The notes below the pieces were generated by a model that saw only the letters and a list, made by a program, of their open reading frames with translations, was not told the DNA's origin and did not search any database. From the NCBI RefSeq assembly GCF_034044635.1, contig NZ_JAXCLX010000002.1, positions 1-64,000 on the forward strand: a stretch of 64,000 bases of DNA, given 5' to 3'. Both the position numbers and the translations under genes were made by a program. The DNA is from Dongia rigui (lineage in GTDB: Bacteria; Pseudomonadota; Alphaproteobacteria; Dongiales; Dongiaceae). Each line of letters opens with the position of its first letter. Position 1 is the stretch's first letter. Of this stretch, positions 1 through 64,000 are shown piece after piece.

Positions 1-74
<74 letters not shown>

Positions 75-82
75 ATCCATCA

Positions 83-120
83 GAGCCCTCGACCCTACAG
101 GTCGGGGGTTCTTTTGTTTT
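83..120 (+). terminator. Rho-independent terminator after tRNA
   Basis: A 12-bp stem (gagccctcgacc pairing with ggtcgggggttc, with two or three G-T pairs) encloses a five-base loop and is followed by a T-rich run (ttttgtttt). It lies nine bases after the tRNA CCA end, so it should end the tRNA transcript. From here to base 329 I see no gene; the stretch probably holds the promoter of the next gene. Confidence 0.8.
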
Positions 121-329
121 CGGACCTTCTTACCGGCAACCTTTACCGCCTCCCTGGAGTTTAATTCCACCAAGCCGACATAAAGGCCGGCCCGACTTTC
201 CCGTTAAGCGGGAAAATTCTCTTGTGCTGCGGCGCAACATGATCACAATAGGGTCTTGATCGGTGGATAGGCTTAACTCCCGCCCGGTCGGTATCGGCCC
301 CCCGGCGGCGATTTCCTGGAGGTTGCCGC

Positions 330-1424
330 ATGTCCAAGATCGTCATTCATCTGGTCTATTCGTTAGGTGGCAAAGGGTCCGTGCAAAGGCGGGCCCATCT
401 CGACGCTGAGGTGGCGCGGGCCGCCGGGCATGAGGTTGTCATGGCGACCGATCGCGTCGCCGGCCCCGTGCCCGCAGGCGTCAAGGTCGTGAAGCCGGCG
501 CGATTGTGGCACCACCGCCTCCCGGGCGTGCTGCGGGAACTCGGCGCCATGATCGCGGTCCATTTCACGCTGGCGCGTTATCTGCGCAACAACGCCGCCG
601 ATGTCATCGTCTTTCATGATTCGACGTTGTGCTGGCCGGCCCTTTGGAATGCTGGCAAACGACCGACGGTCTATATGGTGCACGCGCTGATCCGCGACCG
701 GATCGAGAGCGGCGCCAACCCCTATGGCGCCTTGCGCACCTGGCTCTACCGCCAGGCCAATCGTTACGGCCTGAGGCACAGCAGCCATGTGGTCTGTGTG
801 TCGCAATACATGGCGAAGATGGCGATCGCTGAAGGTGCCGATCCGTCTGCCGTGGCAGTGGTCCCCAATCTGCTCGACCTTACCGAATTCACGACACCGC
901 ACGTCGCCGAATATGACGTGATCTATGCCGGCCGCCTCTCGGTCGAAAAGGGCGTCGGCACCCTCATCACGGCGCTCAAGGACCTCGATCCCCATCTCAA
1001 GGTTGCCATCGTCGGCGACGGGCCGCAGCGCGGCCAGCTTGAGGTGCACGCCGCCACGTCGGGCCTTGCTGCCTGCAGCTTCCTCGGCTGGGTCGACCGG
1101 GCGCGCCTGCGGGCGCTCCTTGCCACTGCCGCCGTGCAGGTCGTGCCGTCACTTTCCGAGCCCCAAGGTGTGGTGGCGCTGGAGGGGCTTGCCGCCGGCA
1201 CACCGGTCATCGCCGCCAATGTGGGCGGGTTGACCGAAATGATCGAGCCGGAGACCAATGGCTGGCTTTTCCCAGCGGGCGATGCCGGGGCCTTGCAGCG
1301 GCTCCTGGAGCGGGTCCTCAGCGACCGGACGACCCTTGCCGGGATGCGGGAGCGGGCCAAGCGCTCGGCCCAGGCATTTGATCTCAGGACCATGCAAAAT
1401 CGACTGGAGCGGATTTATCTTTGA
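330..1424 (+). CDS. Glycosyltransferase, GT4 family
   Basis: A 364-residue GT-B-fold glycosyltransferase, probably adding one sugar of the exopolysaccharide repeat on the cytoplasmic membrane face. The N-terminal half begins KIVIHLVYSLGGKGSVQRR. The C-terminal half has the GT4 donor-site pattern: VIYAGRLSVEKGVGTLI, a VAIVGDGPQ strand, and near residues 270-285 the sequence PSLSEPQGVVALEGLAAGTPV, which holds the EX7E element that binds the nucleotide. The ATG follows a purine stretch (cctggagg) at about 6 bases. It is the first gene of the exopolysaccharide locus and is followed closely by two GT2 genes in the same direction. Donor and acceptor sugars cannot be told from sequence. Confidence 0.9.
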   Translation: MSKIVIHLVYSLGGKGSVQRRAHLDAEVARAAGHEVVMATDRVAGPVPAGVKVVKPARLWHHRLPGVLRELGAMIAVHFTLARYLRNNAADVIVFHDSTLCWPALWNAGKRPTVYMVHALIRDRIESGANPYGALRTWLYRQANRYGLRHSSHVVCVSQYMAKMAIAEGADPSAVAVVPNLLDLTEFTTPHVAEYDVIYAGRLSVEKGVGTLITALKDLDPHLKVAIVGDGPQRGQLEVHAATSGLAACSFLGWVDRARLRALLATAAVQVVPSLSEPQGVVALEGLAAGTPVIAANVGGLTEMIEPETNGWLFPAGDAGALQRLLERVLSDRTTLAGMRERAKRSAQAFDLRTMQNRLERIYL

Positions 1425-1493
1425 CGCGTACAGCTTTATAACGTGCAAGGATGCTGCGGTGCGGCATTGTGGATAACAGTCGAGACCAACCGC

Positions 1494-2399
1494 ATGACGA
1501 TGAGGCCTTCCTTGCCCGCCAATCCCCTGCCTGCCGAAGCGGCGACAGTCGGTTCCCCGGATCCCAAAATCAGCATCGTTATTTCCGCCTATAACCGGCC
1601 GGCGCCCCTGGTGGAGGCGGTCGACAGCGCGTTGCGCCAGACCTATCCCAATAAGGAAGTCATCGTCGTCGACGATTGTTCGCCGGTCGATCTGAAGGCG
1701 GCCCTGGCGCAATTTGGCGACCGCATCTTGTACCACCGCAAGGAAACCGGCTCTGGCCCCAGCGGCACCCGCAATGTGGGCGTCAAGATTGCGTCCGGCG
1801 ATTACGTCGCCTTCCTTGACGACGACGACATCTGGCTGCCCAACAAGCTGGAGGTGCAGCTGGTCGCGATGGGAACGCGCGACGCCTCGGTCTGCGGATT
1901 CTCGGTGCTGGAGACGGGGCGGCTGGTCGTGCGCCCGGTGACCAGCATCGATACCGGCATGCTGCTCTATGGCAACAAATTCGCCGGCACCACCGGCTTC
2001 ATGGCCAAGCGCAGCAGATTGCTGGCGGAGCCCTTCGACGAGACGTTGCGCTGGGGTGAGGATTGGGACATCTATGTCCGCTATAGCCAGAAGGAACCGC
2101 TGGTCTATGTGCCGCAGCCCTTGTTTCAGCGCCGCACGGGCAACAATGACAGCATCACCAAGAGCCTGAAGAAGGTCGCGAGCGGCAAGGAAGAGCTGTT
2201 CATCATGTCGCTGAAGAAGCACCGGAAGCTCCTGGGCGAGACGATCTTCCGCCGCCGTGTGGCCGGCATCAAACTGTCCAATCTCAAATACAAGGACGAC
2301 AAGGCGGCGATCATCTGGGATTGCATGAAGAGCGCCGGTGCGCTGCCGACCATCTGGTGGCTTGCCTATAAGACGATGCGGGGTGACGCGCGTGTCTGA
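1494..2399 (+). CDS. Glycosyltransferase, GT2 family
   Basis: A GT-A-fold family 2 transferase of about 301 residues. Visible motifs are ISIVISAYNRPAPLVEAVDSAL, VIVVDDCSP, the metal-binding FLDDDDIWLP, and GEDWDIYVRYS as the catalytic-base region. The ATG at 1494 is chosen because homology starts soon after it; a GTG at 1443 would add 17 cysteine-containing residues unlike the family, and an ATG at 1500 is also possible. No strong ribosome site precedes any of them. The C-terminal region (FNLK..AIIWDCMKSAG) is not diagnostic. The end overlaps the next GT2 gene by eight bases, so the two are probably co-translated. The sugar transferred is unknown. Confidence 0.88.
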   Translation: MTMRPSLPANPLPAEAATVGSPDPKISIVISAYNRPAPLVEAVDSALRQTYPNKEVIVVDDCSPVDLKAALAQFGDRILYHRKETGSGPSGTRNVGVKIASGDYVAFLDDDDIWLPNKLEVQLVAMGTRDASVCGFSVLETGRLVVRPVTSIDTGMLLYGNKFAGTTGFMAKRSRLLAEPFDETLRWGEDWDIYVRYSQKEPLVYVPQPLFQRRTGNNDSITKSLKKVASGKEELFIMSLKKHRKLLGETIFRRRVAGIKLSNLKYKDDKAAIIWDCMKSAGALPTIWWLAYKTMRGDARV

Positions 2400-3327
2400 G
2401 CCCAGGGATCCCGCCACGGTCTCGGTGATCATCCCGGCCAAGAACCGCGAGCATGTCATCGGCCGTTCGATCGAGAGCGCGCTGGCGCAGACGGTGAAAC
2501 CGCACGAGATCATCGTTGTCGATGATGGTTCGACCGACCGCACCGGCGATGTCGCGCGCAGCTTCGAGGGCCGCGGCGATGTCGCCGTGCGCGTCATCAA
2601 GAATCTGCAGTCGACCGGCGCCCCCGAGGCACGCAATATCGGCGCGCGGGCCGCCACCGGGCGCTATCTCGGCTTCCTCGATTCCGACGACGCCTGGTCG
2701 GCGGACAAGCTGGAAAAGCAACTCAACGTCTTTGCCAGTGGCACCGGCATTGCCGCGGTCTTCGGTGGCGTCGCCTATCACCGCGCGGGCAAGGTCCGGA
2801 ACAAGATCGTCGAGCAGCCGATCATCTCGCAGCGCGGGCTGATGCGGCACAACGTGATCGGCCCGACCTCATCCTGCCTGGTGCTCTCTGATGCCTTTCA
2901 TGCCGTCGGCGGCTTCCGCAAAGACATGCCAAGCTGCCAGGATTGGGAATTGTGGCTGCGCCTATCAACCGCGGGCGCGCTGCACATGGTGCCGGAACCC
3001 CTGCTGCATTATTACTATGACGGCACGGGGCAGATCTCGAGCAACGTCGCCAAAGTGATGGCCGGGCACCGCATGGTGTTCGACACGGTCTATCGGATGG
3101 CGGCGCATGACGCTGCTGAACTGCGGGCCTTGCGGGCCGAGCATGAGATGCTGCTGGCGAAATTGAACGCGATGACGTTCCATGATGCCGGCGCCACCTT
3201 CGGCCACCTCGCCAAGGCTCTGACTGCCATGCCATCGCCCAGCCTGATCGCGCGTGCCGTTCATTACGGGCTGCGCGTCACCTATCACAAAGCCAGATTG
3301 ATCTTGAAGCCGGCCAGCCGGCGCTGA
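2392..3327 (+). CDS. Glycosyltransferase, GT2 family
   Basis: A second GT-A family 2 transferase of about 311 residues, similar in plan to its upstream neighbour and perhaps an old duplicate. Motifs are VSVIIPAKNREHVIGRSIESAL, HEIIVVDDGSTDRT, GFLDSDDAWS (DXD-like) and SCQDWELWLRLS. The GTG at 2392 overlaps the previous stop by eight bases and gives a start just before the first beta strand; GTG 2383 is an alternative. The gene ends at a hairpin and faces a convergent gene. It probably extends the lipid-linked oligosaccharide of the exopolysaccharide. Confidence 0.88.
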   Translation: MSEPRDPATVSVIIPAKNREHVIGRSIESALAQTVKPHEIIVVDDGSTDRTGDVARSFEGRGDVAVRVIKNLQSTGAPEARNIGARAATGRYLGFLDSDDAWSADKLEKQLNVFASGTGIAAVFGGVAYHRAGKVRNKIVEQPIISQRGLMRHNVIGPTSSCLVLSDAFHAVGGFRKDMPSCQDWELWLRLSTAGALHMVPEPLLHYYYDGTGQISSNVAKVMAGHRMVFDTVYRMAAHDAAELRALRAEHEMLLAKLNAMTFHDAGATFGHLAKALTAMPSPSLIARAVHYGLRVTYHKARLILKPASRR

Positions 3328-3345
3328 CGTTTCCGCCAGCGCCGG
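3318..3345. terminator. GC-rich hairpin between convergent genes
   Basis: A perfect nine-bp stem (ccggcgctg with cagcgccgg) encloses ten bases and overlaps the stop codon of the GT2 gene. No real T tract follows on the plus strand. It sits where the GT2 series meets the minus-strand VWA gene and could act as a weak two-way terminator. Confidence 0.4.
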
Positions 3346-3355
3346 TTACCTGGCA

Positions 3356-5194
3356 TCAGCTGGCGGCAAGTGCCGCCGCTTCGTGGTCGCCCGGCAGTGA
3401 CGTCGGGGCGATATAGGTATCGATATGCTGGCTCGCCACCAGCGAGGCGTCCGGCGTGTCGGTGTTGTGGATGGTGATCACCAGATCGGCACCGCCGGGC
3501 ACGCTGGTGCCGCCCTGGTCATTGTCGCCGCTGCCGCTATCGGCCTGGTCGACATCGCCATCCGCATCCTTGGTGCCGTAGTGGAAGACGACATTGGTGT
3601 CCTCCGACACACCACCCGGCGTGAAGGTGTAGGCACCGGTGTCGAAGTGGAAGGTCATGCGGCCGCTATCCGTGTCGAACGACACTTCGCGACCCGAGAT
3701 GACCACGTTGATGCCACCGGCGGCATCCTGGGACACGTTGGCCGATGTGCCGTCCCAGCTGAAGCTGACGTCATAGGCGTCATCGGCGCTGTCATAGCTC
3801 AAGGTGTAGATATGCGTCGCACCATCGCCCGCTGAATCCGCCTGACCGGGCGTCGCATTGTCGCCGATCTGCGAGGTGTTGCTGCCGTCGAGCACATTGC
3901 CGGTGATCGAATGCCCTTCGATGGTACCGATCAAGGTGCTGCCGAGATCGAGCGGATCGGTCACATAGAGCACGTCCTGCGCCGGCACATGGTCGCGGTC
4001 CGGGTCGGCCACGTCCTTGAGGTCGCGATCGGGATGGGCCGGGCTGCCGCCGATGTCGTCGCCGATGCCGACGGCATAGACATGGTCGATGCCGTTGCTG
4101 GGATCTTCAAGGAAAGCGTCCCAGGCGGCCTTCTGGCCGGCGGTGAGGTGATTGCCGTTGTCCTTGTCGCCACCCCAGGTCGGCTTACCATCGGAGACGA
4201 AATAGACGACGTTGTCGACATCGCCGCTCAGCTTGCCCGGTGCTTCCCACGCGGTTTCGGCGGTAGCGAGCGCTGCCTGGTAGTTGGTCACGGCCTTGGG
4301 GTCGAGGATGATCGCCTCGATGGCGGCGATCGCATCGGCGACGCTGCCCCAGCTGAACGCGGTGCTGGCGGTCTTGTCGAAGGTCACCACGGTGACGCGC
4401 ACGTCGCCCAGCGTTTCATAGGTATGGAGGAGGTTGCTGAGGGCCGCCTGCGCGATCTCAAGGCGCGACTGCACGCCATCGACGCTGGCATCGGCGTCTT
4501 CCTTCATCGAGCCCGAGACATCGAGCACGATCATCACATTGGTGTCGCGATAGCCGTTCTCGTCGCCGCTATTGGCATCGTTGTAGTTGATCGGCGCGAT
4601 GCCGGTCGGCTCATCGACCGCCAGTGTGGTGAGGTCGTCGTCCTGCGGATCGTAGAACGAATTGGCGCGCTGAATGACCGTGTAGTTGAGCGACGTCGCT
4701 TCGAGGCCGCCGACGGCGTCGAGGCCACCGATGCCGTCGGAGGGATCGAACGGGGCGAAGATGCCGCCGGAATTGTCGGGACCGGTGCCGGCATCGCCCG
4801 CGGCCGGGCCGGCCGCGGTCTGAATGTCGATATTAGGATCGGTCGAGGCGAGCACTTCCGCCACATCGACAGGCGATCCATTGGAACCGACGATCTCGAC
4901 CGGTGCCGCTTCGTTGGCATCGGCATAGCCTTGCAGAATGACGGTAACGTCGCCGGACTTGATGGCGAGATTGCCGTTCTCATCGCCCAGGCGAGCGTCG
5001 AGCCCGTCGGTGGGGAACGGCAGCTGGATGGTTTCACCGGCGGTGACCGGGATCCGAACGATGTTGTCGCCGGCTGGGACCTGAACCTGAACCACGGGGC
5101 CCGCGCCCTGGGTCAGGATCGCGCCCTCGACGTCACTCTCATGGATCACATGGTCAGCAACGCTGTCCGAATTGAGGCTGGATTCCACGTTCAT
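3356..5194 (-). CDS. VWA-domain surface/secreted protein, type I secretion-like
   Basis: A very acidic, cysteine-free protein of 612 residues. The N-terminal 125 residues (VVQVQVPAGDNIVRIPV, VILQGYAD, VDVAEVLASTDP) resemble the start of large type I secreted adhesins. A von Willebrand A domain spans about 216-425, with a complete MIDAS metal site: DVSGS (D225, S227, S229), T303 and D335 in VSDGKP. The rest (GHSITGNVLDG, VVFHYGTKDADGDVD) resembles adhesin linker domains. No Sec signal, no classical RTX nonapeptides. The start at 5194 is preferred because GGAG lies six bases before it; in-frame ATGs at 5206 and 5242 are poorer. Probably a secreted, Ca/Mg-dependent adhesion protein acting with the polysaccharide, but no secretion genes are nearby. 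Confidence 0.75.
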   Translation of the reverse strand: MNVESSLNSDSVADHVIHESDVEGAILTQGAGPVVQVQVPAGDNIVRIPVTAGETIQLPFPTDGLDARLGDENGNLAIKSGDVTVILQGYADANEAAPVEIVGSNGSPVDVAEVLASTDPNIDIQTAAGPAAGDAGTGPDNSGGIFAPFDPSDGIGGLDAVGGLEATSLNYTVIQRANSFYDPQDDDLTTLAVDEPTGIAPINYNDANSGDENGYRDTNVMIVLDVSGSMKEDADASVDGVQSRLEIAQAALSNLLHTYETLGDVRVTVVTFDKTASTAFSWGSVADAIAAIEAIILDPKAVTNYQAALATAETAWEAPGKLSGDVDNVVYFVSDGKPTWGGDKDNGNHLTAGQKAAWDAFLEDPSNGIDHVYAVGIGDDIGGSPAHPDRDLKDVADPDRDHVPAQDVLYVTDPLDLGSTLIGTIEGHSITGNVLDGSNTSQIGDNATPGQADSAGDGATHIYTLSYDSADDAYDVSFSWDGTSANVSQDAAGGINVVISGREVSFDTDSGRMTFHFDTGAYTFTPGGVSEDTNVVFHYGTKDADGDVDQADSGSGDNDQGGTSVPGGADLVITIHNTDTPDASLVASQHIDTYIAPTSLPGDHEAAALAAS

Positions 5195-5805
5195 AGCTGG
5201 CTCCATGATGGGTTTGTGGACTGCAGGATGCCGGCAACACACGGCTAAGCACCGGGTTTGCCTGACAAATTAAAGCTCCCTCTCGCGCACAACGTTTTCA
5301 GACCGCCCGAGGGCTCGAATCCATCTACGCTGCACTGCAAAAGTTCATTGCTCGGAAGCTAAACGTGGAGGGCTGGGAAGCGTCAATCGTCGTTTACTGA
5401 AATGAGATTAAAATGCCCGTTTTTTGCATGTTATTACGCTTTGCTGATAGGAATATCACGGTTATGTCACAGAACGGCAGACACTTAATTTTCTATTAAC
5501 ATCATCGTGTAAGGTTCTGGGTGCCTGAAATTTAGTCACTTATATTATGCAGTTATATGCCTCGTTGGAACGTTTTGCGACTAAGGGTTGGTATAAAGTG
5601 ACAGGGAGAAATGCGCTTTGCAGCCCGGCCTGGAGCGGAATGTACCGGATTATCACAGATGTAAACGTGTTTAAGCTAAGTCATCGCTGGCTCTCCAAAG
5701 GGCTGGCGATTAGCATTATTGACGCTAAAATGAACCCATGTTGCATCGCGATAAATGATCGTATCCTGGGGTCGCCAGGTGGCAGTGCACAACGAGGAGT
5801 ATCGC
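5195..5805. other. Long AT-richer intergenic region
   Basis: This divergent spacer separates the minus-strand VWA gene from the plus-strand glycosyltransferase. It is clearly richer in A and T than its surroundings (for example around 5400-5540: ttttttgcatgttatta, ttaattttctattaac), which suits promoters in both directions. An open frame at 5547-5813 lacks a ribosome site and family features and is not called. I could not assign exact -35/-10 boxes. Confidence 0.5.
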
Positions 5806-7005
5806 GTGGCTGACGCCTCAATTTTGGAGACACCGACCCGCATGACGGACCGCCCCGCCGATGGCAACACGGCTCATGGCACATCGGCCAAGAGAACGAA
5901 GATCTGCGTCGTCGGGCTGCGGGGCGTCCCGGGAGTCATGGGCGGAATTGAATCCCATTGCGAGCAGATATTCCCGCGCCTGAAGCGCCTCAACGCTGAT
6001 TACGACATCACGATCATCGGCCGCCGGCCCTATGTGAGCGGCGCGCCCTACGCCTATGAGGGGCTGCGCGTCGTGCCGCTGCCGGCCGCGCGCAGCAAGT
6101 ATCTGGAGGCGATCACGAATACGGCCCTGGCCGTGTTGTATGCGCGCTTCTATGAGAAAGCCGACGTCATCCATATCCACGGTATCGGCCCCGCTCTGAT
6201 GGGCCCGCTGGCCCGCCTGCTGGGCATGAAATTGGTCGTCACCCATCACGGGCAGGATTTCGCGCGGGCAAAATGGAACAGCGTCGCCAAGGCGGTGTTG
6301 CGACTGGGCGAGCAATGCGCGGTCCGCGCGGCGCACCGGGTGATCGTGGTCTCGAAATCGGTCACCGAAGAGTTGCGCCGCCAGAATCGCCGTGGCGAAG
6401 CCCGCATCGAGTACATCCCGAATGGCGCTACCGAACTGCCGGCCGATCCGCTGGTGGGTGACGGGGTGGCGCCGCTCGAGGCATTGGGGCTGACCCCCGG
6501 TGGCTATATCCTGGCCGTTGGCCGGCTGGTTCCGGAAAAGGCGTTTCATTTGCTGATCGATGCATATCGCGTGGCCAAGCCAGGTTACAAGCTCGCCATC
6601 GTCGGCCGCGCCGACCATGACGACGACTACTCGCGCCAACTCTTGGCGAAGGCGGGCGGCGACGTGATTTTCTGCGGCTTCCAGAACCACGGCACATTGC
6701 GCGCGCTTTACCAGCATGCGGCATTGTTTGTGCTGCCGTCGACCCATGAGGGATTGCCGATCGCGGCATTGGAAGCAGCCAAGCTCGGCGTGCCGATGGT
6801 GCTGAGCGACATTCAAGCCAATGTTGATATCGGCCTTGCCCCCGACAACTATTTCCGCAGCGGCAATGTCCATGCGCTGGCCGCCAAACTGGGGCAGGAC
6901 TATCAGAGCTTCGCGGTCGACGCCCAGGAGATCGGGCGCCGCTTCGATTGGGGAGCCATCACGGAGGCGACACAGAAGGTTTATGCCCAGCTTGCTGCAG
7001 CTTGA
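5806..7005 (+). CDS. Glycosyltransferase, GT4 family
   Basis: A 399-residue GT-B transferase. The N-terminal domain has KICVVGLRGVPGVMGGIESH and VIHIHGIGPALMGPLARL, which is typical of GT4 enzymes acting in exopolysaccharide synthesis. The donor domain has GYILAVGRLVPEKAFHLLI and LPSTHEGLPIAALEAAKLGVP with the EX7E acid pair. The GTG at 5806 has an excellent ribosome site (gaggag, six-base spacing); an ATG at 5842 is an alternative, and the first approximately 35 residues look unstructured. It is followed after 24 bases by the exosortase gene in the same direction, so it is probably first in that transcription unit. Confidence 0.9.
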   Translation: MADASILETPTRMTDRPADGNTAHGTSAKRTKICVVGLRGVPGVMGGIESHCEQIFPRLKRLNADYDITIIGRRPYVSGAPYAYEGLRVVPLPAARSKYLEAITNTALAVLYARFYEKADVIHIHGIGPALMGPLARLLGMKLVVTHHGQDFARAKWNSVAKAVLRLGEQCAVRAAHRVIVVSKSVTEELRRQNRRGEARIEYIPNGATELPADPLVGDGVAPLEALGLTPGGYILAVGRLVPEKAFHLLIDAYRVAKPGYKLAIVGRADHDDDYSRQLLAKAGGDVIFCGFQNHGTLRALYQHAALFVLPSTHEGLPIAALEAAKLGVPMVLSDIQANVDIGLAPDNYFRSGNVHALAAKLGQDYQSFAVDAQEIGRRFDWGAITEATQKVYAQLAAA

Positions 7006-7029
7006 TTTGATCCACCGCGGAGCAGCCCG

Positions 7030-8625
7030 GTGACGATGTTGGCGTCATCGGCGGCCAAGCCGTCCTTGCGCCTGTCGGCCTTGTTCCGCCAGGGGGCCGC
7101 GCTATGGGTGTTGGCGCTGATCAACTGCGCCTTGGTTGCGGGCGCCTTCCACAACTCGGTCGCGGCGACGCTCGATGTCTGGATGAACTCGCCGGAATAC
7201 AATTATGGCCTGCTGGTGCCGGTGGTCGTGGCCCTGATGCTGTGGCGCGATTTGGGGCGCAGCACGGCGCCGCAGGCGGGCGGCTGGTGGGGTGTGGGGT
7301 TGGTCGGCTTCGGCCTTCTCCTCGGGCTCATCGAGGCGCTGAGCCAGACACGGTTTCCGGGGCAGGTAGGTCTTTTCCTCAGCCTGATCGGCATCTATGT
7401 CGCCTGGCAGGGCGAGGCACGGTCGCGCGCCACTTGGCCGGGCCTTGTCTTTCTGTTGTTCGGCCTGCCGATGGCGAACGGCATTCAGGTGATCCTCACC
7501 GGCGCCTTGCAGATGGTGTCGTCGATCGGTGCCGTGGCGCTCATTCGCCTGGCCGACATTCCGGTCCTGCGCGAGGGCAATGTCATCGACCTCGGTCCCA
7601 TCCAATTGCAGGTAGCCGAGGCGTGCAGCGGTTTGCGCTATCTGTTCCCGCTCGCCACTTTCTCGTTCCTCTGCGCCTATCTCTATATCGGCCATCCGGT
7701 GAAGAAGGCCGTCATTTTCCTGTCCAGCATTCCGATTACCATTGTCATGAACATCGTGCGCATTGGCGTCACCGGATTGCTGGTCGACCGCTTCGGTGTC
7801 GCGGCGGCGGAGGGCTTCTTCCATGACTTCGAAGGCTGGATCATCTATTGCGCCTGTCTTGCCATCCTTGCGGTCGAGATGAAGCTGCTGTGCTATATCG
7901 GCGGCCATGACCGGTCGCTGCTGCGGCGGCTCGATCTCGACCTGCCGCCCAGCGGCGGCAAGACGGCGCCCGTCAGGCCTGCCCAAGCTGCGCCGGGCCT
8001 TGCCGTGGCATTCCTTGCCTTCCTTACCCTGTTGCTGGTCGTGGCCATCGGCACAAGGCCCGAGCATGTGCCCGTGCGCAATTCCTTCGCGCTGTTCCCG
8101 CGCGAGATCGGCGCCTGGCAGGGCGTCGAAGCGCCGGTCGATGCCGACTCCCTGCGCGCCCTCAATGCAAGCGACCATCTCAGTGTCAATTTCGCGCGCA
8201 ACGATGGTGCGCTCATCAACACCTGGATCGCCTATTACAGTTCGCAATACAGTGGCAACGCCGCGCATTCGCCCCTGGTCTGCATGCCTGGCGGCGGCTG
8301 GCAGATCGAGCAGGCCGGTGTCACCACGCTGAACGTCAGCCGCGACGGTGCCACGACGGCGATCCCGGTCAACCGGATCATCATCGCGCAAGGGAACACT
8401 CGGCAGCTGGTCTATTACTGGTTTGTCGAAGGTGGTGCCATTGAGACGAATGAGTACCGCGCCAAGGCGCGACTGTTCGCCAATGCCGTGATGGAAAATC
8501 GCCGCGACGGCGCGTTGGTACGTTTTGTGGCACCGATCAGCGGCACCGACATTGCCGCAGTCGATGCACAGATGCAGAGCTTTATAGCGGAATTGCTGCC
8601 GGTCCTGCCCACCTACCTGCCATGA
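7030..8625 (+). CDS. Exosortase fused to EpsI domain
   Basis: A 531-residue inner-membrane protein. Residues 20-290 are the multi-spanning exosortase, a protease/transpeptidase that recognises C-terminal PEP-CTERM-type signals. Its catalytic triad is visible: Cys199 in VAEACSGLRY, Arg244 in MNIVRIGVTG and His265 in GFFHDFEGW. Residues from about 320 form the periplasmic EpsI (DUF3485) domain (FALFPREIGAWQG, HSPLVCMPGGGW, QLVYYWF). EpsI fusion occurs in several exosortase classes; the class letter cannot be fixed by eye. GTG start with GGAG seven bases upstream; ATG 7036 is possible. The likely substrate is the small protein at 16976-17509. Context ties sorting to exopolysaccharide export. Confidence 0.9.
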   Translation: MTMLASSAAKPSLRLSALFRQGAALWVLALINCALVAGAFHNSVAATLDVWMNSPEYNYGLLVPVVVALMLWRDLGRSTAPQAGGWWGVGLVGFGLLLGLIEALSQTRFPGQVGLFLSLIGIYVAWQGEARSRATWPGLVFLLFGLPMANGIQVILTGALQMVSSIGAVALIRLADIPVLREGNVIDLGPIQLQVAEACSGLRYLFPLATFSFLCAYLYIGHPVKKAVIFLSSIPITIVMNIVRIGVTGLLVDRFGVAAAEGFFHDFEGWIIYCACLAILAVEMKLLCYIGGHDRSLLRRLDLDLPPSGGKTAPVRPAQAAPGLAVAFLAFLTLLLVVAIGTRPEHVPVRNSFALFPREIGAWQGVEAPVDADSLRALNASDHLSVNFARNDGALINTWIAYYSSQYSGNAAHSPLVCMPGGGWQIEQAGVTTLNVSRDGATTAIPVNRIIIAQGNTRQLVYYWFVEGGAIETNEYRAKARLFANAVMENRRDGALVRFVAPISGTDIAAVDAQMQSFIAELLPVLPTYLP

Positions 8626-8673
8626 ACGGCAGGGCGGTTGCGGGATCGGTAAAAGAAAAGGTGGAAGGTCGAG

Positions 8674-10386
8674 ATGGCCATGGAAACTGATGATCGTCTG
8701 ATCAATATCGATATCATGGGGGCACTTCGCCGCCGCAAATGGTACGGCATCGTCGTCGCAGCCATCGGTATTGCGGCAACGGTCGGCGTGGTCATGAATT
8801 TGAAGGCGACCTACCAGTCGACCGCCACGATCCTGATCGAGGAGCCGGACGTGCCGGCCGATCTGGTCAAATCGACGGTTTCAACCTTCGCCAATGACCG
8901 GCTGCAGGTGATCCAGCAGCGCGTCATGACCAGCCAGCATCTGAATGAGATCATCGACCGGTTCGGGCTCTACCCCGAGATGCAGGTGAAGATGCCGCGT
9001 TCGGCCATCGTCAACAGCATGCGCGGCAAGGTCACGATGGAGGTGGTCAGCGCCGACATAGGCGGGCAGCAGAACCGGCGCGCGCAGAACCAGGCGACCA
9101 TCGCCTTCAACCTGTCTTTCGAGCATGAGGATCCGAGCGTTGCCCAGCAGGTGACCAACCGGCTGACCGACATCTATCTCGCCGAGAACGACAAGACCCG
9201 GCAGGAAAAGGCGGCCGGCACCACGGTGTTCCTGACCGAGCAGGCGGACAAGCTTGCGGCCGACGTGCAGAGTCTCGAAAAGCGCCTGCTCGAGGTGAAG
9301 TCGAAATACAATGGCAGCCTGCCCGAGCAGTTCAACTTCAACACCCAGCTGCTCAACCAGGCCCAGGCGCAGTTGCTGCAAAGCCGCAGCGACATGCAGA
9401 TCCTGACCGACAAGAAGGCGTTCCTGCAGAACCAGCTGGCCACGATCAGCCCCTATACGCCGATGATGGCCAATGGCCGGCCGGCGACGCCGCAGGCCCA
9501 GTTGCTGCAGCTGGAGCTGCAATACAGCGACATGTCGGCCAAGTACGGCGCCAAGCACCCGGATGTGGTGAAGTTGCAGCGCCAGATCGAGGGTCTCAAA
9601 GCGCAGATGGGCGAGGTCGACAATGCATCGATCGACCGCGCCCAGTTCGATACGCTGCAGGCGCAGCTCAACGACGCGCTGCAGCGCTATGGCGAGAAAC
9701 ATCCCGAGGTGGTGAAACTGCGCCGGCAATTGGCCGAGCTTGCCGCAAAGCCAGCGGCGCCGAGCATTTCCAAGCTGACGGCACCGCAGGGTCCGCCGGA
9801 CAACCCGATCTACATCCAGCTGCAGGCACAGCTTTCGGACGCCACTGCGCAGCTGGGCGGCGTCACGGCCCGCATCGCGACGCTGGAGAAGAATGTCGAG
9901 GATCTGCAGGCCCGCATTCTGCAGACGCCGGCGATCGAGGCGGAATACAATTCGCTGCAGGATCAGCATCGCGCCGCGCTGCAGCGCTATCAGAGCTTCA
10001 AGGACAAGGAGGCCGATGCCCAGGTCGCCGAGAACATGGAGCAGCAGAGCAAAGGCGAGACCTTCTCGGTGATCGAGCCGCCGCAGTTTCCGGATTCGCC
10101 GGTCTCGCCCAACCGCAAGCTGCTTTATGCCGCCGGGTTGATGCTGTCGATGATGCTGGGAGCAGCCGTCATGATTGCGCTCGATATGCTCGACGCGCGC
10201 ATCTATGACGGACGCAACCTGATGCATGTCTTTGGCGAGATGCCGCTGGTTTCGGTGCCCTATATCAAGACCCGGGCCGAGGTGAAGGCGCGGCGCTGGC
10301 GTTATGCCGGCATGGCCAGTCTCACCATCATCTGTGCCATCGGCATTTCATCATTCTTGTATATCAAATATCTGCCACCGATGTGA
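8674..10386 (+). CDS. Chain-length determinant, Wzz/GumC-like
   Basis: A 570-residue polysaccharide co-polymerase that sets chain length together with the polymerase and export channel. A Wzz domain starts at residue 6, with TM1 about 24-41 and a second TM about 484-504 preceded by the Pro-rich PPQFPDSPVSPNRK motif. A third hydrophobic segment lies near the C terminus (547-565). The long periplasmic part is Gln-rich coiled coil. It contains an internal repeat: KYGAKHPDVVKLQRQ at 290-304 recurs as RYGEKHPEVVKLRRQ at 338-352. There is no kinase domain; a separate CpsD-like protein lies at 18848. A purine-rich ribosome site (ggaaggtcgag) precedes the ATG. Confidence 0.88.
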   Translation: MAMETDDRLINIDIMGALRRRKWYGIVVAAIGIAATVGVVMNLKATYQSTATILIEEPDVPADLVKSTVSTFANDRLQVIQQRVMTSQHLNEIIDRFGLYPEMQVKMPRSAIVNSMRGKVTMEVVSADIGGQQNRRAQNQATIAFNLSFEHEDPSVAQQVTNRLTDIYLAENDKTRQEKAAGTTVFLTEQADKLAADVQSLEKRLLEVKSKYNGSLPEQFNFNTQLLNQAQAQLLQSRSDMQILTDKKAFLQNQLATISPYTPMMANGRPATPQAQLLQLELQYSDMSAKYGAKHPDVVKLQRQIEGLKAQMGEVDNASIDRAQFDTLQAQLNDALQRYGEKHPEVVKLRRQLAELAAKPAAPSISKLTAPQGPPDNPIYIQLQAQLSDATAQLGGVTARIATLEKNVEDLQARILQTPAIEAEYNSLQDQHRAALQRYQSFKDKEADAQVAENMEQQSKGETFSVIEPPQFPDSPVSPNRKLLYAAGLMLSMMLGAAVMIALDMLDARIYDGRNLMHVFGEMPLVSVPYIKTRAEVKARRWRYAGMASLTIICAIGISSFLYIKYLPPM

Positions 10387-10408
10387 TGGCGAGGGAGACG
10401 AGGAACGG

Positions 10409-11122
10409 ATGAGCGAGAGCGTGACTATTTCGCAGGATATTCCACTGACGGGCACAGGAACGGCGGGCAACGAGCGGGCGGAAGATGCTGGCCCGCGTTC
10501 GCTCGACGATCTTGCCAAGCCACATACGGCGGGCTGTGCTCGCAGCTTCGCGCAGTTGAAGAGCTGGCTGAAGGCCGACCTCTATCGCTATGCCGGCCGG
10601 TCCGATCTCAAATCCTTCGTGCGGCATTTCCTGTTCACGCCGGGCTATAAATACACCGTCTGGATGCGCACCTGCGGCTATTTCCGCGTCAAGACCTGGG
10701 CGAAGCTGCTGTTGCTCTATCCGCTGTCGAAATGGATCCTGCTGCGCTGCCGCTACAAGTACGGCATCGTCATTCCCGAATACACGGTGATCGGGCCGGG
10801 CTTTTTCATCAATCGCTTCGGCGGCATCTATGTGAACGGCGATGCGGTCATCGGCAGCAATGTCAATTTCACCCACGGCATCATGCTGGGTCAGGCCAAT
10901 CGCGGCAAATACATGGGTTCGCCCATCGTCGGCGACCGCGTCTTCCTGGCATCTGGCGCCAAGGTCATCGGCCGCGTGCGGCTGGGTGATGGCTCGGTGG
11001 TCGGTGCCAATGCCGTGGTGACCAAGGACGTGCCGGAGAACGGCGTCGTCGGCGGCATCCCGGCCAAGGTCCTGTCGCTGGCTGGGTCCGACGGATACGT
11101 CAATCGCACCGCGCCTCTTTAA
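10409..11122 (+). CDS. Serine-acetyltransferase-like hexapeptide acyltransferase
   Basis: A 237-residue protein with a left-handed beta-helix C-terminal half: repeating hexapeptides such as VIGPGFFINRFGGIYVNGDA, VIGSNVNFTHGIMLGQ and KVIGRVRLGDGSVVGANAVV. His in NFTHGIM is the likely catalytic residue. The N-terminal half (KYTVWMRTCGYFRVKTW) is like that of the serine acetyltransferase-type enzymes found in exopolysaccharide loci. It probably O-acetylates a sugar rather than serine, an inference from context. Start at 10409 follows gagg with five-base spacing. Its stop shares bases with the stop of the convergent next gene. Confidence 0.85.
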   Translation: MSESVTISQDIPLTGTGTAGNERAEDAGPRSLDDLAKPHTAGCARSFAQLKSWLKADLYRYAGRSDLKSFVRHFLFTPGYKYTVWMRTCGYFRVKTWAKLLLLYPLSKWILLRCRYKYGIVIPEYTVIGPGFFINRFGGIYVNGDAVIGSNVNFTHGIMLGQANRGKYMGSPIVGDRVFLASGAKVIGRVRLGDGSVVGANAVVTKDVPENGVVGGIPAKVLSLAGSDGYVNRTAPL

Positions 11123-11132
11123 GGCGCGGTGC
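11106..11132. terminator. Two-way hairpin over shared stop codons
   Basis: A perfect ten-bp stem (gcaccgcgcc with ggcgcggtgc) has the seven-base loop tctttaa. The loop contains the TTAA that provides the stop codons of both convergent genes. There is no T tract on either side, so its terminator role is an inference from position and stability. Confidence 0.5.
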
Positions 11133-12567
11133 TGCTATCGACCGTTATCGTTTCGCTCCGCATCTCGCCATTGACGGCCACGTCATGCAGTTCGATGACG
11201 CCGGTTGCATTGCTGTGGGCGAGGGTGGCGCCTTGGCGCAGGTCGATGGCGCCGCCATGCATGCGGATGACCGGTGGTTCCATGCTTTTCAGCTTGTTGA
11301 GGCCGAAGGCAAAGGTGCCGTCGCCGGCCTGCAGCTTGGTGTCGACGATCTCGCACTGGCCGGTCACCTGAACGCAGCAGCCGGCGCTGTTGCCGCGGCT
11401 GACCGGTTCGCGGAAGTCGCAGTCGCGAATCAAATTATCGCCCATCGCCCAGATGCGCGCGCCGAACTTGCAATTGTCCGAACCGCTTTTCTCGATGGTG
11501 ACGTTCCTGGTCTTCAGGTCGAAGGCGGCGTCGCCCATGTTGCTGCCGTGGCAATTGCGGATGGTGACGCGGCTGGTGCCGCTTTCGGTGACGATGCCGT
11601 CGCCCTGGGTGTAGCCGGGGGACCCGTCGGCCAGCGTCTTGGTGCTGATGGCGTTGCTGAGCTTGACGTTCTCGAACAGGATGTCGCTGCCCTTGGTGAT
11701 GGCGATCAACTGACAGACATTCTTGGCGCCAGCATCGAGGTTGTTGGCGTCGAGATCGAGATTGCGGAAAACCGCCTGCGACAGATCGTGAAAGCGCGCG
11801 AAGCCGCGAATGATACCGAAGGCGCGACAATCCCTGACCGTGATGTTGCGCAATCTGCTGCCCTCGTCGGTCTCGATGACGCGGCCGACATTCGTGCCGG
11901 CGATATCGGCAAAGGTGAAGCCGTTGAAATCGGCCGATTTGGTCTTGCCGGAACGGAATTTGAAGAAGCCGTCGCCCGACGTGCCTTCCATGCGGAAGCC
12001 GGCGAGCAGGGCGTGCGCGGCACCTTTCTCGATGCCGATAAAGAAGGGTGCGCCCTTGCCGCGGTTGAATTCGGCAACCGACCAGGGAGCGACGCTGCGG
12101 AACTGGGCGCCAGCGTCATCGCCGGCGGGAAGGGCCAGGGCCCCGGCATCGTTGACCACCCCGGCCATGACGATGATCGGCGCGTCGGCCGTGCCTGCAT
12201 TGCGCAGAAAGACCTGTGGCTTCTTGCGGCCGAGTTCGAAGAGGGCAGGCTTGGCCGGATCGACCGCCAGGAGCAGCGCGTCGCCAGGCCCAGCCAGAGC
12301 CTGGGATTTCGACAGCCATTGCAGCGGCATCGCATTCGACCAGTTTTCGCCGCTATGCCCGCCATTGCCCCAGCGCGTGAAGTATTTGACCGATCTGGCG
12401 GCGGCGATGGCCTTCTGGGTCTCCGCCGAGAAGCCATCGGCGATGGCCGCCCAGGCCTGCCGCTTTCCGAGCGCCACCAGCCCGGCAGCGAGCATCATCT
12501 GGGCGAATTGCCGACGATTGAGGCGGGGGAACGGCGAGGTCGGAAGCTGATCATTCTGGCGGGGCAT
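11119..12567 (-). CDS. Tat-exported right-handed beta-helix protein
   Basis: A 482-residue protein. The N terminus carries a twin-arginine signal (NRRQFAQMMLAAGLVALG at about 17-34), suggesting export in folded form. The body has the short repeated strands of a parallel beta-helix: SRLRNITVRDC, QAVFRNLDLDAN, SDILFENVKLS, SRVTIRNCHGS, RNVTIEKSGSDNC, NLIRDCDF. Proteins of this fold in exopolysaccharide loci are often lyases, epimerases or polysaccharide-binding proteins; no catalytic set can be assigned here. It stands alone on the minus strand, and its stop overlaps that of the acetyltransferase. A modifying or trimming role on the polysaccharide is an inference. It was started at the ATG that gives the complete Tat signal. 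Confidence 0.75.
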   Translation of the reverse strand: MPRQNDQLPTSPFPRLNRRQFAQMMLAAGLVALGKRQAWAAIADGFSAETQKAIAAARSVKYFTRWGNGGHSGENWSNAMPLQWLSKSQALAGPGDALLLAVDPAKPALFELGRKKPQVFLRNAGTADAPIIVMAGVVNDAGALALPAGDDAGAQFRSVAPWSVAEFNRGKGAPFFIGIEKGAAHALLAGFRMEGTSGDGFFKFRSGKTKSADFNGFTFADIAGTNVGRVIETDEGSRLRNITVRDCRAFGIIRGFARFHDLSQAVFRNLDLDANNLDAGAKNVCQLIAITKGSDILFENVKLSNAISTKTLADGSPGYTQGDGIVTESGTSRVTIRNCHGSNMGDAAFDLKTRNVTIEKSGSDNCKFGARIWAMGDNLIRDCDFREPVSRGNSAGCCVQVTGQCEIVDTKLQAGDGTFAFGLNKLKSMEPPVIRMHGGAIDLRQGATLAHSNATGVIELHDVAVNGEMRSETITVDSSTAP

Positions 12568-12746
12568 TTAGAACCTGTGGGTCATGAACCGGGTGTCGGT
12601 GAGGAGACTGGTGATCGGGCGGCACCCTGTCAACGCGAAGGACGGGTTAATTCCGTGACAAGCGTGAAGCCGCGCGTATTTTCATTGCCACGACAACGGG
12701 CATATGGTCGAGAGCTATCGGCCGGGAACCAAATGGATGACGAAAG

Positions 12747-14147
12747 ATGACTGAAGGCGTGGCCCTGGGGGCAACATTGCCGGCGTGGTTGCTCTACCCG
12801 ACCACGCTGGTGATTCTGCTGATCCTTGCCTATCGCCTGTGGAAGGTGCCGAGCCTCGTTGCCGCTTTTGCCTGCTTTGCTCTGGCTTTCCGTTATCTTG
12901 CATCGGCGCATCACACCTTCACCTTCAGCGCCTCGCCCATCGGCCTTTCCTGGAACGCGCTGGGCTCGTCATCAGTCTTTCTGCTGGGCCTGGTGCTGAT
13001 CCGCGCCCGGCATTTGCTGATCAAGCAGCTCATTCCCTGCTATGTCATCATTGCCATCGTCGTCGTCAGCGGACTTGCCAACCACACCATCCCCAAGATC
13101 ATCGATGTGGGGGTCAAATTCGGCTACCTCGTGATCATGACGATCAGCGTCTATGAAGGTCTGCAGGCGCTGGGCGAGAAGCGGATGACCAATCTGCTGC
13201 TCTGGGCGTTCATCACGCCGCTGGGCTGCCAGGCTCTGTCGGTCGTCTTCCATGTGGTCAAGGCCAGCGAGGGCGACGGATCGGTCAGCTATATCGGCGG
13301 CTATAACCATGAGGCAGCCTTTTCGATCGTGTTGGCAACGGGACTTCTCATCGCCTGCTTTGCCACAGGCATGTCGGTCTGGCGCCGCTCGCTGATCTTG
13401 CTCATCTTCATGGGCGGGATCATCGCCGCCAATTACCGCACCGCGATCCTCGCTTTCGCACCGCTGATTGTGACCCAGTTCAACCTGGATATCCTTGGCC
13501 GCTTCTCGCCGCGCCAGCGCACCATCATTGCCGTGGTGCTGATCAGCGTCAGTTCGGTGGCCGTGATCGCCGTCGGCTGGGTGTTCCGTGAGCGGTTCCA
13601 GGACATCGTGACGGTCCTTGAATCGGTCGATGATCTGATGAAGCCGCAGAACGAATATACGCAGGAACAGAAGGAACTGCTGTCGGCGCGGCCCTATATC
13701 TGGAGCGGGTATATCGACGCCTATATCAAGGGCGGCGCGAAGGTGCATCTCTTAGGGTTTGGTCCCGATTCCTGGATCGGTGTCATGAACGTCTATGCCC
13801 ACAACACCCTGATCTCGGCGATCTACGAGTATGGGGTGTTCGGCGTCGTCGCCTTCCTCATGCTGTGGGCCACCATGTTCTATACGGCGTTGCTGACGCC
13901 AGCCGGCGTGCGCGGCAAGCTGATTGCGGCGCATGCCAGCTTCCTGCTGCTCAACATGGCGACAATGCCGCATTGGATGCTGGAAGGAGACATTCTCTAT
14001 GGCGTGCTGTGCGGCTATACGCTCTTCATGCTGCATCGGCCGGCAGCGATGCGAAAGCCGTCGGCTGGCAAAGCCGAAAAGCTCGGACAATGGGGCGGCG
14101 CGCAGACCGCTGCGCCGCGCCCGCGCCCCAACATCCTGAAGCCTTAG
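12747..14147 (+). CDS. O-antigen polymerase/ligase-like membrane protein (Wzy)
   Basis: A 466-residue protein with about ten hydrophobic segments. A large loop near residues 285-350 contains PYIWSGYIDAYIKGGAKVHLLGFGPDSW and MNVYAHNTLISAIYEYGVFG, the H-N-x-x-x motif region typical of Wzy_C (O-antigen ligase superfamily). In a Wzx/Wzy locus it is most likely the polymerase that joins lipid-linked repeats in the periplasm. The ATG at 12747 is the first in frame; the ribosome site is weak. The C terminus is a short Lys/Pro-rich cytoplasmic tail. Its stop overlaps that of the convergent TPR gene. Confidence 0.83.
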   Translation: MTEGVALGATLPAWLLYPTTLVILLILAYRLWKVPSLVAAFACFALAFRYLASAHHTFTFSASPIGLSWNALGSSSVFLLGLVLIRARHLLIKQLIPCYVIIAIVVVSGLANHTIPKIIDVGVKFGYLVIMTISVYEGLQALGEKRMTNLLLWAFITPLGCQALSVVFHVVKASEGDGSVSYIGGYNHEAAFSIVLATGLLIACFATGMSVWRRSLILLIFMGGIIAANYRTAILAFAPLIVTQFNLDILGRFSPRQRTIIAVVLISVSSVAVIAVGWVFRERFQDIVTVLESVDDLMKPQNEYTQEQKELLSARPYIWSGYIDAYIKGGAKVHLLGFGPDSWIGVMNVYAHNTLISAIYEYGVFGVVAFLMLWATMFYTALLTPAGVRGKLIAAHASFLLLNMATMPHWMLEGDILYGVLCGYTLFMLHRPAAMRKPSAGKAEKLGQWGGAQTAAPRPRPNILKP

Positions 14148-16558
14148 TTCTTCTTCAGATCTTCCGAGAGTTTGAGAGCGTCTTCGACGCCACGGAACTT
14201 CGGTTCGCCGCTGAGCGCACCGGCCAACACGGTCTTGGCCTTGTCGTTCAGCTTCTTCTGCGACAGGGCCAAGGCGTAGTGATAGAGCATCTGCTGGTCG
14301 GTCGGCGCCATTGAGCTCGCCTTCCCCAGCAGGATCGTGGCGTCACTGATATTCCCCAGGCGCAGTTGAACCCAGCCCAGCGTGTCGATCAGTGTCGCAT
14401 TATTGCTGTTGCGGAAGGGCTCGGCGAGGACACGGGCGCGGTCAAGCTGCTTCTTGTCGGCCGGCCAGATATCGGCAATGAGCTGCGCCAGATTGTTCGA
14501 GGCGACGACATTGCCGGGCCACCGGGTCAAGACACTTTCATAAGCGGTGCGCGCCTTTTCATAGTCGCCGGCGATTTCGTAGGCAATGGAGACGCTTTCG
14601 GCGACCAGGCTGTCATTGGGGAAGGCCTTGGCCGCCTGTTCGAGAATGGCGATCGTCCCGGCCTTGTCGCCGCGCTGCTTCAGGAGCAGCGAGAGGTTGA
14701 GATAGGCGCTGCGGTTGTTGGGTGCCGCGGCGATGGCCCGGCGCAACAGGTCCTCGGCACCTTTGCCTTCGCCCTCGCGCTGCTGCAGGTTGGCCAGCAG
14801 AACCAGGGCATCCGCATCGTTTGGATTCTTGGCAATGCGGTCAGTGAGCATTTTTCGCGCCTCTTCCTGGCCGTCCGTGCTGCCGCTGCCCTGGTCGGAC
14901 TGCCCCTGTGCCGAGGTCAATTTGGGGCCGATGACGGCAAAGTCGCGCCCCATGGCCAGCGCCTGCTTTAGCTCGCTGACGGCCGTGGTGTAATCCTTGC
15001 GCACGAGAGCGGCCTCGCCCAGGACTTGGTGGCCGGCTGCCGCCGTGGCCGGGTTGGCGAGCAGGCTCTGCCCGATAAGCTCGCCCTTATCCCATTGCAG
15101 CGAATAAATCAGGATCTGTGCCTTGCTCACCAGCAATTCCGGCTGGTCCGGACGCAAGGCAATCGCGGCATCGAGGTGCTGCACAGCTTCGACCGGCGAT
15201 TTCGTGGCCAGAAGGCCGGCAAGCTTCAAGCGCGCCTCGACATTTTCCGGCGCCACCGTGACCAGCGAGCGCAATGTGGCGACGGCAAGTTCGGGCTCAT
15301 TGGTGGCGATATAGGTCTGGGCGAGGAGGCTGAGCCCAAGGGGCGACGTGGGGTCCTCGCTCAGCAGGGACCGGGCGTCGGAAATGGTGTCGTCATAGCG
15401 GGCGCGGGAAAAATAGATGCTGGCGCGCTGGGTCAGTGCATTGCGGTTGCCGCTGTCTTCTTTGAGGATGGCATTGAGCTGGGCGAGGGCATCGTCCTCC
15501 TTGCCGCGAAGTTGCGTGATGCGGGCCAATTCGGCACGTGCATCGAGCTTGTCCGACAGGTTGGCCAGGCGCTCGATGAGCGGCGTCAGGATATTCTCGG
15601 CCGCATCCAATTGACCGGCCTTGATGTTGAGCCGCGCCAGCAGCAGGTCGTAACTGGCGGTCTTGGGGGCGGTCTTCACCAGGGCCGCGACTTCGTCGAT
15701 CGCCTTCTGGGCGCCAAGGCTGCGCTCCAGAAAATCGGCATAGGCGTTGATGAGCAGCGTCGGCGTGGCGCTCTTGCCGATCGCCTGGCGGAAGATCTCC
15801 TGCGCCTCGGGCAGCTTGCCGTCCTGGCGCAGATGATCGGCCAGTTCCAGCACGTAGCGGGGGTTGTCCGGCTGCATCGCCATCAGCTTGCGCAGCACAT
15901 CATTGGCTTCTGCAACGCGCCCCTCGTCGCGCAAGAGTTTCAGCTTAACGCTCCACAGCTGCGCGTTGGCCTGATCGGCGGCGAGGCCCTGATCGATGAA
16001 GGCGGCGGCCTCGTCGAACCGCTTCTGCCGCGCCCGCTGGCTGGCCAGCACGATGAGCGTGTCTGGATCGTTGGGCTTGAGCGCCAAAGCGGCTTGCGCC
16101 TCGATCTCGACATCGGCGTATTTGCCCTCCATCAGCAGCGCGGCGGCGCGCAAGGTATGGCCTTCGGCGCTGGTCGGGTCGATGGCGATGAGCTTGTCGG
16201 CGTGCAGCAGGGCCTTTTCCGGATCGGCGCCCATCAACGCGTACTGCCCCAGCTTGCGCTGGGCATCGGCATGCTTTGGGTCCTGCAGCGAAACTTCCTG
16301 GAAAGCGGCAAGGGCCGCCGGCAGATTGCCCTGGCGCTCCAGAATGAGGCCGACATAGTAGCGGGCCTCGACGCCGCGCGGATTGATCTGCAGGGCGTTG
16401 CGAAACTCCAAAATTGCCTTCACGAGATCGCCGCTTTCGTAAAGCGTCTTGCCGCTCTCGATATGCTTGGCCTCGCGCTCCTGCGGCGAGCCGCAGGCCG
16501 CTACCAAAAGGAGCGTGGCAAACAGAAATTTGCGCAGGAGCGCGGCGGCGGGAATCAT
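14144..16558 (-). CDS. TPR-repeat lipoprotein, PEP-CTERM system PrsT-like
   Basis: An 804-residue predicted lipoprotein. The signal MIPAAALLRKFLFATLLLVAAC ends in a lipobox with Cys22. The remainder is a continuous series of tetratricopeptide repeats (for example AKHIESGKTLYESGDLVKAI, FRNALQINPRGVEARYYVG, NPNDADALVLLANLQQREG, WPGNVVASNNLAQLIAD). Size, lipid anchor and position next to exosortase genes match the TPR protein of exosortase/exopolysaccharide loci (PrsT), thought to be a periplasmic scaffold in export. The start at 16558 is chosen over one 52 codons upstream because it gives the lipoprotein signal and has AAGGA with five or six bases spacing. Confidence 0.88.
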   Translation of the reverse strand: MIPAAALLRKFLFATLLLVAACGSPQEREAKHIESGKTLYESGDLVKAILEFRNALQINPRGVEARYYVGLILERQGNLPAALAAFQEVSLQDPKHADAQRKLGQYALMGADPEKALLHADKLIAIDPTSAEGHTLRAAALLMEGKYADVEIEAQAALALKPNDPDTLIVLASQRARQKRFDEAAAFIDQGLAADQANAQLWSVKLKLLRDEGRVAEANDVLRKLMAMQPDNPRYVLELADHLRQDGKLPEAQEIFRQAIGKSATPTLLINAYADFLERSLGAQKAIDEVAALVKTAPKTASYDLLLARLNIKAGQLDAAENILTPLIERLANLSDKLDARAELARITQLRGKEDDALAQLNAILKEDSGNRNALTQRASIYFSRARYDDTISDARSLLSEDPTSPLGLSLLAQTYIATNEPELAVATLRSLVTVAPENVEARLKLAGLLATKSPVEAVQHLDAAIALRPDQPELLVSKAQILIYSLQWDKGELIGQSLLANPATAAAGHQVLGEAALVRKDYTTAVSELKQALAMGRDFAVIGPKLTSAQGQSDQGSGSTDGQEEARKMLTDRIAKNPNDADALVLLANLQQREGEGKGAEDLLRRAIAAAPNNRSAYLNLSLLLKQRGDKAGTIAILEQAAKAFPNDSLVAESVSIAYEIAGDYEKARTAYESVLTRWPGNVVASNNLAQLIADIWPADKKQLDRARVLAEPFRNSNNATLIDTLGWVQLRLGNISDATILLGKASSMAPTDQQMLYHYALALSQKKLNDKAKTVLAGALSGEPKFRGVEDALKLSEDLKKN

Positions 16559-16975
16559 GTAAGTCCTTTTAGAAATATTTGGCGACAGAACCGTTACGGG
16601 AGATTGTCGGGGATTCTTAGCTGCACGGCCGCTCAGCCGCCGGCGTAAGATCCTTTGCCCGTCCTGCATCGCCTTGTTGGCGTCTAAATCATGCGAATGA
16701 CGGACATGTGTCAAGAAGCGGAGAAGGGACTGCGCAAAAGATGAGCAGTGCTGCTCAAGACGTAGTCAAATCGGGCCTTTTTCGTATGTTCGCGCGAGAA
16801 AAATGTCACAGCAAAAGCTCAGAGTCACCACAGCACGTGTCGTCGCCAAATGGTAGCTTGCACTTACGATAAATTGTCGGCATCAATGCACCATGTGACA
16901 AGTTTTGAGAGTCGCCCTTCAGGCGTTCGATGGCTTGCGTGATTAACGGTTACCGTCAGAAACGGCAGGGAAAAC
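16559..16975. other. Divergent promoter region with short palindrome
   Basis: About 417 bases between the lipoprotein gene (minus) and the sorting-signal protein (plus). No gene is supported. An 11-base perfect palindrome, acggttaccgt, at 16946-16956 lies 20 bases before the ATG of the plus-strand gene and could be an operator, or could be chance. The stretch around 16795-16880 is relatively AT-rich. Confidence 0.4.
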
Positions 16976-17509
16976 ATGAAAAAGATAATTGCTTTGCTCT
17001 TCGCTGCTGGCCTCTCGCTTGGCGTTGCCCATACGCCGGCCAAGGCTTCCAACTTCGATCTCGGTGCGCTCAGTGCTGATACTTCCGGGTTCGTTGCGAA
17101 CTTCGGCAGCAACATCACGACGTTTACCGATACCATCGCTTTCTCACTTGCTGGTGTGAGCAACGCGCTGGTTGGTTCGATCGAGGACCTCAACAACATT
17201 TTCGGCCAGGTCGTCGACAGCTTCAATTTCTCGCTCGATCTTTTCAAAGTCGGCGATGACACGACGCTCGGCCACTATACCGACGCGACCGGCACGGGCA
17301 TCAGCTTCAACTATGCCGATCTTGCGGCGGGCGATTACTTCTTCCGCATCACCGGCGACAGCTCGCCCAAGGGCAACGCCTATAACTACCACTTCAACGT
17401 CAAGGTGACGGAGACCCCGATCCCGCCGGCGCTGCTGCTGTTCGGCACCGCGCTGGGTGGCATGGGCTTTGCCGCTTACCGCAAGCGCAAGGCCGCCGCG
17501 CAGGCCTAA
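16976..17509 (+). CDS. Exported protein with exosortase C-terminal sorting signal
   Basis: A 177-residue protein. It has a Sec signal peptide (MKKIIALLFAAGLSLGVAHT, cleavage likely after KAS). The central part includes TTFTDTIAFSL and NYHFNVKV. The C terminus is a tripartite exosortase signal: TPIPPALLLF, a hydrophobic segment (FGTALGGMGFAAY) and basic RKRK. The first motif is a variant of PEP/VPLPA; the glutamate of PEP is absent. It is the only such protein in the window, so it is the probable local substrate of the exosortase at 7030. It is a single-gene unit with its own strong terminator and probably ends up at the surface within the polysaccharide. agggaaaac precedes the ATG. Confidence 0.85.
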   Translation: MKKIIALLFAAGLSLGVAHTPAKASNFDLGALSADTSGFVANFGSNITTFTDTIAFSLAGVSNALVGSIEDLNNIFGQVVDSFNFSLDLFKVGDDTTLGHYTDATGTGISFNYADLAAGDYFFRITGDSSPKGNAYNYHFNVKVTETPIPPALLLFGTALGGMGFAAYRKRKAAAQA

Positions 17510-17550
17510 ACGCGCCCGCGTCTGGTTTCCTACTTCCTGCTGTTCGGTGA

Positions 17551-17580
17551 AACCCCCAGCGTTCGTCTGGGGGTTTTTCT
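17551..17580 (+). terminator. Rho-independent terminator
   Basis: A nine-bp stem aacccccag/ctgggggtt with the seven-base loop cgttcgt runs directly into ttttt. It lies about 42 bases after the stop of the sorting-signal protein, which it should separate from the epimerase gene. Confidence 0.93.
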
Positions 17581-17639
17581 TTGGGTCCTTGCGTTGCCGA
17601 CCTCAGTCGCGCACGTAAGACAAGTACGAGGTTTTCTGA

Positions 17640-18638
17640 ATGGGTGTGTTGGTCACCGGCGCCGCCGGCTTTATCGGATCCTTTGTCGCCCGCGCGCTGC
17701 TGGGTCGCGGCGAAACGGTCATCGGGGTCGATAACCTCAACACCTATTATGATGTCAGCCTGAAGGAAGGCCGTCTCGCCGGGCTGGTGCAGCACCCCAA
17801 TTTCCGCTTCGTCCGTGCGGATATCGCCGATCAGCAAGGCTTGCTCAAGGCCTTGCAGCCGCATCTGGCTGCGCTCGACCGGATCGTGCATCTGGCGGCG
17901 CAGGCCGGCGTCAGGCATTCGATTGAGAAGCCACTCGACTATCTCAATGCCAATCTGGGTGGACATCTGCACTTGCTGGAGTTGGCCCGTGGCGTGCCGA
18001 ATCTGCGCCACATGGTCTATGCGAGTTCCAGCTCGGTCTACGGTGCCAGCCAGCGCATTCCTTTTTCGCTGGACGATCCCGTGGATCAGCCGGTGTCGCT
18101 CTATGCCGCCACCAAGCGGGCGGATGAGCTGATGAGCGCCTCCTATGCCAGCCTCTACAAGATTCCGTTGACGGGCTTGCGTTTCTTCACGGTCTATGGC
18201 CCTGCCGGCCGGCCCGACATGGCCTATTTCAAGTTCACCCAGGCGATACTGGCCGGGCGCCCCATCGATGTGAACGGGGATGGTAGCCAGAGCCGTGATT
18301 TCACTTATGTCGACGACATCGTGGACGGCGTCATCGCGGCGCTTGATCGCCCGCCCGCCGGCACCATTCCGCACCGCTTGTTCAACCTCGGCGACGACCA
18401 GCCGGAAAAGCTGTCGCATCTCATCGCCCTCATCGAAGAGGCGTGCGGCCGCCGCGCCCAGATCAATTACCTGCCGCCCTCGCCAGGGGATGTGCCGGCA
18501 ACCTGGGCCGACATTTCAGCAAGCCGGGCGGAACTCGATTACGCGCCGAAGGTTCCACTTGCCGAAGGTGTGAAGCGCTTCGTTGAGTGGTATCGGCGCC
18601 ACGCGGCGCAACCAGACGTCGCAGCACTGGCTGGGTAG
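17640..18638 (+). CDS. UDP-glucuronate 4-epimerase-like SDR
   Basis: A 332-residue extended short-chain dehydrogenase. The NAD site GAAGFIG is at residues 7-13, NLNTYYDVSLKEGRL follows, catalytic Ser lies in YASSSSVYG, and Tyr/Lys in SLYAATK. HSIEKPLDYLNANL and RFFTVYGPAGRPDMAYFKF match UDP-glucuronate 4-epimerases (LpsL/CapI type), which make UDP-galacturonate. With the UDP-glucose dehydrogenase at 30423 this implies uronic acids in the polysaccharide. gagg lies eight bases before the ATG. The spacer after the gene (18639-18847) holds an imperfect hairpin around ccaca-atgc-tgtgg (18667-18680) and no gene. Confidence 0.85.
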   Translation: MGVLVTGAAGFIGSFVARALLGRGETVIGVDNLNTYYDVSLKEGRLAGLVQHPNFRFVRADIADQQGLLKALQPHLAALDRIVHLAAQAGVRHSIEKPLDYLNANLGGHLHLLELARGVPNLRHMVYASSSSVYGASQRIPFSLDDPVDQPVSLYAATKRADELMSASYASLYKIPLTGLRFFTVYGPAGRPDMAYFKFTQAILAGRPIDVNGDGSQSRDFTYVDDIVDGVIAALDRPPAGTIPHRLFNLGDDQPEKLSHLIALIEEACGRRAQINYLPPSPGDVPATWADISASRAELDYAPKVPLAEGVKRFVEWYRRHAAQPDVAALAG

Positions 18639-18847
18639 CCCGGGGCGGCGGCGGGCATTTTAACCACCACAATGCTGTGGTTCGGTTGAGAAAGTGTCGA
18701 CGAAATTCGAGCGTTGGCGGAGATTCAGATTTGTCTCGCCCCATCTCCACAGGAAACACTTATCAGCGCGCGGCGAGATGGCTATAGTTCGACTTCGCAC
18801 TTGCAGCAATTGCCGCCGCGCGACGGGCGGCGACGAAGGAGTTCACC

Positions 18848-19633
18848 ATGGAGCAGATTGAAAAAGCGATGGCGCGTGCACGCGAATCGCGTGCTGGCAA
18901 TCTGAAGCAGTTCCGCCCCGCCAACAGCCCCGGCGGGCGGGCCTCCATCAATGGCGTGGCGCCTGCCTATACGGAAACCGTCGTGGCACCGCTCGATGCG
19001 CGGCGCATGAACGAGGAGCGCCTGGTAGCCGACGCGCTTGGCCACCCGGTCTCGGATACCTACAGCCTGCTGCGCACCCAGGTGCTGCAGCGCCTGCGCG
19101 CCAACAACATGAATTCGCTGGCCATCACCAGCCCGGAAAGCGGTGCTGGCGTCACGACCACGGCCGCCAATCTGGCGCTGGCAATCGCGCTCGACGTCAA
19201 CCAGACGGTGCTGCTGGTCGATCTCAATCTGCGCGATCCCGGCATTGCGCAAAAATTCCGCATCACGCCGCCCGCTGGCATCGATGACTACCTCCATGGC
19301 GAGGCCGACCTCAAGGATTGCCTGGTCAGCCCCGGCGTGCCGCGGCTCGTGATCCTCGGCGCCCGCATTCCGAATGGCGAAGCGGCCGAGGTTTTGAGTT
19401 CGCCGCGCATGGCAGCACTCGCACGCGAACTGCACAGCCGCTATCACGACCGCATCATCATCTATGACCTGCCGCCGCTCATTCCTTCGGGCGATACGCT
19501 GGGCTTTCTGCCCAATGTCGAAGCCGTGCTGCTGGTCGCGCGCAGTGGCAAGACCACGAAGAGCGAGTTGGAGAAGTCGGCGCGGCTCCTCGGCCAGAAG
19601 CCGATCGTGGGAACATTGCTCAATGCACATTGA
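18848..19633 (+). CDS. CpsD/BY-kinase-like protein with altered P-loop
   Basis: A 261-residue protein of the CpsD/CapB (tyrosine autokinase) branch of the P-loop family. The fold is clear: LRTQVLQRLRANNMNSLAITSPESG, Walker A' VLLVDLNLRDP (121-131) and IIIYDLPPL. The Walker A is SPESGAGVTT (95-104), where family members have GEGKT or GAGKT; the nucleotide-binding lysine is replaced by Val102. The C-terminal tyrosine cluster is also absent (the protein ends IVGTLLNAH). So it may lack kinase activity and act as a regulatory partner of the chain-length protein; this is an inference. Perfect ribosome site (aaggag, six bases). It is followed after 26 bases by an ATPase gene of the same system. Confidence 0.85.
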   Translation: MEQIEKAMARARESRAGNLKQFRPANSPGGRASINGVAPAYTETVVAPLDARRMNEERLVADALGHPVSDTYSLLRTQVLQRLRANNMNSLAITSPESGAGVTTTAANLALAIALDVNQTVLLVDLNLRDPGIAQKFRITPPAGIDDYLHGEADLKDCLVSPGVPRLVILGARIPNGEAAEVLSSPRMAALARELHSRYHDRIIIYDLPPLIPSGDTLGFLPNVEAVLLVARSGKTTKSELEKSARLLGQKPIVGTLLNAH

Positions 19634-19659
19634 GCGGAGGTCGGCTGGGGTAGGCTGCC

Positions 19660-20727
19660 ATGTATGAAGACTTCTTCGGGCTCAACGAGAAGCCGTTCTC
19701 GCTGTTGCCGGATCCCGATTTCCTATTCCTGAGCAGCAAGCATTCGCTGGCGCTCAACATGCTTGAATACAGCCTGGCGGGCCAAGCCGGTTTCTGCGCG
19801 ATCACGGGCGAGATCGGGTCGGGCAAGACGACACTGATCCGGGCGCTGCTGCGCCGCATGGACCGCGATATCCGCCTTGGCCTGATTTCCAACACGCATA
19901 GCTCGCTCACCGACATCGCCTCCTGGGCGCTGAGTGCGTTTGGGCGCAGTCCTGCCGGCAAGTCGCGTGCCGAGATCCACCAGGACCTGATGCTGTTCCT
20001 GATCGAGGAATACGGTGCCGGCAAGCGCTCGGTGCTCATCGTCGACGAGGCGCAGAACTTGACGATCGAGGCGCTGGAGGAGTTGCGCCTGCTTTCCAAC
20101 ATCAATGCCGACAAGGATCTGCTGCTGCAGATCATCCTGGTCGGGCAGCCGGAACTGCTGGAAAAACTGCGCCGGCCGGAACTGTGCCAGTTCGCGCAGC
20201 GCATCAGCGTTTCCTATCATCTGGCGCCGCTGACCTGCGCCGAGACGCTGCATTACATCACGCATCGCCTGCGCGTTGCCGGCACCACGGCGCCGATTTT
20301 CAACGACATGGCGGTGGGCGGCATTCAATACTTCTCGGGCGGCGTGCCGCGACTCATCAACTCGATCTGCGACATGGCCATGGTCTATGCCTATGCCGAC
20401 CAGGTGCGCGAGGTCGATCTCGACCACATTTTCCGTGTCGTCGGCGACCGTATGAGCAATGGCGTGTCGGTTTTCGCCGGCATTGGCGGCCCGGAAGATC
20501 CGGCCGCGGTGCGCGAGATTACCGCCCTCATTCGCGCGGCTGCCGAGGCGCGGGCGACCTTGCCGGCGCCGGCCCTGCCGCAGCCAGAGCCGGCACCTGA
20601 ACCGGCACCGGCCCGGCGCCGCCAGCTCGTCGCCAATGATTTCGGCAACGGCTATGCGTCGATCACTGCGCAACAGGCAGAAACGCGTCCGTCATGGTTC
20701 CGGCGTACCTTCCTGCGGGCCAATTGA
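19660..20727 (+). CDS. AAA ATPase, exosortase-system/ExeA (GspA)-like
   Basis: A 355-residue ATPase. The start MYEDFFGLNEKPFSLLPDP is characteristic of the ExeA/GspA family and of the ATPase linked to PEP-CTERM exopolysaccharide loci. Walker A is GEIGSGKTT (50-58) and Walker B VLIVDEAQ (125-132); QRISVSYHLAPL and FSGGVPRLINSICD form the sensor regions. The last 80 residues are Ala/Pro/Glu-rich and probably flexible. Unlike many GspA proteins there is no C-terminal TM plus peptidoglycan-binding domain. It may help assemble the export apparatus. Its gene lies between the CpsD-like gene and a GT25 gene in one direction. Confidence 0.87.
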   Translation: MYEDFFGLNEKPFSLLPDPDFLFLSSKHSLALNMLEYSLAGQAGFCAITGEIGSGKTTLIRALLRRMDRDIRLGLISNTHSSLTDIASWALSAFGRSPAGKSRAEIHQDLMLFLIEEYGAGKRSVLIVDEAQNLTIEALEELRLLSNINADKDLLLQIILVGQPELLEKLRRPELCQFAQRISVSYHLAPLTCAETLHYITHRLRVAGTTAPIFNDMAVGGIQYFSGGVPRLINSICDMAMVYAYADQVREVDLDHIFRVVGDRMSNGVSVFAGIGGPEDPAAVREITALIRAAAEARATLPAPALPQPEPAPEPAPARRRQLVANDFGNGYASITAQQAETRPSWFRRTFLRAN

Positions 20728-20739
20728 AGCGAGCGGGAT

Positions 20740-21552
20740 GTGGTGGAAACAGCGCAGAGCATCAACAGTGACGGAACGGCAGGGGTGACCGGCCAAGCGC
20801 CGCAGCGCACCAAGGTGCTGGTCGTCAGCATGGCCGATGCGCTCGACCGGCAGCACCGGTTCAGCGATCGCGCGAGTGCAGCGGTGGTTCCGTGGCGCTT
20901 TTTTTCCGCCTATTCCAAGCTGCATCCCCATCTGGTTTATGACGAGACCGAAGCGCTGCTGGCCCATGGCCGCCCGCTGCGTCCCGGCGAACTCGGCTGC
21001 TATTCCAGCCATTACGCGATCTGGGAACAGCTGGTCGCCGATGACGATGCCGATCAGTATGTCGTTCTGGAAGACGACGTGATCGTGGATTGGGAATATC
21101 TGAAAAAGATCATCGACGCCGATCTGTCTCCCATGAAGATCGATTATCTGCGTCTTTACTACAAATACCCGGTCAGGCAGATCGTGCTGATGAACGCCTT
21201 CGTCGACCGGTCGCGTTCGCTGGTGGAGCTGTCGGATTTCGCCTATGGCACGCAAGGGTACCTGATCACCAAGGCGGCGGCGGTGCGTCTGCTGATGCAT
21301 TGCCGTGTGGTCAGGCGACCGATCGATGACGAGCTTGACCGCAGCTGGGCGCATGGCGTGCGGAATCTCTCCGTGTTTCCTTTTCCGCTCATCGAGGAAT
21401 CGGGCGCATCGACCATCGGCGCCAGCCGCTTCGAGAAATATCCCATGCCGGCGCATTTGCGCGTCCGGCGCCGCATTCATCGCTTCGTCGAGCGCATGCG
21501 GCTAAGAAAGGCAAAGGCGATTCGCCGGCTCCGACATGCGTTCGCAAATTGA
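20740..21552 (+). CDS. Glycosyltransferase, GT25 (LPS-type) family
   Basis: A 270-residue enzyme. The family 25 motifs are RPGELGCYSSHYAIWE, VVLEDDVIVDWEYL (acidic DXD-like site), GTQGYLITKAAA and the DELD motif near residue 192. The first approximately 22 residues are variable. The start is a GTG after a weak purine stretch, 12 bases after the ATPase stop. The C terminus is strongly basic (RVRRRIHRFVERMRLRKAKAIRR), fitting membrane association. It overlaps the flippase gene by 17 bases. It probably adds a sugar to the polysaccharide repeat. Confidence 0.85.
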   Translation: MVETAQSINSDGTAGVTGQAPQRTKVLVVSMADALDRQHRFSDRASAAVVPWRFFSAYSKLHPHLVYDETEALLAHGRPLRPGELGCYSSHYAIWEQLVADDDADQYVVLEDDVIVDWEYLKKIIDADLSPMKIDYLRLYYKYPVRQIVLMNAFVDRSRSLVELSDFAYGTQGYLITKAAAVRLLMHCRVVRRPIDDELDRSWAHGVRNLSVFPFPLIEESGASTIGASRFEKYPMPAHLRVRRRIHRFVERMRLRKAKAIRRLRHAFAN

Positions 21553-23110
21553 GTTGCCCCGCAAACCCGATCTGACGGACGAGGTCCCGGTGGTCGGCAA
21601 AGAAGAAGAAACGAGGCAGGCGGCGGTGGCGACGGAAGACGACGGGCAGGGAACGTATAATCGCGACCTTAAGCGCAGAACGCGAATCTCCATTGTCTGG
21701 ACGGCGCTGCGGCTCGCGTCGAACCAGTTCTTCGCCTTCGTGGTGTTTGTCGTGCTGGCGCGGCTGCTGTCGCCGCATGACATCGGCACGTTTGCCATCG
21801 TCACGCTATTTTCCGAATTCAGCCGCATCCTTGCCAATGGCGGCATGACGAGTTACATCGCCCGCGCCAAGGTACTGACGCCGGAACTCCAGGACACGAT
21901 CTTCTGGACCAATATGGCGCTGGCCTGCATCACGTCGGTGATCGTCATTGCCCTGGCCGAACCGGTCCTTGGTCTCATCGGCCAGCCTTTTGCCGCCGGC
22001 CCGCTGATGGTGGTGGCGGCATTGCTGCCAATCGTTGCCGCGGGTGCCTCGCATGCCGCGGTCTGCATGCGCCAGTTCAGCCACAAGTCGCTGGCCATCC
22101 GCTCGGCGATCAGCGGCACACTTGGCGGTGCGGCGGCGATTGCCGCGGCCTATGCTGGCTGGGGCATTTGGAGCCTGGTGGTGCAGCGCGTCGTCACCGA
22201 GATCCTCAATACGCTGGTGTCGTGGCAGGCCTATCGCTGGATGCCGGGCCGGCAGTTCAGCCGCGATTCCTTGCGCGAGATCTGGGGCTTCGGCTCCAAC
22301 CTCGCGTTCGCGCAGATCGTCTTCCTGTTCCTGGTGCGTATCCAGGACCTGGTCATCGGCGCCACGATCGGCGCCGCCGCTGTCGGTATCTATCGTACTG
22401 CCTGGCGCATGACCGAACTGGTGACGAACGGCGCCATTCAGCCCTTCACGACGGTCGCCATCCAGACATTCTCGCGCTTGCAGGACAACCGCGCCGACCT
22501 CATCAAGGCCTATCGCGGCATGATCCTCGCCAGCTCCATGGTTTCGTTTCCGGCGCTGGTCGGGTTCGGCATCATCGCCCCGGATGCGGTGCCGGTCATC
22601 TATGGCGAGCAATGGGTGGCATCGGGCGTTCTGGCACAGATATTTGCCCTGATGGTGGTGCCCTTTACGCTCAATTACTTCGCCTCGCCGATGCTGAGCG
22701 CCATCGGTCGTGGCTCGGACATGCGGACGCTTTCGCTCATCCAGCTGGGATTGACGCTGGTCATGACCTGGGCAGCGGCACCCTACGGGATCGTGGCGGT
22801 CGCTGCCGCCTATGTCGCCCGCGCCTACATCACCTTTCCGATCAATCTGTGGCTGCTGAAGCGGCGCGCGGGCATCGGCTACAAGGAAACGGTGCGGGCC
22901 AGCCTGCCGCCGTTCCTGGCATCCTGTCTGATGGGTGTCGGTGTCTGGAGCTTCATGCATTTCGCCCGGCCCTACATTGCCCAGCCACTCCATCTCGTTA
23001 TGGGCGGTGTCGCCATCGGCATGCCGCTCTATGCGATTTTCCTGCCCGTCCTGTCGCGCGATGCGCGTGGCGTGATCGGGCGCAAGCTCAAGAAGTTGCG
23101 CGGCAAATAG
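21536..23110 (+). CDS. Polysaccharide flippase, Wzx/MATE-like
   Basis: A 524-residue membrane protein with 12 or more hydrophobic segments after a charged approximately 40-residue cytoplasmic N terminus. Characteristic stretches are FFAFVVFVVLARLLSPHDIGTFAIV, SRILANGGMTSYIARAK and ALVGFGIIAPDAVPVIYGEQW, as in Wzx-type exporters of lipid-linked oligosaccharides. It should move undecaprenyl-linked repeats across the inner membrane to the polymerase. The ATG lies inside the preceding GT25 gene, which suggests translational coupling. Confidence 0.9.
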   Translation: MRSQIELPRKPDLTDEVPVVGKEEETRQAAVATEDDGQGTYNRDLKRRTRISIVWTALRLASNQFFAFVVFVVLARLLSPHDIGTFAIVTLFSEFSRILANGGMTSYIARAKVLTPELQDTIFWTNMALACITSVIVIALAEPVLGLIGQPFAAGPLMVVAALLPIVAAGASHAAVCMRQFSHKSLAIRSAISGTLGGAAAIAAAYAGWGIWSLVVQRVVTEILNTLVSWQAYRWMPGRQFSRDSLREIWGFGSNLAFAQIVFLFLVRIQDLVIGATIGAAAVGIYRTAWRMTELVTNGAIQPFTTVAIQTFSRLQDNRADLIKAYRGMILASSMVSFPALVGFGIIAPDAVPVIYGEQWVASGVLAQIFALMVVPFTLNYFASPMLSAIGRGSDMRTLSLIQLGLTLVMTWAAAPYGIVAVAAAYVARAYITFPINLWLLKRRAGIGYKETVRASLPPFLASCLMGVGVWSFMHFARPYIAQPLHLVMGGVAIGMPLYAIFLPVLSRDARGVIGRKLKKLRGK

Positions 23111-23129
23111 CCGGCGAAAGGGATCAAGG

Positions 23130-24140
23130 ATGTCAGAAGTCGTCAGCAGCAAGGCACTGATCGCCGGATTGCAAGAGAAGATCGACACCGTGGTGCGGCC
23201 GCTCATTCCGGAAGGCCGCATCTCGCTGGTCGACTTCCCCAATTATGCCAATGTCGGGGACTCAGCGATCTGGCTGGGCCAGATCGAATTCCTGCGCCAG
23301 CGTCTGGGCGTCACACCGAGCTATGGCGCCACCATCGACAGCTATTCGCGCGAGGCATTGCTGGCCGCCGCGCCGGACGGGCCGATTCTGATCAATGGTG
23401 GCGGTAATTTCGGCACGATCTGGCCGCGGCATCATGATTTCATTTTGCGCCTGCTCCGCGAGCATCCGGGCCGGCCGATGGTCCTGCTGCCGCAATCGCT
23501 GCATTTCGACCCACCGGAAGCAGCCGATGAAGTGGCGCGCGCGATGGAGAAACACGGTCGCTTCACCATGGTGGTGCGCGATCAAAAGTCGCTGGCCTTC
23601 GCCCGCCAGAAATTCCCCTGTGATGTGCATCTGGCACCCGACATGGCGTTCTTCATCGGTGCCACGCAGCCGCGCCGCCCGAAGGACAACTTCCTGTTCC
23701 TGATGCGCTCCGACAAGGAGAAGGTCGAGGGCCAGGAGATGCCGAGCATTCCCGAAGGCGGCGACGTTACCGACTGGCTGGAGGAATCGCGCCGGCGCCT
23801 GCGCATCTCGCGCTGGATGGGGCGCCTCAGCGGCATCATGCGCGGCGGCAACGGCAGGATCAGCGCCTATAACGCCCTGGCGCTCAACCGCTATTGGCGG
23901 GGCGTCGAGATTCTGTCGCGTGGCCGCGTCGTCATCACGGATCGTCTGCATGCCCATATCATGTCGACGCTGCTCGATATCCCGCATGTGGCGCTCGACA
24001 ATTCCTATGGCAAGGTCGGCGGCTTCATCGAGGCCTGGACCAAGCCCTATGCCGGCTTGCGTCGCGCGACGACCATGGACGAAGCGCTGGCGGCCGGCCG
24101 GACCCTGCTTGCCACCATGCCGCAATGTGCGGCGCGCTGA
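23130..24140 (+). CDS. Polysaccharide pyruvyl transferase-like protein
   Basis: A 336-residue protein of the polysaccharide pyruvyl transferase family (ExoV/GumL/CsaB fold). Motifs are VDFPNYANVGDSAIW, ILINGGGNFGTIWP, RPMVLLPQSLHF, VVRDQKSLAFA and ITDRLHAHIMSTLLDIPHVALDNSYGK near the C terminus. It would add a ketal-linked pyruvate from phosphoenolpyruvate to a sugar residue, giving the polymer negative charge. The ATG follows aaaggatcaagg. It is located between the flippase and a GT4 gene in the same direction. Confidence 0.88.
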   Translation: MSEVVSSKALIAGLQEKIDTVVRPLIPEGRISLVDFPNYANVGDSAIWLGQIEFLRQRLGVTPSYGATIDSYSREALLAAAPDGPILINGGGNFGTIWPRHHDFILRLLREHPGRPMVLLPQSLHFDPPEAADEVARAMEKHGRFTMVVRDQKSLAFARQKFPCDVHLAPDMAFFIGATQPRRPKDNFLFLMRSDKEKVEGQEMPSIPEGGDVTDWLEESRRRLRISRWMGRLSGIMRGGNGRISAYNALALNRYWRGVEILSRGRVVITDRLHAHIMSTLLDIPHVALDNSYGKVGGFIEAWTKPYAGLRRATTMDEALAAGRTLLATMPQCAAR

Positions 24141-24169
24141 GACGCGCCGTCCTGACAAAGGAAACAGGC

Positions 24170-25354
24170 ATGACCGGATCTTCCCCACAGCGCCGTCGCG
24201 TGGCTTTCATCATCAATTCCCTGGCCGGCGGCGGTGCCGAACGCGTCATGTGCACCCTATTGCGGGCCTCGGAAGAAGAACGGCGCGATGTCGACATCAC
24301 ACTGATCCTGCTCGACCAGGAGCCAGCCGCCTATACCGTGCCGGATTGGGTGCGTATCGAACAGCTGGATTGCCGGCATTCCTTTGCCCGGAGCCTGGGG
24401 CAGCTCTTCACGGCGCTGCGGCGCCTGCGCCCGGATGTCGTGCTGAGCTTCCTCACGCGTGCCAATATTGCGGCGGCACTCGCTTGCCGGGCCTTAGGGA
24501 TTGCAGCGGTGATCAGCGAGCGCGTCAACACCAGCAGCCATCTGGGCACGGGTGGTGGGGCGATGGTGGCGCGCCTGCTCGTTCGCCTTTGCTATCCACT
24601 GGCGCGCAAGATCATCGCCGTTTCGCCGGGCGTCGCGGACGATCTTGCCGACGCCTTCGGGATTGCGCGGGCGAAGCTGATGGTGATTGCCAACCCGGTC
24701 GATCTCGACGGTATCCGGCGCCAGGGCGACGAGGCGCCAGCGGTCGTTCCCGGCGTGCCTTACATCATGGCGATGGGCCGACTGGTCCCCAATAAGAACT
24801 TCGCCATGCTGATCGAAGCCTATGCGCAGGCCGAGATGAGCGAGCAACTCTTCATCTTCGGGGAGGGGGGCGAGCGTGAGAATCTGCAGGGGCTCATCGG
24901 CAAGCTCGGCCTGGAGGGGCGTGTGCATTTGCCCGGTTTCTGCGCCAATCCATATGCCATCCTCAAGCATGCGGCACTCTTCGTGCTGCCGTCCAATGCC
25001 GAGGGGTTTCCCAACAGCCTCCTTGAAGCAATGAGCCTGCGGGTGCCGGTCGTCTCAACCAATTGCCTCTCCGGTCCGGCCGAAGTGCTGGCCGACGTGG
25101 CGCGGGAACGGGTTACTGAACCGGTCACCTTTGCGCCGCACGGCATTCTCGTGACACCCGACAATGTGGCCGATATGGCCCAGGGTCTCCGCGCCATGAA
25201 GGATCCTGAGCGGCGGGCGAGCTATGCCGAGAAGGCGGAACGCCGTGCCGCCGATTTCAGCGTCGCGCGCGCCAAGAACGCTTATTGGGATGCCTTGCGG
25301 GCGGAGATGACACCGCCGGCCGCGGCATCCGGGGCACCGCTGCGCGCTCAGTAG
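24170..25354 (+). CDS. Glycosyltransferase, GT4 family
   Basis: A 394-residue GT-B transferase. The N terminus RRVAFIINSLAGGGAERVM is the common GT4 acceptor-side motif. The donor side has YIMAMGRLVPNKNFAMLI, LFIFGEGGERENLQ, HLPGFCANPYAILKHA and LPSNAEGFPNSLLEAMSLRVP with the EX7E pair. The start at 24170 is set by aaggaaacaggc and the homology; the frame is open far upstream but that part overlaps the pyruvyl transferase gene. Its last seven bases overlap the end of the convergent beta-barrel gene. Confidence 0.9.
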   Translation: MTGSSPQRRRVAFIINSLAGGGAERVMCTLLRASEEERRDVDITLILLDQEPAAYTVPDWVRIEQLDCRHSFARSLGQLFTALRRLRPDVVLSFLTRANIAAALACRALGIAAVISERVNTSSHLGTGGGAMVARLLVRLCYPLARKIIAVSPGVADDLADAFGIARAKLMVIANPVDLDGIRRQGDEAPAVVPGVPYIMAMGRLVPNKNFAMLIEAYAQAEMSEQLFIFGEGGERENLQGLIGKLGLEGRVHLPGFCANPYAILKHAALFVLPSNAEGFPNSLLEAMSLRVPVVSTNCLSGPAEVLADVARERVTEPVTFAPHGILVTPDNVADMAQGLRAMKDPERRASYAEKAERRAADFSVARAKNAYWDALRAEMTPPAAASGAPLRAQ

Positions 25355-26547
25355 CCCTCTGACCCGCCCCAGGTCGGCAGCGCGTAGCGGAAGGTGAGGT
25401 AGACCGAGTTCGACATCGCGTCTTCGTTGCTTTCGTCATAGAGCTTGTAGCGGAAGCGGTATTCGGCAACGAGGCTGAGTTCGTCGGTGATCGCCCAGGA
25501 GAGCGACGGGCGCAGCGCGGCATAACGCGATTCCTCATTGCCGGTGCTTTCGCCTTCCAGGCTGAAATAGTCGAATGTGTCGACGTAATCGAGATTGAAG
25601 CCCAGTGATGTCAGCCGCGTCAGCTTGTGATCGACGCCAAAGCTCAGCCGGTTGCGCGTGGTCTGGTCACCATCACTCGACGGCTCGGAATTGTGCGAGA
25701 ACGAGAACCGGCCCGACGTGAGGTCATCAAGGTCATAGCGCGCGTTGAAGCGCAGGCGATAACCGAGGCCGCCGCCATCCGAATTGTTGTCATCACCCTC
25801 GCCGGTGCTCTGGCCGCTCTCGATGCTGTAACCGAGACCAGCGGCACCACTGAGGGAGAGGCGCTCCGACGGTTCATAGGCATAGCCGACGAGGGCGCTG
25901 ACCGTGTCGGTCATCCGGTCGCCGGGTTCGTCGGGGATGAAGCGGAAATAGCTGACATTGGCGGTGAATTGATCGACCTCGCTCAGGCGGTGGCCCCAGT
26001 CGAGCGTGCCGCCGAAATACTGATAGTCGGTCTTTTCGACATCATCATAGGCGGCCGAACTGTAACTGCCGCCCAGGGTCATCTGGTCGACCGGCGACAG
26101 CAGATAGGTCCAACTGGGGCGAACGTCCCAAAAGGTAATGCCGATCTTCTTGTCGATGAAGCGATCGGTCTGTTCCTGTTCGGATTTCAGCGTCGTGTCG
26201 CGCACGAAGCTGCCGCCCAGTTTCAGCGTGCTGCGCTCGGTCACCTGCTGGGTGACGCCGAGGCGCAGGCGCTGGTCCTGCGAATTGAATTCCGAATGGT
26301 TGATGTATTCGTTGAAATCGAACTTGCCATCGATCCAGACATTGAGCGTCGGCGCATTGCGCTCTAACCGCAACACCGGCGAGGTGACGAAGCCGAACGT
26401 CTCGATCTCGTTCTCGCGGCCGAGCAGCAGGTTGTCGCTATAGAGAAACTGCTGCGAGATGCTGGTGTCGAGCGTCCATTGCTGGGCCTGTGCCGACCCG
26501 CCGAGCCAAGGCAACAGCAAGGCTGCACCGACGAACAGGGCGCGCAT
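25348..26547 (-). CDS. Outer-membrane beta-barrel protein of the exopolysaccharide locus
   Basis: A protein of about 399 residues. The signal peptide MRALFVGAALLLPWLGGSAQA is followed by a series of alternating amphipathic strands (SISQQFLYSDNLLLG, LRLGVTQQVTERSTLKLGGSFV, QMTLGGSYSSAAYDD, SLVAEYRFRYKLYD). It ends in an aromatic-rich strand (VYLTFRYALPTWGGSEGY). This matches the outer-membrane porin-like protein of exosortase/exopolysaccharide loci, related to OprM-independent exit channels. The start is uncertain: a GTG at 26586 overlaps the stop of the export gene (TAGTG) and would add 13 residues. It is co-transcribed with the OPX gene. Confidence 0.82.
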   Translation of the reverse strand: MRALFVGAALLLPWLGGSAQAQQWTLDTSISQQFLYSDNLLLGRENEIETFGFVTSPVLRLERNAPTLNVWIDGKFDFNEYINHSEFNSQDQRLRLGVTQQVTERSTLKLGGSFVRDTTLKSEQEQTDRFIDKKIGITFWDVRPSWTYLLSPVDQMTLGGSYSSAAYDDVEKTDYQYFGGTLDWGHRLSEVDQFTANVSYFRFIPDEPGDRMTDTVSALVGYAYEPSERLSLSGAAGLGYSIESGQSTGEGDDNNSDGGGLGYRLRFNARYDLDDLTSGRFSFSHNSEPSSDGDQTTRNRLSFGVDHKLTRLTSLGFNLDYVDTFDYFSLEGESTGNEESRYAALRPSLSWAITDELSLVAEYRFRYKLYDESNEDAMSNSVYLTFRYALPTWGGSEGY

Positions 26548-26585
26548 GCTGACCGTGCCCCGCAGAGCGTCCCCCGGTCCCCGCA

Positions 26586-27179
26586 CTAGAAGCCGAACCC
26601 GGCTTGCGGCACCACGACAACGTCGCCGCCCTTCAGCAGGATGTTGCTTTCCAGGTTTTGTCCGTCTTCGAGCTGCGAGTAGTCGAACGGAATAGCGCTT
26701 TGCTTGCCGGCGGCGTCGCGACGCAGGATCTTGATCTCGTCCTTGCCGGCAAAGGGGGTGAGGCCGCCAGCAAGGCTCAAGGCCTGCAGGACGTCGAGGC
26801 GCGTATCGAAGGCGAAGGTGCCCGGCGCCTTCACCTGGCCGATGACCGAAATGGAGTTGCCGACCGCCTTGCGCATCGACACGGTGACTTCGCTGTCGGT
26901 GAGATTGGGGAAGAACTGGCTCTGGCGCAGATTGTCGGCGATCTTGGCCTGCAGTTCCTGGAGCGTGAGGTCGAGGGCATTGATGTTGCCGGCGAGCGGG
27001 AAGGACAGCCAGCCATCGGGCTGAACCACGACGTCCTGGTTGAGGTTCTGCTCACCGTAAACGGCGATGTGCAGCTGATCGCCGCCGTTGATGCGGTACG
27101 TGCCATCTTCGGCGCTGGCGGCACCGGCGGCACAGGCGAAAAGGATGGCATACAGGGACAGCGCGAGTTTTCGCAGCAT
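26586..27179 (-). CDS. Polysaccharide export protein (OPX, Wza/GumB-like)
   Basis: A 197-residue periplasmic/outer-membrane export protein. The Sec signal ends at about residue 23 (AASA). The polysaccharide-export domain follows (TYRINGGDQLHIAVYGEQNLNQDVVVQPDGWLSFP), then an SLBB domain (ISVIGQVKAPGTFAFDTRLDVLQALSLAGGL). There is no lipobox, so it may rely on the neighbouring barrel for outer-membrane passage, as in split OPX/barrel systems; that is an inference. The ATG at 27179 has GAGG with six-base spacing. ATG 27191 and upstream starts are poorer. Confidence 0.88.
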   Translation of the reverse strand: MLRKLALSLYAILFACAAGAASAEDGTYRINGGDQLHIAVYGEQNLNQDVVVQPDGWLSFPLAGNINALDLTLQELQAKIADNLRQSQFFPNLTDSEVTVSMRKAVGNSISVIGQVKAPGTFAFDTRLDVLQALSLAGGLTPFAGKDEIKILRRDAAGKQSAIPFDYSQLEDGQNLESNILLKGGDVVVVPQAGFGF

Positions 27180-27778
27180 AGACGACCTCATGAGATGGAT
27201 CTTAGTACCCAAAGCGGGTGGATGGTCAGAGGAACTCCCTGGCGCATGCACTTTAGAGTCATGGTCGGCTGTGTGTAAAGAATCCAGGGGGTGAAGCTTG
27301 AGCGGCGGGCCAGCGCGAATCATCGCGGGCCGCCAGCCACTCATTCATGAACGGTCGCGCCAGCGATGGCACGCAACATTTCGGGGACGTGACAAAAAAT
27401 CCACACTTTTTGAGAAATTGGGAACCGGAATAGCCGCGCTGCGTTCTGGGTGGGCTCGACGCGTTTGCATAATCTTACGGCAGCGTTGAGTAAAAAATAG
27501 CCACGGCATTTCTCTGCTTCCCAGTAATTGTGAGTTTGTCGGAAATAATTCGACACTTTTCGGCGAAAGACGCGATTTTCTCTCAAGCTTGTTACACCCA
27601 AGGCCATCGACTTCGAACATGATCCCCCTCACCGAAAAAACGAGGAGATCGAGGAATTGTCGCTTGGCCCTTCTGCCGCACTGCGGTAGGCTCTCTTCGC
27701 TATTGCGATGAAGCGTCGGCCGGCGTCCGGTGATCTCGAGGGTGCTACGGCTTAATTACTCATAACCGACTGCAAATT
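27180..27778. other. Long divergent intergenic region
   Basis: About 600 bases between the OPX/barrel operon (minus) and the sugar transferase (plus). It has AT-rich blocks (gacaaaaaatccacactttttgag at 27391, gtaaaaaatagcc at 27490, ggaaataattcgacacttttcgg at 27541). Short open frames here have no ribosome sites or family features. It probably carries promoters for both directions. A GG-N10-GC element near 27666 recalls a sigma-54 site, but the -12 part is poor. Confidence 0.45.
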
Positions 27779-27781
27779 GTG

Positions 27782-29407
27782 ATGAAAAATACAAAAAAAA
27801 GAGCACCGGTTACTGCTTCTATGGGAGAGGGGTCGGCCGTTCAGGGGAGAATGACAGGTGTCGCCATGCTGCAACTGCACATTGCTCCGAATATGCGTTC
27901 CAGTCAGATTGTCGCCGCGCCCGCCAATGATGTAGAGGCGCGTCGATTCAACAGTATCCGCTTCATCCCGCGCGATCCGCGGTTGGGCGGGGTACTTCTG
28001 GCGGTCTGTGACATTTCTGTGTTCTTCGTCGCGATGGCCGCAATATCGGGCCTGTTACTGTACTCGCAGATCGAATTACTGCAGACGAACTTGCCCCACT
28101 TCTTCGTGACGGCCGCATTGAGCTTCTTCTTGGCTCATGCATTCGCGCAATCCTACAAGGCGGAGAGCCTGTCGCGGATCTCGAAGATCTCGCGCACGGA
28201 ATTCATCCTGAAGCCCGCCCTTCTCACTGGGGCGGCTGCGGGTTTCGCCTATGGCTTGGAGACGCTGCTCGGCCGGGGCACCCCGATCGTCAGCAATTTG
28301 CCGCTGTCGGCCCTGCCGGCTGAAGCCTATTTCGCCCTGTTTGCCACGGTGGGTGTCGCCCTTGAGCGCGGGGCCGCCTATGGCCTGCTCAGCCGGTTGC
28401 AGGCCGCAGGCCATCTCGCCACCAATGTCGTCCTGTTCGGTGCCGACGTCATCGGCCAGCGCCTGATGCGCGTCATCAGCGATGATTATGCGGATTCGGT
28501 CCAGGTGCGGGGCATCTTCGACGATCGCCTGCAGCGCGTGCCGCGCGACCTGCAGGGAACACCGGTCCGGGGTGGCATCGACCAACTGGTCGATCTCGTC
28601 CAGAATGACCCGACCATCGACAAGGTCTTGGTTGCTCTGCCGATGAATGCCGAAGACCGGATTCTGCATCTCCTCGCCAAGCTGCGGCATTTGCCGGTCG
28701 ATGTGGCACTGGTGCCGGAATTCATCGGCGTGCGTGTCGACAAGCAGGTCATCCGCGACGCCCATCCGCCCATTCTCAATGTCAGCCGCAAGCCGCAATC
28801 CGGGCTCGACCGCGTGGTCAAGCGCAGCTTCGACGTGCTCGCGGCTTCAGGCGCCCTCATTGCCTTGTCGCCGCTGCTGCTCGGCTCGGCGCTGGCGATC
28901 AAGCTGACCAGTGCCGGCCCGGTCTTCTTCCGCCAGCCGCGCATGGGCTTCAACAATCGCAAGTTCCACGTCTACAAGTTCCGCTCGATGTACACCGATT
29001 GCGCGGATCTTGAGGCCAAGCAGCAGACCCAGCGCAACGACAGCCGCATCACCAAGGTCGGCAGTTTCCTGCGCAAGACCAGCATCGACGAGCTGCCGCA
29101 GCTCATCAATGTGCTGAAGGGCGACATGTCGCTGGTGGGGCCGCGCCCGCATGCGCTCGGCATGCAGGTGGGCAATCGCCTGTGCGACGAAATCGTGCGC
29201 GAGTATGCCGTCCGACATCGGATGAAACCCGGCATCACCGGCTGGGCCCAGGTGCATGGTTTGCGCGGTGCGGTCGATGAGCCGGAAGTGCTCGAGGCGC
29301 GCGTTCACCACGACATCTACTACATTGATAACTGGTCGTTCATCTTCGATCTGCGCATCATCCTGATGACGGTGATCGAATTGATCCGGCCGCGCAACGC
29401 CTACTGA
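27782..29407 (+). CDS. Polyisoprenyl-phosphate hexose-1-phosphate transferase (WcaJ-like)
   Basis: About 541 residues. It starts the polysaccharide repeat by moving a sugar-1-phosphate, often glucose, onto undecaprenyl phosphate. The N-terminal half has four or five TM segments; a Rossmann-like region follows (NVVLFGADVIGQRLMRVI). The C-terminal transferase domain is complete: VVKRSFDVLAASGALIAL, FRQPRMGFNNRKFHVYKFRSM, FLRKTSIDELPQLINVL, MSLVGPRPHA and RHRMKPGITGWAQVHG. The start is unclear: GTG 27779 and ATG 27782 lack a ribosome site; ATG 27851 or 27866, near aggggaga, would remove a non-conserved leader. It faces away from the export operon and heads the uppS-ugd-galE series. Confidence 0.88.
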   Translation: MKNTKKRAPVTASMGEGSAVQGRMTGVAMLQLHIAPNMRSSQIVAAPANDVEARRFNSIRFIPRDPRLGGVLLAVCDISVFFVAMAAISGLLLYSQIELLQTNLPHFFVTAALSFFLAHAFAQSYKAESLSRISKISRTEFILKPALLTGAAAGFAYGLETLLGRGTPIVSNLPLSALPAEAYFALFATVGVALERGAAYGLLSRLQAAGHLATNVVLFGADVIGQRLMRVISDDYADSVQVRGIFDDRLQRVPRDLQGTPVRGGIDQLVDLVQNDPTIDKVLVALPMNAEDRILHLLAKLRHLPVDVALVPEFIGVRVDKQVIRDAHPPILNVSRKPQSGLDRVVKRSFDVLAASGALIALSPLLLGSALAIKLTSAGPVFFRQPRMGFNNRKFHVYKFRSMYTDCADLEAKQQTQRNDSRITKVGSFLRKTSIDELPQLINVLKGDMSLVGPRPHALGMQVGNRLCDEIVREYAVRHRMKPGITGWAQVHGLRGAVDEPEVLEARVHHDIYYIDNWSFIFDLRIILMTVIELIRPRNAY

Positions 29408-29609
29408 TCCCGCGTGACTTCACTTGATCAACTGCCGGCGTGCGGCCGGGCAGGCGGGGGTTCTGTCCCCAAATCGCCCGCGAAATTGCCTCACCCGCGC
29501 TGCAATCGCCATGGCGCGATCCGCAATCCTGCCATCATTCCCGACAAATCTGCTCCGGACATGTTTGACCTTGGCCCATATGCCTGACCTTGGAAGATAA
29601 GGAGCTCCC

Positions 29610-30374
29610 GTGACCACTTTGTCGACGCTGCTGGCCCGGCAACCGCAGATCACCACCGGCGATGATGTTGCCGCGGCCCTCCATGTCGCCATCATCATGG
29701 ATGGCAACGGCCGCTGGGCGCAGAAGCGCGGGCTGCCGCGCACCATGGGCCATTATTATGGTGCCGAAGCAGCGCGCAAGGTTGTGCGGGCAGCAGGCGA
29801 ATTGGGGGTCACCCATCTCACCCTGTTCGGCTTCTCCTCGGAGAACTGGCGCCGCCCGAAGCCGGAGATCGATTATCTCATGAGCCTGCTGCGCGGCTAT
29901 CTGCGCAAGGATGTGGCGAGCCTCCACGAGAACCGCGTGCGCCTCAAGGTGATCGGCGACCGCGCTGGGCTGCCGGCCGACATCGCGACCCTCATCGGCG
30001 AGGCCGAAGCGCTGACCGCCGCCAATGACGGCCTTAACCTTACCATCGCCCTCAATTACGGCGGGCGCGCCGATATTGTGGCTGGTGTCCGCCAGCTGGC
30101 GCAGGAAGTTGCGGCCGGCAGGCTTGATCCGGCTATGATCGACGAGGCCAGCGTCGGGGCGGCATTGCCCAGCGCGGCCCTGCCGGACCCGGACCTCCTC
30201 ATCCGCACCAGCGGTGAGCAACGGGTCAGCAATTTCCTGTTGTGGCAGCTGGCCTATACGGAAATGCTCTTTGTCGAGCGCTATTGGCCGGATTTCTCGG
30301 GCGAGGACCTCAAGGCGGCCCTTGCCGAATTCAGCCACCGAGATCGCCGCTTTGGCGGCGCTGTGTCAAGATAA
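29610..30374 (+). CDS. uppS: Isoprenyl transferase / undecaprenyl diphosphate synthase
   Basis: A 254-residue cis-prenyltransferase making the C55 lipid carrier. Motifs are IIMDGNGRWA (catalytic Asp31), LFGFSSENWRRP, ALNYGGR and LLIRTSGEQRVSNFLLWQLAYTE. The usual GH(R/K)xG element reads GHYYG (47-51), so the basic residue that contacts the pyrophosphate of the substrate is Tyr here. Excellent ribosome site aaggag before a GTG start. Housekeeping uppS genes normally adjoin frr/cdsA; this one sits in the polysaccharide locus and may be an additional copy supplying carrier lipid. The 200-base spacer before it holds no gene. Confidence 0.9.
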   Translation: MTTLSTLLARQPQITTGDDVAAALHVAIIMDGNGRWAQKRGLPRTMGHYYGAEAARKVVRAAGELGVTHLTLFGFSSENWRRPKPEIDYLMSLLRGYLRKDVASLHENRVRLKVIGDRAGLPADIATLIGEAEALTAANDGLNLTIALNYGGRADIVAGVRQLAQEVAAGRLDPAMIDEASVGAALPSAALPDPDLLIRTSGEQRVSNFLLWQLAYTEMLFVERYWPDFSGEDLKAALAEFSHRDRRFGGAVSR

Positions 30375-30422
30375 CGGAACGGGCGGCAACGAAGCCTAAG
30401 CCCCAGAAGACAGGATGAAAGT

Positions 30423-31736
30423 ATGAAGATTGCGGTCATTGGTACCGGTTATGTGGGTCTGGTTTCCGGCGCCTGCTTCTCGGAATTCGGCTTCGACGTG
30501 GTCTGCGTCGACCAGGACGCTGGAAAGATCGAGCAGCTGAAAGCCGGCAAGATTCCGATCTATGAGCCGGAGCTCGATACGCTGGTGAAGCGCAACACCG
30601 AGCGCGGTCGCCTCTCCTTCACGACCGATCTGCCGGAAGCCATGGTCGGCGCTGGCGCCGTCTTCATTGCGGTCGGCACGCCGAGCCGTCGTGGCGATGG
30701 CCATGCCGATCTTTCCTATGTCTATGCGGCGGCAGAGACCATCGCCAAGGAGATCAAGGACTATACCGTCGTCGTTACCAAATCGACCGTGCCGGTGGGC
30801 ACCGGGCGCAAGGTGGCCGAAATCATCCGCAAGGCCAATCCGGCCGCCAAATTCGACATGGCCTCGAACCCGGAATTCCTGCGCGAGGGCTCGGCGATCG
30901 GCGATTTCATGCGCCCTGACCGTGTCGTCATCGGCTGCGAGACGGAAGAAGCCCGGGCGGTGATGCGCCAACTCTACCGACCGCTGTTCCTCATCGAGAC
31001 GCCGATCCTCTTCACCAGCCTTGAGACGTCGGAACTCATCAAATATGCGAGCAACGCGTTCCTGGCGCTGAAGATCTCCTTCATCAACCAGATCTCGGAT
31101 TTGTGCGATCAGGTGGGTGCCAACGTCACCGATGTTTCGCGCGGCATCGGCCTCGACGGGCGCATCGGCTCGAAGTTCCTGCACCCGGGGCCGGGCTATG
31201 GCGGCTCGTGCTTCCCGAAGGACACGCTGGCCTTGATGAAGACGGCGCGCGACGCGCATGCGCCGATCTCGCTGGTCGAGGCGACGGTCAGCTATAACGA
31301 TGCGCGCAAGGTCCAGATGGCCGACCGCATCTCCACGGCGCTCAATGGCGACGTGAAGGGCAAGACCGTGGCGGTGCTGGGCTTGACCTTCAAGCCCAAT
31401 ACCGACGACATGCGCGATGCCCCCAGCCTGGTCATCATCCCGGAATTGCTGAAGCGCGGTGCCAAGATCCAGGCCCACGACCCGGTCGGCACCGAGGAAG
31501 CGCGCAAGCACATGCCGGATATCGATTACTGCGAGGACCCCTACCAGACGATGGTGGGTGCCGATGCGCTGGTCATCGTCACCGAGTGGAACAGCTACCG
31601 CGCCCTCGACCTTGCCAAGGTCAAGAAGCTGCTGAAGGCGCCGATCGTGATCGATTTGCGCAACATTTATCGCCCCGATGAAATGGCGCAGTTCGGCTTC
31701 AACTACACCAGTCTCGGCCGGCCGCGCACGATCTGA
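30423..31736 (+). CDS. ugd: UDP-glucose 6-dehydrogenase
   Basis: A 437-residue enzyme of the UDP-glucose/GDP-mannose dehydrogenase family, which oxidises UDP-glucose to UDP-glucuronate with two NAD. The N-terminal Rossmann motif is GTGYVGLVSGACFSEFG. The catalytic cysteine lies in GYGGSCFPKDT near residue 260. The C-terminal domain has TVAVLGLTFKPNTDDMRDAPS. Together with the 4-epimerase at 17640 it provides UDP-glucuronate and probably UDP-galacturonate for the polymer. It is followed by galE in the same direction. GDP-mannose dehydrogenase is the alternative; motif detail favours UDP-glucose. Confidence 0.92.
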   Translation: MKIAVIGTGYVGLVSGACFSEFGFDVVCVDQDAGKIEQLKAGKIPIYEPELDTLVKRNTERGRLSFTTDLPEAMVGAGAVFIAVGTPSRRGDGHADLSYVYAAAETIAKEIKDYTVVVTKSTVPVGTGRKVAEIIRKANPAAKFDMASNPEFLREGSAIGDFMRPDRVVIGCETEEARAVMRQLYRPLFLIETPILFTSLETSELIKYASNAFLALKISFINQISDLCDQVGANVTDVSRGIGLDGRIGSKFLHPGPGYGGSCFPKDTLALMKTARDAHAPISLVEATVSYNDARKVQMADRISTALNGDVKGKTVAVLGLTFKPNTDDMRDAPSLVIIPELLKRGAKIQAHDPVGTEEARKHMPDIDYCEDPYQTMVGADALVIVTEWNSYRALDLAKVKKLLKAPIVIDLRNIYRPDEMAQFGFNYTSLGRPRTI

Positions 31737-31775
31737 GTGCGACTTGTCTGGAAAGATGAAAAGGAGGGCACGGCC

Positions 31776-32768
31776 ATGAAGATTCTCGTGACCGGCGGCG
31801 CGGGTTATATCGGCAGTCACACCTGCCTGGCGCTGGCTGATATGGGCTTCGAGCCGGTGACCTTCGACAGCCTCGTCACGGGCCATGAATGGGCCGTGCA
31901 ATGGGGGCCGCTGGAGAAAGGCGACGTCCGCGACCAGGATCTGGTCTCCGCCGTTCTGGAAAAGCATCGGATCGAGGCCGTGCTCCATTTCGCGGCCTTG
32001 TCGTTGGTGGCGCAATCGGTTGCCGAACCCTTGCGCTATTACGACAACAACGTTGCCGGCACCTTGTCGCTGCTCGCTGCGATGAAGCGCAGCGGCGTGC
32101 GCAAACTGGTCTTCTCCAGCACCTGCGCCGTCTATGGCGTGCCACCCAGCCTGCCGATCCGCGAGGACATGCCGACGGCACCGATCAACCCCTATGGCCG
32201 CACCAAGCTCGCGGCCGAGAACGCCATCATGGATGCGGCGCAAGCGGGGCAGATCGACGCCGTGGTTCTGCGCTATTTCAACGCCGCCGGTGCCGATGCG
32301 GCGTTGCGCATCGGCGAGGCGCATGTGCATGAAAGCCATCTCATACCCTTGGCCGTACACGCAGCGCTGCTGAAGAGCGAACCCTTGCGTGTCTTTGGTA
32401 CCGATTACGACACGCCGGACGGCACGTGCCTGCGCGACTACATCCACGTGACGGATCTGGCCCAGGCCCATGTCGCGGCGCTCAACTTCATCATGGGGCA
32501 TTCGCGTGGCCATCGCTTCAATCTGGGCACCGGCAAGCCAGCATCGGTGCGCCAGGTGATGAAGGCGGTCGAAGCCGCCACAGGTCGTCCCGTGCCGCAC
32601 AGCGAAGCGCCGCGCCGCGAGGGCGATCCCATGTCCCTTTATGCCGCGATCGATCTGGCGCGGGAAAAGCTCGGCTGGGAGCCGCAGCATCTCGATATCG
32701 TCGACATTGTCCGCAGCGCCGTCGATTGGGACGCGAAATACACCGCCGACCTTGCCAAGACGGCCTGA
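31776..32768 (+). CDS. galE: UDP-glucose 4-epimerase
   Basis: A 330-residue extended SDR. NAD motif GGAGYIG, catalytic Ser/Tyr/Lys in FSSTCAVYG and NPYGRTK, and the GalE signature regions VLRYFNAAGAD and FGTDYDTPDGTCLRDYIHV. It interconverts UDP-glucose and UDP-galactose. The start at 31776 is set by aaggagg with eight-base spacing; an upstream in-frame start at 31737 would only add a poorly conserved leader. The stop overlaps the VanZ start by one base (TGATG). Confidence 0.93.
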   Translation: MKILVTGGAGYIGSHTCLALADMGFEPVTFDSLVTGHEWAVQWGPLEKGDVRDQDLVSAVLEKHRIEAVLHFAALSLVAQSVAEPLRYYDNNVAGTLSLLAAMKRSGVRKLVFSSTCAVYGVPPSLPIREDMPTAPINPYGRTKLAAENAIMDAAQAGQIDAVVLRYFNAAGADAALRIGEAHVHESHLIPLAVHAALLKSEPLRVFGTDYDTPDGTCLRDYIHVTDLAQAHVAALNFIMGHSRGHRFNLGTGKPASVRQVMKAVEAATGRPVPHSEAPRREGDPMSLYAAIDLAREKLGWEPQHLDIVDIVRSAVDWDAKYTADLAKTA

Positions 32769-33118
32769 TGACCTATCTGCGGCACCTGAGCTTGGCGTTG
32801 CTCCTGCTGGCGATCGCCACCGTCCTTTACGGTTCGCTGGCGCCGAGCCTTGCGCCCCCGGGCGGCGGGGTGATCGACAAGTTCGAGCATGCCGGTGCCT
32901 ATGGCGTGTTGTCTGTGCTGGCTTTGCTGGCCTTCGAGACGCGGCGGCGGCAGATCGTTGCCCTCGTCTTTCTCTTCTGCCTCGGCATCGCGATTGAGTT
33001 GATGCAGGGTTATCTCGGCGGGCGCGAAGCCTCGGCGCTCGACCAGGCCGCCAATACCTTGGGCATTCTGCTGGCCACCAGCGGCTACTTCTGGGCGATG
33101 CGCCGCCGCTTTGCCTGA
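32768..33118 (+). CDS. VanZ-like small membrane protein
   Basis: A 116-residue protein with four hydrophobic segments. It has the VanZ pattern: LYGSLAP at the first loop, GVIDKFEHAGAYGVLSVL (Asp-Lys-x-x-His), and the acidic IELMQGYLGGREASALDQAANTLG in the last part. The function of VanZ-like proteins is not settled; they are frequent in polysaccharide loci. It is translationally coupled to galE. It ends the polysaccharide region; the approximately 130 bases after it contain no gene. Confidence 0.8.
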   Translation: MTYLRHLSLALLLLAIATVLYGSLAPSLAPPGGGVIDKFEHAGAYGVLSVLALLAFETRRRQIVALVFLFCLGIAIELMQGYLGGREASALDQAANTLGILLATSGYFWAMRRRFA

Positions 33119-33251
33119 GCAAATCTGTCCAAATAGTCTGACAATTCCCTTGATCCGCCGCCCCCACTTCTAGGATGATCTGCCGCCGCCATGCGGGCGG
33201 GATGACGCGGCCAAGGCCCTGGTGCAACAGGGCAGGGCAAAGGGGAGAGCC

Positions 33252-34178
33252 ATGCTGACCGAAAGCTTCGAAGTCTTCGACGACCGTTTCCGCCGTTATG
33301 CCGGTGGCTGCGTGCATCTGGAAAAGCTCTATACCGGTTGCCGCTGGGCCGAGGGTCCGGCCTATTTCGCTGCCGGCCGCTATCTCGTCTGGTCCGACAT
33401 CCCCAATGACCGCATCATGCGCTGGGACGAGACGGATGGTTCGGTCTCCGTTTTTCGCGCACCGGCCATGAATACCAACGGCCACACTGTCGACCGCGAA
33501 GGGCGCCTGGTCTCCTGCGAGCATCGCGGTCGCTGCGTCTCACGCATCGAGCATGACGGCTCGCGCACGGTCCTGGTCTCGCATTACCAGGGCAAGAAGC
33601 TGAATTCGCCCAATGATGTCGTGGTGAAATCCGACGGCACCATCTGGTTCACCGACCCCAGCTATGGCATCGACAGCGAATATGAAGGCGATGCGGCGCC
33701 GTCTGAACTCGGCGGTGCCTGCCATGTCTATCGCTTCGACCCCGCGACCAAGGACCTCACCGCGGTCGCCACAGATTTTGAAAAGCCTAATGGGCTTGCG
33801 TTCTCGCCGGACGAGGGGCTGCTCTATGTCGCCGACACCGGTGCCACCCATGTGCCGAACGGGCCGCGCCACATTCGCCGCTTCCGTGTCAATGCCGACG
33901 GCAAATCGCTCAGTGGTGGCGAGAAATTCGCGGAATGCCAGGTAGGTTTGTTCGACGGCTTCCGCATCGATGTCCATGGCAATATCTGGACCAGCACCGG
34001 TGCCGGCGTCGATTGCTATGCCCCCGACGGCACCTTGATCGGCCGCGTGCGGGTGCCAGAAGTGGTCGCTAATGTCTGCTTCGGCGGGCCGAAGCGGAAC
34101 CGCCTGTTCATCTGTGGCACGACGTCGCTCTATGCGATCTATGTCAACACGCAAGGGGCATTGCGACCCCAGCACTGA
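33252..34178 (+). CDS. SMP-30/gluconolactonase-family lactonase
   Basis: A 308-residue six-bladed beta-propeller of the SMP-30/gluconolactonase/LRE family, metal-dependent hydrolases of sugar lactones. Expected metal ligands are Glu34 in RWAEGPAYF, Asn121 in NSPNDVVV and the Asn/Asp of KPNGLAFSPDE and YVADTG. GTIWFTDPSYGI is a strong family marker. There is no signal peptide, so it acts in the cytoplasm. The start at 33252 follows ggggaga at five bases. It is first in a region with a sugar ABC importer, which suggests hydrolysis of an imported or internally formed sugar lactone. Confidence 0.88.
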   Translation: MLTESFEVFDDRFRRYAGGCVHLEKLYTGCRWAEGPAYFAAGRYLVWSDIPNDRIMRWDETDGSVSVFRAPAMNTNGHTVDREGRLVSCEHRGRCVSRIEHDGSRTVLVSHYQGKKLNSPNDVVVKSDGTIWFTDPSYGIDSEYEGDAAPSELGGACHVYRFDPATKDLTAVATDFEKPNGLAFSPDEGLLYVADTGATHVPNGPRHIRRFRVNADGKSLSGGEKFAECQVGLFDGFRIDVHGNIWTSTGAGVDCYAPDGTLIGRVRVPEVVANVCFGGPKRNRLFICGTTSLYAIYVNTQGALRPQH

Positions 34179-34250
34179 GGCTTCGGCCCGCGAGCTTTCC
34201 GCGCAAGCGCGCAAGATAAGCTCGTTCGCTCTGACCAACCGCAGCCGGAT

Positions 34251-34293
34251 AAACGAACGCCCAGGCGATCTCCCGCCTGGGCGTATTTCGTTT
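34251..34293. terminator. Long hairpin after lactonase gene
   Basis: An 11-bp perfect stem (acgcccaggcg/cgcctgggcgt) with a six-base loop is extended outward by aaacga/tcgttt after a short bulge. A T-rich stretch (tatttcgtttgtctt) follows. It lies 70 bases after the lactonase stop and probably ends that transcript before the permease gene. The rest of the 245-base spacer (34179-34423) shows no gene. Confidence 0.7.
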
Positions 34294-34423
34294 GTCTTAC
34301 AAATGATCAGTAGACTCTCCAAACATCTCCGTATTAGCCTTCACCCGGGAAATTTTCGGGGGCACGGGGCGTTTTGCCGGCGCAAGAAGATCGGCCGACG
34401 CTCCTTTTCAGTGGCATGACGGG

Positions 34424-35404
34424 ATGACCATCCGCTCGGCTTTTTCGCGCCTGGACCAGGAACGCATCGTGTTGGCGATCGCGGTCCTTGTCTTCATCAT
34501 CGCATCGGTGACCCTCAACGGGTTCCTGACGGCGGCCAATCTGGTAAATATCGTGCGCAGCGTGTCGGTGCTCGGCATCCTCGCCGTCGGCATGGCCATT
34601 GTCATCATTGGGCGCGGTATCGATCTCTCGGCCGTCGCCATCATGGCGATGTCGGTTGCCTGGTATCTGCAGATGCTGGGCGACGGCACCGCGCCCGGCC
34701 TGGCGCTGGTCATCACCCTGGGGGCCGTGCTGGCGATCGGCCTCGCCAACGGTTTCCTGGTGGCCTATGCCGATGTGCCGCCGATCTTCGTGACCTTGGC
34801 CAGCGGCGCCTTCGTCTTCGGCTTCGTGCGGTCGCAGCTTATCACCCAGGATGCCGTTCCGGTGCCGCCGCAGCATTGGATCGAACTTCTCGGTCAAACG
34901 CGCTGGCTCGGCATTCCTGTCGAAGTCTTCCTTTTTACCGCGATCGCCTTCCTTGCCTTCCTCTTCCTGCGCTTCACCAAATGGGGTCGCTACGTCTATT
35001 ACGCTGGCGACAACCCGATGGCGGCGCGCAATCTCGGCATACCGGTGCGGCCGATGCTGCTGCTGCGTTATGTGATTTCGGCCTTTATTGCCTTTACGGC
35101 CGGCATCCTCACCGCCTCCAGCCTGCTCTCGATCAATACCCGCGTCGTCAATTCGACGCTGCTCTACGATATTGTGCTCGTGGCGGTGATTGGCGGCATC
35201 GGGCTGTCGGGTGGGAAGGGCGGCATGCGCAATGTGATCGTCGGCGCCCTGCTGATCGGCATCATGCTCAATGCCATGACGATCCTCGACATTCCAAATC
35301 TCTACCAGAACCTCATCAAATCGACGATCCTGCTGGTCGCCATCATCATCGACGGTCTCCTAAACCCGCGTGACGAACAGACGGCGCAGCAGGGCGATAT
35401 TTAA
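34424..35404 (+). CDS. Sugar ABC transporter permease (RbsC-like)
   Basis: A 326-residue integral membrane protein of the branched/ribose-type permease family (about ten TM segments). Typical stretches are VGMAIVIIGRGIDLSAVAIMAMS, LANGFLVAYADVPPIFVTLASG, VYYAGDNPMAARNLGIPV and VIGGIGLSGGKGGMRNVIVGALLIGIM. It would form the channel of the importer together with the permease domain of the fusion protein at 36546. The next gene, the binding protein, begins 37 bases later. Substrate class: pentose, hexose or sugar acid; not resolvable by eye. Confidence 0.9.
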   Translation: MTIRSAFSRLDQERIVLAIAVLVFIIASVTLNGFLTAANLVNIVRSVSVLGILAVGMAIVIIGRGIDLSAVAIMAMSVAWYLQMLGDGTAPGLALVITLGAVLAIGLANGFLVAYADVPPIFVTLASGAFVFGFVRSQLITQDAVPVPPQHWIELLGQTRWLGIPVEVFLFTAIAFLAFLFLRFTKWGRYVYYAGDNPMAARNLGIPVRPMLLLRYVISAFIAFTAGILTASSLLSINTRVVNSTLLYDIVLVAVIGGIGLSGGKGGMRNVIVGALLIGIMLNAMTILDIPNLYQNLIKSTILLVAIIIDGLLNPRDEQTAQQGDI

Positions 35405-35441
35405 AAGACAATCAGTCAGCACAGACAGGAAAGGGTGTCTC

Positions 35442-36473
35442 ATGTTCGGATTCAAGAAGACCTTGATTGCAGCGACGGCCTTGGCGGCCGTGGCCTTCGG
35501 CAGCGTCGCCTTCAACGACGCAGCCATGGCGCAGGAAGATCCGGGCCCCGCGGCCTATGCCGCGGCCTTGAAGGATAAGCGCGTCATCCTGGTGCCGATG
35601 GCGATGGGTTTCGACCTGGCGCAGGGCTGGGCCGCGTATCTCAAGAAGGAAGTCGAAGCCTTCGGGGGTGTGTTCGAAACGCGCGACCCGAACTGGAGCA
35701 TCGAAGCCGGCGCCCAGGCCATTACCGAGGCCATCTCGTCGGACCCGAAGCCCGCGGCACTCATCGTTCATTCGCCCGACCTCAACTCCTACGCCAAGCT
35801 GTTCAAGAAGGCGCAGAAGGAAGGCATCTATGTCATCGCCATCGACAACCCTGTGAATTACAAGGTCGATGCCTTCATCGGTTCCGATTGGGATCGCCTG
35901 GGCCAGCTTGAAGCCGAAGCGGCGATCAAGGCCTGCGGCGAGAATTCCTCGAAGCAGATCGGTCTCGTCCAGGGCGACCAGGTCAACGCCTCCAGTCTCT
36001 ATCAGTACGCCGGCATCATGAAGGTGCTGGAAAAGCATCCCGACTTCAAAGTCGTGGCCAAGCCGGATTCCAACTGGGACGCCACAACGGCCCGCAACGT
36101 GACGACGACCATGTTGCAGCAGTTCCCGGATGTCTGCGCCATCATCGATTTCTGGGATGGTGACGCGACCGGTACGGCGGCTGCGATCCGCGAAGCCGGC
36201 AAGCAGGACAAGATCGCCCTGGTGACCACCGGCGGCGGCGAGAAGGTCGATTGCGATGCGCTGGAGAACGGCACGTTCAGCGCGGTCGTGATGACCGAAC
36301 TGCACAACCAGTCGCGCGACATCAACGCGATCCTCAAATACCTGTTGCAGAGCGGTGTCGCCCCCGGCACGGCATCGACCTATATCTACACGCTGGAGCG
36401 CGCGTGGACGAAAGCCGACTTGACGCCCACCACCTGCTGGGATCTCAAGGGCCTGCAGGCGGCAGCTCAGTAA
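35442..36473 (+). CDS. Sugar ABC transporter substrate-binding protein
   Basis: A 343-residue periplasmic binding protein of the ribose/galactose (Peripla_BP_4) type. Sec signal MFGFKKTLIAATALAAVAFG..., cleavage probably after AMA at residue 30. The mature part has VILVPMAMGFDLAQGWAAYLKKE, KKAQKEGIYVIAIDNPV, FIGSDWDRLGQLEAEAA, VQGDQVNASS and ALVTTGGGEKVDCDALENGTFSAVV. The start at 35442 is preceded by aggaaagg. Four Cys in the mature protein are unusual for this family and may form disulfides. It delivers the ligand to the two permeases encoded on either side. Confidence 0.9.
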   Translation: MFGFKKTLIAATALAAVAFGSVAFNDAAMAQEDPGPAAYAAALKDKRVILVPMAMGFDLAQGWAAYLKKEVEAFGGVFETRDPNWSIEAGAQAITEAISSDPKPAALIVHSPDLNSYAKLFKKAQKEGIYVIAIDNPVNYKVDAFIGSDWDRLGQLEAEAAIKACGENSSKQIGLVQGDQVNASSLYQYAGIMKVLEKHPDFKVVAKPDSNWDATTARNVTTTMLQQFPDVCAIIDFWDGDATGTAAAIREAGKQDKIALVTTGGGEKVDCDALENGTFSAVVMTELHNQSRDINAILKYLLQSGVAPGTASTYIYTLERAWTKADLTPTTCWDLKGLQAAAQ

Positions 36474-36545
36474 GCTTATCTCTCGCGACAGGGCAACCGG
36501 CTGCCGCGCCAGTTGCCCTGTCGCTCTTATCTCCTGGGAACATTC

Positions 36546-38669
36546 ATGTCGGTACGGGAAACGCTGCAGCGCTGGCGCTATAACTACATCCCCGATCATC
36601 TGATCGGCGAGATCCTGACCAAGCGCTGGACAGACAGCGCGATTCCGTTCCTGGCTTTGGTGGTGACAATCGCCGCCTTCGGCACCGCCATCAACGGCTT
36701 CTTCAAGCCGGCCTCTTTAAGCGATTCCACGCGCCAGCTTGGCGAATTTTCCATCGTCGTCACCGGCCTCACCATCGTCATGCTGGGTGGCGGCATCGAT
36801 CTCTCCGTGGGGTCGATCTTTGCGCTGGCCGCCTTTGCGGCCGTGTCCTCGCTCTTCATTTTCGATTTGCCGGTCTGGGTGGCGCTGCTGTCGGCCGTCT
36901 CCGTCGGCATCGCCTTTGGCGCGCTCAATGGCTTCCTCATCGGCTATGTGCGCCTGCGCGCATTTTTGACGACCCTCGTCACCTTCATTATCGGCCGCGC
37001 CATCTATGACATCCTGGTGGTGAGCTTCGCCTCGAAGGTGCAGCTTTCCGATGTCACTTCCGATCTCTGGGACTACATCGGGGATGGCACCGTCTTCGGT
37101 ATCGCCATCAGCGTCATCGTCGCGGCGCTCATCGCACTCGTGGCACACATCGCCCTGACGCGGTCGCGGCCCGGCTGGCATATCCTCGCCGTCGGTGGAT
37201 CGCGCCGCTCGGCCCACAATGCCGGCATCAAGGTGCGCCAGACCGTCTTCATGACCTATGTCATCTCCGGCATCTGCTGCGGCATCGCAGGATTCCTTTT
37301 TGCCTGCCGCCTGAGCGGGGCAGGACCGGGAACCGGTCTCAATCTCGAGATCATGGCGCTGACAGCTGCCGTGGTGGGTGGCAACAGCCTGGGTGGCGGG
37401 CGTGGCTCGATCGTCAAGGGGTTGATGGGGGCGGTCATCGTGCTGGTGATGACGAATGGCCTGATCCGTTTGGGCTACGGCACAGGCACCAACCAGATGG
37501 TGCTGGGGCTGATGCTGGCCGTGGCCGTCACGCTGGATATCCGCTGGCTGAAGAACCGGCACAAGGTGCTGAACGAGGTCTATGTGGCGCCGATCTATCA
37601 GCGCATGGGCGACACGCAATCGGCGGAGCCGGGTTCGGGCACGCCCTATGCCCTCAACAACAATCTGGCGAAGACCGACTACATCGGCCTCGGTGAGTTG
37701 GAGGGACCGGAGGATGTCATCCTGGACGAGGACGACAACCTCTATTGTGGCACCCGCCATGGCGAGATCATTCGGTTCTTCGCGCCGGACTACAAGCGCT
37801 CGGAGGTCTTCGCCCATACCGGCGGCTTCCCGCTGGGACTTGCCTTCGACAAGGCCGGCAACCTCATCTCCTGTGTCGGCGCGATGGGGCTCTATTCGAT
37901 CTCACCCGACCGCGTGGTGACCAAGCTCACCGCCGAAACGCGGCGCAGCTGGACCTCGGTTGTCGATGACGCGCGTCTGCGCGATCCCAATGATTGCGAC
38001 GTGGCGCCGGATGGGCGCATCTTCTTCACCGATTCCACCAAGCGCTATGACGCCCATGACTGGGCGCTGGATTCGATCGAAAGCCGGCCGACAGGGCGCC
38101 TGCTTTGTTATGATCCGAAGACCGGCAAGACCACGACGCTGCTCGACAACTACCTCTACGCCAACGGCGTCTGCATCGCCCATGACGGGCAGTCGCTGTT
38201 CTTCGCCGAATCCTGGGCCTGCCGCGTCCACCGCTATTGGTTCGATGGACCCAAGGCGGGTGAGGTCGAATGCGTCATCAAGGACATGCCGGGCTACCCC
38301 GACAACATCAACCGTGCCTCGGACGGCGGCTATTGGATGGCCTGGCTTGGCATGCGCACCCCAAGCTACGATCTTTCGTTGCGGCATCCCAGCATGAGGA
38401 AACGGATGACGCGGCGCCTGCCGCAGGATGAATGGCTGTTCCCCAACATTAATACCGGCGGCATCGTCAAATTCGATGAGACCGGCAAGATCGTCGAGAC
38501 CTTGGGCGACCTCTCCGGCCTGTCGCATCCGATGGTCACCTCGATGCGCGAGCACAAGGGCTCTCTCTTCGTCGGTGGCATCCTCAACAACCGTGTTGGT
38601 CGCTTGCCGTTGCCCCATGCCAAGCCCGACTGGACCGGCATTCGCTCGTATTGGGGAGGGGCGAAATGA
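36546..38669 (+). CDS. Fusion: ABC sugar permease + strictosidine-synthase/APMAP-like lactonase
   Basis: A 707-residue two-part protein read in one uninterrupted frame. Residues 1-335 are a complete RbsC-like permease: VTGLTIVMLGGGIDLSVGSIFAL, LNGFLIGYVRLRAFLTTLVT, WHILAVGGSRRSAHNAGI and AVVGGNSLGGGRGSIVKGLMGA. After a linker (336-375), residues 376-707 form a beta-propeller like strictosidine synthase/APMAP: DPNDCDVAPDGRIFFTDST, NYLYANGVCIAHDGQSLFFAES and MPGYPDNINRASDGGYWMAW. Permeases of this class have cytoplasmic C termini, so the hydrolase domain should sit at the channel exit. The ATG follows tgggaacattc. The gene overlaps the next lactonase-like gene by four bases. Confidence 0.9.
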   Translation: MSVRETLQRWRYNYIPDHLIGEILTKRWTDSAIPFLALVVTIAAFGTAINGFFKPASLSDSTRQLGEFSIVVTGLTIVMLGGGIDLSVGSIFALAAFAAVSSLFIFDLPVWVALLSAVSVGIAFGALNGFLIGYVRLRAFLTTLVTFIIGRAIYDILVVSFASKVQLSDVTSDLWDYIGDGTVFGIAISVIVAALIALVAHIALTRSRPGWHILAVGGSRRSAHNAGIKVRQTVFMTYVISGICCGIAGFLFACRLSGAGPGTGLNLEIMALTAAVVGGNSLGGGRGSIVKGLMGAVIVLVMTNGLIRLGYGTGTNQMVLGLMLAVAVTLDIRWLKNRHKVLNEVYVAPIYQRMGDTQSAEPGSGTPYALNNNLAKTDYIGLGELEGPEDVILDEDDNLYCGTRHGEIIRFFAPDYKRSEVFAHTGGFPLGLAFDKAGNLISCVGAMGLYSISPDRVVTKLTAETRRSWTSVVDDARLRDPNDCDVAPDGRIFFTDSTKRYDAHDWALDSIESRPTGRLLCYDPKTGKTTTLLDNYLYANGVCIAHDGQSLFFAESWACRVHRYWFDGPKAGEVECVIKDMPGYPDNINRASDGGYWMAWLGMRTPSYDLSLRHPSMRKRMTRRLPQDEWLFPNINTGGIVKFDETGKIVETLGDLSGLSHPMVTSMREHKGSLFVGGILNNRVGRLPLPHAKPDWTGIRSYWGGAK

Positions 38670-39706
38670 TCTTCGATCCGATCCTCGATCTCTTCCGCGG
38701 CAAGGCGGTGACGATCGCGCCGCTCGACGGGGCTTTCCGGCCCAATACGGCGCTGGAAGAAGCGAATCTTGCCCAGGCGGTCGCGCAGCCGGACAACCTC
38801 ATCGTTCACGGCGGCCGGTTGCTGTTTTCGTCCGGCAGCGATCTGTTCACCTTCACGCCCGGCGGTACCCCCGCTATCCAGCGCAGCTTCGGCGCTCCTA
38901 TCAGCGCGCTGGCGGCATCGCCCGGCGGGCATCTGGCGGTAGCACTCGATGATGGCCAATTGTTCGTGGCCGACCGCGAGATCACATTGCCCCAAGGCGT
39001 TGCCTGTATCACCGCCATGAGCTTCGGCGATGATACGTCGCTCTATCTTTGCAACGGATCGGCGACGCATCGACCCGGCGACTGGGCGCTGGACCTCATG
39101 GAAAAGAACAGCAGCGGTTCCCTCTGGCGCCTCGACCCGGCGACCGGTGCCGCCGTCTCGCTGGCCGACAATCTCGCCTTCCCCAACGGCGTGCTGGTGG
39201 ACGGACAATCCGTCATCGTCGCCGAAAGCTGGCGGCATCGCCTGCTGCGCCTCACGGGCGGTACCGTGACGCCGCTCCTCGAAAAGCTGCCCGGCTATCC
39301 GGCGCGCCTTGCCCCGGCATCGGGCGGGGGCGCCTGGCTCAGCCTCTTTGCGCCGCGCAATCGCCTGGTGGAGTTCGTGCTGCAGGAGGACGCCTATCGC
39401 CGCGACATGATCGCCCAGGTGCCGCGACCCTATTGGATCGCGCCGAGCCTTGCATCGGGCGCCAGCTTCCTTGAACCGCTGCAATGCGGTGGCATCAAGA
39501 CCATGGGCATTCACAAGCCCTGGTCACCGTCGCGCTCCTATGGATTGGTGGCGCGCCTCGATAATGCGTTCCGCCCGGTCGCCTCCTATCACAGCCGCGC
39601 CAATGGCGCGCGCCACGGTGTCACCAGCGTTGCCGAGTATGGCGGTTACCTCTGGGTCGGATCGAAGGGCGGCAACGCCCTGCTGTCGCTGTCGCAGAAA
39701 GGATAA
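38666..39706 (+). CDS. Strictosidine-synthase/SMP-30-like beta-propeller
   Basis: A 346-residue protein, a paralogue of the C-terminal domain of the preceding fusion. Shared signatures are SLYLCNGSATHRPGDWALDLMEKNSSGSLWRLDP, LAFPNGVLVDGQSVIVAESWRHRLLRL and LPGYPARLAPASGGGAWLSLF. In the second region Asn of the fusion's PDNIN is Arg-Leu-Ala here, so metal binding or specificity may differ. No signal peptide. The ATG overlaps the upstream stop (ATGA) with ggggaggggcg as ribosome site, so it is translationally coupled. Probably another hydrolase for the imported sugar lactone. Confidence 0.83.
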   Translation: MIFDPILDLFRGKAVTIAPLDGAFRPNTALEEANLAQAVAQPDNLIVHGGRLLFSSGSDLFTFTPGGTPAIQRSFGAPISALAASPGGHLAVALDDGQLFVADREITLPQGVACITAMSFGDDTSLYLCNGSATHRPGDWALDLMEKNSSGSLWRLDPATGAAVSLADNLAFPNGVLVDGQSVIVAESWRHRLLRLTGGTVTPLLEKLPGYPARLAPASGGGAWLSLFAPRNRLVEFVLQEDAYRRDMIAQVPRPYWIAPSLASGASFLEPLQCGGIKTMGIHKPWSPSRSYGLVARLDNAFRPVASYHSRANGARHGVTSVAEYGGYLWVGSKGGNALLSLSQKG

Positions 39707-39709
39707 GAG

Positions 39710-41209
39710 ATGGATCCGATCATCGAGATGCGGCAGGTCACCAAGGCCTATCGTGGTGTGCCGGCAGTGAAGAATATTGATTTCGCGCTCATCAAGGGCG
39801 AAATCCACGCCCTGCTGGGCGAGAATGGCGCGGGCAAATCGACCCTCACCAAGGTCATGGCCGGTGTCGTCGAGGCGACGAGCGGTGAAATGCGCTATCG
39901 CGGGATGCCGGTGAAATTCGCTTCACCCAACGAGGCCCTGCAGGCCGGCATCGCCATGGTGTTCCAGGAGACGAGCCTGGTGCCCTCCATGACCGTGGCG
40001 CAGAACCTCTATCTCGGCGAGGAGAAATTCCTCAACCGCCTCCGTGGCATCTACATTTCGGCCCAGCAATTTTTGCAATCGTTGAACTTTCCGGTCGACC
40101 CCACTGCAACCGTCGAGACGCTGGGTGCAGCGAAACGCCAGATGGTCGAGATCGCCCGCGCCGTCCATCACAATGCCGAAGTCATCATCTTCGACGAGCC
40201 GACGGCGACACTGACGCCCGAGGAAAAACGCCACTTCTTTGCGCTCATGCAGCGATTGAAGGCCCGCGGCGTCTCCATCGTCTTCATCAGCCACGCGCTG
40301 GAGGAGGCGCTGGCGCATGCCGACCGCATCACCATCATGCGTGACGGCGAGCATGTCATCACCGACGACGCCAAGAACTTCGACCGCGAGAAGATCGTGC
40401 GCGCCATGGTCGGCCGCGCCCTGTCGGACGAACTCTACGGCAAGGCGCGGGATGCGGCGAAGATCCGCGCTGCCGGCAACAAGGTGCTCTCGGTCGAGGA
40501 TATCTCGATGGGTGCCGTGGTCAGGAACAACTCCTTCTCCATCTTCGAGGGCCAGATCACCGGTGTCTTCGGCTTGATCGGCTCGGGCCGCACCGAGACG
40601 TTCAAGGTCGTCTCCGGCATCTACAAGCGCAATTTCCTGCGCGGTGGCGAAGTGCATCTCGATGGCACGCCGGTGCGCTATTATGTGCCGCGCGAGGCGG
40701 TCAAGGACGGCATCGTTTATGTGACCGAGGACCGCAAGAGCGAAGGTTTCTTCGAGACCATGTCGATTGCGGAGAATCTGTTTTCGGGCTTGCTCGCCTC
40801 CGGTCGCGAGAAGAACGCCTATATTTCGATGCGCGAGATGCAGGATCTGGCGGCCGAATGGCGCTCGACGCTCAACATCAAGGCGATCAATGACAACGCG
40901 CGCGTGGTCGAGCTTTCGGGCGGCAACCAGCAGAAGGTGGTGATCGGCAAGGGCCTGGTGCAGAAGCCGCGCATCATCATCTTCGATGAACCGACGCGCG
41001 GCGTCGACGTGGGCGCCATCGCGGAAATCCACCAGCTCATCAACCGGCTGGCCGATCAGGGTCTTGCCGTGGTGGTGATCTCGTCCTATCTGCCGGAGAT
41101 CATGAACTTGTCCGACCGCATTCTGGTCTGCCGCCAGGGGCGCATCGTCGAGGAATTCTCGCCCAGCGATGCCACCGAGGAAAAGATCATGTATGCGGCG
41201 GTCCACTGA
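39710..41209 (+). CDS. Sugar ABC transporter ATP-binding protein (RbsA/MglA-like)
   Basis: A 499-residue protein with two ABC domains. The first has Walker A GENGAGKST, Walker B VIIFDEPTATLTPEE and an atypical signature (TLGAAKRQMVEIAR). The second has GLIGSGRTE, lacking the P-loop lysine as is normal for the second domain of this family, signature LSGGNQQK and FDEPTRGVDVGA. It energises the two permeases (34424 and 36546). The start follows the lactonase stop by three bases with aaggataag as ribosome site. One catalytic and one degenerate ATP site per protein is the expected arrangement. Confidence 0.92.
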   Translation: MDPIIEMRQVTKAYRGVPAVKNIDFALIKGEIHALLGENGAGKSTLTKVMAGVVEATSGEMRYRGMPVKFASPNEALQAGIAMVFQETSLVPSMTVAQNLYLGEEKFLNRLRGIYISAQQFLQSLNFPVDPTATVETLGAAKRQMVEIARAVHHNAEVIIFDEPTATLTPEEKRHFFALMQRLKARGVSIVFISHALEEALAHADRITIMRDGEHVITDDAKNFDREKIVRAMVGRALSDELYGKARDAAKIRAAGNKVLSVEDISMGAVVRNNSFSIFEGQITGVFGLIGSGRTETFKVVSGIYKRNFLRGGEVHLDGTPVRYYVPREAVKDGIVYVTEDRKSEGFFETMSIAENLFSGLLASGREKNAYISMREMQDLAAEWRSTLNIKAINDNARVVELSGGNQQKVVIGKGLVQKPRIIIFDEPTRGVDVGAIAEIHQLINRLADQGLAVVVISSYLPEIMNLSDRILVCRQGRIVEEFSPSDATEEKIMYAAVH

Positions 41210-41224
41210 CGAAGGAGTAACGCC

Positions 41225-41635
41225 ATGGCGACCTTGAAACTGCCAAGCATTGCCGAGGCAGAGAAGAATCCGGCGGTAAAGGCGGTCTATGACGACATCC
41301 GCGCCACGCGCAAATCAGATTTCATCAACAATATCTGGCGTGGCCTCGCTGGCAGTCCGGTGCTGCTGCAGCGCATCTGGGACCAGATCAAGGCGGTGAT
41401 GGCGACGCCGAGCGCCATCGACCCGCTGACCAAGGAAATGATCTACATCGCGGTCTCGACAGCGAACGGCTGCTCCTACTGCGTTCATTCCCACACAGCC
41501 GCCGCGCGTGCCAAGGGCATGACGGATGAGCAGCACACCGAGTTGATGGCGATCATCAGTCTTGCCGGGCAGACCAATCACCTGGTGACGGCGATGCAGA
41601 TCCCGCTCGATCCGGAATTCGAGGTGAAATCTTAA
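41225..41635 (+). CDS. Carboxymuconolactone decarboxylase/AhpD-like protein
   Basis: A 136-residue all-alpha protein of the CMD/AhpD family. The redox-type motif C83-SYC86-VH88 is present (NGCSYCVHSHTAAARAKGM), as in AhpD-like members, rather than the true decarboxylases that lack the CxxC. It is the last gene of the lactone/sugar transport series, 15 bases after the ATPase, with gaaggag before the ATG. It may be a peroxide- or disulfide-reducing helper; its role in sugar catabolism is unknown. Its stop TTAA is shared with modC on the other strand. Confidence 0.87.
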   Translation: MATLKLPSIAEAEKNPAVKAVYDDIRATRKSDFINNIWRGLAGSPVLLQRIWDQIKAVMATPSAIDPLTKEMIYIAVSTANGCSYCVHSHTAAARAKGMTDEQHTELMAIISLAGQTNHLVTAMQIPLDPEFEVKS

Positions 41636-42729
41636 TTCCACGTCCCGATCATGCGGCGGTCGAAGGCCACTGATTTGATCACCGCATAGACCGGTTTTCC
41701 CGGCTTGAGCGCCAGGTCGCGCGCCGATTTCGGCGTGATGCGGGCGAGGAGAGTGGCGCCCTCGCGGTCGAGACCGATATTCACCATGCCGCTTTCGTCT
41801 TCCCGCAGATCAGCAATGCGGCAGGACACGATGTTGAGCGCGCTGATATCGACCGGGCGCGCGAGGCTCAGCATCACGTCGCGCGCCTTGATCTGAACCC
41901 TGAGATGCGTGCCGATCGCGGCGCCCAGGGCCGGGATGCGCAGTTCGCCCAGTGGTGAGGCAAGAATTGTGAGCTGGTCGTCGATATCGTGTCGCGCAAT
42001 CGTCGCGTCGATAAGAGCACCGGCACCGCTTTCGTCCTGCGCGGTGAAGGGCAGCAGGTCGAGCCGGCCCAGAATCTCCGCAGCGGTGCCACTGGCAATC
42101 GACTTGCCGTCGGCGATCAACACGACCGAGCTGGCGAGGCGCGCGATTTCCGGCACCGCATGGGTGACATAAAGGATCGGCATTTCGGCCTCGTCACGCA
42201 GCCGTTCGAGATAAGGCAGGATCTCGCCCTTGCGATCCTCGTCAAGCGACGCCAGCGGCTCATCCATCAACAGCACTTCCGGGTCCGACAGCAAGGCACG
42301 GCCGATGGCGATGCGCTGCTTTTCGCCACCGGAGAGATGCAGTGGTCGCCGTTCCAGCAGATGACCGATCCCTAGCAGCGAGACGATGTGGTCGAACTGT
42401 CGCTGGTCGCGGGCCTTGTTGAAAAAGGCACCGTAATCGAGGTTCTGCTTCACCGTCAGATGCGGGAAAAGGCGAGCCTCCTGGAACACATAGCCGACGC
42501 GACGGTGATGCGGCGGCAGGTTGATGCCGCGCGCACTGTCGAAAAGAACGCGGTTGCCGATCTTGATGACGCCTGAATCGGGCCGCGTCAGCCCTGCCAC
42601 CATGTTGACCAGCGTGGTTTTGCCGGAACCGGAACGGCCGAAGAGCGCGGTGATGCCGCTCGCGCTGATGAAATCGGCGGCAATGTCGAGCGCGCCCATC
42701 TTGTGGCGCAGGGAGATCTCAACGCTCAT
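41632..42729 (-). CDS. modC: Molybdate ABC transporter ATP-binding protein
   Basis: A 365-residue ATPase. Walker A GRSGSGKTT (31-39), Q-loop VFQEARLFPHLTV, signature LSGGEKQRIAIGRALL, Walker B VLLMDEPLASLD and the switch His in YVTHA. The C-terminal part is the Mop/TOBE molybdate-binding domain (LRVQIKARDVMLSLARPVDISALNIV, TLLARITPKSARDLAL). The ATG at 42729 overlaps the modB end by 11 bases. Third gene of modABC. The nearby molybdenum hydroxylase operon is a likely consumer of the metal. Confidence 0.95.
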   Translation of the reverse strand: MSVEISLRHKMGALDIAADFISASGITALFGRSGSGKTTLVNMVAGLTRPDSGVIKIGNRVLFDSARGINLPPHHRRVGYVFQEARLFPHLTVKQNLDYGAFFNKARDQRQFDHIVSLLGIGHLLERRPLHLSGGEKQRIAIGRALLSDPEVLLMDEPLASLDEDRKGEILPYLERLRDEAEMPILYVTHAVPEIARLASSVVLIADGKSIASGTAAEILGRLDLLPFTAQDESGAGALIDATIARHDIDDQLTILASPLGELRIPALGAAIGTHLRVQIKARDVMLSLARPVDISALNIVSCRIADLREDESGMVNIGLDREGATLLARITPKSARDLALKPGKPVYAVIKSVAFDRRMIGTWN

Positions 42730-43420
42730 CGCCGATGACCTTCGCTGAAACCCGGCGCGCCAGCAGTTCGGAAAGAACCAGCGCCGCCATGGAGATGACG
42801 ATCGAGATGACGACAAGACGCATCGCCGCCGTGTCGCCGCCCGGCACATTGGTATAGGTGTAGATCGCGGTCGGAATGGTCTGCGTCTCGCCAGGGATGT
42901 TGGAGACGAAGGTGATCGTGGCGCCGAACTCGCCCAGTGCCTTGCCGAAGGACAGAATGATGCCGGCGATGATGCCGGGCAGGGCCAAGGGCAGGGTGAC
43001 GGTGATGAAAACCCAGATGGGTGGGGCACCCAGGGTAACCGCCGCCTGCTCCAGTCGCCGGTCGACCAGTTCGATGGAGAGACGAATGGCCCGCACCAGT
43101 AGCGGAAAGCCCATGATACCGGCAGCCAGTGCAGCACCCGTCCAGCGGAAGGCGAAGACGATGCCGAACCATTGATCCAGAATGGATCCCACGGGCCCTT
43201 TGCGGCCCATGACCAGGAGAAGCAGATAGCCGGTCACCACCGGCGGCAGGATGAGGGGCAGGTGAACGATTCCGTTGAGCAACGTCTTCCCCCAGAAGTC
43301 CCGTCGCGCCAAAGCCCAAGCCACCAGAAGCCCGAACGGCAGCGATGCCGCCGTGGCCACCAGGGCGATCTTCAGGCTGAGATGGATCGCAACGAGTTCT
43401 TCCGGGGTGAATGACAGCAC
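42719..43420 (-). CDS. modB: Molybdate ABC transporter permease
   Basis: A 233-residue inner-membrane permease with five TM segments. Family markers are PFGLLVAWALARRDFWGKTLLNGIVHLPLILPPVVTGYLLL near the N terminus and the cytoplasmic EAA loop KALGEFGATITFVSNIPGETQTIPTAIYT. It couples to ModC. The gene begins five bases after the modA stop and overlaps modC. Confidence 0.95.
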   Translation of the reverse strand: MLSFTPEELVAIHLSLKIALVATAASLPFGLLVAWALARRDFWGKTLLNGIVHLPLILPPVVTGYLLLLVMGRKGPVGSILDQWFGIVFAFRWTGAALAAGIMGFPLLVRAIRLSIELVDRRLEQAAVTLGAPPIWVFITVTLPLALPGIIAGIILSFGKALGEFGATITFVSNIPGETQTIPTAIYTYTNVPGGDTAAMRLVVISIVISMAALVLSELLARRVSAKVIGDER

Positions 43421-43425
43421 GAAAC

Positions 43426-44211
43426 CTACTTCAGGATTTTGAAACCTGCCTTCTCGAACAGCACCGTCGCTTCCGGGGACTTCAGGTAGGCCAGGAAGTC
43501 AGCGGCGAGCGGCGCCGTCGATCCGGTCAATTGGGCGATAGGATAGATGATCGGCTTGTGCGAGTCCTCCGGGAAAGTGTCGACCACCTTCACCTTGGGC
43601 TCGGCTGTGGCGTCGGTCTGGTAGACGATGCCCAACGGCGCTTCGCCCGAAGCGACCAGTGCCAGGGCGGCGCGAACGTTCTCGGCCTGCGCCACCTTGG
43701 GCTCGATTGCGGCCCAGGCGCCGAGCTTTTCCAGTGACGCCTTGCCGTATTTGCCGGCCGGAACCGCCTTCACATCGGCCATCGCGAGCTTCCCGTCGCC
43801 CACCGCACCGGCGAGATCGACGCCGTCGGCGATCTTCAGGGTCAATGCACTGTCCGCCGGCGCGACGAGCACCAGCGTATTGCCCAGCCAGTTGCTGCGC
43901 GTGCCGTCCTTTACCTGGCCGGCCTTTTCGACATGGTCCATCCAGTCGAGATCGGCGGAGATGAAAAGATCAGCCGGCGCACCGCCTTCGATCTGCTTGG
44001 CAAGCGCTGAGCTGCCCGCATAGGAGATGGCGATATCGCCACCCTTGGCCGCCTTGAAGGCGGCTGCGGCATCATCGAGCGGACCTTTGAGGCTCGCTGC
44101 GGCGAAGACGACGATCTTGTCGTCAGCCTTCGCGACGATGGGTGCTGCGGCGAGGGTCGAGAGGGCGAGGGCCGCGGCGATGAGTGAGCGGCGGGTCAGA
44201 AAGGCGATCAT
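43426..44211 (-). CDS. modA: Molybdate-binding periplasmic protein
   Basis: A 261-residue binding protein. Signal peptide MIAFLTRRSLIAAALALSTLAAAPIVAKA, then the ModA fold: VVFAAASLKGPLDDAAAAF, ISYAGSSALAKQIEGGAPADLFISAD, ALALVASGEAPLGIVYQTDA and YPIAQLTGS. The Ser residues of AAASL and GSSAL are expected molybdate contacts. ATG 44211 is preferred (gggaaacactcc upstream) over 44241, which would lengthen the signal. A palindromic AT-rich site lies 30-44 bases before this start. Confidence 0.93.
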   Translation of the reverse strand: MIAFLTRRSLIAAALALSTLAAAPIVAKADDKIVVFAAASLKGPLDDAAAAFKAAKGGDIAISYAGSSALAKQIEGGAPADLFISADLDWMDHVEKAGQVKDGTRSNWLGNTLVLVAPADSALTLKIADGVDLAGAVGDGKLAMADVKAVPAGKYGKASLEKLGAWAAIEPKVAQAENVRAALALVASGEAPLGIVYQTDATAEPKVKVVDTFPEDSHKPIIYPIAQLTGSTAPLAADFLAYLKSPEATVLFEKAGFKILK

Positions 44212-44240
44212 GGAGTGTTTCCCGGACTTCGTTGTGTTCA

Positions 44241-44255
44241 TTCGTATATATCGAA
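44241..44255 (-). promoter_or_regulatory. Possible molybdate-responsive operator upstream of modA
   Basis: The sequence ttcg-tatatat-cgaa is an inverted repeat with an alternating TA core, placed 30-44 bases before the preferred modA start. ModE-type Mo-boxes contain TATATA half-sites next to CG, which it resembles, but the two half-sites are compressed into one. No modE gene is in the window. It could also simply be the -10 region. Confidence 0.35.
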
Positions 44256-44372
44256 AATCCCTCCGTCGTCAAAGCCGATCCGACACCGTTTTTCGTGACT
44301 CACCCACGGCCCCTGCACTAAGATCGGCCACGAAAATTGTCCTTTGTTTCAAGAGAGTTGAAGGGAGCCACC

Positions 44373-45581
44373 ATGGCCCATGACGCACCTGCCGGAGCCG
44401 CCGGGCCGGCAAAGCTGGCGATCCGCAATATCGGCCTGATCCTCAGCGGCGACATCCAGAACCCGATTCTTGCCGGTGATGCGGTCCTGGTGGAAAACGG
44501 CAAGATCAGCGCCATCGGCAAGGCCAAGGATCTCGATCTCGACAATGCCGACACGGTGATCGATGCCCAGGGTGTCGCGCTGGCGCCAGGGCTCATCGAT
44601 AGCCATGTGCATCCGGTCGCCGGCGATTGGACGCCGCGCCAGAACCAGATCGGCTGGATCGATTCATCGCTCCATGGCGGCGTCACCACCATGATCTCGG
44701 CCGGCGAAGTGCATATGCCGGGGCGGCCCAAGGACATCGTCGGCTTGAAGGCGATGGCGATCTTCCATCAGCGCTCTTATGCGGCTTTCCGCCCGGGTGG
44801 CGTGAAGCTCCATGCCGGGGCGCCGGTCATCGAGCCCGGCATGACGGAACAGGATTTCAAGGATCTCGCCGATGCCGGCGTGAAGCTGCTGGGCGAAATC
44901 GGCCTCGGCGGTGTCAAGGACGGCCCGACGGCGCATAAGATGGCAAGCTGGGCCAGAAAATACGGCATTCAATCGACCATCCACACCGGTGGCCCATCGA
45001 TCCCAGGCTCCGGCCTCATCGACAAGGATGTCGTGCTGGAGGTCGATGCCGATGTGGTGGGGCACATCAATGGCGGTCACACGGCGCTGCCCGACAATCA
45101 GATCCGTTGCATTTGCGAGGGCTGCAAGCGCGGGCTGGAGATCGTCCATAACGGCAATGAGCGCGCGGCCCTCTTCACCTTGCGCACCGCGCGCGAGATG
45201 AACCAGTTGGAGCGCGTCATCCTGGGTACCGATGCGCCGGCCGGTTCCGGCGTGCAACCGCTCGGCATCCTGCGCATGGTCTCGATGCTGTCGGCGCTGG
45301 GTGACGTGCCGGCGGAAGTGGCCTTCTGCTTTGCCACCGGCAACACAACGCGCATGCGCAAGCTCGATACCGGGTTGATCGAGAAGGGCATGGCCGCCGA
45401 TTTCGTCTTCCTCGACAAGGCGCAGCATTCCGCCGGCAAGGATCTGCTGGAATCGGTCCGTCTCGGCGATCTGCCCGGCGTCGGCATGGTCGTCATCGAC
45501 GGCGTGCCCCGCATTCAGCGCAGCCGCAATACGCCACCGGCAACGAAGATCCCGGATCTGGTGAAGGGGAAGCTGGGGTAG
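44373..45581 (+). CDS. Amidohydrolase, enamidase-like (nicotinate catabolism)
   Basis: A 402-residue metal-dependent amidohydrolase. Metal ligands follow the family order: H78 and H80 in LIDSHVHP, a bridging residue in KLLGEIGLGG (Lys171 or Glu175), H204 in STIHTGG, H231 in VGHINGGH and Asp287 in ILGTDAPAG. ISAGEVHMPGRP and the GHINGGHTALPD stretch resemble enamidase, the Fe-Zn enzyme that hydrolyses 1,4,5,6-tetrahydro-6-oxonicotinate to 2-formylglutarate and ammonia in Eubacterium barkeri. The adjacent 6-hydroxynicotinate reductase-like gene supports this. Start set by gaagggag. It is transcribed opposite to the rest of the nicotinate genes. Confidence 0.82.
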   Translation: MAHDAPAGAAGPAKLAIRNIGLILSGDIQNPILAGDAVLVENGKISAIGKAKDLDLDNADTVIDAQGVALAPGLIDSHVHPVAGDWTPRQNQIGWIDSSLHGGVTTMISAGEVHMPGRPKDIVGLKAMAIFHQRSYAAFRPGGVKLHAGAPVIEPGMTEQDFKDLADAGVKLLGEIGLGGVKDGPTAHKMASWARKYGIQSTIHTGGPSIPGSGLIDKDVVLEVDADVVGHINGGHTALPDNQIRCICEGCKRGLEIVHNGNERAALFTLRTAREMNQLERVILGTDAPAGSGVQPLGILRMVSMLSALGDVPAEVAFCFATGNTTRMRKLDTGLIEKGMAADFVFLDKAQHSAGKDLLESVRLGDLPGVGMVVIDGVPRIQRSRNTPPATKIPDLVKGKLG

Positions 45582-45594
45582 TTTCACCCAAACG

Positions 45595-45620
45595 TCATGC
45601 CCGGGCTTGACCCGGGCATC
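45595..45620 (+). repeat. REP-like palindrome, left copy
   Basis: A perfect nine-bp stem atgcccggg/cccgggcat with loop cttga, preceded by gtc. It lies 14 bases after the amidohydrolase stop, where it may also act as a terminator or mRNA-stabilising hairpin. A near-identical unit in the opposite orientation is found at 45981-46003. Confidence 0.8.
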
Positions 45621-45660
45621 AGCTTGCAAGTGATGGAAGCAAGGCAAGAGAATTCGATAG

Positions 45661-45948
45661 ATGGGTGGTTGGGTCTACATTGTCACCAATCGTCCACACG
45701 GCACGTTGTACGTTGGTGTAACCAGCGATCTTCCACGGCGGATCTGGGAACATCGCGAGGGTGTCGTTGAAGGTTTCACATCGCGCTACAAGCTGCATCA
45801 GCTGGTTCATGCAGAGTTCCACGACGATATCCGCGGCGCGATTCAGCGAGAAAAGAATATCAAAGGCTGGTCGCGCGGGTGGAAACTAGATCTGATCGAA
45901 AAAGAGAACCCTAATTGGGAAGATATCTTCGAGCGACTGCAGATTTAG
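45661..45948 (+). CDS. GIY-YIG nuclease-family small protein
   Basis: A 95-residue protein of the YhbQ/UPF0213 type GIY-YIG family. Visible elements are WVYIVTNRP (GIY strand), LYVGVTSDLPRRIWEHREG (YVG in place of YIG, with the conserved Arg) and AIQREKNIKGWSRGWKLDLI, which includes the catalytic Glu. Members are predicted DNA-binding endonucleases of largely unknown role. It lies alone between two inverted copies of a GC-rich palindrome and breaks the nicotinate locus, being unrelated to it. Its A/T content is a little higher than that of its neighbours. The ribosome site is weak. Confidence 0.88.
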   Translation: MGGWVYIVTNRPHGTLYVGVTSDLPRRIWEHREGVVEGFTSRYKLHQLVHAEFHDDIRGAIQREKNIKGWSRGWKLDLIEKENPNWEDIFERLQI

Positions 45949-45980
45949 CAGCATGGCGGAGTACAGCCCAGTCGCACCTG

Positions 45981-46003
45981 ATCCCCGGGTCAAGCCCGGG
46001 GAT
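45981..46003 (-). repeat. REP-like palindrome, right copy (inverted)
   Basis: A perfect nine-bp stem atccccggg/cccggggat with loop tcaag, the reverse complement of the loop of the left copy. It lies 33 bases after the GIY-YIG stop. The two copies differ only by a compensating G/C exchange in the stem, so structure is kept. The copies are too similar to be coincidental. Confidence 0.8.
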
Positions 46004-46032
46004 GACGAAAGAATCCGGCAAACCCAATCTGA

Positions 46033-46482
46033 TTAACTCAACGCCTTCAACAGCGCGATCAATTGCGCCCGCTGCCCGGCATCGAGTGGTGCCAGCGTTT
46101 CTTCGGTGATGGCGGCGGCGATGGGAAAGCCGCGTTCAGCTTCCTTCCTTCCCGCATCGGTCAAGGTCACCAGCACACGGCGGGCGTCGACGGGGTCGGG
46201 GCTGGTGATGGTGAGCCCGCGTGCCGCGAGGCGATCGACCACGCCCTTGATCGTTGCGGCATCGAGTGCCACCAGGCGGCCGAGCAGGTTCTGCGAGGTG
46301 GGGCCATTCTCATAGAGCTTGGCGAGTGTGGCCCATTGCGGGGCGGTAAGGTCGCTGCCGAAGGTGGCGGCAAAAATCGCCGTGTGGCGCTGGCTCACCT
46401 TGCGCAGGATGAAGCCGATCTGATCGTCGAGGCTATAGCCATCGACCGGCGCGGCGGGTCGCGTGCGCGGCTGGTTTGCCAT
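46033..46482 (-). CDS. MarR-family transcriptional regulator
   Basis: A 149-residue winged helix-turn-helix protein. DLTAPQWATLAKLYENGPTSQNLLGRLVALDAATIKGVVDRLAARGL holds the recognition helix, and RRVLVTLTDAGRKEAE the wing. It is the last gene of the seven-gene nicotinate operon; its ATG overlaps the stop of the preceding gene by one base. By analogy with NicR, the MarR-type repressor of nicotinate genes in Pseudomonas, it may repress this operon and respond to a pathway compound. A good candidate operator is the inverted repeat at 53713-53730. Confidence 0.88.
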   Translation of the reverse strand: MANQPRTRPAAPVDGYSLDDQIGFILRKVSQRHTAIFAATFGSDLTAPQWATLAKLYENGPTSQNLLGRLVALDAATIKGVVDRLAARGLTITSPDPVDARRVLVTLTDAGRKEAERGFPIAAAITEETLAPLDAGQRAQLIALLKALS

Positions 46483-47066
46483 CAGCGCAATCCATCCTCG
46501 CCCTTGATCTGATCCTTGGTGAGGCCACCCACACGCGGCAGCGGGCGACCGCTATCGGTGACGGCCACCGCCACCATGATCTCACCCGCACGCGGCGCGT
46601 CATTGATCTGCACCTCCATGCCGTCGAAATGGCTGCGCACGTAAGCCGCATCCTTGTGCCCCAGCGGCACGTCGAGCACGCATCCAAGCCCGCCGCGCTT
46701 CTTCGAGGAGGGGATGAGTGCCGCCCCCTTTTCCAGAACCTTGCGCACCGGCGTCCCCATCTTCGGGTGCAGGATGGCGGCGGCATGTTCCAGTTCGCCA
46801 TTCTCGCCGACGGCAGCCGCCTTGCCATAGCTCTCGGCTTTCGCCCCGTCGATGCCGAGGGCCGCCACGGCCTTTGCCGCCAGCAGCGCGCCCAGTTCCT
46901 CGCCGATATCCATGAGGGGCGTCAGATCCTCGACATATTTCCCGGCAAAGGGATTGGCGATCACCGCGACCGCGGCGGCACGGCGCGTCGGCGGCGCGAT
47001 ACCCTTGTCCATCTCGCGGTGGGTTTCCTCGACGAAGGTGACGATCTTCCTGATCTCGGCTTTCAT
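46482..47066 (-). CDS. 'Amino acid synthesis' family protein (DUF1185), copy 2
   Basis: A 194-residue protein of the PF06684 family, whose name reflects a fold-based guess, not a proven reaction. It is a paralogue of the gene just upstream and equal in length. Shared blocks are VIANPFAGKYVE, SYGKAA, GELEHAA, LIPSSKKRGGLGCVLDVPL, AAYVRSHFDGMEV, APRAGE and the identical end IKGEDGLR. No signal or TM. The ATG overlaps the previous stop (ATGA). The tandem pair suggests a heteromer. In this operon it may act on a pathway intermediate after ring reduction or opening; that is an inference from position only. Confidence 0.85.
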   Translation of the reverse strand: MKAEIRKIVTFVEETHREMDKGIAPPTRRAAAVAVIANPFAGKYVEDLTPLMDIGEELGALLAAKAVAALGIDGAKAESYGKAAAVGENGELEHAAAILHPKMGTPVRKVLEKGAALIPSSKKRGGLGCVLDVPLGHKDAAYVRSHFDGMEVQINDAPRAGEIMVAVAVTDSGRPLPRVGGLTKDQIKGEDGLR

Positions 47067-47647
47067 CGCAATCCGTCCTCTCCCTTGATCTCGCTGGCCT
47101 TGAGGCCGCCGGCGCGGTTGTGGATGCGGGCACCCGTCGTCATCACCAGCGCCACCAGCATCTCGTCGGCGCGCGGGCCGTCGGGGAGACCCACTTCTAT
47201 GGAATCGAAATGGCTGCGCACATAGGAGGCGTTGACATGGGTGACCGGCACGTCGAGCCGCGCACCCAGGCCGCCCACTTTCTTCGACGAGGGCACGATC
47301 GCCTTGGTGTCGCCCAGAACCTCGCGCATCGCATAACCGCCCGGTGCGTGCCACAGCGCGCCGTGTTCCAGTTCACCGGCGGCGCCGACGATGATACCCT
47401 TGCCATAGCCTTCGACGATCGAGCGATCGCCGCCCAGCGCCTTCACCATGTCGCGGGCGAGATCGAGGCCAAGCGGGCGCAGATCTTCCATGAATGGCGT
47501 GATCTCCTCGACATAGCGGCCGGCGAAGGGATTCTTGATGACGGCGAGGCCGACGACGCGGCGCAGCGGCTTGTTGGCACGCGGGCCGCCTTCATGGAAA
47601 ATCTCTTCGACCGAGATGAGACGCTTGCGGATATCAACCTGCGGCAT
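47063..47647 (-). CDS. 'Amino acid synthesis' family protein (DUF1185), copy 1
   Basis: A 194-residue member of PF06684. Conserved blocks are VVGLAVIKNPFAGRYVEE, EGYGKGIIVG, GELEHGALWHAPGG, AIVPSSKKVGGLGARLDVPVTHV, SYVRSHFDSIEV and GGLKASEIKGEDGLR. His in GELEH and the SSKK pair are shared with copy 2 and are candidate active-site residues. The start overlaps the end of the UPF0280 gene by 14 bases. The function is not known; presence next to 6-hydroxynicotinate reductase and enamidase genes makes a role in N-heterocycle breakdown plausible. Confidence 0.85.
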   Translation of the reverse strand: MPQVDIRKRLISVEEIFHEGGPRANKPLRRVVGLAVIKNPFAGRYVEEITPFMEDLRPLGLDLARDMVKALGGDRSIVEGYGKGIIVGAAGELEHGALWHAPGGYAMREVLGDTKAIVPSSKKVGGLGARLDVPVTHVNASYVRSHFDSIEVGLPDGPRADEMLVALVMTTGARIHNRAGGLKASEIKGEDGLR

Positions 47648-48536
47648 GGATCTTCACTTCCTTCTGGTGGCCGATAAGGCTCATCAAACCCGGATTATTG
47701 AGAACGAGCCGGGTCTCGCCGGCAAGATGCAGGGCCGCTGCGTGAATGCGGCCGAGCGCCAGCAAGTGCTCGGCAAAGCGCACGCCGCGCATCAGGGCGC
47801 GGGCCACATCCTGTGGCGCCAATGCGCCGACGGAACGGGTCACGAGCCGCGAACCCAGGTCGCTGTCCGGCTGCAGTGAATCGGCTGGCGCGCGGATGAT
47901 GGCCGGATGATCGGGGAGATCGACGGCATTGGCGATCATGGTGGCGGCGGCATCGGCAGTTGGCGCATCGGCAGCCAGAACGGTCACCGCATCGGCGATG
48001 CCGAGCGAGAAGCTGCGGCCATGGCGACCGCTGGTGGCGATCCCGCGCACACCATCGCCGGGCGCCACGAGGAGTTTGCCAAAGAGGCGCGGATGATCCG
48101 GGCGGTCTACCATGCCGATCTCGAAATGCGTTCCAGCCGTGAGATGCAGCGCAATGTCACCGCCATTGTTGACATAGGCCCGGGTAAGCGGTGCGGCAGC
48201 GGTCATGGCATCGAGGACCGCTTCGGCGCCGGCCCCGGCCACCGCCACCATCGGCGTGACGAAATGCTTGTCGGAATAGAGGCGCGCGACGGCCGCCATG
48301 CGGCGGGCCACAGGCCCATGGGGTGCAGCACTTTCCGGCGTCATGGGCCGGCGCAGCAATGGCAACTCGACGCAGAGTTCATCAAGCAGTGTGGCAAAGC
48401 GATCACAAGCGGCGTCATAGGCGATGGTGACCGCCGCATCCGGCCCTTGCGCCTCGATGATGAGGTCGATGGGACCGTCCTGCAAATGCAGGCGGCGCCC
48501 GTCCGGCAGGAACTTGGCCTGTTGCCGGCGGCTCAT
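47634..48536 (-). CDS. UPF0280 family, ApbE-like protein
   Basis: A 300-residue protein of the UPF0280 family, which is related to the flavin transferase ApbE. Preserved ApbE-type features are the flavin-site loop YVNNGGDIALHL (121-132), GIATSGRHGRSFSLGIADAVTVLA (165-188) and the Mg-site region ADAAATMIANAVD (194-206). No signal peptide, so it works in the cytoplasm. The ATG overlaps the end of the reductase gene by four bases. In Eubacterium barkeri, 6-hydroxynicotinate reductase is known to carry covalently bound flavin, so this gene could attach flavin to the reductase encoded just upstream; this link is inferred. Confidence 0.85.
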   Translation of the reverse strand: MSRRQQAKFLPDGRRLHLQDGPIDLIIEAQGPDAAVTIAYDAACDRFATLLDELCVELPLLRRPMTPESAAPHGPVARRMAAVARLYSDKHFVTPMVAVAGAGAEAVLDAMTAAAPLTRAYVNNGGDIALHLTAGTHFEIGMVDRPDHPRLFGKLLVAPGDGVRGIATSGRHGRSFSLGIADAVTVLAADAPTADAAATMIANAVDLPDHPAIIRAPADSLQPDSDLGSRLVTRSVGALAPQDVARALMRGVRFAEHLLALGRIHAAALHLAGETRLVLNNPGLMSLIGHQKEVKIHAAG

Positions 48537-50053
48537 GACGCCTTGTCCGTCCGATTGTGGAAGGTGAGCGGCCAGGGCGCTTGCGCGTGTTGGCCCACCT
48601 GCTGGCGCTTGAAGCCGTCGCTGGGCAGCGCGTCGATGCGCTGCACGAAATCCATATGCCCGCCGAGCGCTGCGTAATCATCAAGCCGCATGGTGAATTC
48701 GATCGGCGCCACCAATGCTGGCGTCGGCACATAGCCAAAGGCGTTCTGCGGCAGCAGGGTGACATCGACCATCAAGGTGATGCCGCCACCGGGCCAGATA
48801 TAAGCCGGGGCACCGCCGCAGGTGACATAGGTGAGGGCACGCTTCACTGATTGCGTGAGGCGCACAGGGTTCTCGGTCACACCAGCGCGCAAGGATCCGC
48901 CGGCACCGCCCATGAACAAGACGGTCGACAGGGCTGGCTCGCAATTCTCCTTGATGCGCGTCACCGAATCCTGCAGCGGTTTGGGCATGTCATGCTCGAT
49001 CGGCTGCAGGTTGTCATCGAGCACGTAATAGCCGGCATGCTCGCCGGTCGTGCTCACCATCAGCATGGTGAGGCCAGGCTTTGCCACCTTCGGGTCGAAG
49101 GGCTGCAGGATGGAGAGCGGGTCGGAAATATCGGTGCCGCCCCAGCCCGTGCCGGGTTCGGCCACCTGGAAATAACGCCCGGGCGTCGAGCGACGTCCAC
49201 GCATCTTGATGCCGGTGTCGGGAATGCCAAGGAGCTTGCCCGCTTGGTGTTCCGAGAGCACGCCGGTGATGTGGTCATCGACCACCACGACTTCATCGAC
49301 CTTGCCCTGCCATTGCTTGGCAAACATGCCGATGGTGGCCGACCCGCAGCCGACGCGCATGCGCTCCTCTGGCACATGGTTGACGATGGGTGCCTTGCCC
49401 GCTTCGACGATGACGGTCGCCCCGCCATCGATGGTCAGTTCAACCCCCTGCTTGTTGCAGAGGGCGAGGAGCGTGTCGCAGGTAACACGGCCTTCCTTCT
49501 TCGACCCGCCGGTCAGGTGATGCACGCCACCCAAGGACAGCATCTGTGAGCCATATTCGCCGGTCGTCACATGACCGACCGCCTCGCCTTGCGCCCGCAC
49601 AATCGATTGCTCGGGGCCAAGGAACCGGTCGGTATCGATTTTGATCTTCACGCCGCAATAGCTGAAGATTCCTTCCGTCACCACCGTCACCATGTCGACG
49701 CCTTCGACTTCCGCGGCGACGATGAAGGGGGCGGGTTTGTAATCGGGGTAGGTCGTGCCGGCGCCGATGGCGGTCACGAACGTGCCGCCGGCATGCAGGA
49801 TGTCGCCGTCCCATTCCGACATCTGGCCGCCGAACGGCACCACCGCCTGGCCATCGGCCAGGGCCTGGCTCAACAGGATATGCGCATCGACACGGATCAG
49901 CTCACCGCCCTTGTTGGCGTAACGGTCGCAGGCACCGGTGGCGCCGTCGCGGATGTAGCACAGGACGGGGCAGGCATCGCAGCGGATCTTGCCGTCGACG
50001 ACCTTGGGCCCGACGCTGCTGTCGACAGCGGCGGCTTGCTGGGTTTCACTCAT
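48533..50053 (-). CDS. 6-hydroxynicotinate reductase-like iron-sulfur flavoprotein
   Basis: A 506-residue protein resembling the Hnr enzyme that reduces 6-hydroxynicotinate to 1,4,5,6-tetrahydro-6-oxonicotinate. The N terminus has a cysteine cluster C25-x2-C28-x3-C32-x9-C42 for an Fe-S centre. More cysteines occur at FSYCGVKI, RVTCDTLLALC, RVGCGSAT, ENCEPAL and VTCGGAP. Other conserved-looking parts are GIKMRGRRSTPGRYF, LFMGGAGGSLRAGVT and YIWPGGGITLMVDV. It overlaps the hydroxylase gene upstream and the ApbE-like gene downstream by four bases each. The assignment rests on overall resemblance plus the presence of hydroxylase and enamidase genes. Confidence 0.83.
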   Translation of the reverse strand: MSETQQAAAVDSSVGPKVVDGKIRCDACPVLCYIRDGATGACDRYANKGGELIRVDAHILLSQALADGQAVVPFGGQMSEWDGDILHAGGTFVTAIGAGTTYPDYKPAPFIVAAEVEGVDMVTVVTEGIFSYCGVKIKIDTDRFLGPEQSIVRAQGEAVGHVTTGEYGSQMLSLGGVHHLTGGSKKEGRVTCDTLLALCNKQGVELTIDGGATVIVEAGKAPIVNHVPEERMRVGCGSATIGMFAKQWQGKVDEVVVVDDHITGVLSEHQAGKLLGIPDTGIKMRGRRSTPGRYFQVAEPGTGWGGTDISDPLSILQPFDPKVAKPGLTMLMVSTTGEHAGYYVLDDNLQPIEHDMPKPLQDSVTRIKENCEPALSTVLFMGGAGGSLRAGVTENPVRLTQSVKRALTYVTCGGAPAYIWPGGGITLMVDVTLLPQNAFGYVPTPALVAPIEFTMRLDDYAALGGHMDFVQRIDALPSDGFKRQQVGQHAQAPWPLTFHNRTDKAS

Positions 50054-52794
50054 CGCGCGGCCTCCTTGATGGCGGTCCGGATGCGGTCGGGTGTCGCTGG
50101 CACGCGCATGATGCGCACACCGGTCGCATCGGCGATGGCGTTGAGGATGGCGGGCGCGGTGGGGATGAGGGCCTGCTCGCCGATGCCCTTGGCGCCGAAC
50201 GGACCGACGGGCGATGCATCTTCGATCAGGATCGATTCCACCGGTGGCACATCGCCAATGGTCGGGATGAGATAGTCGTGAAGGTTCTCGCCCCGGCCGG
50301 GGTGGAACTCCTCCATCAGCGCAAGCCCGATGCCTTGGGCGACGCCGCCCTCGATCTGGCCTTCGATCAGCGTCGGATTGACCGCGCGGCCAACATCATG
50401 GGCGGCCGTGATCTTGATCAGCTGCACGGTGCCAAGTTCAGTATCCACCGCCAACTCCACCAGATGCGCGCCGAAGCCATAGAGCGCATAGGGATTGCCC
50501 TGGCCGTTTTCGTCGAGCGGGCTGGTCGGCGGATCGAATGTCTCTTCTGCCGCCAGCACATAGCCGCGCGCATCTTTGGCCAAACCGGCAAGATCGATCG
50601 GATGGGCGATGCCATTGCCGACAACCAACAGCTGGCCATCTCGGAACGACAGGGTGGCATCTTGGCCGGCATTGGCGAGACGCAGAATCTGCTGGCGCAA
50701 GGCCGCCCCCGCCAAGGTCGCCGCCTTGCCGGTGACGAAAGTCTGCCGCGACGCGGACGTCTTGCCGCAATCCGGCGTGATATCCGTATCGGCCGAGAGC
50801 AGATCGAAGCGGTCGATGGGTGCGCCCAGCGCATCGGCGCAAAGCTGGGTAATGACGGTGTTCGATCCTTGCCCGATATCGACGGCACCCTGATGCAGAG
50901 CCAGGCGGCCATCGGGTTTAAGGCCCAAGCGGATCGTCGAGGGGTTCGGCAGCGAGGTGTTGCCGCAGCCATACCACATGCCGGCAACGCCAACACCGCG
51001 ACGGATGGTCGATGGCTGTGCGTTGGCCGCTTCCGCGTCGCGATGCGCGCGGTCCCAGTGCGGCTTCAATGCCTCAAAACAGGCGCGGATGCCGGTGCCG
51101 GCACCAAGGATCTGGCCGGTCACCGTCGGCTGATCCGGGCCCAGCGCATTCTTCAGGCGGAAGTCGAGCTTATCGATGCCCAGTTTCTCCGCCAGCATGT
51201 CAAAGAGCTGCTCTTGCGCGATGCTCGCCTGCGGGACGCCGAAGCCGCGGAAGGCACCGGCCGGCACGGCATGGGTATGCACGGCGCGGGTCTTCGCCCG
51301 ATAATGTGGGACGTAATAGGGACCAGAGGCATGAACCGGGACGCGATTGGCGACGGTTGGCCCCCAAGACGCGTAGGCGCCGGTGTTGAAATCGCCGGCA
51401 AAATCGATCGCGGTGAGAGCGCCGTCCTTGCTGGCGCCGACCTTCACCAGCATGCTGCCGGGATGGCGCTTGGTCGTGGTGGCGATGGATTCGGCCCGCG
51501 AATAGACCATGCGCACCGGCTGTTTGAGGTGCCACGCGGCCACAGCGATGAAAGGCTGCACCGAGAGATCGAGCTTCGAGCCGAAACCGCCGCCCACTGC
51601 CGTCGGAATGATGCGCACGTCTTCCGGCTTCAGGCCGAGGATCTTGGCGACATCGTCGCGGTCCATATAGGGCGCTTGCGTGCAGGCCTGCACCTCGATC
51701 CGGTTGCCGACGCGGCGCGCGATGCCGGCTTCGGGTTCGATATAGGCGTGCTCGACAAAGCCAGTTTCAAAGAGACCCTCGACCACGGCATCGGACGTGG
51801 CCAGTGCATCTACCGCTTCGCCGCGCTTCACCCAGCCGCGTACCAGGACATTGCCGGCGCGTGCATCGTGAAGGAGCGGCGCATCGGGCTTGAGCGCCGC
51901 ATCCAGCGTGAGCATTGCCGGCAGTTCTTCCCAGCTCACGGGAAAATGCCGCAGATCCAGCGCCTCGATGATTTTGGGATCGCCCACGATCGCCGCCACC
52001 GCTTCGCCTTTGAAGCGCGTCTCATTCACGGCGAAGACAGGTTGATCGGCGAAGGGGCCAATCACGCCATAACAGTTCTCGCCCGGCACATCCTTGGCGG
52101 TGAAGATGCGGACGATGCCCGGGTTGGTGCGCGCGTAGGCGTCAAGATCGCCCAACGTGAAGCGCGCATGGTGATAGGGCGCGCGAATGGCGCGAAGCAA
52201 CAGTGCGTTCGTCTCATGGCCATCGGCGCCGAACAGATCCGTGCCGCTGACCTTGCGTTGACCGTCCAACCTGTCGATACGTGCGCCGACGGCCGCACCT
52301 GCACCCGGCAATTCGGCCGCGCCACGTGCCGTGTCAACGTCCAGCACAGCGGCGATAATCTTGCGATAGCCTGTGCAGCGGCACAGGACGCCGCCAAGCG
52401 CATCCTTTACCGCCGTCTCATCCGGCGTCGGGTCTTTTTCGAGAAGCGCTGTCGCGGCCACCAGCATGCCCGGCGTGCAGATGCCGCATTGCGCGGCGCC
52501 GTGGCGAAGGAAGGATTGCTGCAGCTTCGCGGCGACCGGATTTTCGGCCGGCAACCCTTCGACGGTGACGAGTGCACGACCGCTCACCTGGCCCACGGCC
52601 ATCAGGCAGGAACAGACGGCGTCACCATCAAGCAGGATGGTACAGGCACCGCAATCACCGGCGTCACAACCGACTTTGGTGCCAGACAGCCCCAGATCGT
52701 CACGCAACACATTGCTGAGGCGACGCTCAGGGGGAACGGCGACGGCAATCTTCTGGCCGTTGAGGGTGAAGGGGATGGCGGCGTTATCCTGCAT
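50050..52794 (-). CDS. Xanthine dehydrogenase-family hydroxylase: fused [2Fe-2S] and Mo subunits
   Basis: A 914-residue fusion. Residues 1-160 are the Fe-S subunit: plant-type cluster C43/C48/C51/C63 and second cluster C103/C106/C138/C140. From about 175 follows the molybdopterin-binding domain (RKVSGTDLFGAD, GGGFGSKLDLSVQPF, VPAGAFRGFGVPQA). The active-site glutamate lies in GAKGIGEQALI near the C terminus. With the FAD subunit encoded just before it, it forms an NAD- or cytochrome-linked hydroxylase; context points to nicotinate 6-hydroxylation. In E. barkeri the Mo subunit is split and separate from the Fe-S subunit, so this arrangement is distinct. Other N-heterocycles remain possible. 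Confidence 0.9.
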   Translation of the reverse strand: MQDNAAIPFTLNGQKIAVAVPPERRLSNVLRDDLGLSGTKVGCDAGDCGACTILLDGDAVCSCLMAVGQVSGRALVTVEGLPAENPVAAKLQQSFLRHGAAQCGICTPGMLVAATALLEKDPTPDETAVKDALGGVLCRCTGYRKIIAAVLDVDTARGAAELPGAGAAVGARIDRLDGQRKVSGTDLFGADGHETNALLLRAIRAPYHHARFTLGDLDAYARTNPGIVRIFTAKDVPGENCYGVIGPFADQPVFAVNETRFKGEAVAAIVGDPKIIEALDLRHFPVSWEELPAMLTLDAALKPDAPLLHDARAGNVLVRGWVKRGEAVDALATSDAVVEGLFETGFVEHAYIEPEAGIARRVGNRIEVQACTQAPYMDRDDVAKILGLKPEDVRIIPTAVGGGFGSKLDLSVQPFIAVAAWHLKQPVRMVYSRAESIATTTKRHPGSMLVKVGASKDGALTAIDFAGDFNTGAYASWGPTVANRVPVHASGPYYVPHYRAKTRAVHTHAVPAGAFRGFGVPQASIAQEQLFDMLAEKLGIDKLDFRLKNALGPDQPTVTGQILGAGTGIRACFEALKPHWDRAHRDAEAANAQPSTIRRGVGVAGMWYGCGNTSLPNPSTIRLGLKPDGRLALHQGAVDIGQGSNTVITQLCADALGAPIDRFDLLSADTDITPDCGKTSASRQTFVTGKAATLAGAALRQQILRLANAGQDATLSFRDGQLLVVGNGIAHPIDLAGLAKDARGYVLAAEETFDPPTSPLDENGQGNPYALYGFGAHLVELAVDTELGTVQLIKITAAHDVGRAVNPTLIEGQIEGGVAQGIGLALMEEFHPGRGENLHDYLIPTIGDVPPVESILIEDASPVGPFGAKGIGEQALIPTAPAILNAIADATGVRIMRVPATPDRIRTAIKEAAR

Positions 52795-52797
52795 GTC

Positions 52798-53646
52798 TCA
52801 AGCCTCGCCGCATTTGACGAAACAATCCTGCACGGCACGGCGAATGAGGGTCGCTGCCGCATCGCGCCGATAATCGGCGGTCGCGCGCACGTCATCGATT
52901 GGTGAGAGGGAGGCGAGCCGGACCGGCGTCACGGCAACGGCAATGTCGGTGACGGACCGCGCGCCGATCAGGGCCTGCTCGATCTGCGGCAGGCGCTGCG
53001 CCACGGCCGAGCACGACCCAATGGCGACGCGGGCCGTCGAAATGGCACCGTCGGCTGATCGCTCGAGCGCCACAGCGATCATGGCGATCGAAATCACCAG
53101 ATAGCGCCGCGCGCCCAGCTTCACGAAATGGCTGGTCAAGCGCTCCGCCTGACGCCGGGGTATCAGCACGGCGCTGAGAATCTCGTCCGCCGCCAAGGCC
53201 GTGCGGCGGTTGCCGAGGATGAAATCGCCAAGCGGCATGTCGCGACGGCGCGATGGCGCGGCAATCTCGACCTGGGCATCCAGGGTGAGGAGCGGCGGTA
53301 CGCTGTCGGCCGCTGGCGAGGCGTTGCACAGATTGCCGCCGATGGTGCCGCGATTCTGGATCTGGATGGACCCGATCTCGCGTGCCGCTGCCTTCAGCGC
53401 TTCCAGGCCGGCTGGCAGGGGGGCCGCCACGATCTCGCTCCAGGTGGCTCCGGCGCCAAGGCGAATGTGATCCGCCTCCGTGCTGATGACAGAGAGTTCC
53501 GGCACCCGCGAAATATCGATGATCGGCCGGTTTTCCGGCACCACGTTGATGCCCGGGAATAAATCGGTGCCCCCGGCCAGCAACCGACCCTGGTGCTGTG
53601 TCAGCAGGTCGATGGCGGCGTTGAGCGATGCCGGCTGCAAAAACAT
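52798..53646 (-). CDS. FAD-binding subunit of xanthine dehydrogenase-family hydroxylase
   Basis: A subunit of 282 residues. The FAD-binding motif RLLAGGTDLFPG lies near the N terminus and the second one is IQNRGTIGGNLCNASPAADSVPPLL. The C-terminal domain is of the CO dehydrogenase flavoprotein type. It receives electrons from the Fe-S clusters of the fused subunit whose gene starts three bases after its stop. It is the first gene of the seven-gene operon. ATG 53646 is preferred because homology begins at FLQPAS; an ATG at 53694 is possible and would put the operator-like repeat only 19 bases upstream. Confidence 0.9.
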   Translation of the reverse strand: MFLQPASLNAAIDLLTQHQGRLLAGGTDLFPGINVVPENRPIIDISRVPELSVISTEADHIRLGAGATWSEIVAAPLPAGLEALKAAAREIGSIQIQNRGTIGGNLCNASPAADSVPPLLTLDAQVEIAAPSRRRDMPLGDFILGNRRTALAADEILSAVLIPRRQAERLTSHFVKLGARRYLVISIAMIAVALERSADGAISTARVAIGSCSAVAQRLPQIEQALIGARSVTDIAVAVTPVRLASLSPIDDVRATADYRRDAAATLIRRAVQDCFVKCGEA

Positions 53647-53712
53647 GGCGACGCGATGGCTCCCGAAACGGCTCGGCCCGGCGGATTTTGGCATCCAGCC
53701 GGGCTGGCGAAT

Positions 53713-53730
53713 TCATTTGTGTGCAAATGA
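53713..53730. promoter_or_regulatory. Inverted repeat, candidate MarR-type operator
   Basis: A perfect seven-bp inverted repeat, tcatttg-tgtg-caaatga, spans 18 bases and lies 67-84 bases before the preferred start of the FAD-subunit gene, in an otherwise GC-rich spacer. Size and symmetry fit a MarR-family dimer site, and the operon encodes its own MarR protein. Binding is not demonstrated. The spacer 53647-53859 has no gene. Confidence 0.5.
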
Positions 53731-53859
53731 TTGTCCCGCCGACAGGCCCAAGCGTCAAGACCCTTCCATCGCCCCGCGGGGTTAAGATGCCGATTGCGCC
53801 GCCCGCCAAATCCCTAGAAAAATGCCGACCTTATCGGCGGATCAGTGAAACGGGTTTTC

Positions 53860-54411
53860 ATGGCGGCACGAATCGTCATCCTCAACGGCGTCGGCAGTGT
53901 GGGCAAAACATCGATTGCCAAGGCGCTGCAGGAAATCACCGCCACCCCTTTCCTGCATGTTTCAATGGATGTGTTCTGCGAAATGCTGCCGCCGGCCTAT
54001 TTCGATCACCCGGACGGCATGCGATTTATCACCGAGATCGCGGACGGCAAACCTTCCGTCGCGATCCACAGCGGCCCGGTGATGGCGCGGTTGATGGACG
54101 GCATGCGGCACGCCATCGCCGCCTTGGCAAAGAGCGGCAACGATCTCATCGTCGACGATGTCATGCTGGGCGACACCGTGGACGCCTACCGCAAGGTGCT
54201 GGCGCCCTATCGCGTCCATTGGGTCGGCGTGATGGCCAGCCTCGCGGTGCTGGAAGCGCGGGAACAGGCGCGCGGCGACCGGCTCATCGGCCTGGCGCGC
54301 TGGCAGTTCGACCGCGTGCATGCGGGCCAGCGCTACGATCTGGAAATCGATACCAACGACATCACGCCGGCTGCTGCTGCGGCGCTGATCAAGGCGCGCT
54401 TCCAGCTCTAG
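53860..54411 (+). CDS. Chloramphenicol phosphotransferase-like small kinase
   Basis: A 183-residue P-loop protein of the CPT family. Walker A GVGSVGKTS (10-18), Asp37 in HVSMDVFCEMLP at the position of the catalytic base of Streptomyces CPT, and DLIVDDVML plus the Arg-rich lid EAREQARGDRLIGLARWQFDRVHAG. Family members are often annotated by similarity only and need not act on chloramphenicol. The ATG at 53860 is preferred; GTG 53845 would add five residues. It is divergent from the nicotinate operon and convergent with pncA, with which it shares the stop tetranucleotide CTAG. Confidence 0.82.
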   Translation: MAARIVILNGVGSVGKTSIAKALQEITATPFLHVSMDVFCEMLPPAYFDHPDGMRFITEIADGKPSVAIHSGPVMARLMDGMRHAIAALAKSGNDLIVDDVMLGDTVDAYRKVLAPYRVHWVGVMASLAVLEAREQARGDRLIGLARWQFDRVHAGQRYDLEIDTNDITPAAAAALIKARFQL

Positions 54412-55025
54412 GCGGCGAGCTCGACCCCGGCCGCGCGCATCTCAGTCAGTGCGGCTTGCAGCGAGCCGCCAAGATCGATGCCGCGGCAGGCCGCGAGCTC
54501 GACACGGGTCGTGAAACCCAGGCGCCGCGCATCGAGTGCCGAATAGGCGACGCAGTAATCGGTCGCGAGACCCACCAGGGTCAGACGCGGCAGGCCGCGT
54601 TCGCGCAAATAGCCGGCAAGGCCCGTCGGTGTCTTGCGGTCATTCTCAAAGAAGGCCGAATAGCTGTCGATGCCTGGGCGAAAGCCCTTTCGGATGACCA
54701 GCTCTGCCTTAGTCCAGGCCAAGCCGGCGTGAAATTCGGCACCGCGCGTCCCTTGAACGCAGTGGTCCGGCCACAGGGTCTGCGTCCCGTATGCGAGATC
54801 GATCGAGCCGAAGGGGGCTTGTCCCGCATGGCTGCTGGCAAAGCTCGAATGCCCCGCCGGGTGCCAATCCTGTGTCAGCACGACATGGGCGTGGGCGTCG
54901 ATCAGGCGGTTGACCAGCGGCACGATCTCATCACCACCGGCGACCGCCAAGGCACCGCCGGGGCAGAAATCGTTCTGCACATCGATGACGATCAGGGCCT
55001 CATTATCGGCATTGGCTGCGGTCAA
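54408..55025 (-). CDS. pncA: Nicotinamidase
   Basis: A 205-residue isochorismatase-fold nicotinamidase converting nicotinamide to nicotinate and ammonia. The catalytic triad is Asp15 (VIDVQNDFCPGG), Lys113 (VIRKGF) and Cys158 (GLATDYCVAYSALDA). Metal ligands are Asp53, His55 (DWHPAGHSSF) and His59 or His88. The start is read as TTG at 55025, since aggagaggg lies four or five bases before it and no ATG is in frame at the right place. It lies close to the nicotinate catabolic operon, which it could feed, besides serving NAD salvage. Confidence 0.93.
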   Translation of the reverse strand: MTAANADNEALIVIDVQNDFCPGGALAVAGGDEIVPLVNRLIDAHAHVVLTQDWHPAGHSSFASSHAGQAPFGSIDLAYGTQTLWPDHCVQGTRGAEFHAGLAWTKAELVIRKGFRPGIDSYSAFFENDRKTPTGLAGYLRERGLPRLTLVGLATDYCVAYSALDARRLGFTTRVELAACRGIDLGGSLQAALTEMRAAGVELAA

Positions 55026-55157
55026 GATCCCTCTCCTGGAACGAATCCATGCGTGGCTCACGCCATCATAGGCGAGGCGAGCTGGCGGGGCCAAGGCGCC
55101 AGAATTTGGGCAGATGGCTGGACGGCTGCCTGAAATATGGGCAGGCGATCCCGTGAC

Positions 55158-56090
55158 ATGGCCGCAAATGAAGGATTTTCCGCCTTGGCCTACCTTGGCA
55201 CCGGACTTGCGAAAGGGCCTTGGTCGCGGCAGCGCGACGAATGGCGCTTGAGCAAAAAGGGGATGGCGGTGGAAGGCAGTCTCGACATCCGATTTGCCGG
55301 CAAGTCGCCGGCCGAGACGCGCCTGGTCCACCTCGATCAGCGGGCGCCGCTTCGGGCGCTGTTCCCGCATTGCCCGGACATGGGCCTGCCGGTGACGGCA
55401 ATCACCGCGACCTGCGGCGGCTTCACCGGCGGTGACCATCTGACCATGTCGGTCGACGTCGCGGCGGGTGCCGGGGTCATGGCGGTCGGCCAGGCGGCGG
55501 AGAAGCTCTATCGTTCGACGGGTGCCGAGACGCGGATCGACATCAATCTTAGCGTGGGCGCCGACGGCTGGCTGGAATGGCTGCCGCAGGAAACCATCCT
55601 GTTCGATGGCGCAAGGCTGCGGCGGCGCACCTCGCTCGCCATGGCCACGGGCAGCGCGATGCTGGGCGGCGAAATCCTGGTCTTTGGCCGCCAGGCGCGC
55701 GGCGAACACCTGACCCACGGCCTCGTCCATGACGGCTGGCAATTGGCGCGCGATGGCAAGCCCGCCTGGGCCGACATCTTTCATGCAGCCGACCAGGATC
55801 TCACGGCCATGCTGGCGCATCCGGCTGCCCTTGCCGGTGCTAGGGCCAGCGCCATGCTGGTCCATGTCGGCGCTGATCTCGGTGCGGCTCTAGCCTGGGT
55901 CCGTGAAAGACTGGCGTTGGCCAACAACGCCCTGCGGGCAGCGGCGACCATCGTGAACGATGTGCTGTTGGTGCGCTGGCTGGCCGATGACGCGTCGGAC
56001 ATCCGCCCATCATTCGCGGCCCTGTGGATGGGCCTGCGCGGCCGCGCGCGAAACTTGCCCGCCAATCTGCCCACGTTCTGGCACGCCTGA
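55158..56090 (+). CDS. ureD: Urease accessory protein UreD
   Basis: A 310-residue accessory protein that binds the urease apoprotein and, with UreF and UreG, aids nickel delivery. Family features are SLDIRFAGKSPAETRLVHLDQRAPLRALFP, GGFTGGDHLTMSVDVAAGAGVMAVGQAAEKLYRS and WLEWLPQETILFDGARLRRRTSLAMA. ATG 55158 is preferred over 55137; neither has a strong ribosome site. First gene of ureDABCEFG, divergent from pncA, so the promoter should lie within 55026-55157. Confidence 0.93.
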   Translation: MAANEGFSALAYLGTGLAKGPWSRQRDEWRLSKKGMAVEGSLDIRFAGKSPAETRLVHLDQRAPLRALFPHCPDMGLPVTAITATCGGFTGGDHLTMSVDVAAGAGVMAVGQAAEKLYRSTGAETRIDINLSVGADGWLEWLPQETILFDGARLRRRTSLAMATGSAMLGGEILVFGRQARGEHLTHGLVHDGWQLARDGKPAWADIFHAADQDLTAMLAHPAALAGARASAMLVHVGADLGAALAWVRERLALANNALRAAATIVNDVLLVRWLADDASDIRPSFAALWMGLRGRARNLPANLPTFWHA

Positions 56091-56102
56091 AGGATTGATC
56101 GC

Positions 56103-56405
56103 ATGCGCCTCACGCCCCGCGAGAAGGATAAACTACTCATTTCCATGGCGGCCATCGTGGCGCGGCGGCGGCTCGAGCGCGGCGTCAAGCTCAACTACCC
56201 GGAAGCGATCGCCCTCATCTCCGATTACATCGTCGAAGGGGCGCGCGACGGCCGGTCCGTGGCCGATCTGATGCGCGACGGCGCCACGGTGCTGACCAGC
56301 AATCAGGTGATGGAAGGAATCCCCGAGATGCTGCACGAAGTCCAGGTCGAAGCGACTTTCCCGGACGGAGTGAAACTCGTCACCGTCCATCATCCGATCC
56401 GCTGA
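56103..56405 (+). CDS. ureA: Urease gamma subunit
   Basis: A 100-residue structural subunit. The sequence [17 protein letters not shown], followed by [35 protein letters not shown] and [13 protein letters not shown], is typical of UreA. aagg precedes the ATG. It starts 12 bases after ureD and forms the urease trimer with UreB and UreC. Confidence 0.97.
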
Positions 56406-56417
56406 AAGGGCACGCAA

Positions 56418-56729
56418 ATGATCCCAGGCGAAGTATGGCCCTTGGGCGGCGAGATCGTTCTCAATGACGGGCGCCCCACGGCGACGCTGCGTGTTGCCAA
56501 TACCGGCGACAGGCCCATCCAGGTCGGGAGTCATTTCCATTTCTTCGAGACCAACACGGCGCTCGATTTCGACCGGGCGGCGGCGCGCGGCTACCGCCTC
56601 GACATTCCGGCCGGTGCCTCTGTCCGCTTCGAGCCGGGCCAAAGCCGCGAGGTGAATTTGGTCGCCATTGGCGGCGACCGAATCATCCATGGCTTCGGCG
56701 GTCTTGTCGACGGCAAGCTGGAGGGCTGA
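56418..56729 (+). CDS. ureB: Urease beta subunit
   Basis: A 103-residue structural subunit. [19 protein letters not shown], the [21 protein letters not shown] block and [26 protein letters not shown] are diagnostic of UreB. It is separate from ureA, as in most proteobacteria, and is followed four bases later by ureC. Confidence 0.97.
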
Positions 56730-56733
56730 CGGG

Positions 56734-58443
56734 ATGGCCTATCGCATGAACCGCGGCACCTATGCCCTGACCTATGGCCCCACCAAGGGCGACCGCCTGC
56801 GCCTCGCCGATACCAATCTGGTGATCGAGATCGAAAAGGATTTCGCCATCCCTGGCGAGGAGGCGAAATTCGGCGGCGGCAAATCGATCCGCGACGGCAT
56901 GGCGCAGTCGCAGCGCACACGGGCGCAAGGTGCCGTCGATACCGTCATCACGAATGCCGTCATCCTCGACCATTGGGGCATCGTCAAGGGCGATATCGGC
57001 CTCAAGGACGGCCGCATCGCCGGCATCGGCAAGGCCGGCAATCCGGATACGCAAGATGGCGTCGATATCATCATCGGTCCAGGGACCGAGATCATCGCCG
57101 GCGAAGGCCGCATCGTGACGGCAGGTGGGGTCGATTCCCATATTCATTGGATCTGCCCGCAACAGGCGGAAGAGGCGATCAATTCCGGCATCACCACCAT
57201 GGTCGGTGGCGGCACCGGCCCCGCGGAAGGGACGTCCGCCACCACCTGCACGCCGGGGCCTTGGCATATCGGCCGCATGCTGCAGGCGATGGAAGGCCTA
57301 CCGGTCAATATCGGCCTGCTCGGCAAGGGCAATACCTCAAAGCCCGACGGCCTCATCGAACAGATCAAGGCCGGTATCTGCGGCCTGAAGCTGCATGAGG
57401 ATTGGGGCACGACCCCGGCCGCCATCGACAATTGCCTCAGCGTCGCCGACGACATGGACGTGCAGGTAGCGATCCATACCGACACGCTCAATGAATCCGG
57501 CTTCGTCGAGCGTACCGTGGCGGCCTTCAAGAACCGCATCATCCACGCCTATCACACCGAAGGTGCCGGCGGCGGGCATGCCCCCGACATCATCAAGCTG
57601 TGCTCGCTCCCCAATGTGCTGCCGTCCTCGACCAACCCGACGCGGCCCTTCACCGTCAACACGCTCGACGAACATCTCGACATGCTGATGGTCTGCCATC
57701 ATCTCGACGCCCGCATTCCCGAAGACATCGCCTTTGCCGAAAGCCGCATCCGGCGCGAAACCATCGCCGCCGAGGATTTGCTCCACGACATGGGCGCCAT
57801 TTCCATGATGTCGTCGGACAGTCAGGCGATGGGTCGGGTGGGCGAGGTGATCATCCGCACCTGGCAGACGGCGCATAAGATGAAGGCGCAGTTCGGCAGC
57901 CTGCCCGGCGACCCGGCCGAGAACGACAACAAGCGGGTGAAGCGCTATCTCGCCAAATACACGATCAACCCGGCCCTCGCGCAGGGCATGGCCCATGAGA
58001 TCGGCTCGATCGAAGCCGGGAAGCTCGCCGATCTGGTGTTGTGGAAGCCGGCCTTCTTCGGCGTGAAGCCCGATATCATCCTCAAGGCCGGCATGATCAT
58101 GGCGGCACCCATGGGCGATCCCAATGCCTCGATCCCGACACCGCAGCCCGTGCATTACCGACCCATGTTCGGCGCCTTCGGCAAGGCACTCACCCAAAGC
58201 ACCGTGACCTTCCTCAGTCCGGCGGCGATTGCCGAAGGTGTCGGTGAGGCGCTGGGCCTGCAGCGGCGCCTGCTGCCGGTGCAGGGCACCCGCAGTGTCA
58301 CCAAGAAGGACATGATCCACAATGACGCCATGCCGGCGATCGAGGTCGATTCCGAAACCTATGAAGTGCGCGCCGATGGCCGGCTGCTCACCTGCGAACC
58401 GGCCAAGGAATTGCCCATGACGCAACGCTATTTCCTGTTCTGA
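56734..58443 (+). CDS. ureC: Urease alpha subunit
   Basis: The 569-residue catalytic subunit. All nickel ligands and active-site residues are present: His137/His139 (DSHIHW), carbamylated Lys219 (GLKLHEDWG), His248 (IHTD), His274 (HAYHTEG), the flap Cys321-His322 (MVCHHL) and Asp362 (SSDSQAMGR); numbering is about +2 relative to Klebsiella. Start set by ggaggg nine bases before ATG 56734. It hydrolyses urea to ammonia and carbamate in the cytoplasm. Full length, no sign of damage. Confidence 0.98.
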
Positions 58444-58448
58444 CGATC

Positions 58449-58940
58449 ATGACGGAACAGATGCACCGGGCGACGGCCGTCATTCCGTCAGGTTATTGGC
58501 CGAAGGCGCAGGAGAGCGGCACGGTGACGCTGATCTATGCCGATCGCAGCCGGCGCCGCATCCGTCTCGTCGATGATGCGGGCAGGCCGTTTCTGCTCGA
58601 TCTTGAACGGCCGGTGCGGCTGGCCGATGGCGATGGATTGCAGTTGATGGGTCATGGCTTCATCCGCGTCGTCGCGGCGCCGGAGGCACTGCTGGAGGTG
58701 ACGGCACGTGATCCCAGGCATCTGGCACAGCTTGCCTGGCATGTAGGTAACCGTCACACGGCGGCGGAGATGGTCGATGACCGGCGCCTGCGCCTCATCG
58801 ACGACGCGGTCCTGCGCAACATGCTGAAAGGTCTGGGTGCCGAACTTGCGACCGTCGCAGCGCCGTTCCACCCCGAAGGCGGGGCCTATGCCGGCCCGGC
58901 CCATGATCACGCGCATGGACCAGATACCCACACCCATTGA
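58449..58940 (+). CDS. ureE: Urease accessory protein UreE
   Basis: A 163-residue nickel metallochaperone. N-terminal UreE peptide-binding-like domain, then AWHVGNRHTAAEM with the conserved His pair and RNMLKGLGAEL. It ends in a short histidine-rich nickel-binding tail, [12 protein letters not shown]. It overlaps ureF by 26 bases. Confidence 0.95.
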   Translation: MTEQMHRATAVIPSGYWPKAQESGTVTLIYADRSRRRIRLVDDAGRPFLLDLERPVRLADGDGLQLMGHGFIRVVAAPEALLEVTARDPRHLAQLAWHVGNRHTAAEMVDDRRLRLIDDAVLRNMLKGLGAELATVAAPFHPEGGAYAGPAHDHAHGPDTHTH

Positions 58941-59627
58941 TCACGGCACGCATTCGGCAACGCGGCTGCTCACCTGGCTGTCGCCGAGCTTTCCCGTGGG
59001 CGGATTCAGCTATTCGCATGGCATCGAATATGCGATCGAGGCCGGCTTGGTCCGCGACCAGCCGAGCCTGGCCAGCTGGATCGATGGCATCTTGCGCTTT
59101 GGGGCGGGCCGCAATGACGGGCTACTCCTCCTTGCCGCCTATCGCGCCACGCGGGCATACGATGTGCCGGGGCTGGTGCTCGCGGCCGGTCAGGCGGCGG
59201 CCCTGCGCGGCACGATGGAACTGGCGCAGGAAGCCTCCGCGCAAGGGGCTGCGTTCCTCAAAGCCATTGCCGGCGGCTGGCCGCATTATGCCGATGCCCC
59301 GGCGGTGAAGGCCTTGGCGACGGCGGATTGCGCCATCACCTATCCCATCATCGTCGGCACCCTCTGTGCCATCGCCGGTATCGAAGAACCCGTGGCCGTT
59401 GAGGCCTATCTCACGGCCTTTGCCAACAATCTCATCTCGGCCGGCATTCGCCTGGTGCCGCTGGGGCAAAGCGATGGGCTGCGGACGGTCGCCATGCTCG
59501 AGCCGCGCATTACCGGTTATGTCGCGACCCTGGCAGCCCTTTCCCTCGACGACCTCGGTGGCGCGGCGCTTGCCGTCGACTGGTCGAGCATGAAACACGA
59601 AACGCAATATACGAGGTTGTTCCGCTC

Positions 59628-59631
<4 letters not shown>
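58915..59631 (+). CDS. ureF: Urease accessory protein UreF
   Basis: A 238-residue all-helical accessory protein. [29 protein letters not shown] at the N terminus, [17 protein letters not shown], and [19 protein letters not shown] match UreF. The ATG at 58915 lies within ureE; another at 58900 would add five residues. It bridges UreD and UreG in the activation complex, and its stop overlaps the ureG start. Confidence 0.95.
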
Positions 59632-60280
<649 letters not shown>

Positions 60281-60284
<4 letters not shown>

Positions 60285-61030
60285 GCGCGCAGGACCTGGC
60301 CGCCATCGGCCACCAGCGTCTGCCCCGTGACCCAGCTGGCAAGCGGCGAGGCGAGGAACAGGATGACGTTGGCGATCTCCTCCGGCTTGCCATAGCGCCC
60401 CAGGGGAATGCCGTCTTGGACGGATTTGTAGACTTCCGGCGTCTCGGTGCGGCAACGATCCCAGAAACCGCCGGGAAAATCGATCGAGCCTGGCGCCACG
60501 GCATTGGCACGGATCTTCTTGGGCGCCAACTGCACGGCCTGTGAGGTCGTGAAGTTGATGAGCGCCGCTTTTGCCGCCGCATAGGCCGGGTCGCGCGCCG
60601 ACGGCATCATGCCGGAGATTGACGTGACATTGATGACCGAGGCATCCGTGGCACGCGCCAGGAACGGCAGGGCCGCGTCGGCCAGGCGGACGGCGGCCAT
60701 GACATCGACATTGAGGCAATCGACCCAGCTGTCGCCGGTATTGTCGATGCCGGAGGCGTTGCTGACCAGGATGTCGATGCCGCCCAGGGCATCTGCCGCC
60801 GCTGCCACATAAGTCTTGATCGCCTCGGCGTCGGCCAAATTGCAGGTGGCCGCATGCACCATGCAGCCGACGGCAGCGATCTCGCCGCGCGTCTTCTCCA
60901 GCGTCTCGGCGCCACGCGCACAGATCGAGACATCGGCGCCGGCTCTGGCGAAGGCCAGCGCTGTCGCACGGCCGATACCGCGGCTGCCGCCGGTGACGAT
61001 GACGCGACGGCCGGTGAAATCGAGCAGCAT
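60281..61030 (-). CDS. SDR-family oxidoreductase
   Basis: A 249-residue classical short-chain dehydrogenase. Cofactor motif TGGSRGIG (residues 14-21), NNAG-type element replaced by SNASG, catalytic Ser in NVTSISG and Tyr/Lys in YAAAK, and a C terminus ([15 protein letters not shown]) typical of the 3-oxoacyl-ACP reductase-like group. The substrate is unknown. It is probably co-transcribed after the Gfo/Idh gene (30-base gap). There is no clear link to urease. Confidence 0.9.
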
Positions 61031-61060
61031 GGTCGTCTCCCCTAACTAGTTTCCCAGCTG

Positions 61061-61963
61061 TCAGTCCGCGAGCAGCGCCTCGATCAGTTCAGCAACCGCC
61101 AGCCCTTCGGCGAAGGTTGCCAGCTGGTGTGGCTTCCCGTCCAGCATATCGGCCAATGCGTCGAGTTGCGAGGTCGGCGGCAGGCTGGCGCCGGCATCGC
61201 CGGCATAATCGAGCTGGCTCCAATCGACGATTGCCACGTCGCCCTTGGCGCCCTTGACTTCAAAGCGGTTGTCGTCGTCGCGGTCGCCGCCGATCCCCGC
61301 ATCGATGGTGAAGGCAACGCTGGGATATTGGATCGTGGCGGTGAGCTTGGTTTCCGTCCCGGCGCTGCCGCGCTCGATGGTGCGGGCCGTGATCTTGCCG
61401 GCGCCGAACAGGCGGTTGGCGAGGAAGACGAAATGCGAAATGACCTCACGCGTGAAACCGCCCTCGGCCGGCTGCGCCAGCCAGGCACCGGCATCGGACT
61501 GCCATTTGCGCGGCCAGGAGCCAAAGCGCACATGCAGATGCACGCCCTTGATGTCACCGATGGCGCCGCTCTTGACCACATGGGTCAGGCGCGTCGCCAC
61601 GTCCCGCGCGGCATAGGAGAAATTGACCGCCGCCGGCAGTTTCGATTTGGCAACAAGATCGCAGCAGTCGCGCGCCGATGGGATGGTATGCGCCAGCGGC
61701 TTCTCGCATAGCAGCGGCTTGCCCGCCAAAACAGCCAGGCGCACCACCGCTTCATGGAAGGCCGGCGGTGTCGCGGTATAGATCGCCTCCACCCGCGGGT
61801 CGTTCACCACGGCCGCGGCGTCGCCGAGCAACGGGAACGGTACTTTGGGTCGTGCCGGATCGAAACCGGCCACGACATGGAAGCGGGGATGAGCGGCGAG
61901 GTCCGCCGCCATCTCCTGCCCCATGACGCCAAGGCCGATGATGCCGAAACCGTAACTCTTCAT
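61061..61963 (-). CDS. Gfo/Idh/MocA-family oxidoreductase
   Basis: A 300-residue NAD(P)-dependent oxidoreductase. N-terminal Rossmann motif GIIGLGVMGQEM, the family marker CEKPLA near residue 91, then the C-terminal alpha/beta domain (GVHLHVRFGSWPRKWQSDAG, GGFTREVISHFVFLANRLFG). Substrates in this family are mostly sugars, inositols or related polyols; not resolvable here. ATG 61963 has aagga at seven bases; the longer frame upstream overlaps the exporter gene and is rejected. It lies between a sulfur-type exporter and an SDR in one direction. Confidence 0.88.
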   Translation of the reverse strand: MKSYGFGIIGLGVMGQEMAADLAAHPRFHVVAGFDPARPKVPFPLLGDAAAVVNDPRVEAIYTATPPAFHEAVVRLAVLAGKPLLCEKPLAHTIPSARDCCDLVAKSKLPAAVNFSYAARDVATRLTHVVKSGAIGDIKGVHLHVRFGSWPRKWQSDAGAWLAQPAEGGFTREVISHFVFLANRLFGAGKITARTIERGSAGTETKLTATIQYPSVAFTIDAGIGGDRDDDNRFEVKGAKGDVAIVDWSQLDYAGDAGASLPPTSQLDALADMLDGKPHQLATFAEGLAVAELIEALLAD

Positions 61964-61974
61964 GGACCGATCCT

Positions 61975-62805
61975 TCAGAACAGCGAATAGAACATGCGCA
62001 GCGAGGTGACGAACAGAAAGCCGGCAAAGCAACGGCGCAGGATGATTTGCGGCATGGTATGCGCGACCTTGGCGCCGATCGGCGCAAAGATGAGGCTGCT
62101 CGGCACCAGGGCCAGCACGGCGACGAGATTGACATAGCCGACCGACACCGGTGGCAGTCCGCCTTCACCGAACCCGGTGACCATGAAAGTGATCGTGCCG
62201 GGCACGGCGATGATGAGGCCGAGAGCCGAGGCGGTGCCGACGGCGCGGCGGATCGGATAGGAGCACAGCGTCATCGCCGGCACAGAGAGGCTGCCGCCGC
62301 CGATCCCCATCATGGCCGAGACCCCGCCGATGAAGAGGCAGATCGCCTGGCGGATGGGCGTCCCCGGCAGTTTGTCGGTGAGGTGGAAGTCAGGCCGCCC
62401 CAGCGCCAGATAGAGCGCCACGATCATGCTCATGATGCCGAAGATCAGTGTCAGCGTGGCGCCGCGCACGTCGCTGGCGATGATCGAGCCCAGGATGACG
62501 CCGACAGCGACCCAAGGCCCCCATTGCCGGAACAGCGGCCAGTCGACAGCACCGCGCCTGTTATGCGCCCGCAGCGAGATGATCGAGGTCGGAACGATTG
62601 ACCCCAATGAGGTGCCGACGGCGATATGCATCCGAAGGTCCAGCGGTACGTCGAATGCGCCCAGCACTTGGAACAAGGCCGGCACCACGACGATGCCGCC
62701 ACCCACCCCCAGCATGCCGGCCAGGAACCCGGAGCCGCAGCCCGCGAGTGCCAGTACGCCGATCAGAATCCAGATTTCACCATCCAGTAGGCCAGAAAGA
62801 TCCAT
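61975..62805 (-). CDS. Sulfite/sulfonate exporter TauE/SafE family
   Basis: A 276-residue membrane protein with about eight TM segments and the duplicated TSUP motifs GFLAGMLGVGGGIVVVPAL and ISAMMGIGGGSLSVPAM-like (VSAMMGIGGGSLSVP). Members export sulfite, sulfoacetate or other organosulfur anions, or import in some cases. It directly follows cysA (62806), so it may be co-expressed with sulfate uptake. Confidence 0.9.
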   Translation of the reverse strand: MDLSGLLDGEIWILIGVLALAGCGSGFLAGMLGVGGGIVVVPALFQVLGAFDVPLDLRMHIAVGTSLGSIVPTSIISLRAHNRRGAVDWPLFRQWGPWVAVGVILGSIIASDVRGATLTLIFGIMSMIVALYLALGRPDFHLTDKLPGTPIRQAICLFIGGVSAMMGIGGGSLSVPAMTLCSYPIRRAVGTASALGLIIAVPGTITFMVTGFGEGGLPPVSVGYVNLVAVLALVPSSLIFAPIGAKVAHTMPQIILRRCFAGFLFVTSLRMFYSLF

Positions 62806-63855
62806 TTACCCCGGCAGGACGTCGAACTTCGCGAAGTTCACCGTCACGCGCTGCCCCTTTGCCAAAATTGCACCCGCTTCGTCGGGGGGCAAGGTTACGT
62901 CAAGCGCCAGGGATGTATCAACCAATTGCACTTCGACCCGCGGCAGCGGGCTGGCGCGAAAGACATGCTGCACGATCGCCGGCACGCCACCGCCATCGGC
63001 ACGGCCGATGCTGATCTCCTCAGGGCGGACATAGGCGGTCCCCGGCCCGTCCTTGAGATCGGCAACCTGCGGGGCCGCGATGATGGTGCTGCCGATCCTG
63101 ACCACGCCGCCGCGGATCTCGCAGGGGACGCGGTTGGCGCCACCCAGGAATTCGTAGACGAAGGAGGTCTGCGGCTTGTGATAGACCTCTTCAGGTGAAC
63201 CCACCTGTTCGATCAGGCCCTGGTTCATGATGACGACCTTGTCGGCCAGTTCCAGCGCCTCTTCTTGGTCATGGGTCACGAAGACCGAGGTCAGCTGCAT
63301 GCTTTCATGGAGGCGGCGCAGCCAGCGGCGCAATTCCTTGCGCACCTTGGCGTCGAGCGCGCCAAAGGGCTCGTCGAGCAGCAGCACCGAGGGCTCGATG
63401 GCCAAGGCGCGGGCCAGGGCGACACGCTGCCGCTGGCCACCCGACAATTGGCTGGGATAGCGATCGCCGAGGCGCTCCAACTGCACCAGGCGCAGCAATT
63501 CATCGACCCGCGCCTTGATCTCCGCCTTGTTGGGGCGCTCCGTGGTCGGCCGCACGCGCAGGCCAAAGCCGATGTTCTCCGCGACCGTCATATGCTTGAA
63601 GAGGGCATAATGCTGGAACACGAAGCCGACGCGGCGGTCGCGCAATTTGCGCCCGGTCATGTCCTCCTCGTTGAACAGCACATGACCTTCATCCTGCGCA
63701 TCGAGGCCGGCCAGGATCCGCAGCAAGGTCGTCTTGCCGGAACCGGACGGGCCTAGCAACGCCACGAACTCGCCGCGCTTGATGTCGAGGTCGATGCCGC
63801 CCAGCGCCTTGAAGGTGCCGAACGTCTTGACGATGCCCTGTGCCTGCAAGCCCAT
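62806..63855 (-). CDS. cysA: Sulfate/thiosulfate ABC transporter ATP-binding protein
   Basis: A 349-residue ATPase. Walker [11 protein letters not shown]-loop [13 protein letters not shown], signature [15 protein letters not shown], Walker [21 protein letters not shown], and the switch His in FVTHDQEEA. The C-terminal regulatory region ([33 protein letters not shown]) is typical of CysA. ATG 63855 is preferred because gggag/aggag lies six bases before it; ATG 63861 lies directly against that site. It follows cysW on the minus strand with 20 bases between. Confidence 0.94.
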
Positions 63856-63875
63856 GATCATCTCCTATCGGCGCA

Positions 63876-64000
63876 TCAATGGGCTCTTCCGGCACTGAGC
63901 CGGTCGCCATAGCGCCATTCGAGGAAGGATTTGGCGGCGAGCGTCACCAAGGCCAGCAAAGCCAGCAGCGAGGCGACGGCAAAGGCGCCGACGAAATCAT
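63876..64000 (-). CDS. cysW: Sulfate ABC transporter permease, C-terminal end
   Basis: Only the last 40 codons and the TGA are inside the window. The translation includes DFVGAFAVASLLALLALVTL and continues KSFLEWRYGDRLSAGRAH. This is the final transmembrane helix and tail of a CysW/CysT-type permease; CysW is expected directly before cysA. It continues past base 64000. Confidence 0.85.
   Translation of the reverse strand, partial: DFVGAFAVASLLALLALVTLAAKSFLEWRYGDRLSAGRAH

Follow-up and report, generated by a model that had tools for sequence, protein, structure and literature searches.

A permease–propeller fusion in an RbsC-type ABC importer cassette of Dongia rigui, with a possible role in coupled uptake and ring opening

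As a rule, an ABC importer and the enzymes that process its cargo are separate proteins. An open reading frame of Dongia rigui that appears to encode both a permease and an enzyme-like propeller therefore raises the questions of whether the joining is genuine, on which side of the membrane the propeller lies and what it might do there. The frame lies in a stretch of 64,000 nucleotides (contig NZ_JAXCLX010000002.1; the window), and its features and those of the surrounding genes are collected in Table 1. The original prediction, made from the letters alone, that this one frame holds a complete permease followed by a propeller was borne out: the 707-residue frame is free of stops, carries Pfam domains of both kinds and shows both domains in an AlphaFold2 model (a monomer, as were all our models; mean pLDDT 86). 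Residues 62–327 match BPD_transp_2 with 113 bits (cut-off 26.8), and the C-terminal half matches SSL_N (367–411), SGL (396–602) and Str_synth (482–568), all above their cut-offs. Model confidence climbs through the linker, from about 67 at residues 331–350 to about 90 at residues 351–380. PERM2 is a ten-helix RbsC/CUT2-type ABC permease joined to a six-bladed SSL/SGL-type propeller, PROP1.

Table 1. Features of the cassette and of the fusion gene (positions in the window).
Feature	Position	Strand	Remarks
PERM1, RbsC-type permease without a fusion, first of the two in the cassette	34424..35404	+	BPD_transp_2, 100 bits (cut-off 26.8)
SBP	35442..36473	+	Signal-peptide-like N-terminus; Peripla_BP_4, 146 bits
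PERM2~PROP1 fusion gene	36546..38669	+	ATG start, 707 aa, no internal stops
PERM2 permease domain	36546..37580	+	Residues 1–345; 10 helices, predicted N-in/C-in (AlphaFold2, hydropathy, charge bias)
Fusion linker	37581..37661	+	Residues 346–372; invariant Y346 and P349 (alignment)
PROP1, fused propeller	37662..38666	+	Residues 373–707; SSL/SGL-type, six-bladed (Pfam, Foldseek)
E389, PROP1 metal-site residue	37710..37712	+	Conserved in 125/125
N482-D483, PROP1 metal-site pair	37989..37994	+	N or D at 482; D483 invariant
N540, PROP1 metal-site residue	38163..38165	+	Conserved in 125/125
D586-N587, PROP1 metal-site pair	38301..38306	+	Conserved in 125/125
PROP2, second propeller	38666..39706	+	Degenerate metal site; 4-nt overlap with the fusion gene; Str_synth above cut-off
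PROP2-specific conserved insertion	39452..39541	+	About residues 263–292; modelled with low confidence; candidate docking loop
NBD, double ATP-binding subunit, RbsA/AraG/XylG type	39710..41209	+	Two ABC_tran stretches
Carboxymuconolactone-decarboxylase/AhpD-like gene	41225..41635	+	PF02627; frequent accessory of the window-type subclade

If a sequencing or assembly error had merged two genes, close relatives should carry them split. We looked for this, and the full-length frame stays whole in relatives at 97%, 91% and 83% identity (genome classification assigns the 91% and 97% relatives, one an uncultured Dongia, the other a groundwater MAG, to the same genus). Each of the 80 best loci among 84,980 species genomes was matched across essentially all 707 residues, and the fusion is intact in all 125 loci that we fetched. 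Its presence in more than 80 proteobacterial species and on many complete replicons contradicts a merging error, to which we assign practically no probability; with the frame kept in relatives, in the best loci and in the sampled genomes, a pseudogene or an erroneous joining is ruled out and the fusion is confirmed as genuine. In an even draw from the class, which included the close relatives of the window, ten of 385 genomes carry it; 44 fusions are spread over 23 cassette-bearing genomes, with up to seven in one genome. On plasmids of Pantoea (a gammaproteobacterium), Paraburkholderia (a betaproteobacterium) and others it is annotated as one CDS, usually as an ‘SMP-30/gluconolactonase/LRE family protein’. 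Propellers with about 50% identity or more all lie in fusion-length frames and those with 42% or less all stand alone, no unfused intermediate of PERM2~PROP1 was seen in any sampled genome, and the fused permeases form one clade (SH-aLRT 100).

The search for the same domain pair and its synteny that had been proposed with the prediction thus returned, besides the many species, a fixed five-gene cassette. The order in the fetched loci is PERM1 – SBP – [PERM2~PROP1] – PROP2 – NBD; in this survey some places are represented by two fetched loci, and cassette labels that are missing there stem from overlapping ORF calls or contig ends. PERM1, itself of a well supported clade (SH-aLRT 100), and the SBP occupy matching positions in other loci. 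With BPD_transp_2 permeases, an ATPase chain with two ABC domains and a Peripla_BP_4 SBP in one operon, the cassette has the make-up of a CUT2/RbsC-type importer. The RbsA/AraG/XylG profiles match the NBD over its full length; its 463 bits against the NCBIfam xylose-type profile are under the equivalog cut-off, and the SBP is far under the cut-off for all NCBIfam SBP equivalogs. All NCBIfam equivalogs for the cassette are under cut-off, and since these scores fall far below it, the substrate need not match that of any named system.

Immediately before the cassette (33252–34178) the window holds a third propeller gene, clearly of the SGL type (SMP-30/gluconolactonase). We rejected it as a cassette member, as among orthologous loci it was seen only in the 97% relative. 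Directly past the cassette, on the minus strand (41632–44241), lies a molybdate ModABC-like operon, read from the translations only. Elsewhere, a head-to-tail row of three complete fusion cassettes fits into about 25 kb (loci L127 and L128; G003:C25:28000-63000), and genes for HMG-CoA reductase and HMG-CoA lyase flank one of the three.

According to Foldseek, PROP1 is most similar to TGW6 and the strictosidine synthases, followed by DFPase and the RPA3624 lactonase, with a probability of 1.00 and a TM score of about 0.8 over the target length for the SSL structures; together with the Pfam matches this places it in the SSL/SGL fold. Residues E389, N/D482-D483, N540 and D586-N587, which we take from known motifs to be the metal-site positions of the PON1/DFPase type, are kept in 125 of 125 fusions, the sole variation being N or D at position 482, and they hold down to about 42% identity among these loci. 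Twenty-four free-standing relatives retain almost all of these residues, and bacterial free-standing forms have 31–41% identity to PROP1. The description of the propeller as lactonase-like thus agrees with the invariance of the residues expected for SGL/PON-type hydrolysis, and we have moderate confidence that PROP1 hydrolyses its substrate. Strictosidine synthase itself catalyses an alkaloid condensation, and the SSL-family propellers include non-hydrolases. It is unlikely that PROP1 is a strictosidine synthase, given the retained metal site and a neighbourhood in which no alkaloid genes were seen.

When the permease was compared by sequence with solved structures, no more than two marginal matches came up, both to entries named cystinosin, and the topology was therefore judged from the model and the charge bias. 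Ten membrane helices are modelled; six precede a conserved, arginine-rich coupling loop (at about residues 203–234) and four follow it. The predicted inside loops have 0.19 K/R per residue, whereas the outside loops have 0.06, and a conserved RWLKNRHK directly follows the last permease helix. In E. coli RbsC, too, both ends are reported to be inside. The predicted helix count, the four helices past the coupling loop and the inside bias support the earlier placement of the permease C-terminus in the cytoplasm, and a cytoplasmic fused propeller is strongly indicated. It could instead be periplasmic and act before transport, the permease having an unusual number of spans: a hydrophobic anchor or signal stands at the N-terminus of each of the 24 nearest free-standing relatives, and these relatives are, judging from that, probably membrane-anchored and facing the periplasm. 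The ten modelled helices, the positive-inside bias, the RWLKNRHK motif and the lack of any export signal in the sister PROP2 all speak against such a placement, and we regard it as improbable. Nor does the fusion have the layout of the anchored SSL subfamily, with its single N-terminal anchor and its propeller outside the cytoplasm; a ten-helix permease precedes the propeller and the C-terminus is predicted to be inside. With free relatives probably anchored outside and the fusion predicted to end inside, the enzyme family has most likely changed sides through the fusion, passing from the outer face of the membrane to the inner one.

PROP2 directly follows the fusion in all 125 loci, with a 4-nt overlap in 100 of them (a directed check). 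A second member of the family downstream had been predicted and is there; functional equivalence does not follow, since the metal site of PROP2 has been lost. This degeneracy, like the anchored and probably periplasm-facing free relatives, had been overlooked. The metal-site positions of PROP2 mostly read D, T-A, Y or N and A-R, on which ground we do not class it as a hydrolase; the fold is kept (mean pLDDT 90 in the model), with PON1 and xylonolactonase among its neighbours. No signal peptide or membrane anchor was found in PROP2. In the tree PROP1 and PROP2 group as sisters (SH-aLRT 99), pointing to one duplication before the cassette spread. PROP2 has evolved faster, as seen from a long stem in the tree and from dN/dS values of 0.15–0.34 versus 0.03–0.20 for PROP1, which are only indicative with dS near saturation. 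It has an insertion of about 30 residues (the SGASFLEPLQCGGIKTMGIHKPWSPSRS region) with no counterpart in PROP1 or the free relatives, and few parts of the protein are as strongly conserved as the stretch where it lies; residues 271–290 have a pLDDT of 54–57. A loop that is conserved yet modelled with low confidence suggests a partner-binding site. Having no metal site and having gained a conserved loop, PROP2 is probably a non-catalytic partner, and we are moderately confident that it would dock as one.

The same features admit another function for the pair. The propellers could form a cytoplasmic regulatory or sensing module that binds substrate or product and throttles the ATPase (trans-inhibition, for which the C-terminal regulatory domains of MetN or MalK are analogues), with a structural or ligand-binding metal site. 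PROP2, without a metal site and yet strictly kept under constraint, with a conserved new loop that suggests binding, would fit this, and a domain attached to the permease could readily reach the ATPase. Known ABC regulatory domains are usually carried by the ATPase, however, and the retention of the PROP1 metal-site residues in every locus is stricter than sensing needs. We consider this function unlikely, if far from negligible.

What might be imported was approached through gene context. The cassette neighbours vary and include CoA-transferases, aldehyde, alcohol and short-chain dehydrogenases and, in Pantoea, an erythritol-type cluster. The term sugar permease is thus right for the class of transporter; for the substrate it finds no backing in neighbours concerned mostly with CoA, aldehyde and alcohol metabolism. 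A degradative HMG-CoA reductase (HMGR; TIGR00532) is found in four of the 23 cassette genomes; of these copies, three are within about 7 kb of a fusion gene, a linkage with a chance probability near one in a million by a rough hand calculation. At L128, HMGR, the cassette and HMG-CoA lyase follow each other on one strand; at L196 the order is HMGR – CoA-transferase – enoyl-CoA hydratase – cassette with a convergent HMG-CoA lyase; at L124 it is CoA-transferase – enoyl-CoA hydratase – cassette with a divergent HMGR; and in Shinella HZN7 HMGR overlaps PERM1. These four genomes split into two subclades in the tree (read without row L127a, which was cut in the wrong frame). The linkage to mevalonate genes suggests that mevalonate, mevalonolactone or a related acid or lactone, and not a sugar, is the probable cargo of the HMGR-linked cassettes; from known enzymology, anhydromevalonate would also be consistent with the enoyl-CoA hydratase and the CoA-transferase. 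The predicted lactone substrate is accordingly plausible for two subclades; for the family at large, where neighbouring pathways vary, it is a conjecture, and our confidence that the lactone is the imported form is moderate to weak. For the subclade of the window the commonest partner is the AhpD-like gene (61 loci), and its neighbours show no pathway as clear as the mevalonate set.

In other alphaproteobacteria, HMGR adjoins TRAP-like or other importer genes instead (from reading the sequences, not from a profile search). At L222 and L224 (G049 and G177) it lies directly beside apparent TRAP transporter genes, a possible alternative mevalonate importer. The genome of the window has a second fusion cassette (L126; G000:C3:506000-525000), with two SGL lactonase genes and a 3,5-dioxohexanoate-type β-keto acid cleavage enzyme (BKACE; NF053538) upstream and Zn-alcohol and aldehyde dehydrogenases downstream. 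We considered this BKACE as a sign of triacetic-acid-lactone use and rejected it: the enzyme is mostly not near the fusion, several copies are near an unfused RbsC-type permease match instead, and only at L134 is it directly upstream of PERM1. On plasmid pPAT9B04 of Pantoea sp. At-9b (L140) the cassette follows an erythritol/apionate-like gene set with a DHA-kinase-type kinase, triose-phosphate-isomerase-type and TIM-barrel proteins and lumazine synthase, suggesting transfer into Enterobacterales and perhaps a different substrate.

We find coupled uptake and ring opening to be the best explanation of this cassette, and think it somewhat likelier to be right than wrong. The importer would be an RbsC/CUT2-type ABC system with two different permease subunits, PERM2 bearing PROP1 as a putative metal-dependent SSL/SGL-type hydrolase on its cytoplasmic face and the metal-site-free PROP2 most likely docking as a non-catalytic partner. 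A substrate, probably a small lactone or ester, would be bound by the SBP; the double ATPase would drive its passage through the PERM1/PERM2 channel, and PROP1 would hydrolyse it on arrival in the cytoplasm. Hydrolysis would trap it as the open acid and feed CoA- or dehydrogenase-type catabolism; for the HMGR-linked subclades the predicted substrate is mevalonolactone or a relative such as anhydromevalonolactone. Several observations count against this explanation: the best fold matches of PROP1 are in the strictosidine-synthase branch with its non-hydrolases, the anchoring of the free relatives outside the cytoplasm points to an ancestral role in another compartment, and the pathways encoded beside the cassettes differ.

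How closely uptake and hydrolysis might be joined is a separate matter. In the tightest arrangement the cassette would encode a one-piece transport-and-hydrolyse machine, with direct handover to PROP1, the dead paralogue PROP2 paired with it at the inner gate and ring opening making import irreversible; we find this doubtful as a whole, and physical channelling from the channel into PROP1 is a weak proposition. The fusion might instead give only co-expression and a 1:1 dosage, PROP1 acting on the cytoplasmic pool without handover, which we hold to be a serious possibility although short of an even chance. The monomer models offer no structural sign of a route linking the channel to the active site, and UgpQ, the hydrolase of the Ugp system, is a separate protein in the cytoplasm (PMC5438359). 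Against mere co-localization, a single fusion clade with no unfused intermediates in the sampled genomes and an invariant Y346 and P349 in the linker argue for a fixed geometry.

No description of the permease–propeller architecture was found in the open-access papers searched. The component families are known and the genes are already in the databases; the architecture is a variant of the RbsC-type importer and not a new kind of system. As a fusion of one clade in a fixed cassette, copied up to sevenfold, it makes vectorial catabolism by an ABC importer testable with one operon, and that operon has a built-in control in the apparently active PROP1 and its inactive sister PROP2. It also provides a functional lead for genes annotated as ‘SMP-30/gluconolactonase’ or ‘hypothetical’, among them those of a candidate ABC importer for mevalonate or mevalonolactone.

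Among known systems, the RbsABC/CUT2 importers (RbsC, AraH, YtfT/YjfF) likewise combine BPD_transp_2 permeases, a Peripla_BP_4 SBP and a double ATPase, and YtfT/YjfF and LsrC/LsrD have two different permeases, as the cassette does; it differs from these importers in that one permease bears a C-terminal propeller and a second propeller is also encoded. The SSL proteins (APMAP, TGW6 and the bacterial anchored SSL proteins) belong to the same propeller family as PROP1, with the top sequence and fold matches and the SSL_N motif, but in the fusion a permease replaces the N-terminal anchor of the anchored forms and the predicted compartment is the cytoplasm. SMP-30/gluconolactonase, DFPase, PON1 and the RPA3624 lactonase have in common with PROP1 the six-bladed fold and the E / N(D) / N / D metal site, which PROP2 lacks; they are stand-alone and more distant in sequence. 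UgpBAEC, with UgpQ in the cytosol (PMC5438359), is likewise an ABC importer, and UgpQ is a dedicated hydrolase that can cut the imported substrate in the cytoplasm; UgpQ differs from PROP1 in being a separate, unrelated and unfused enzyme.
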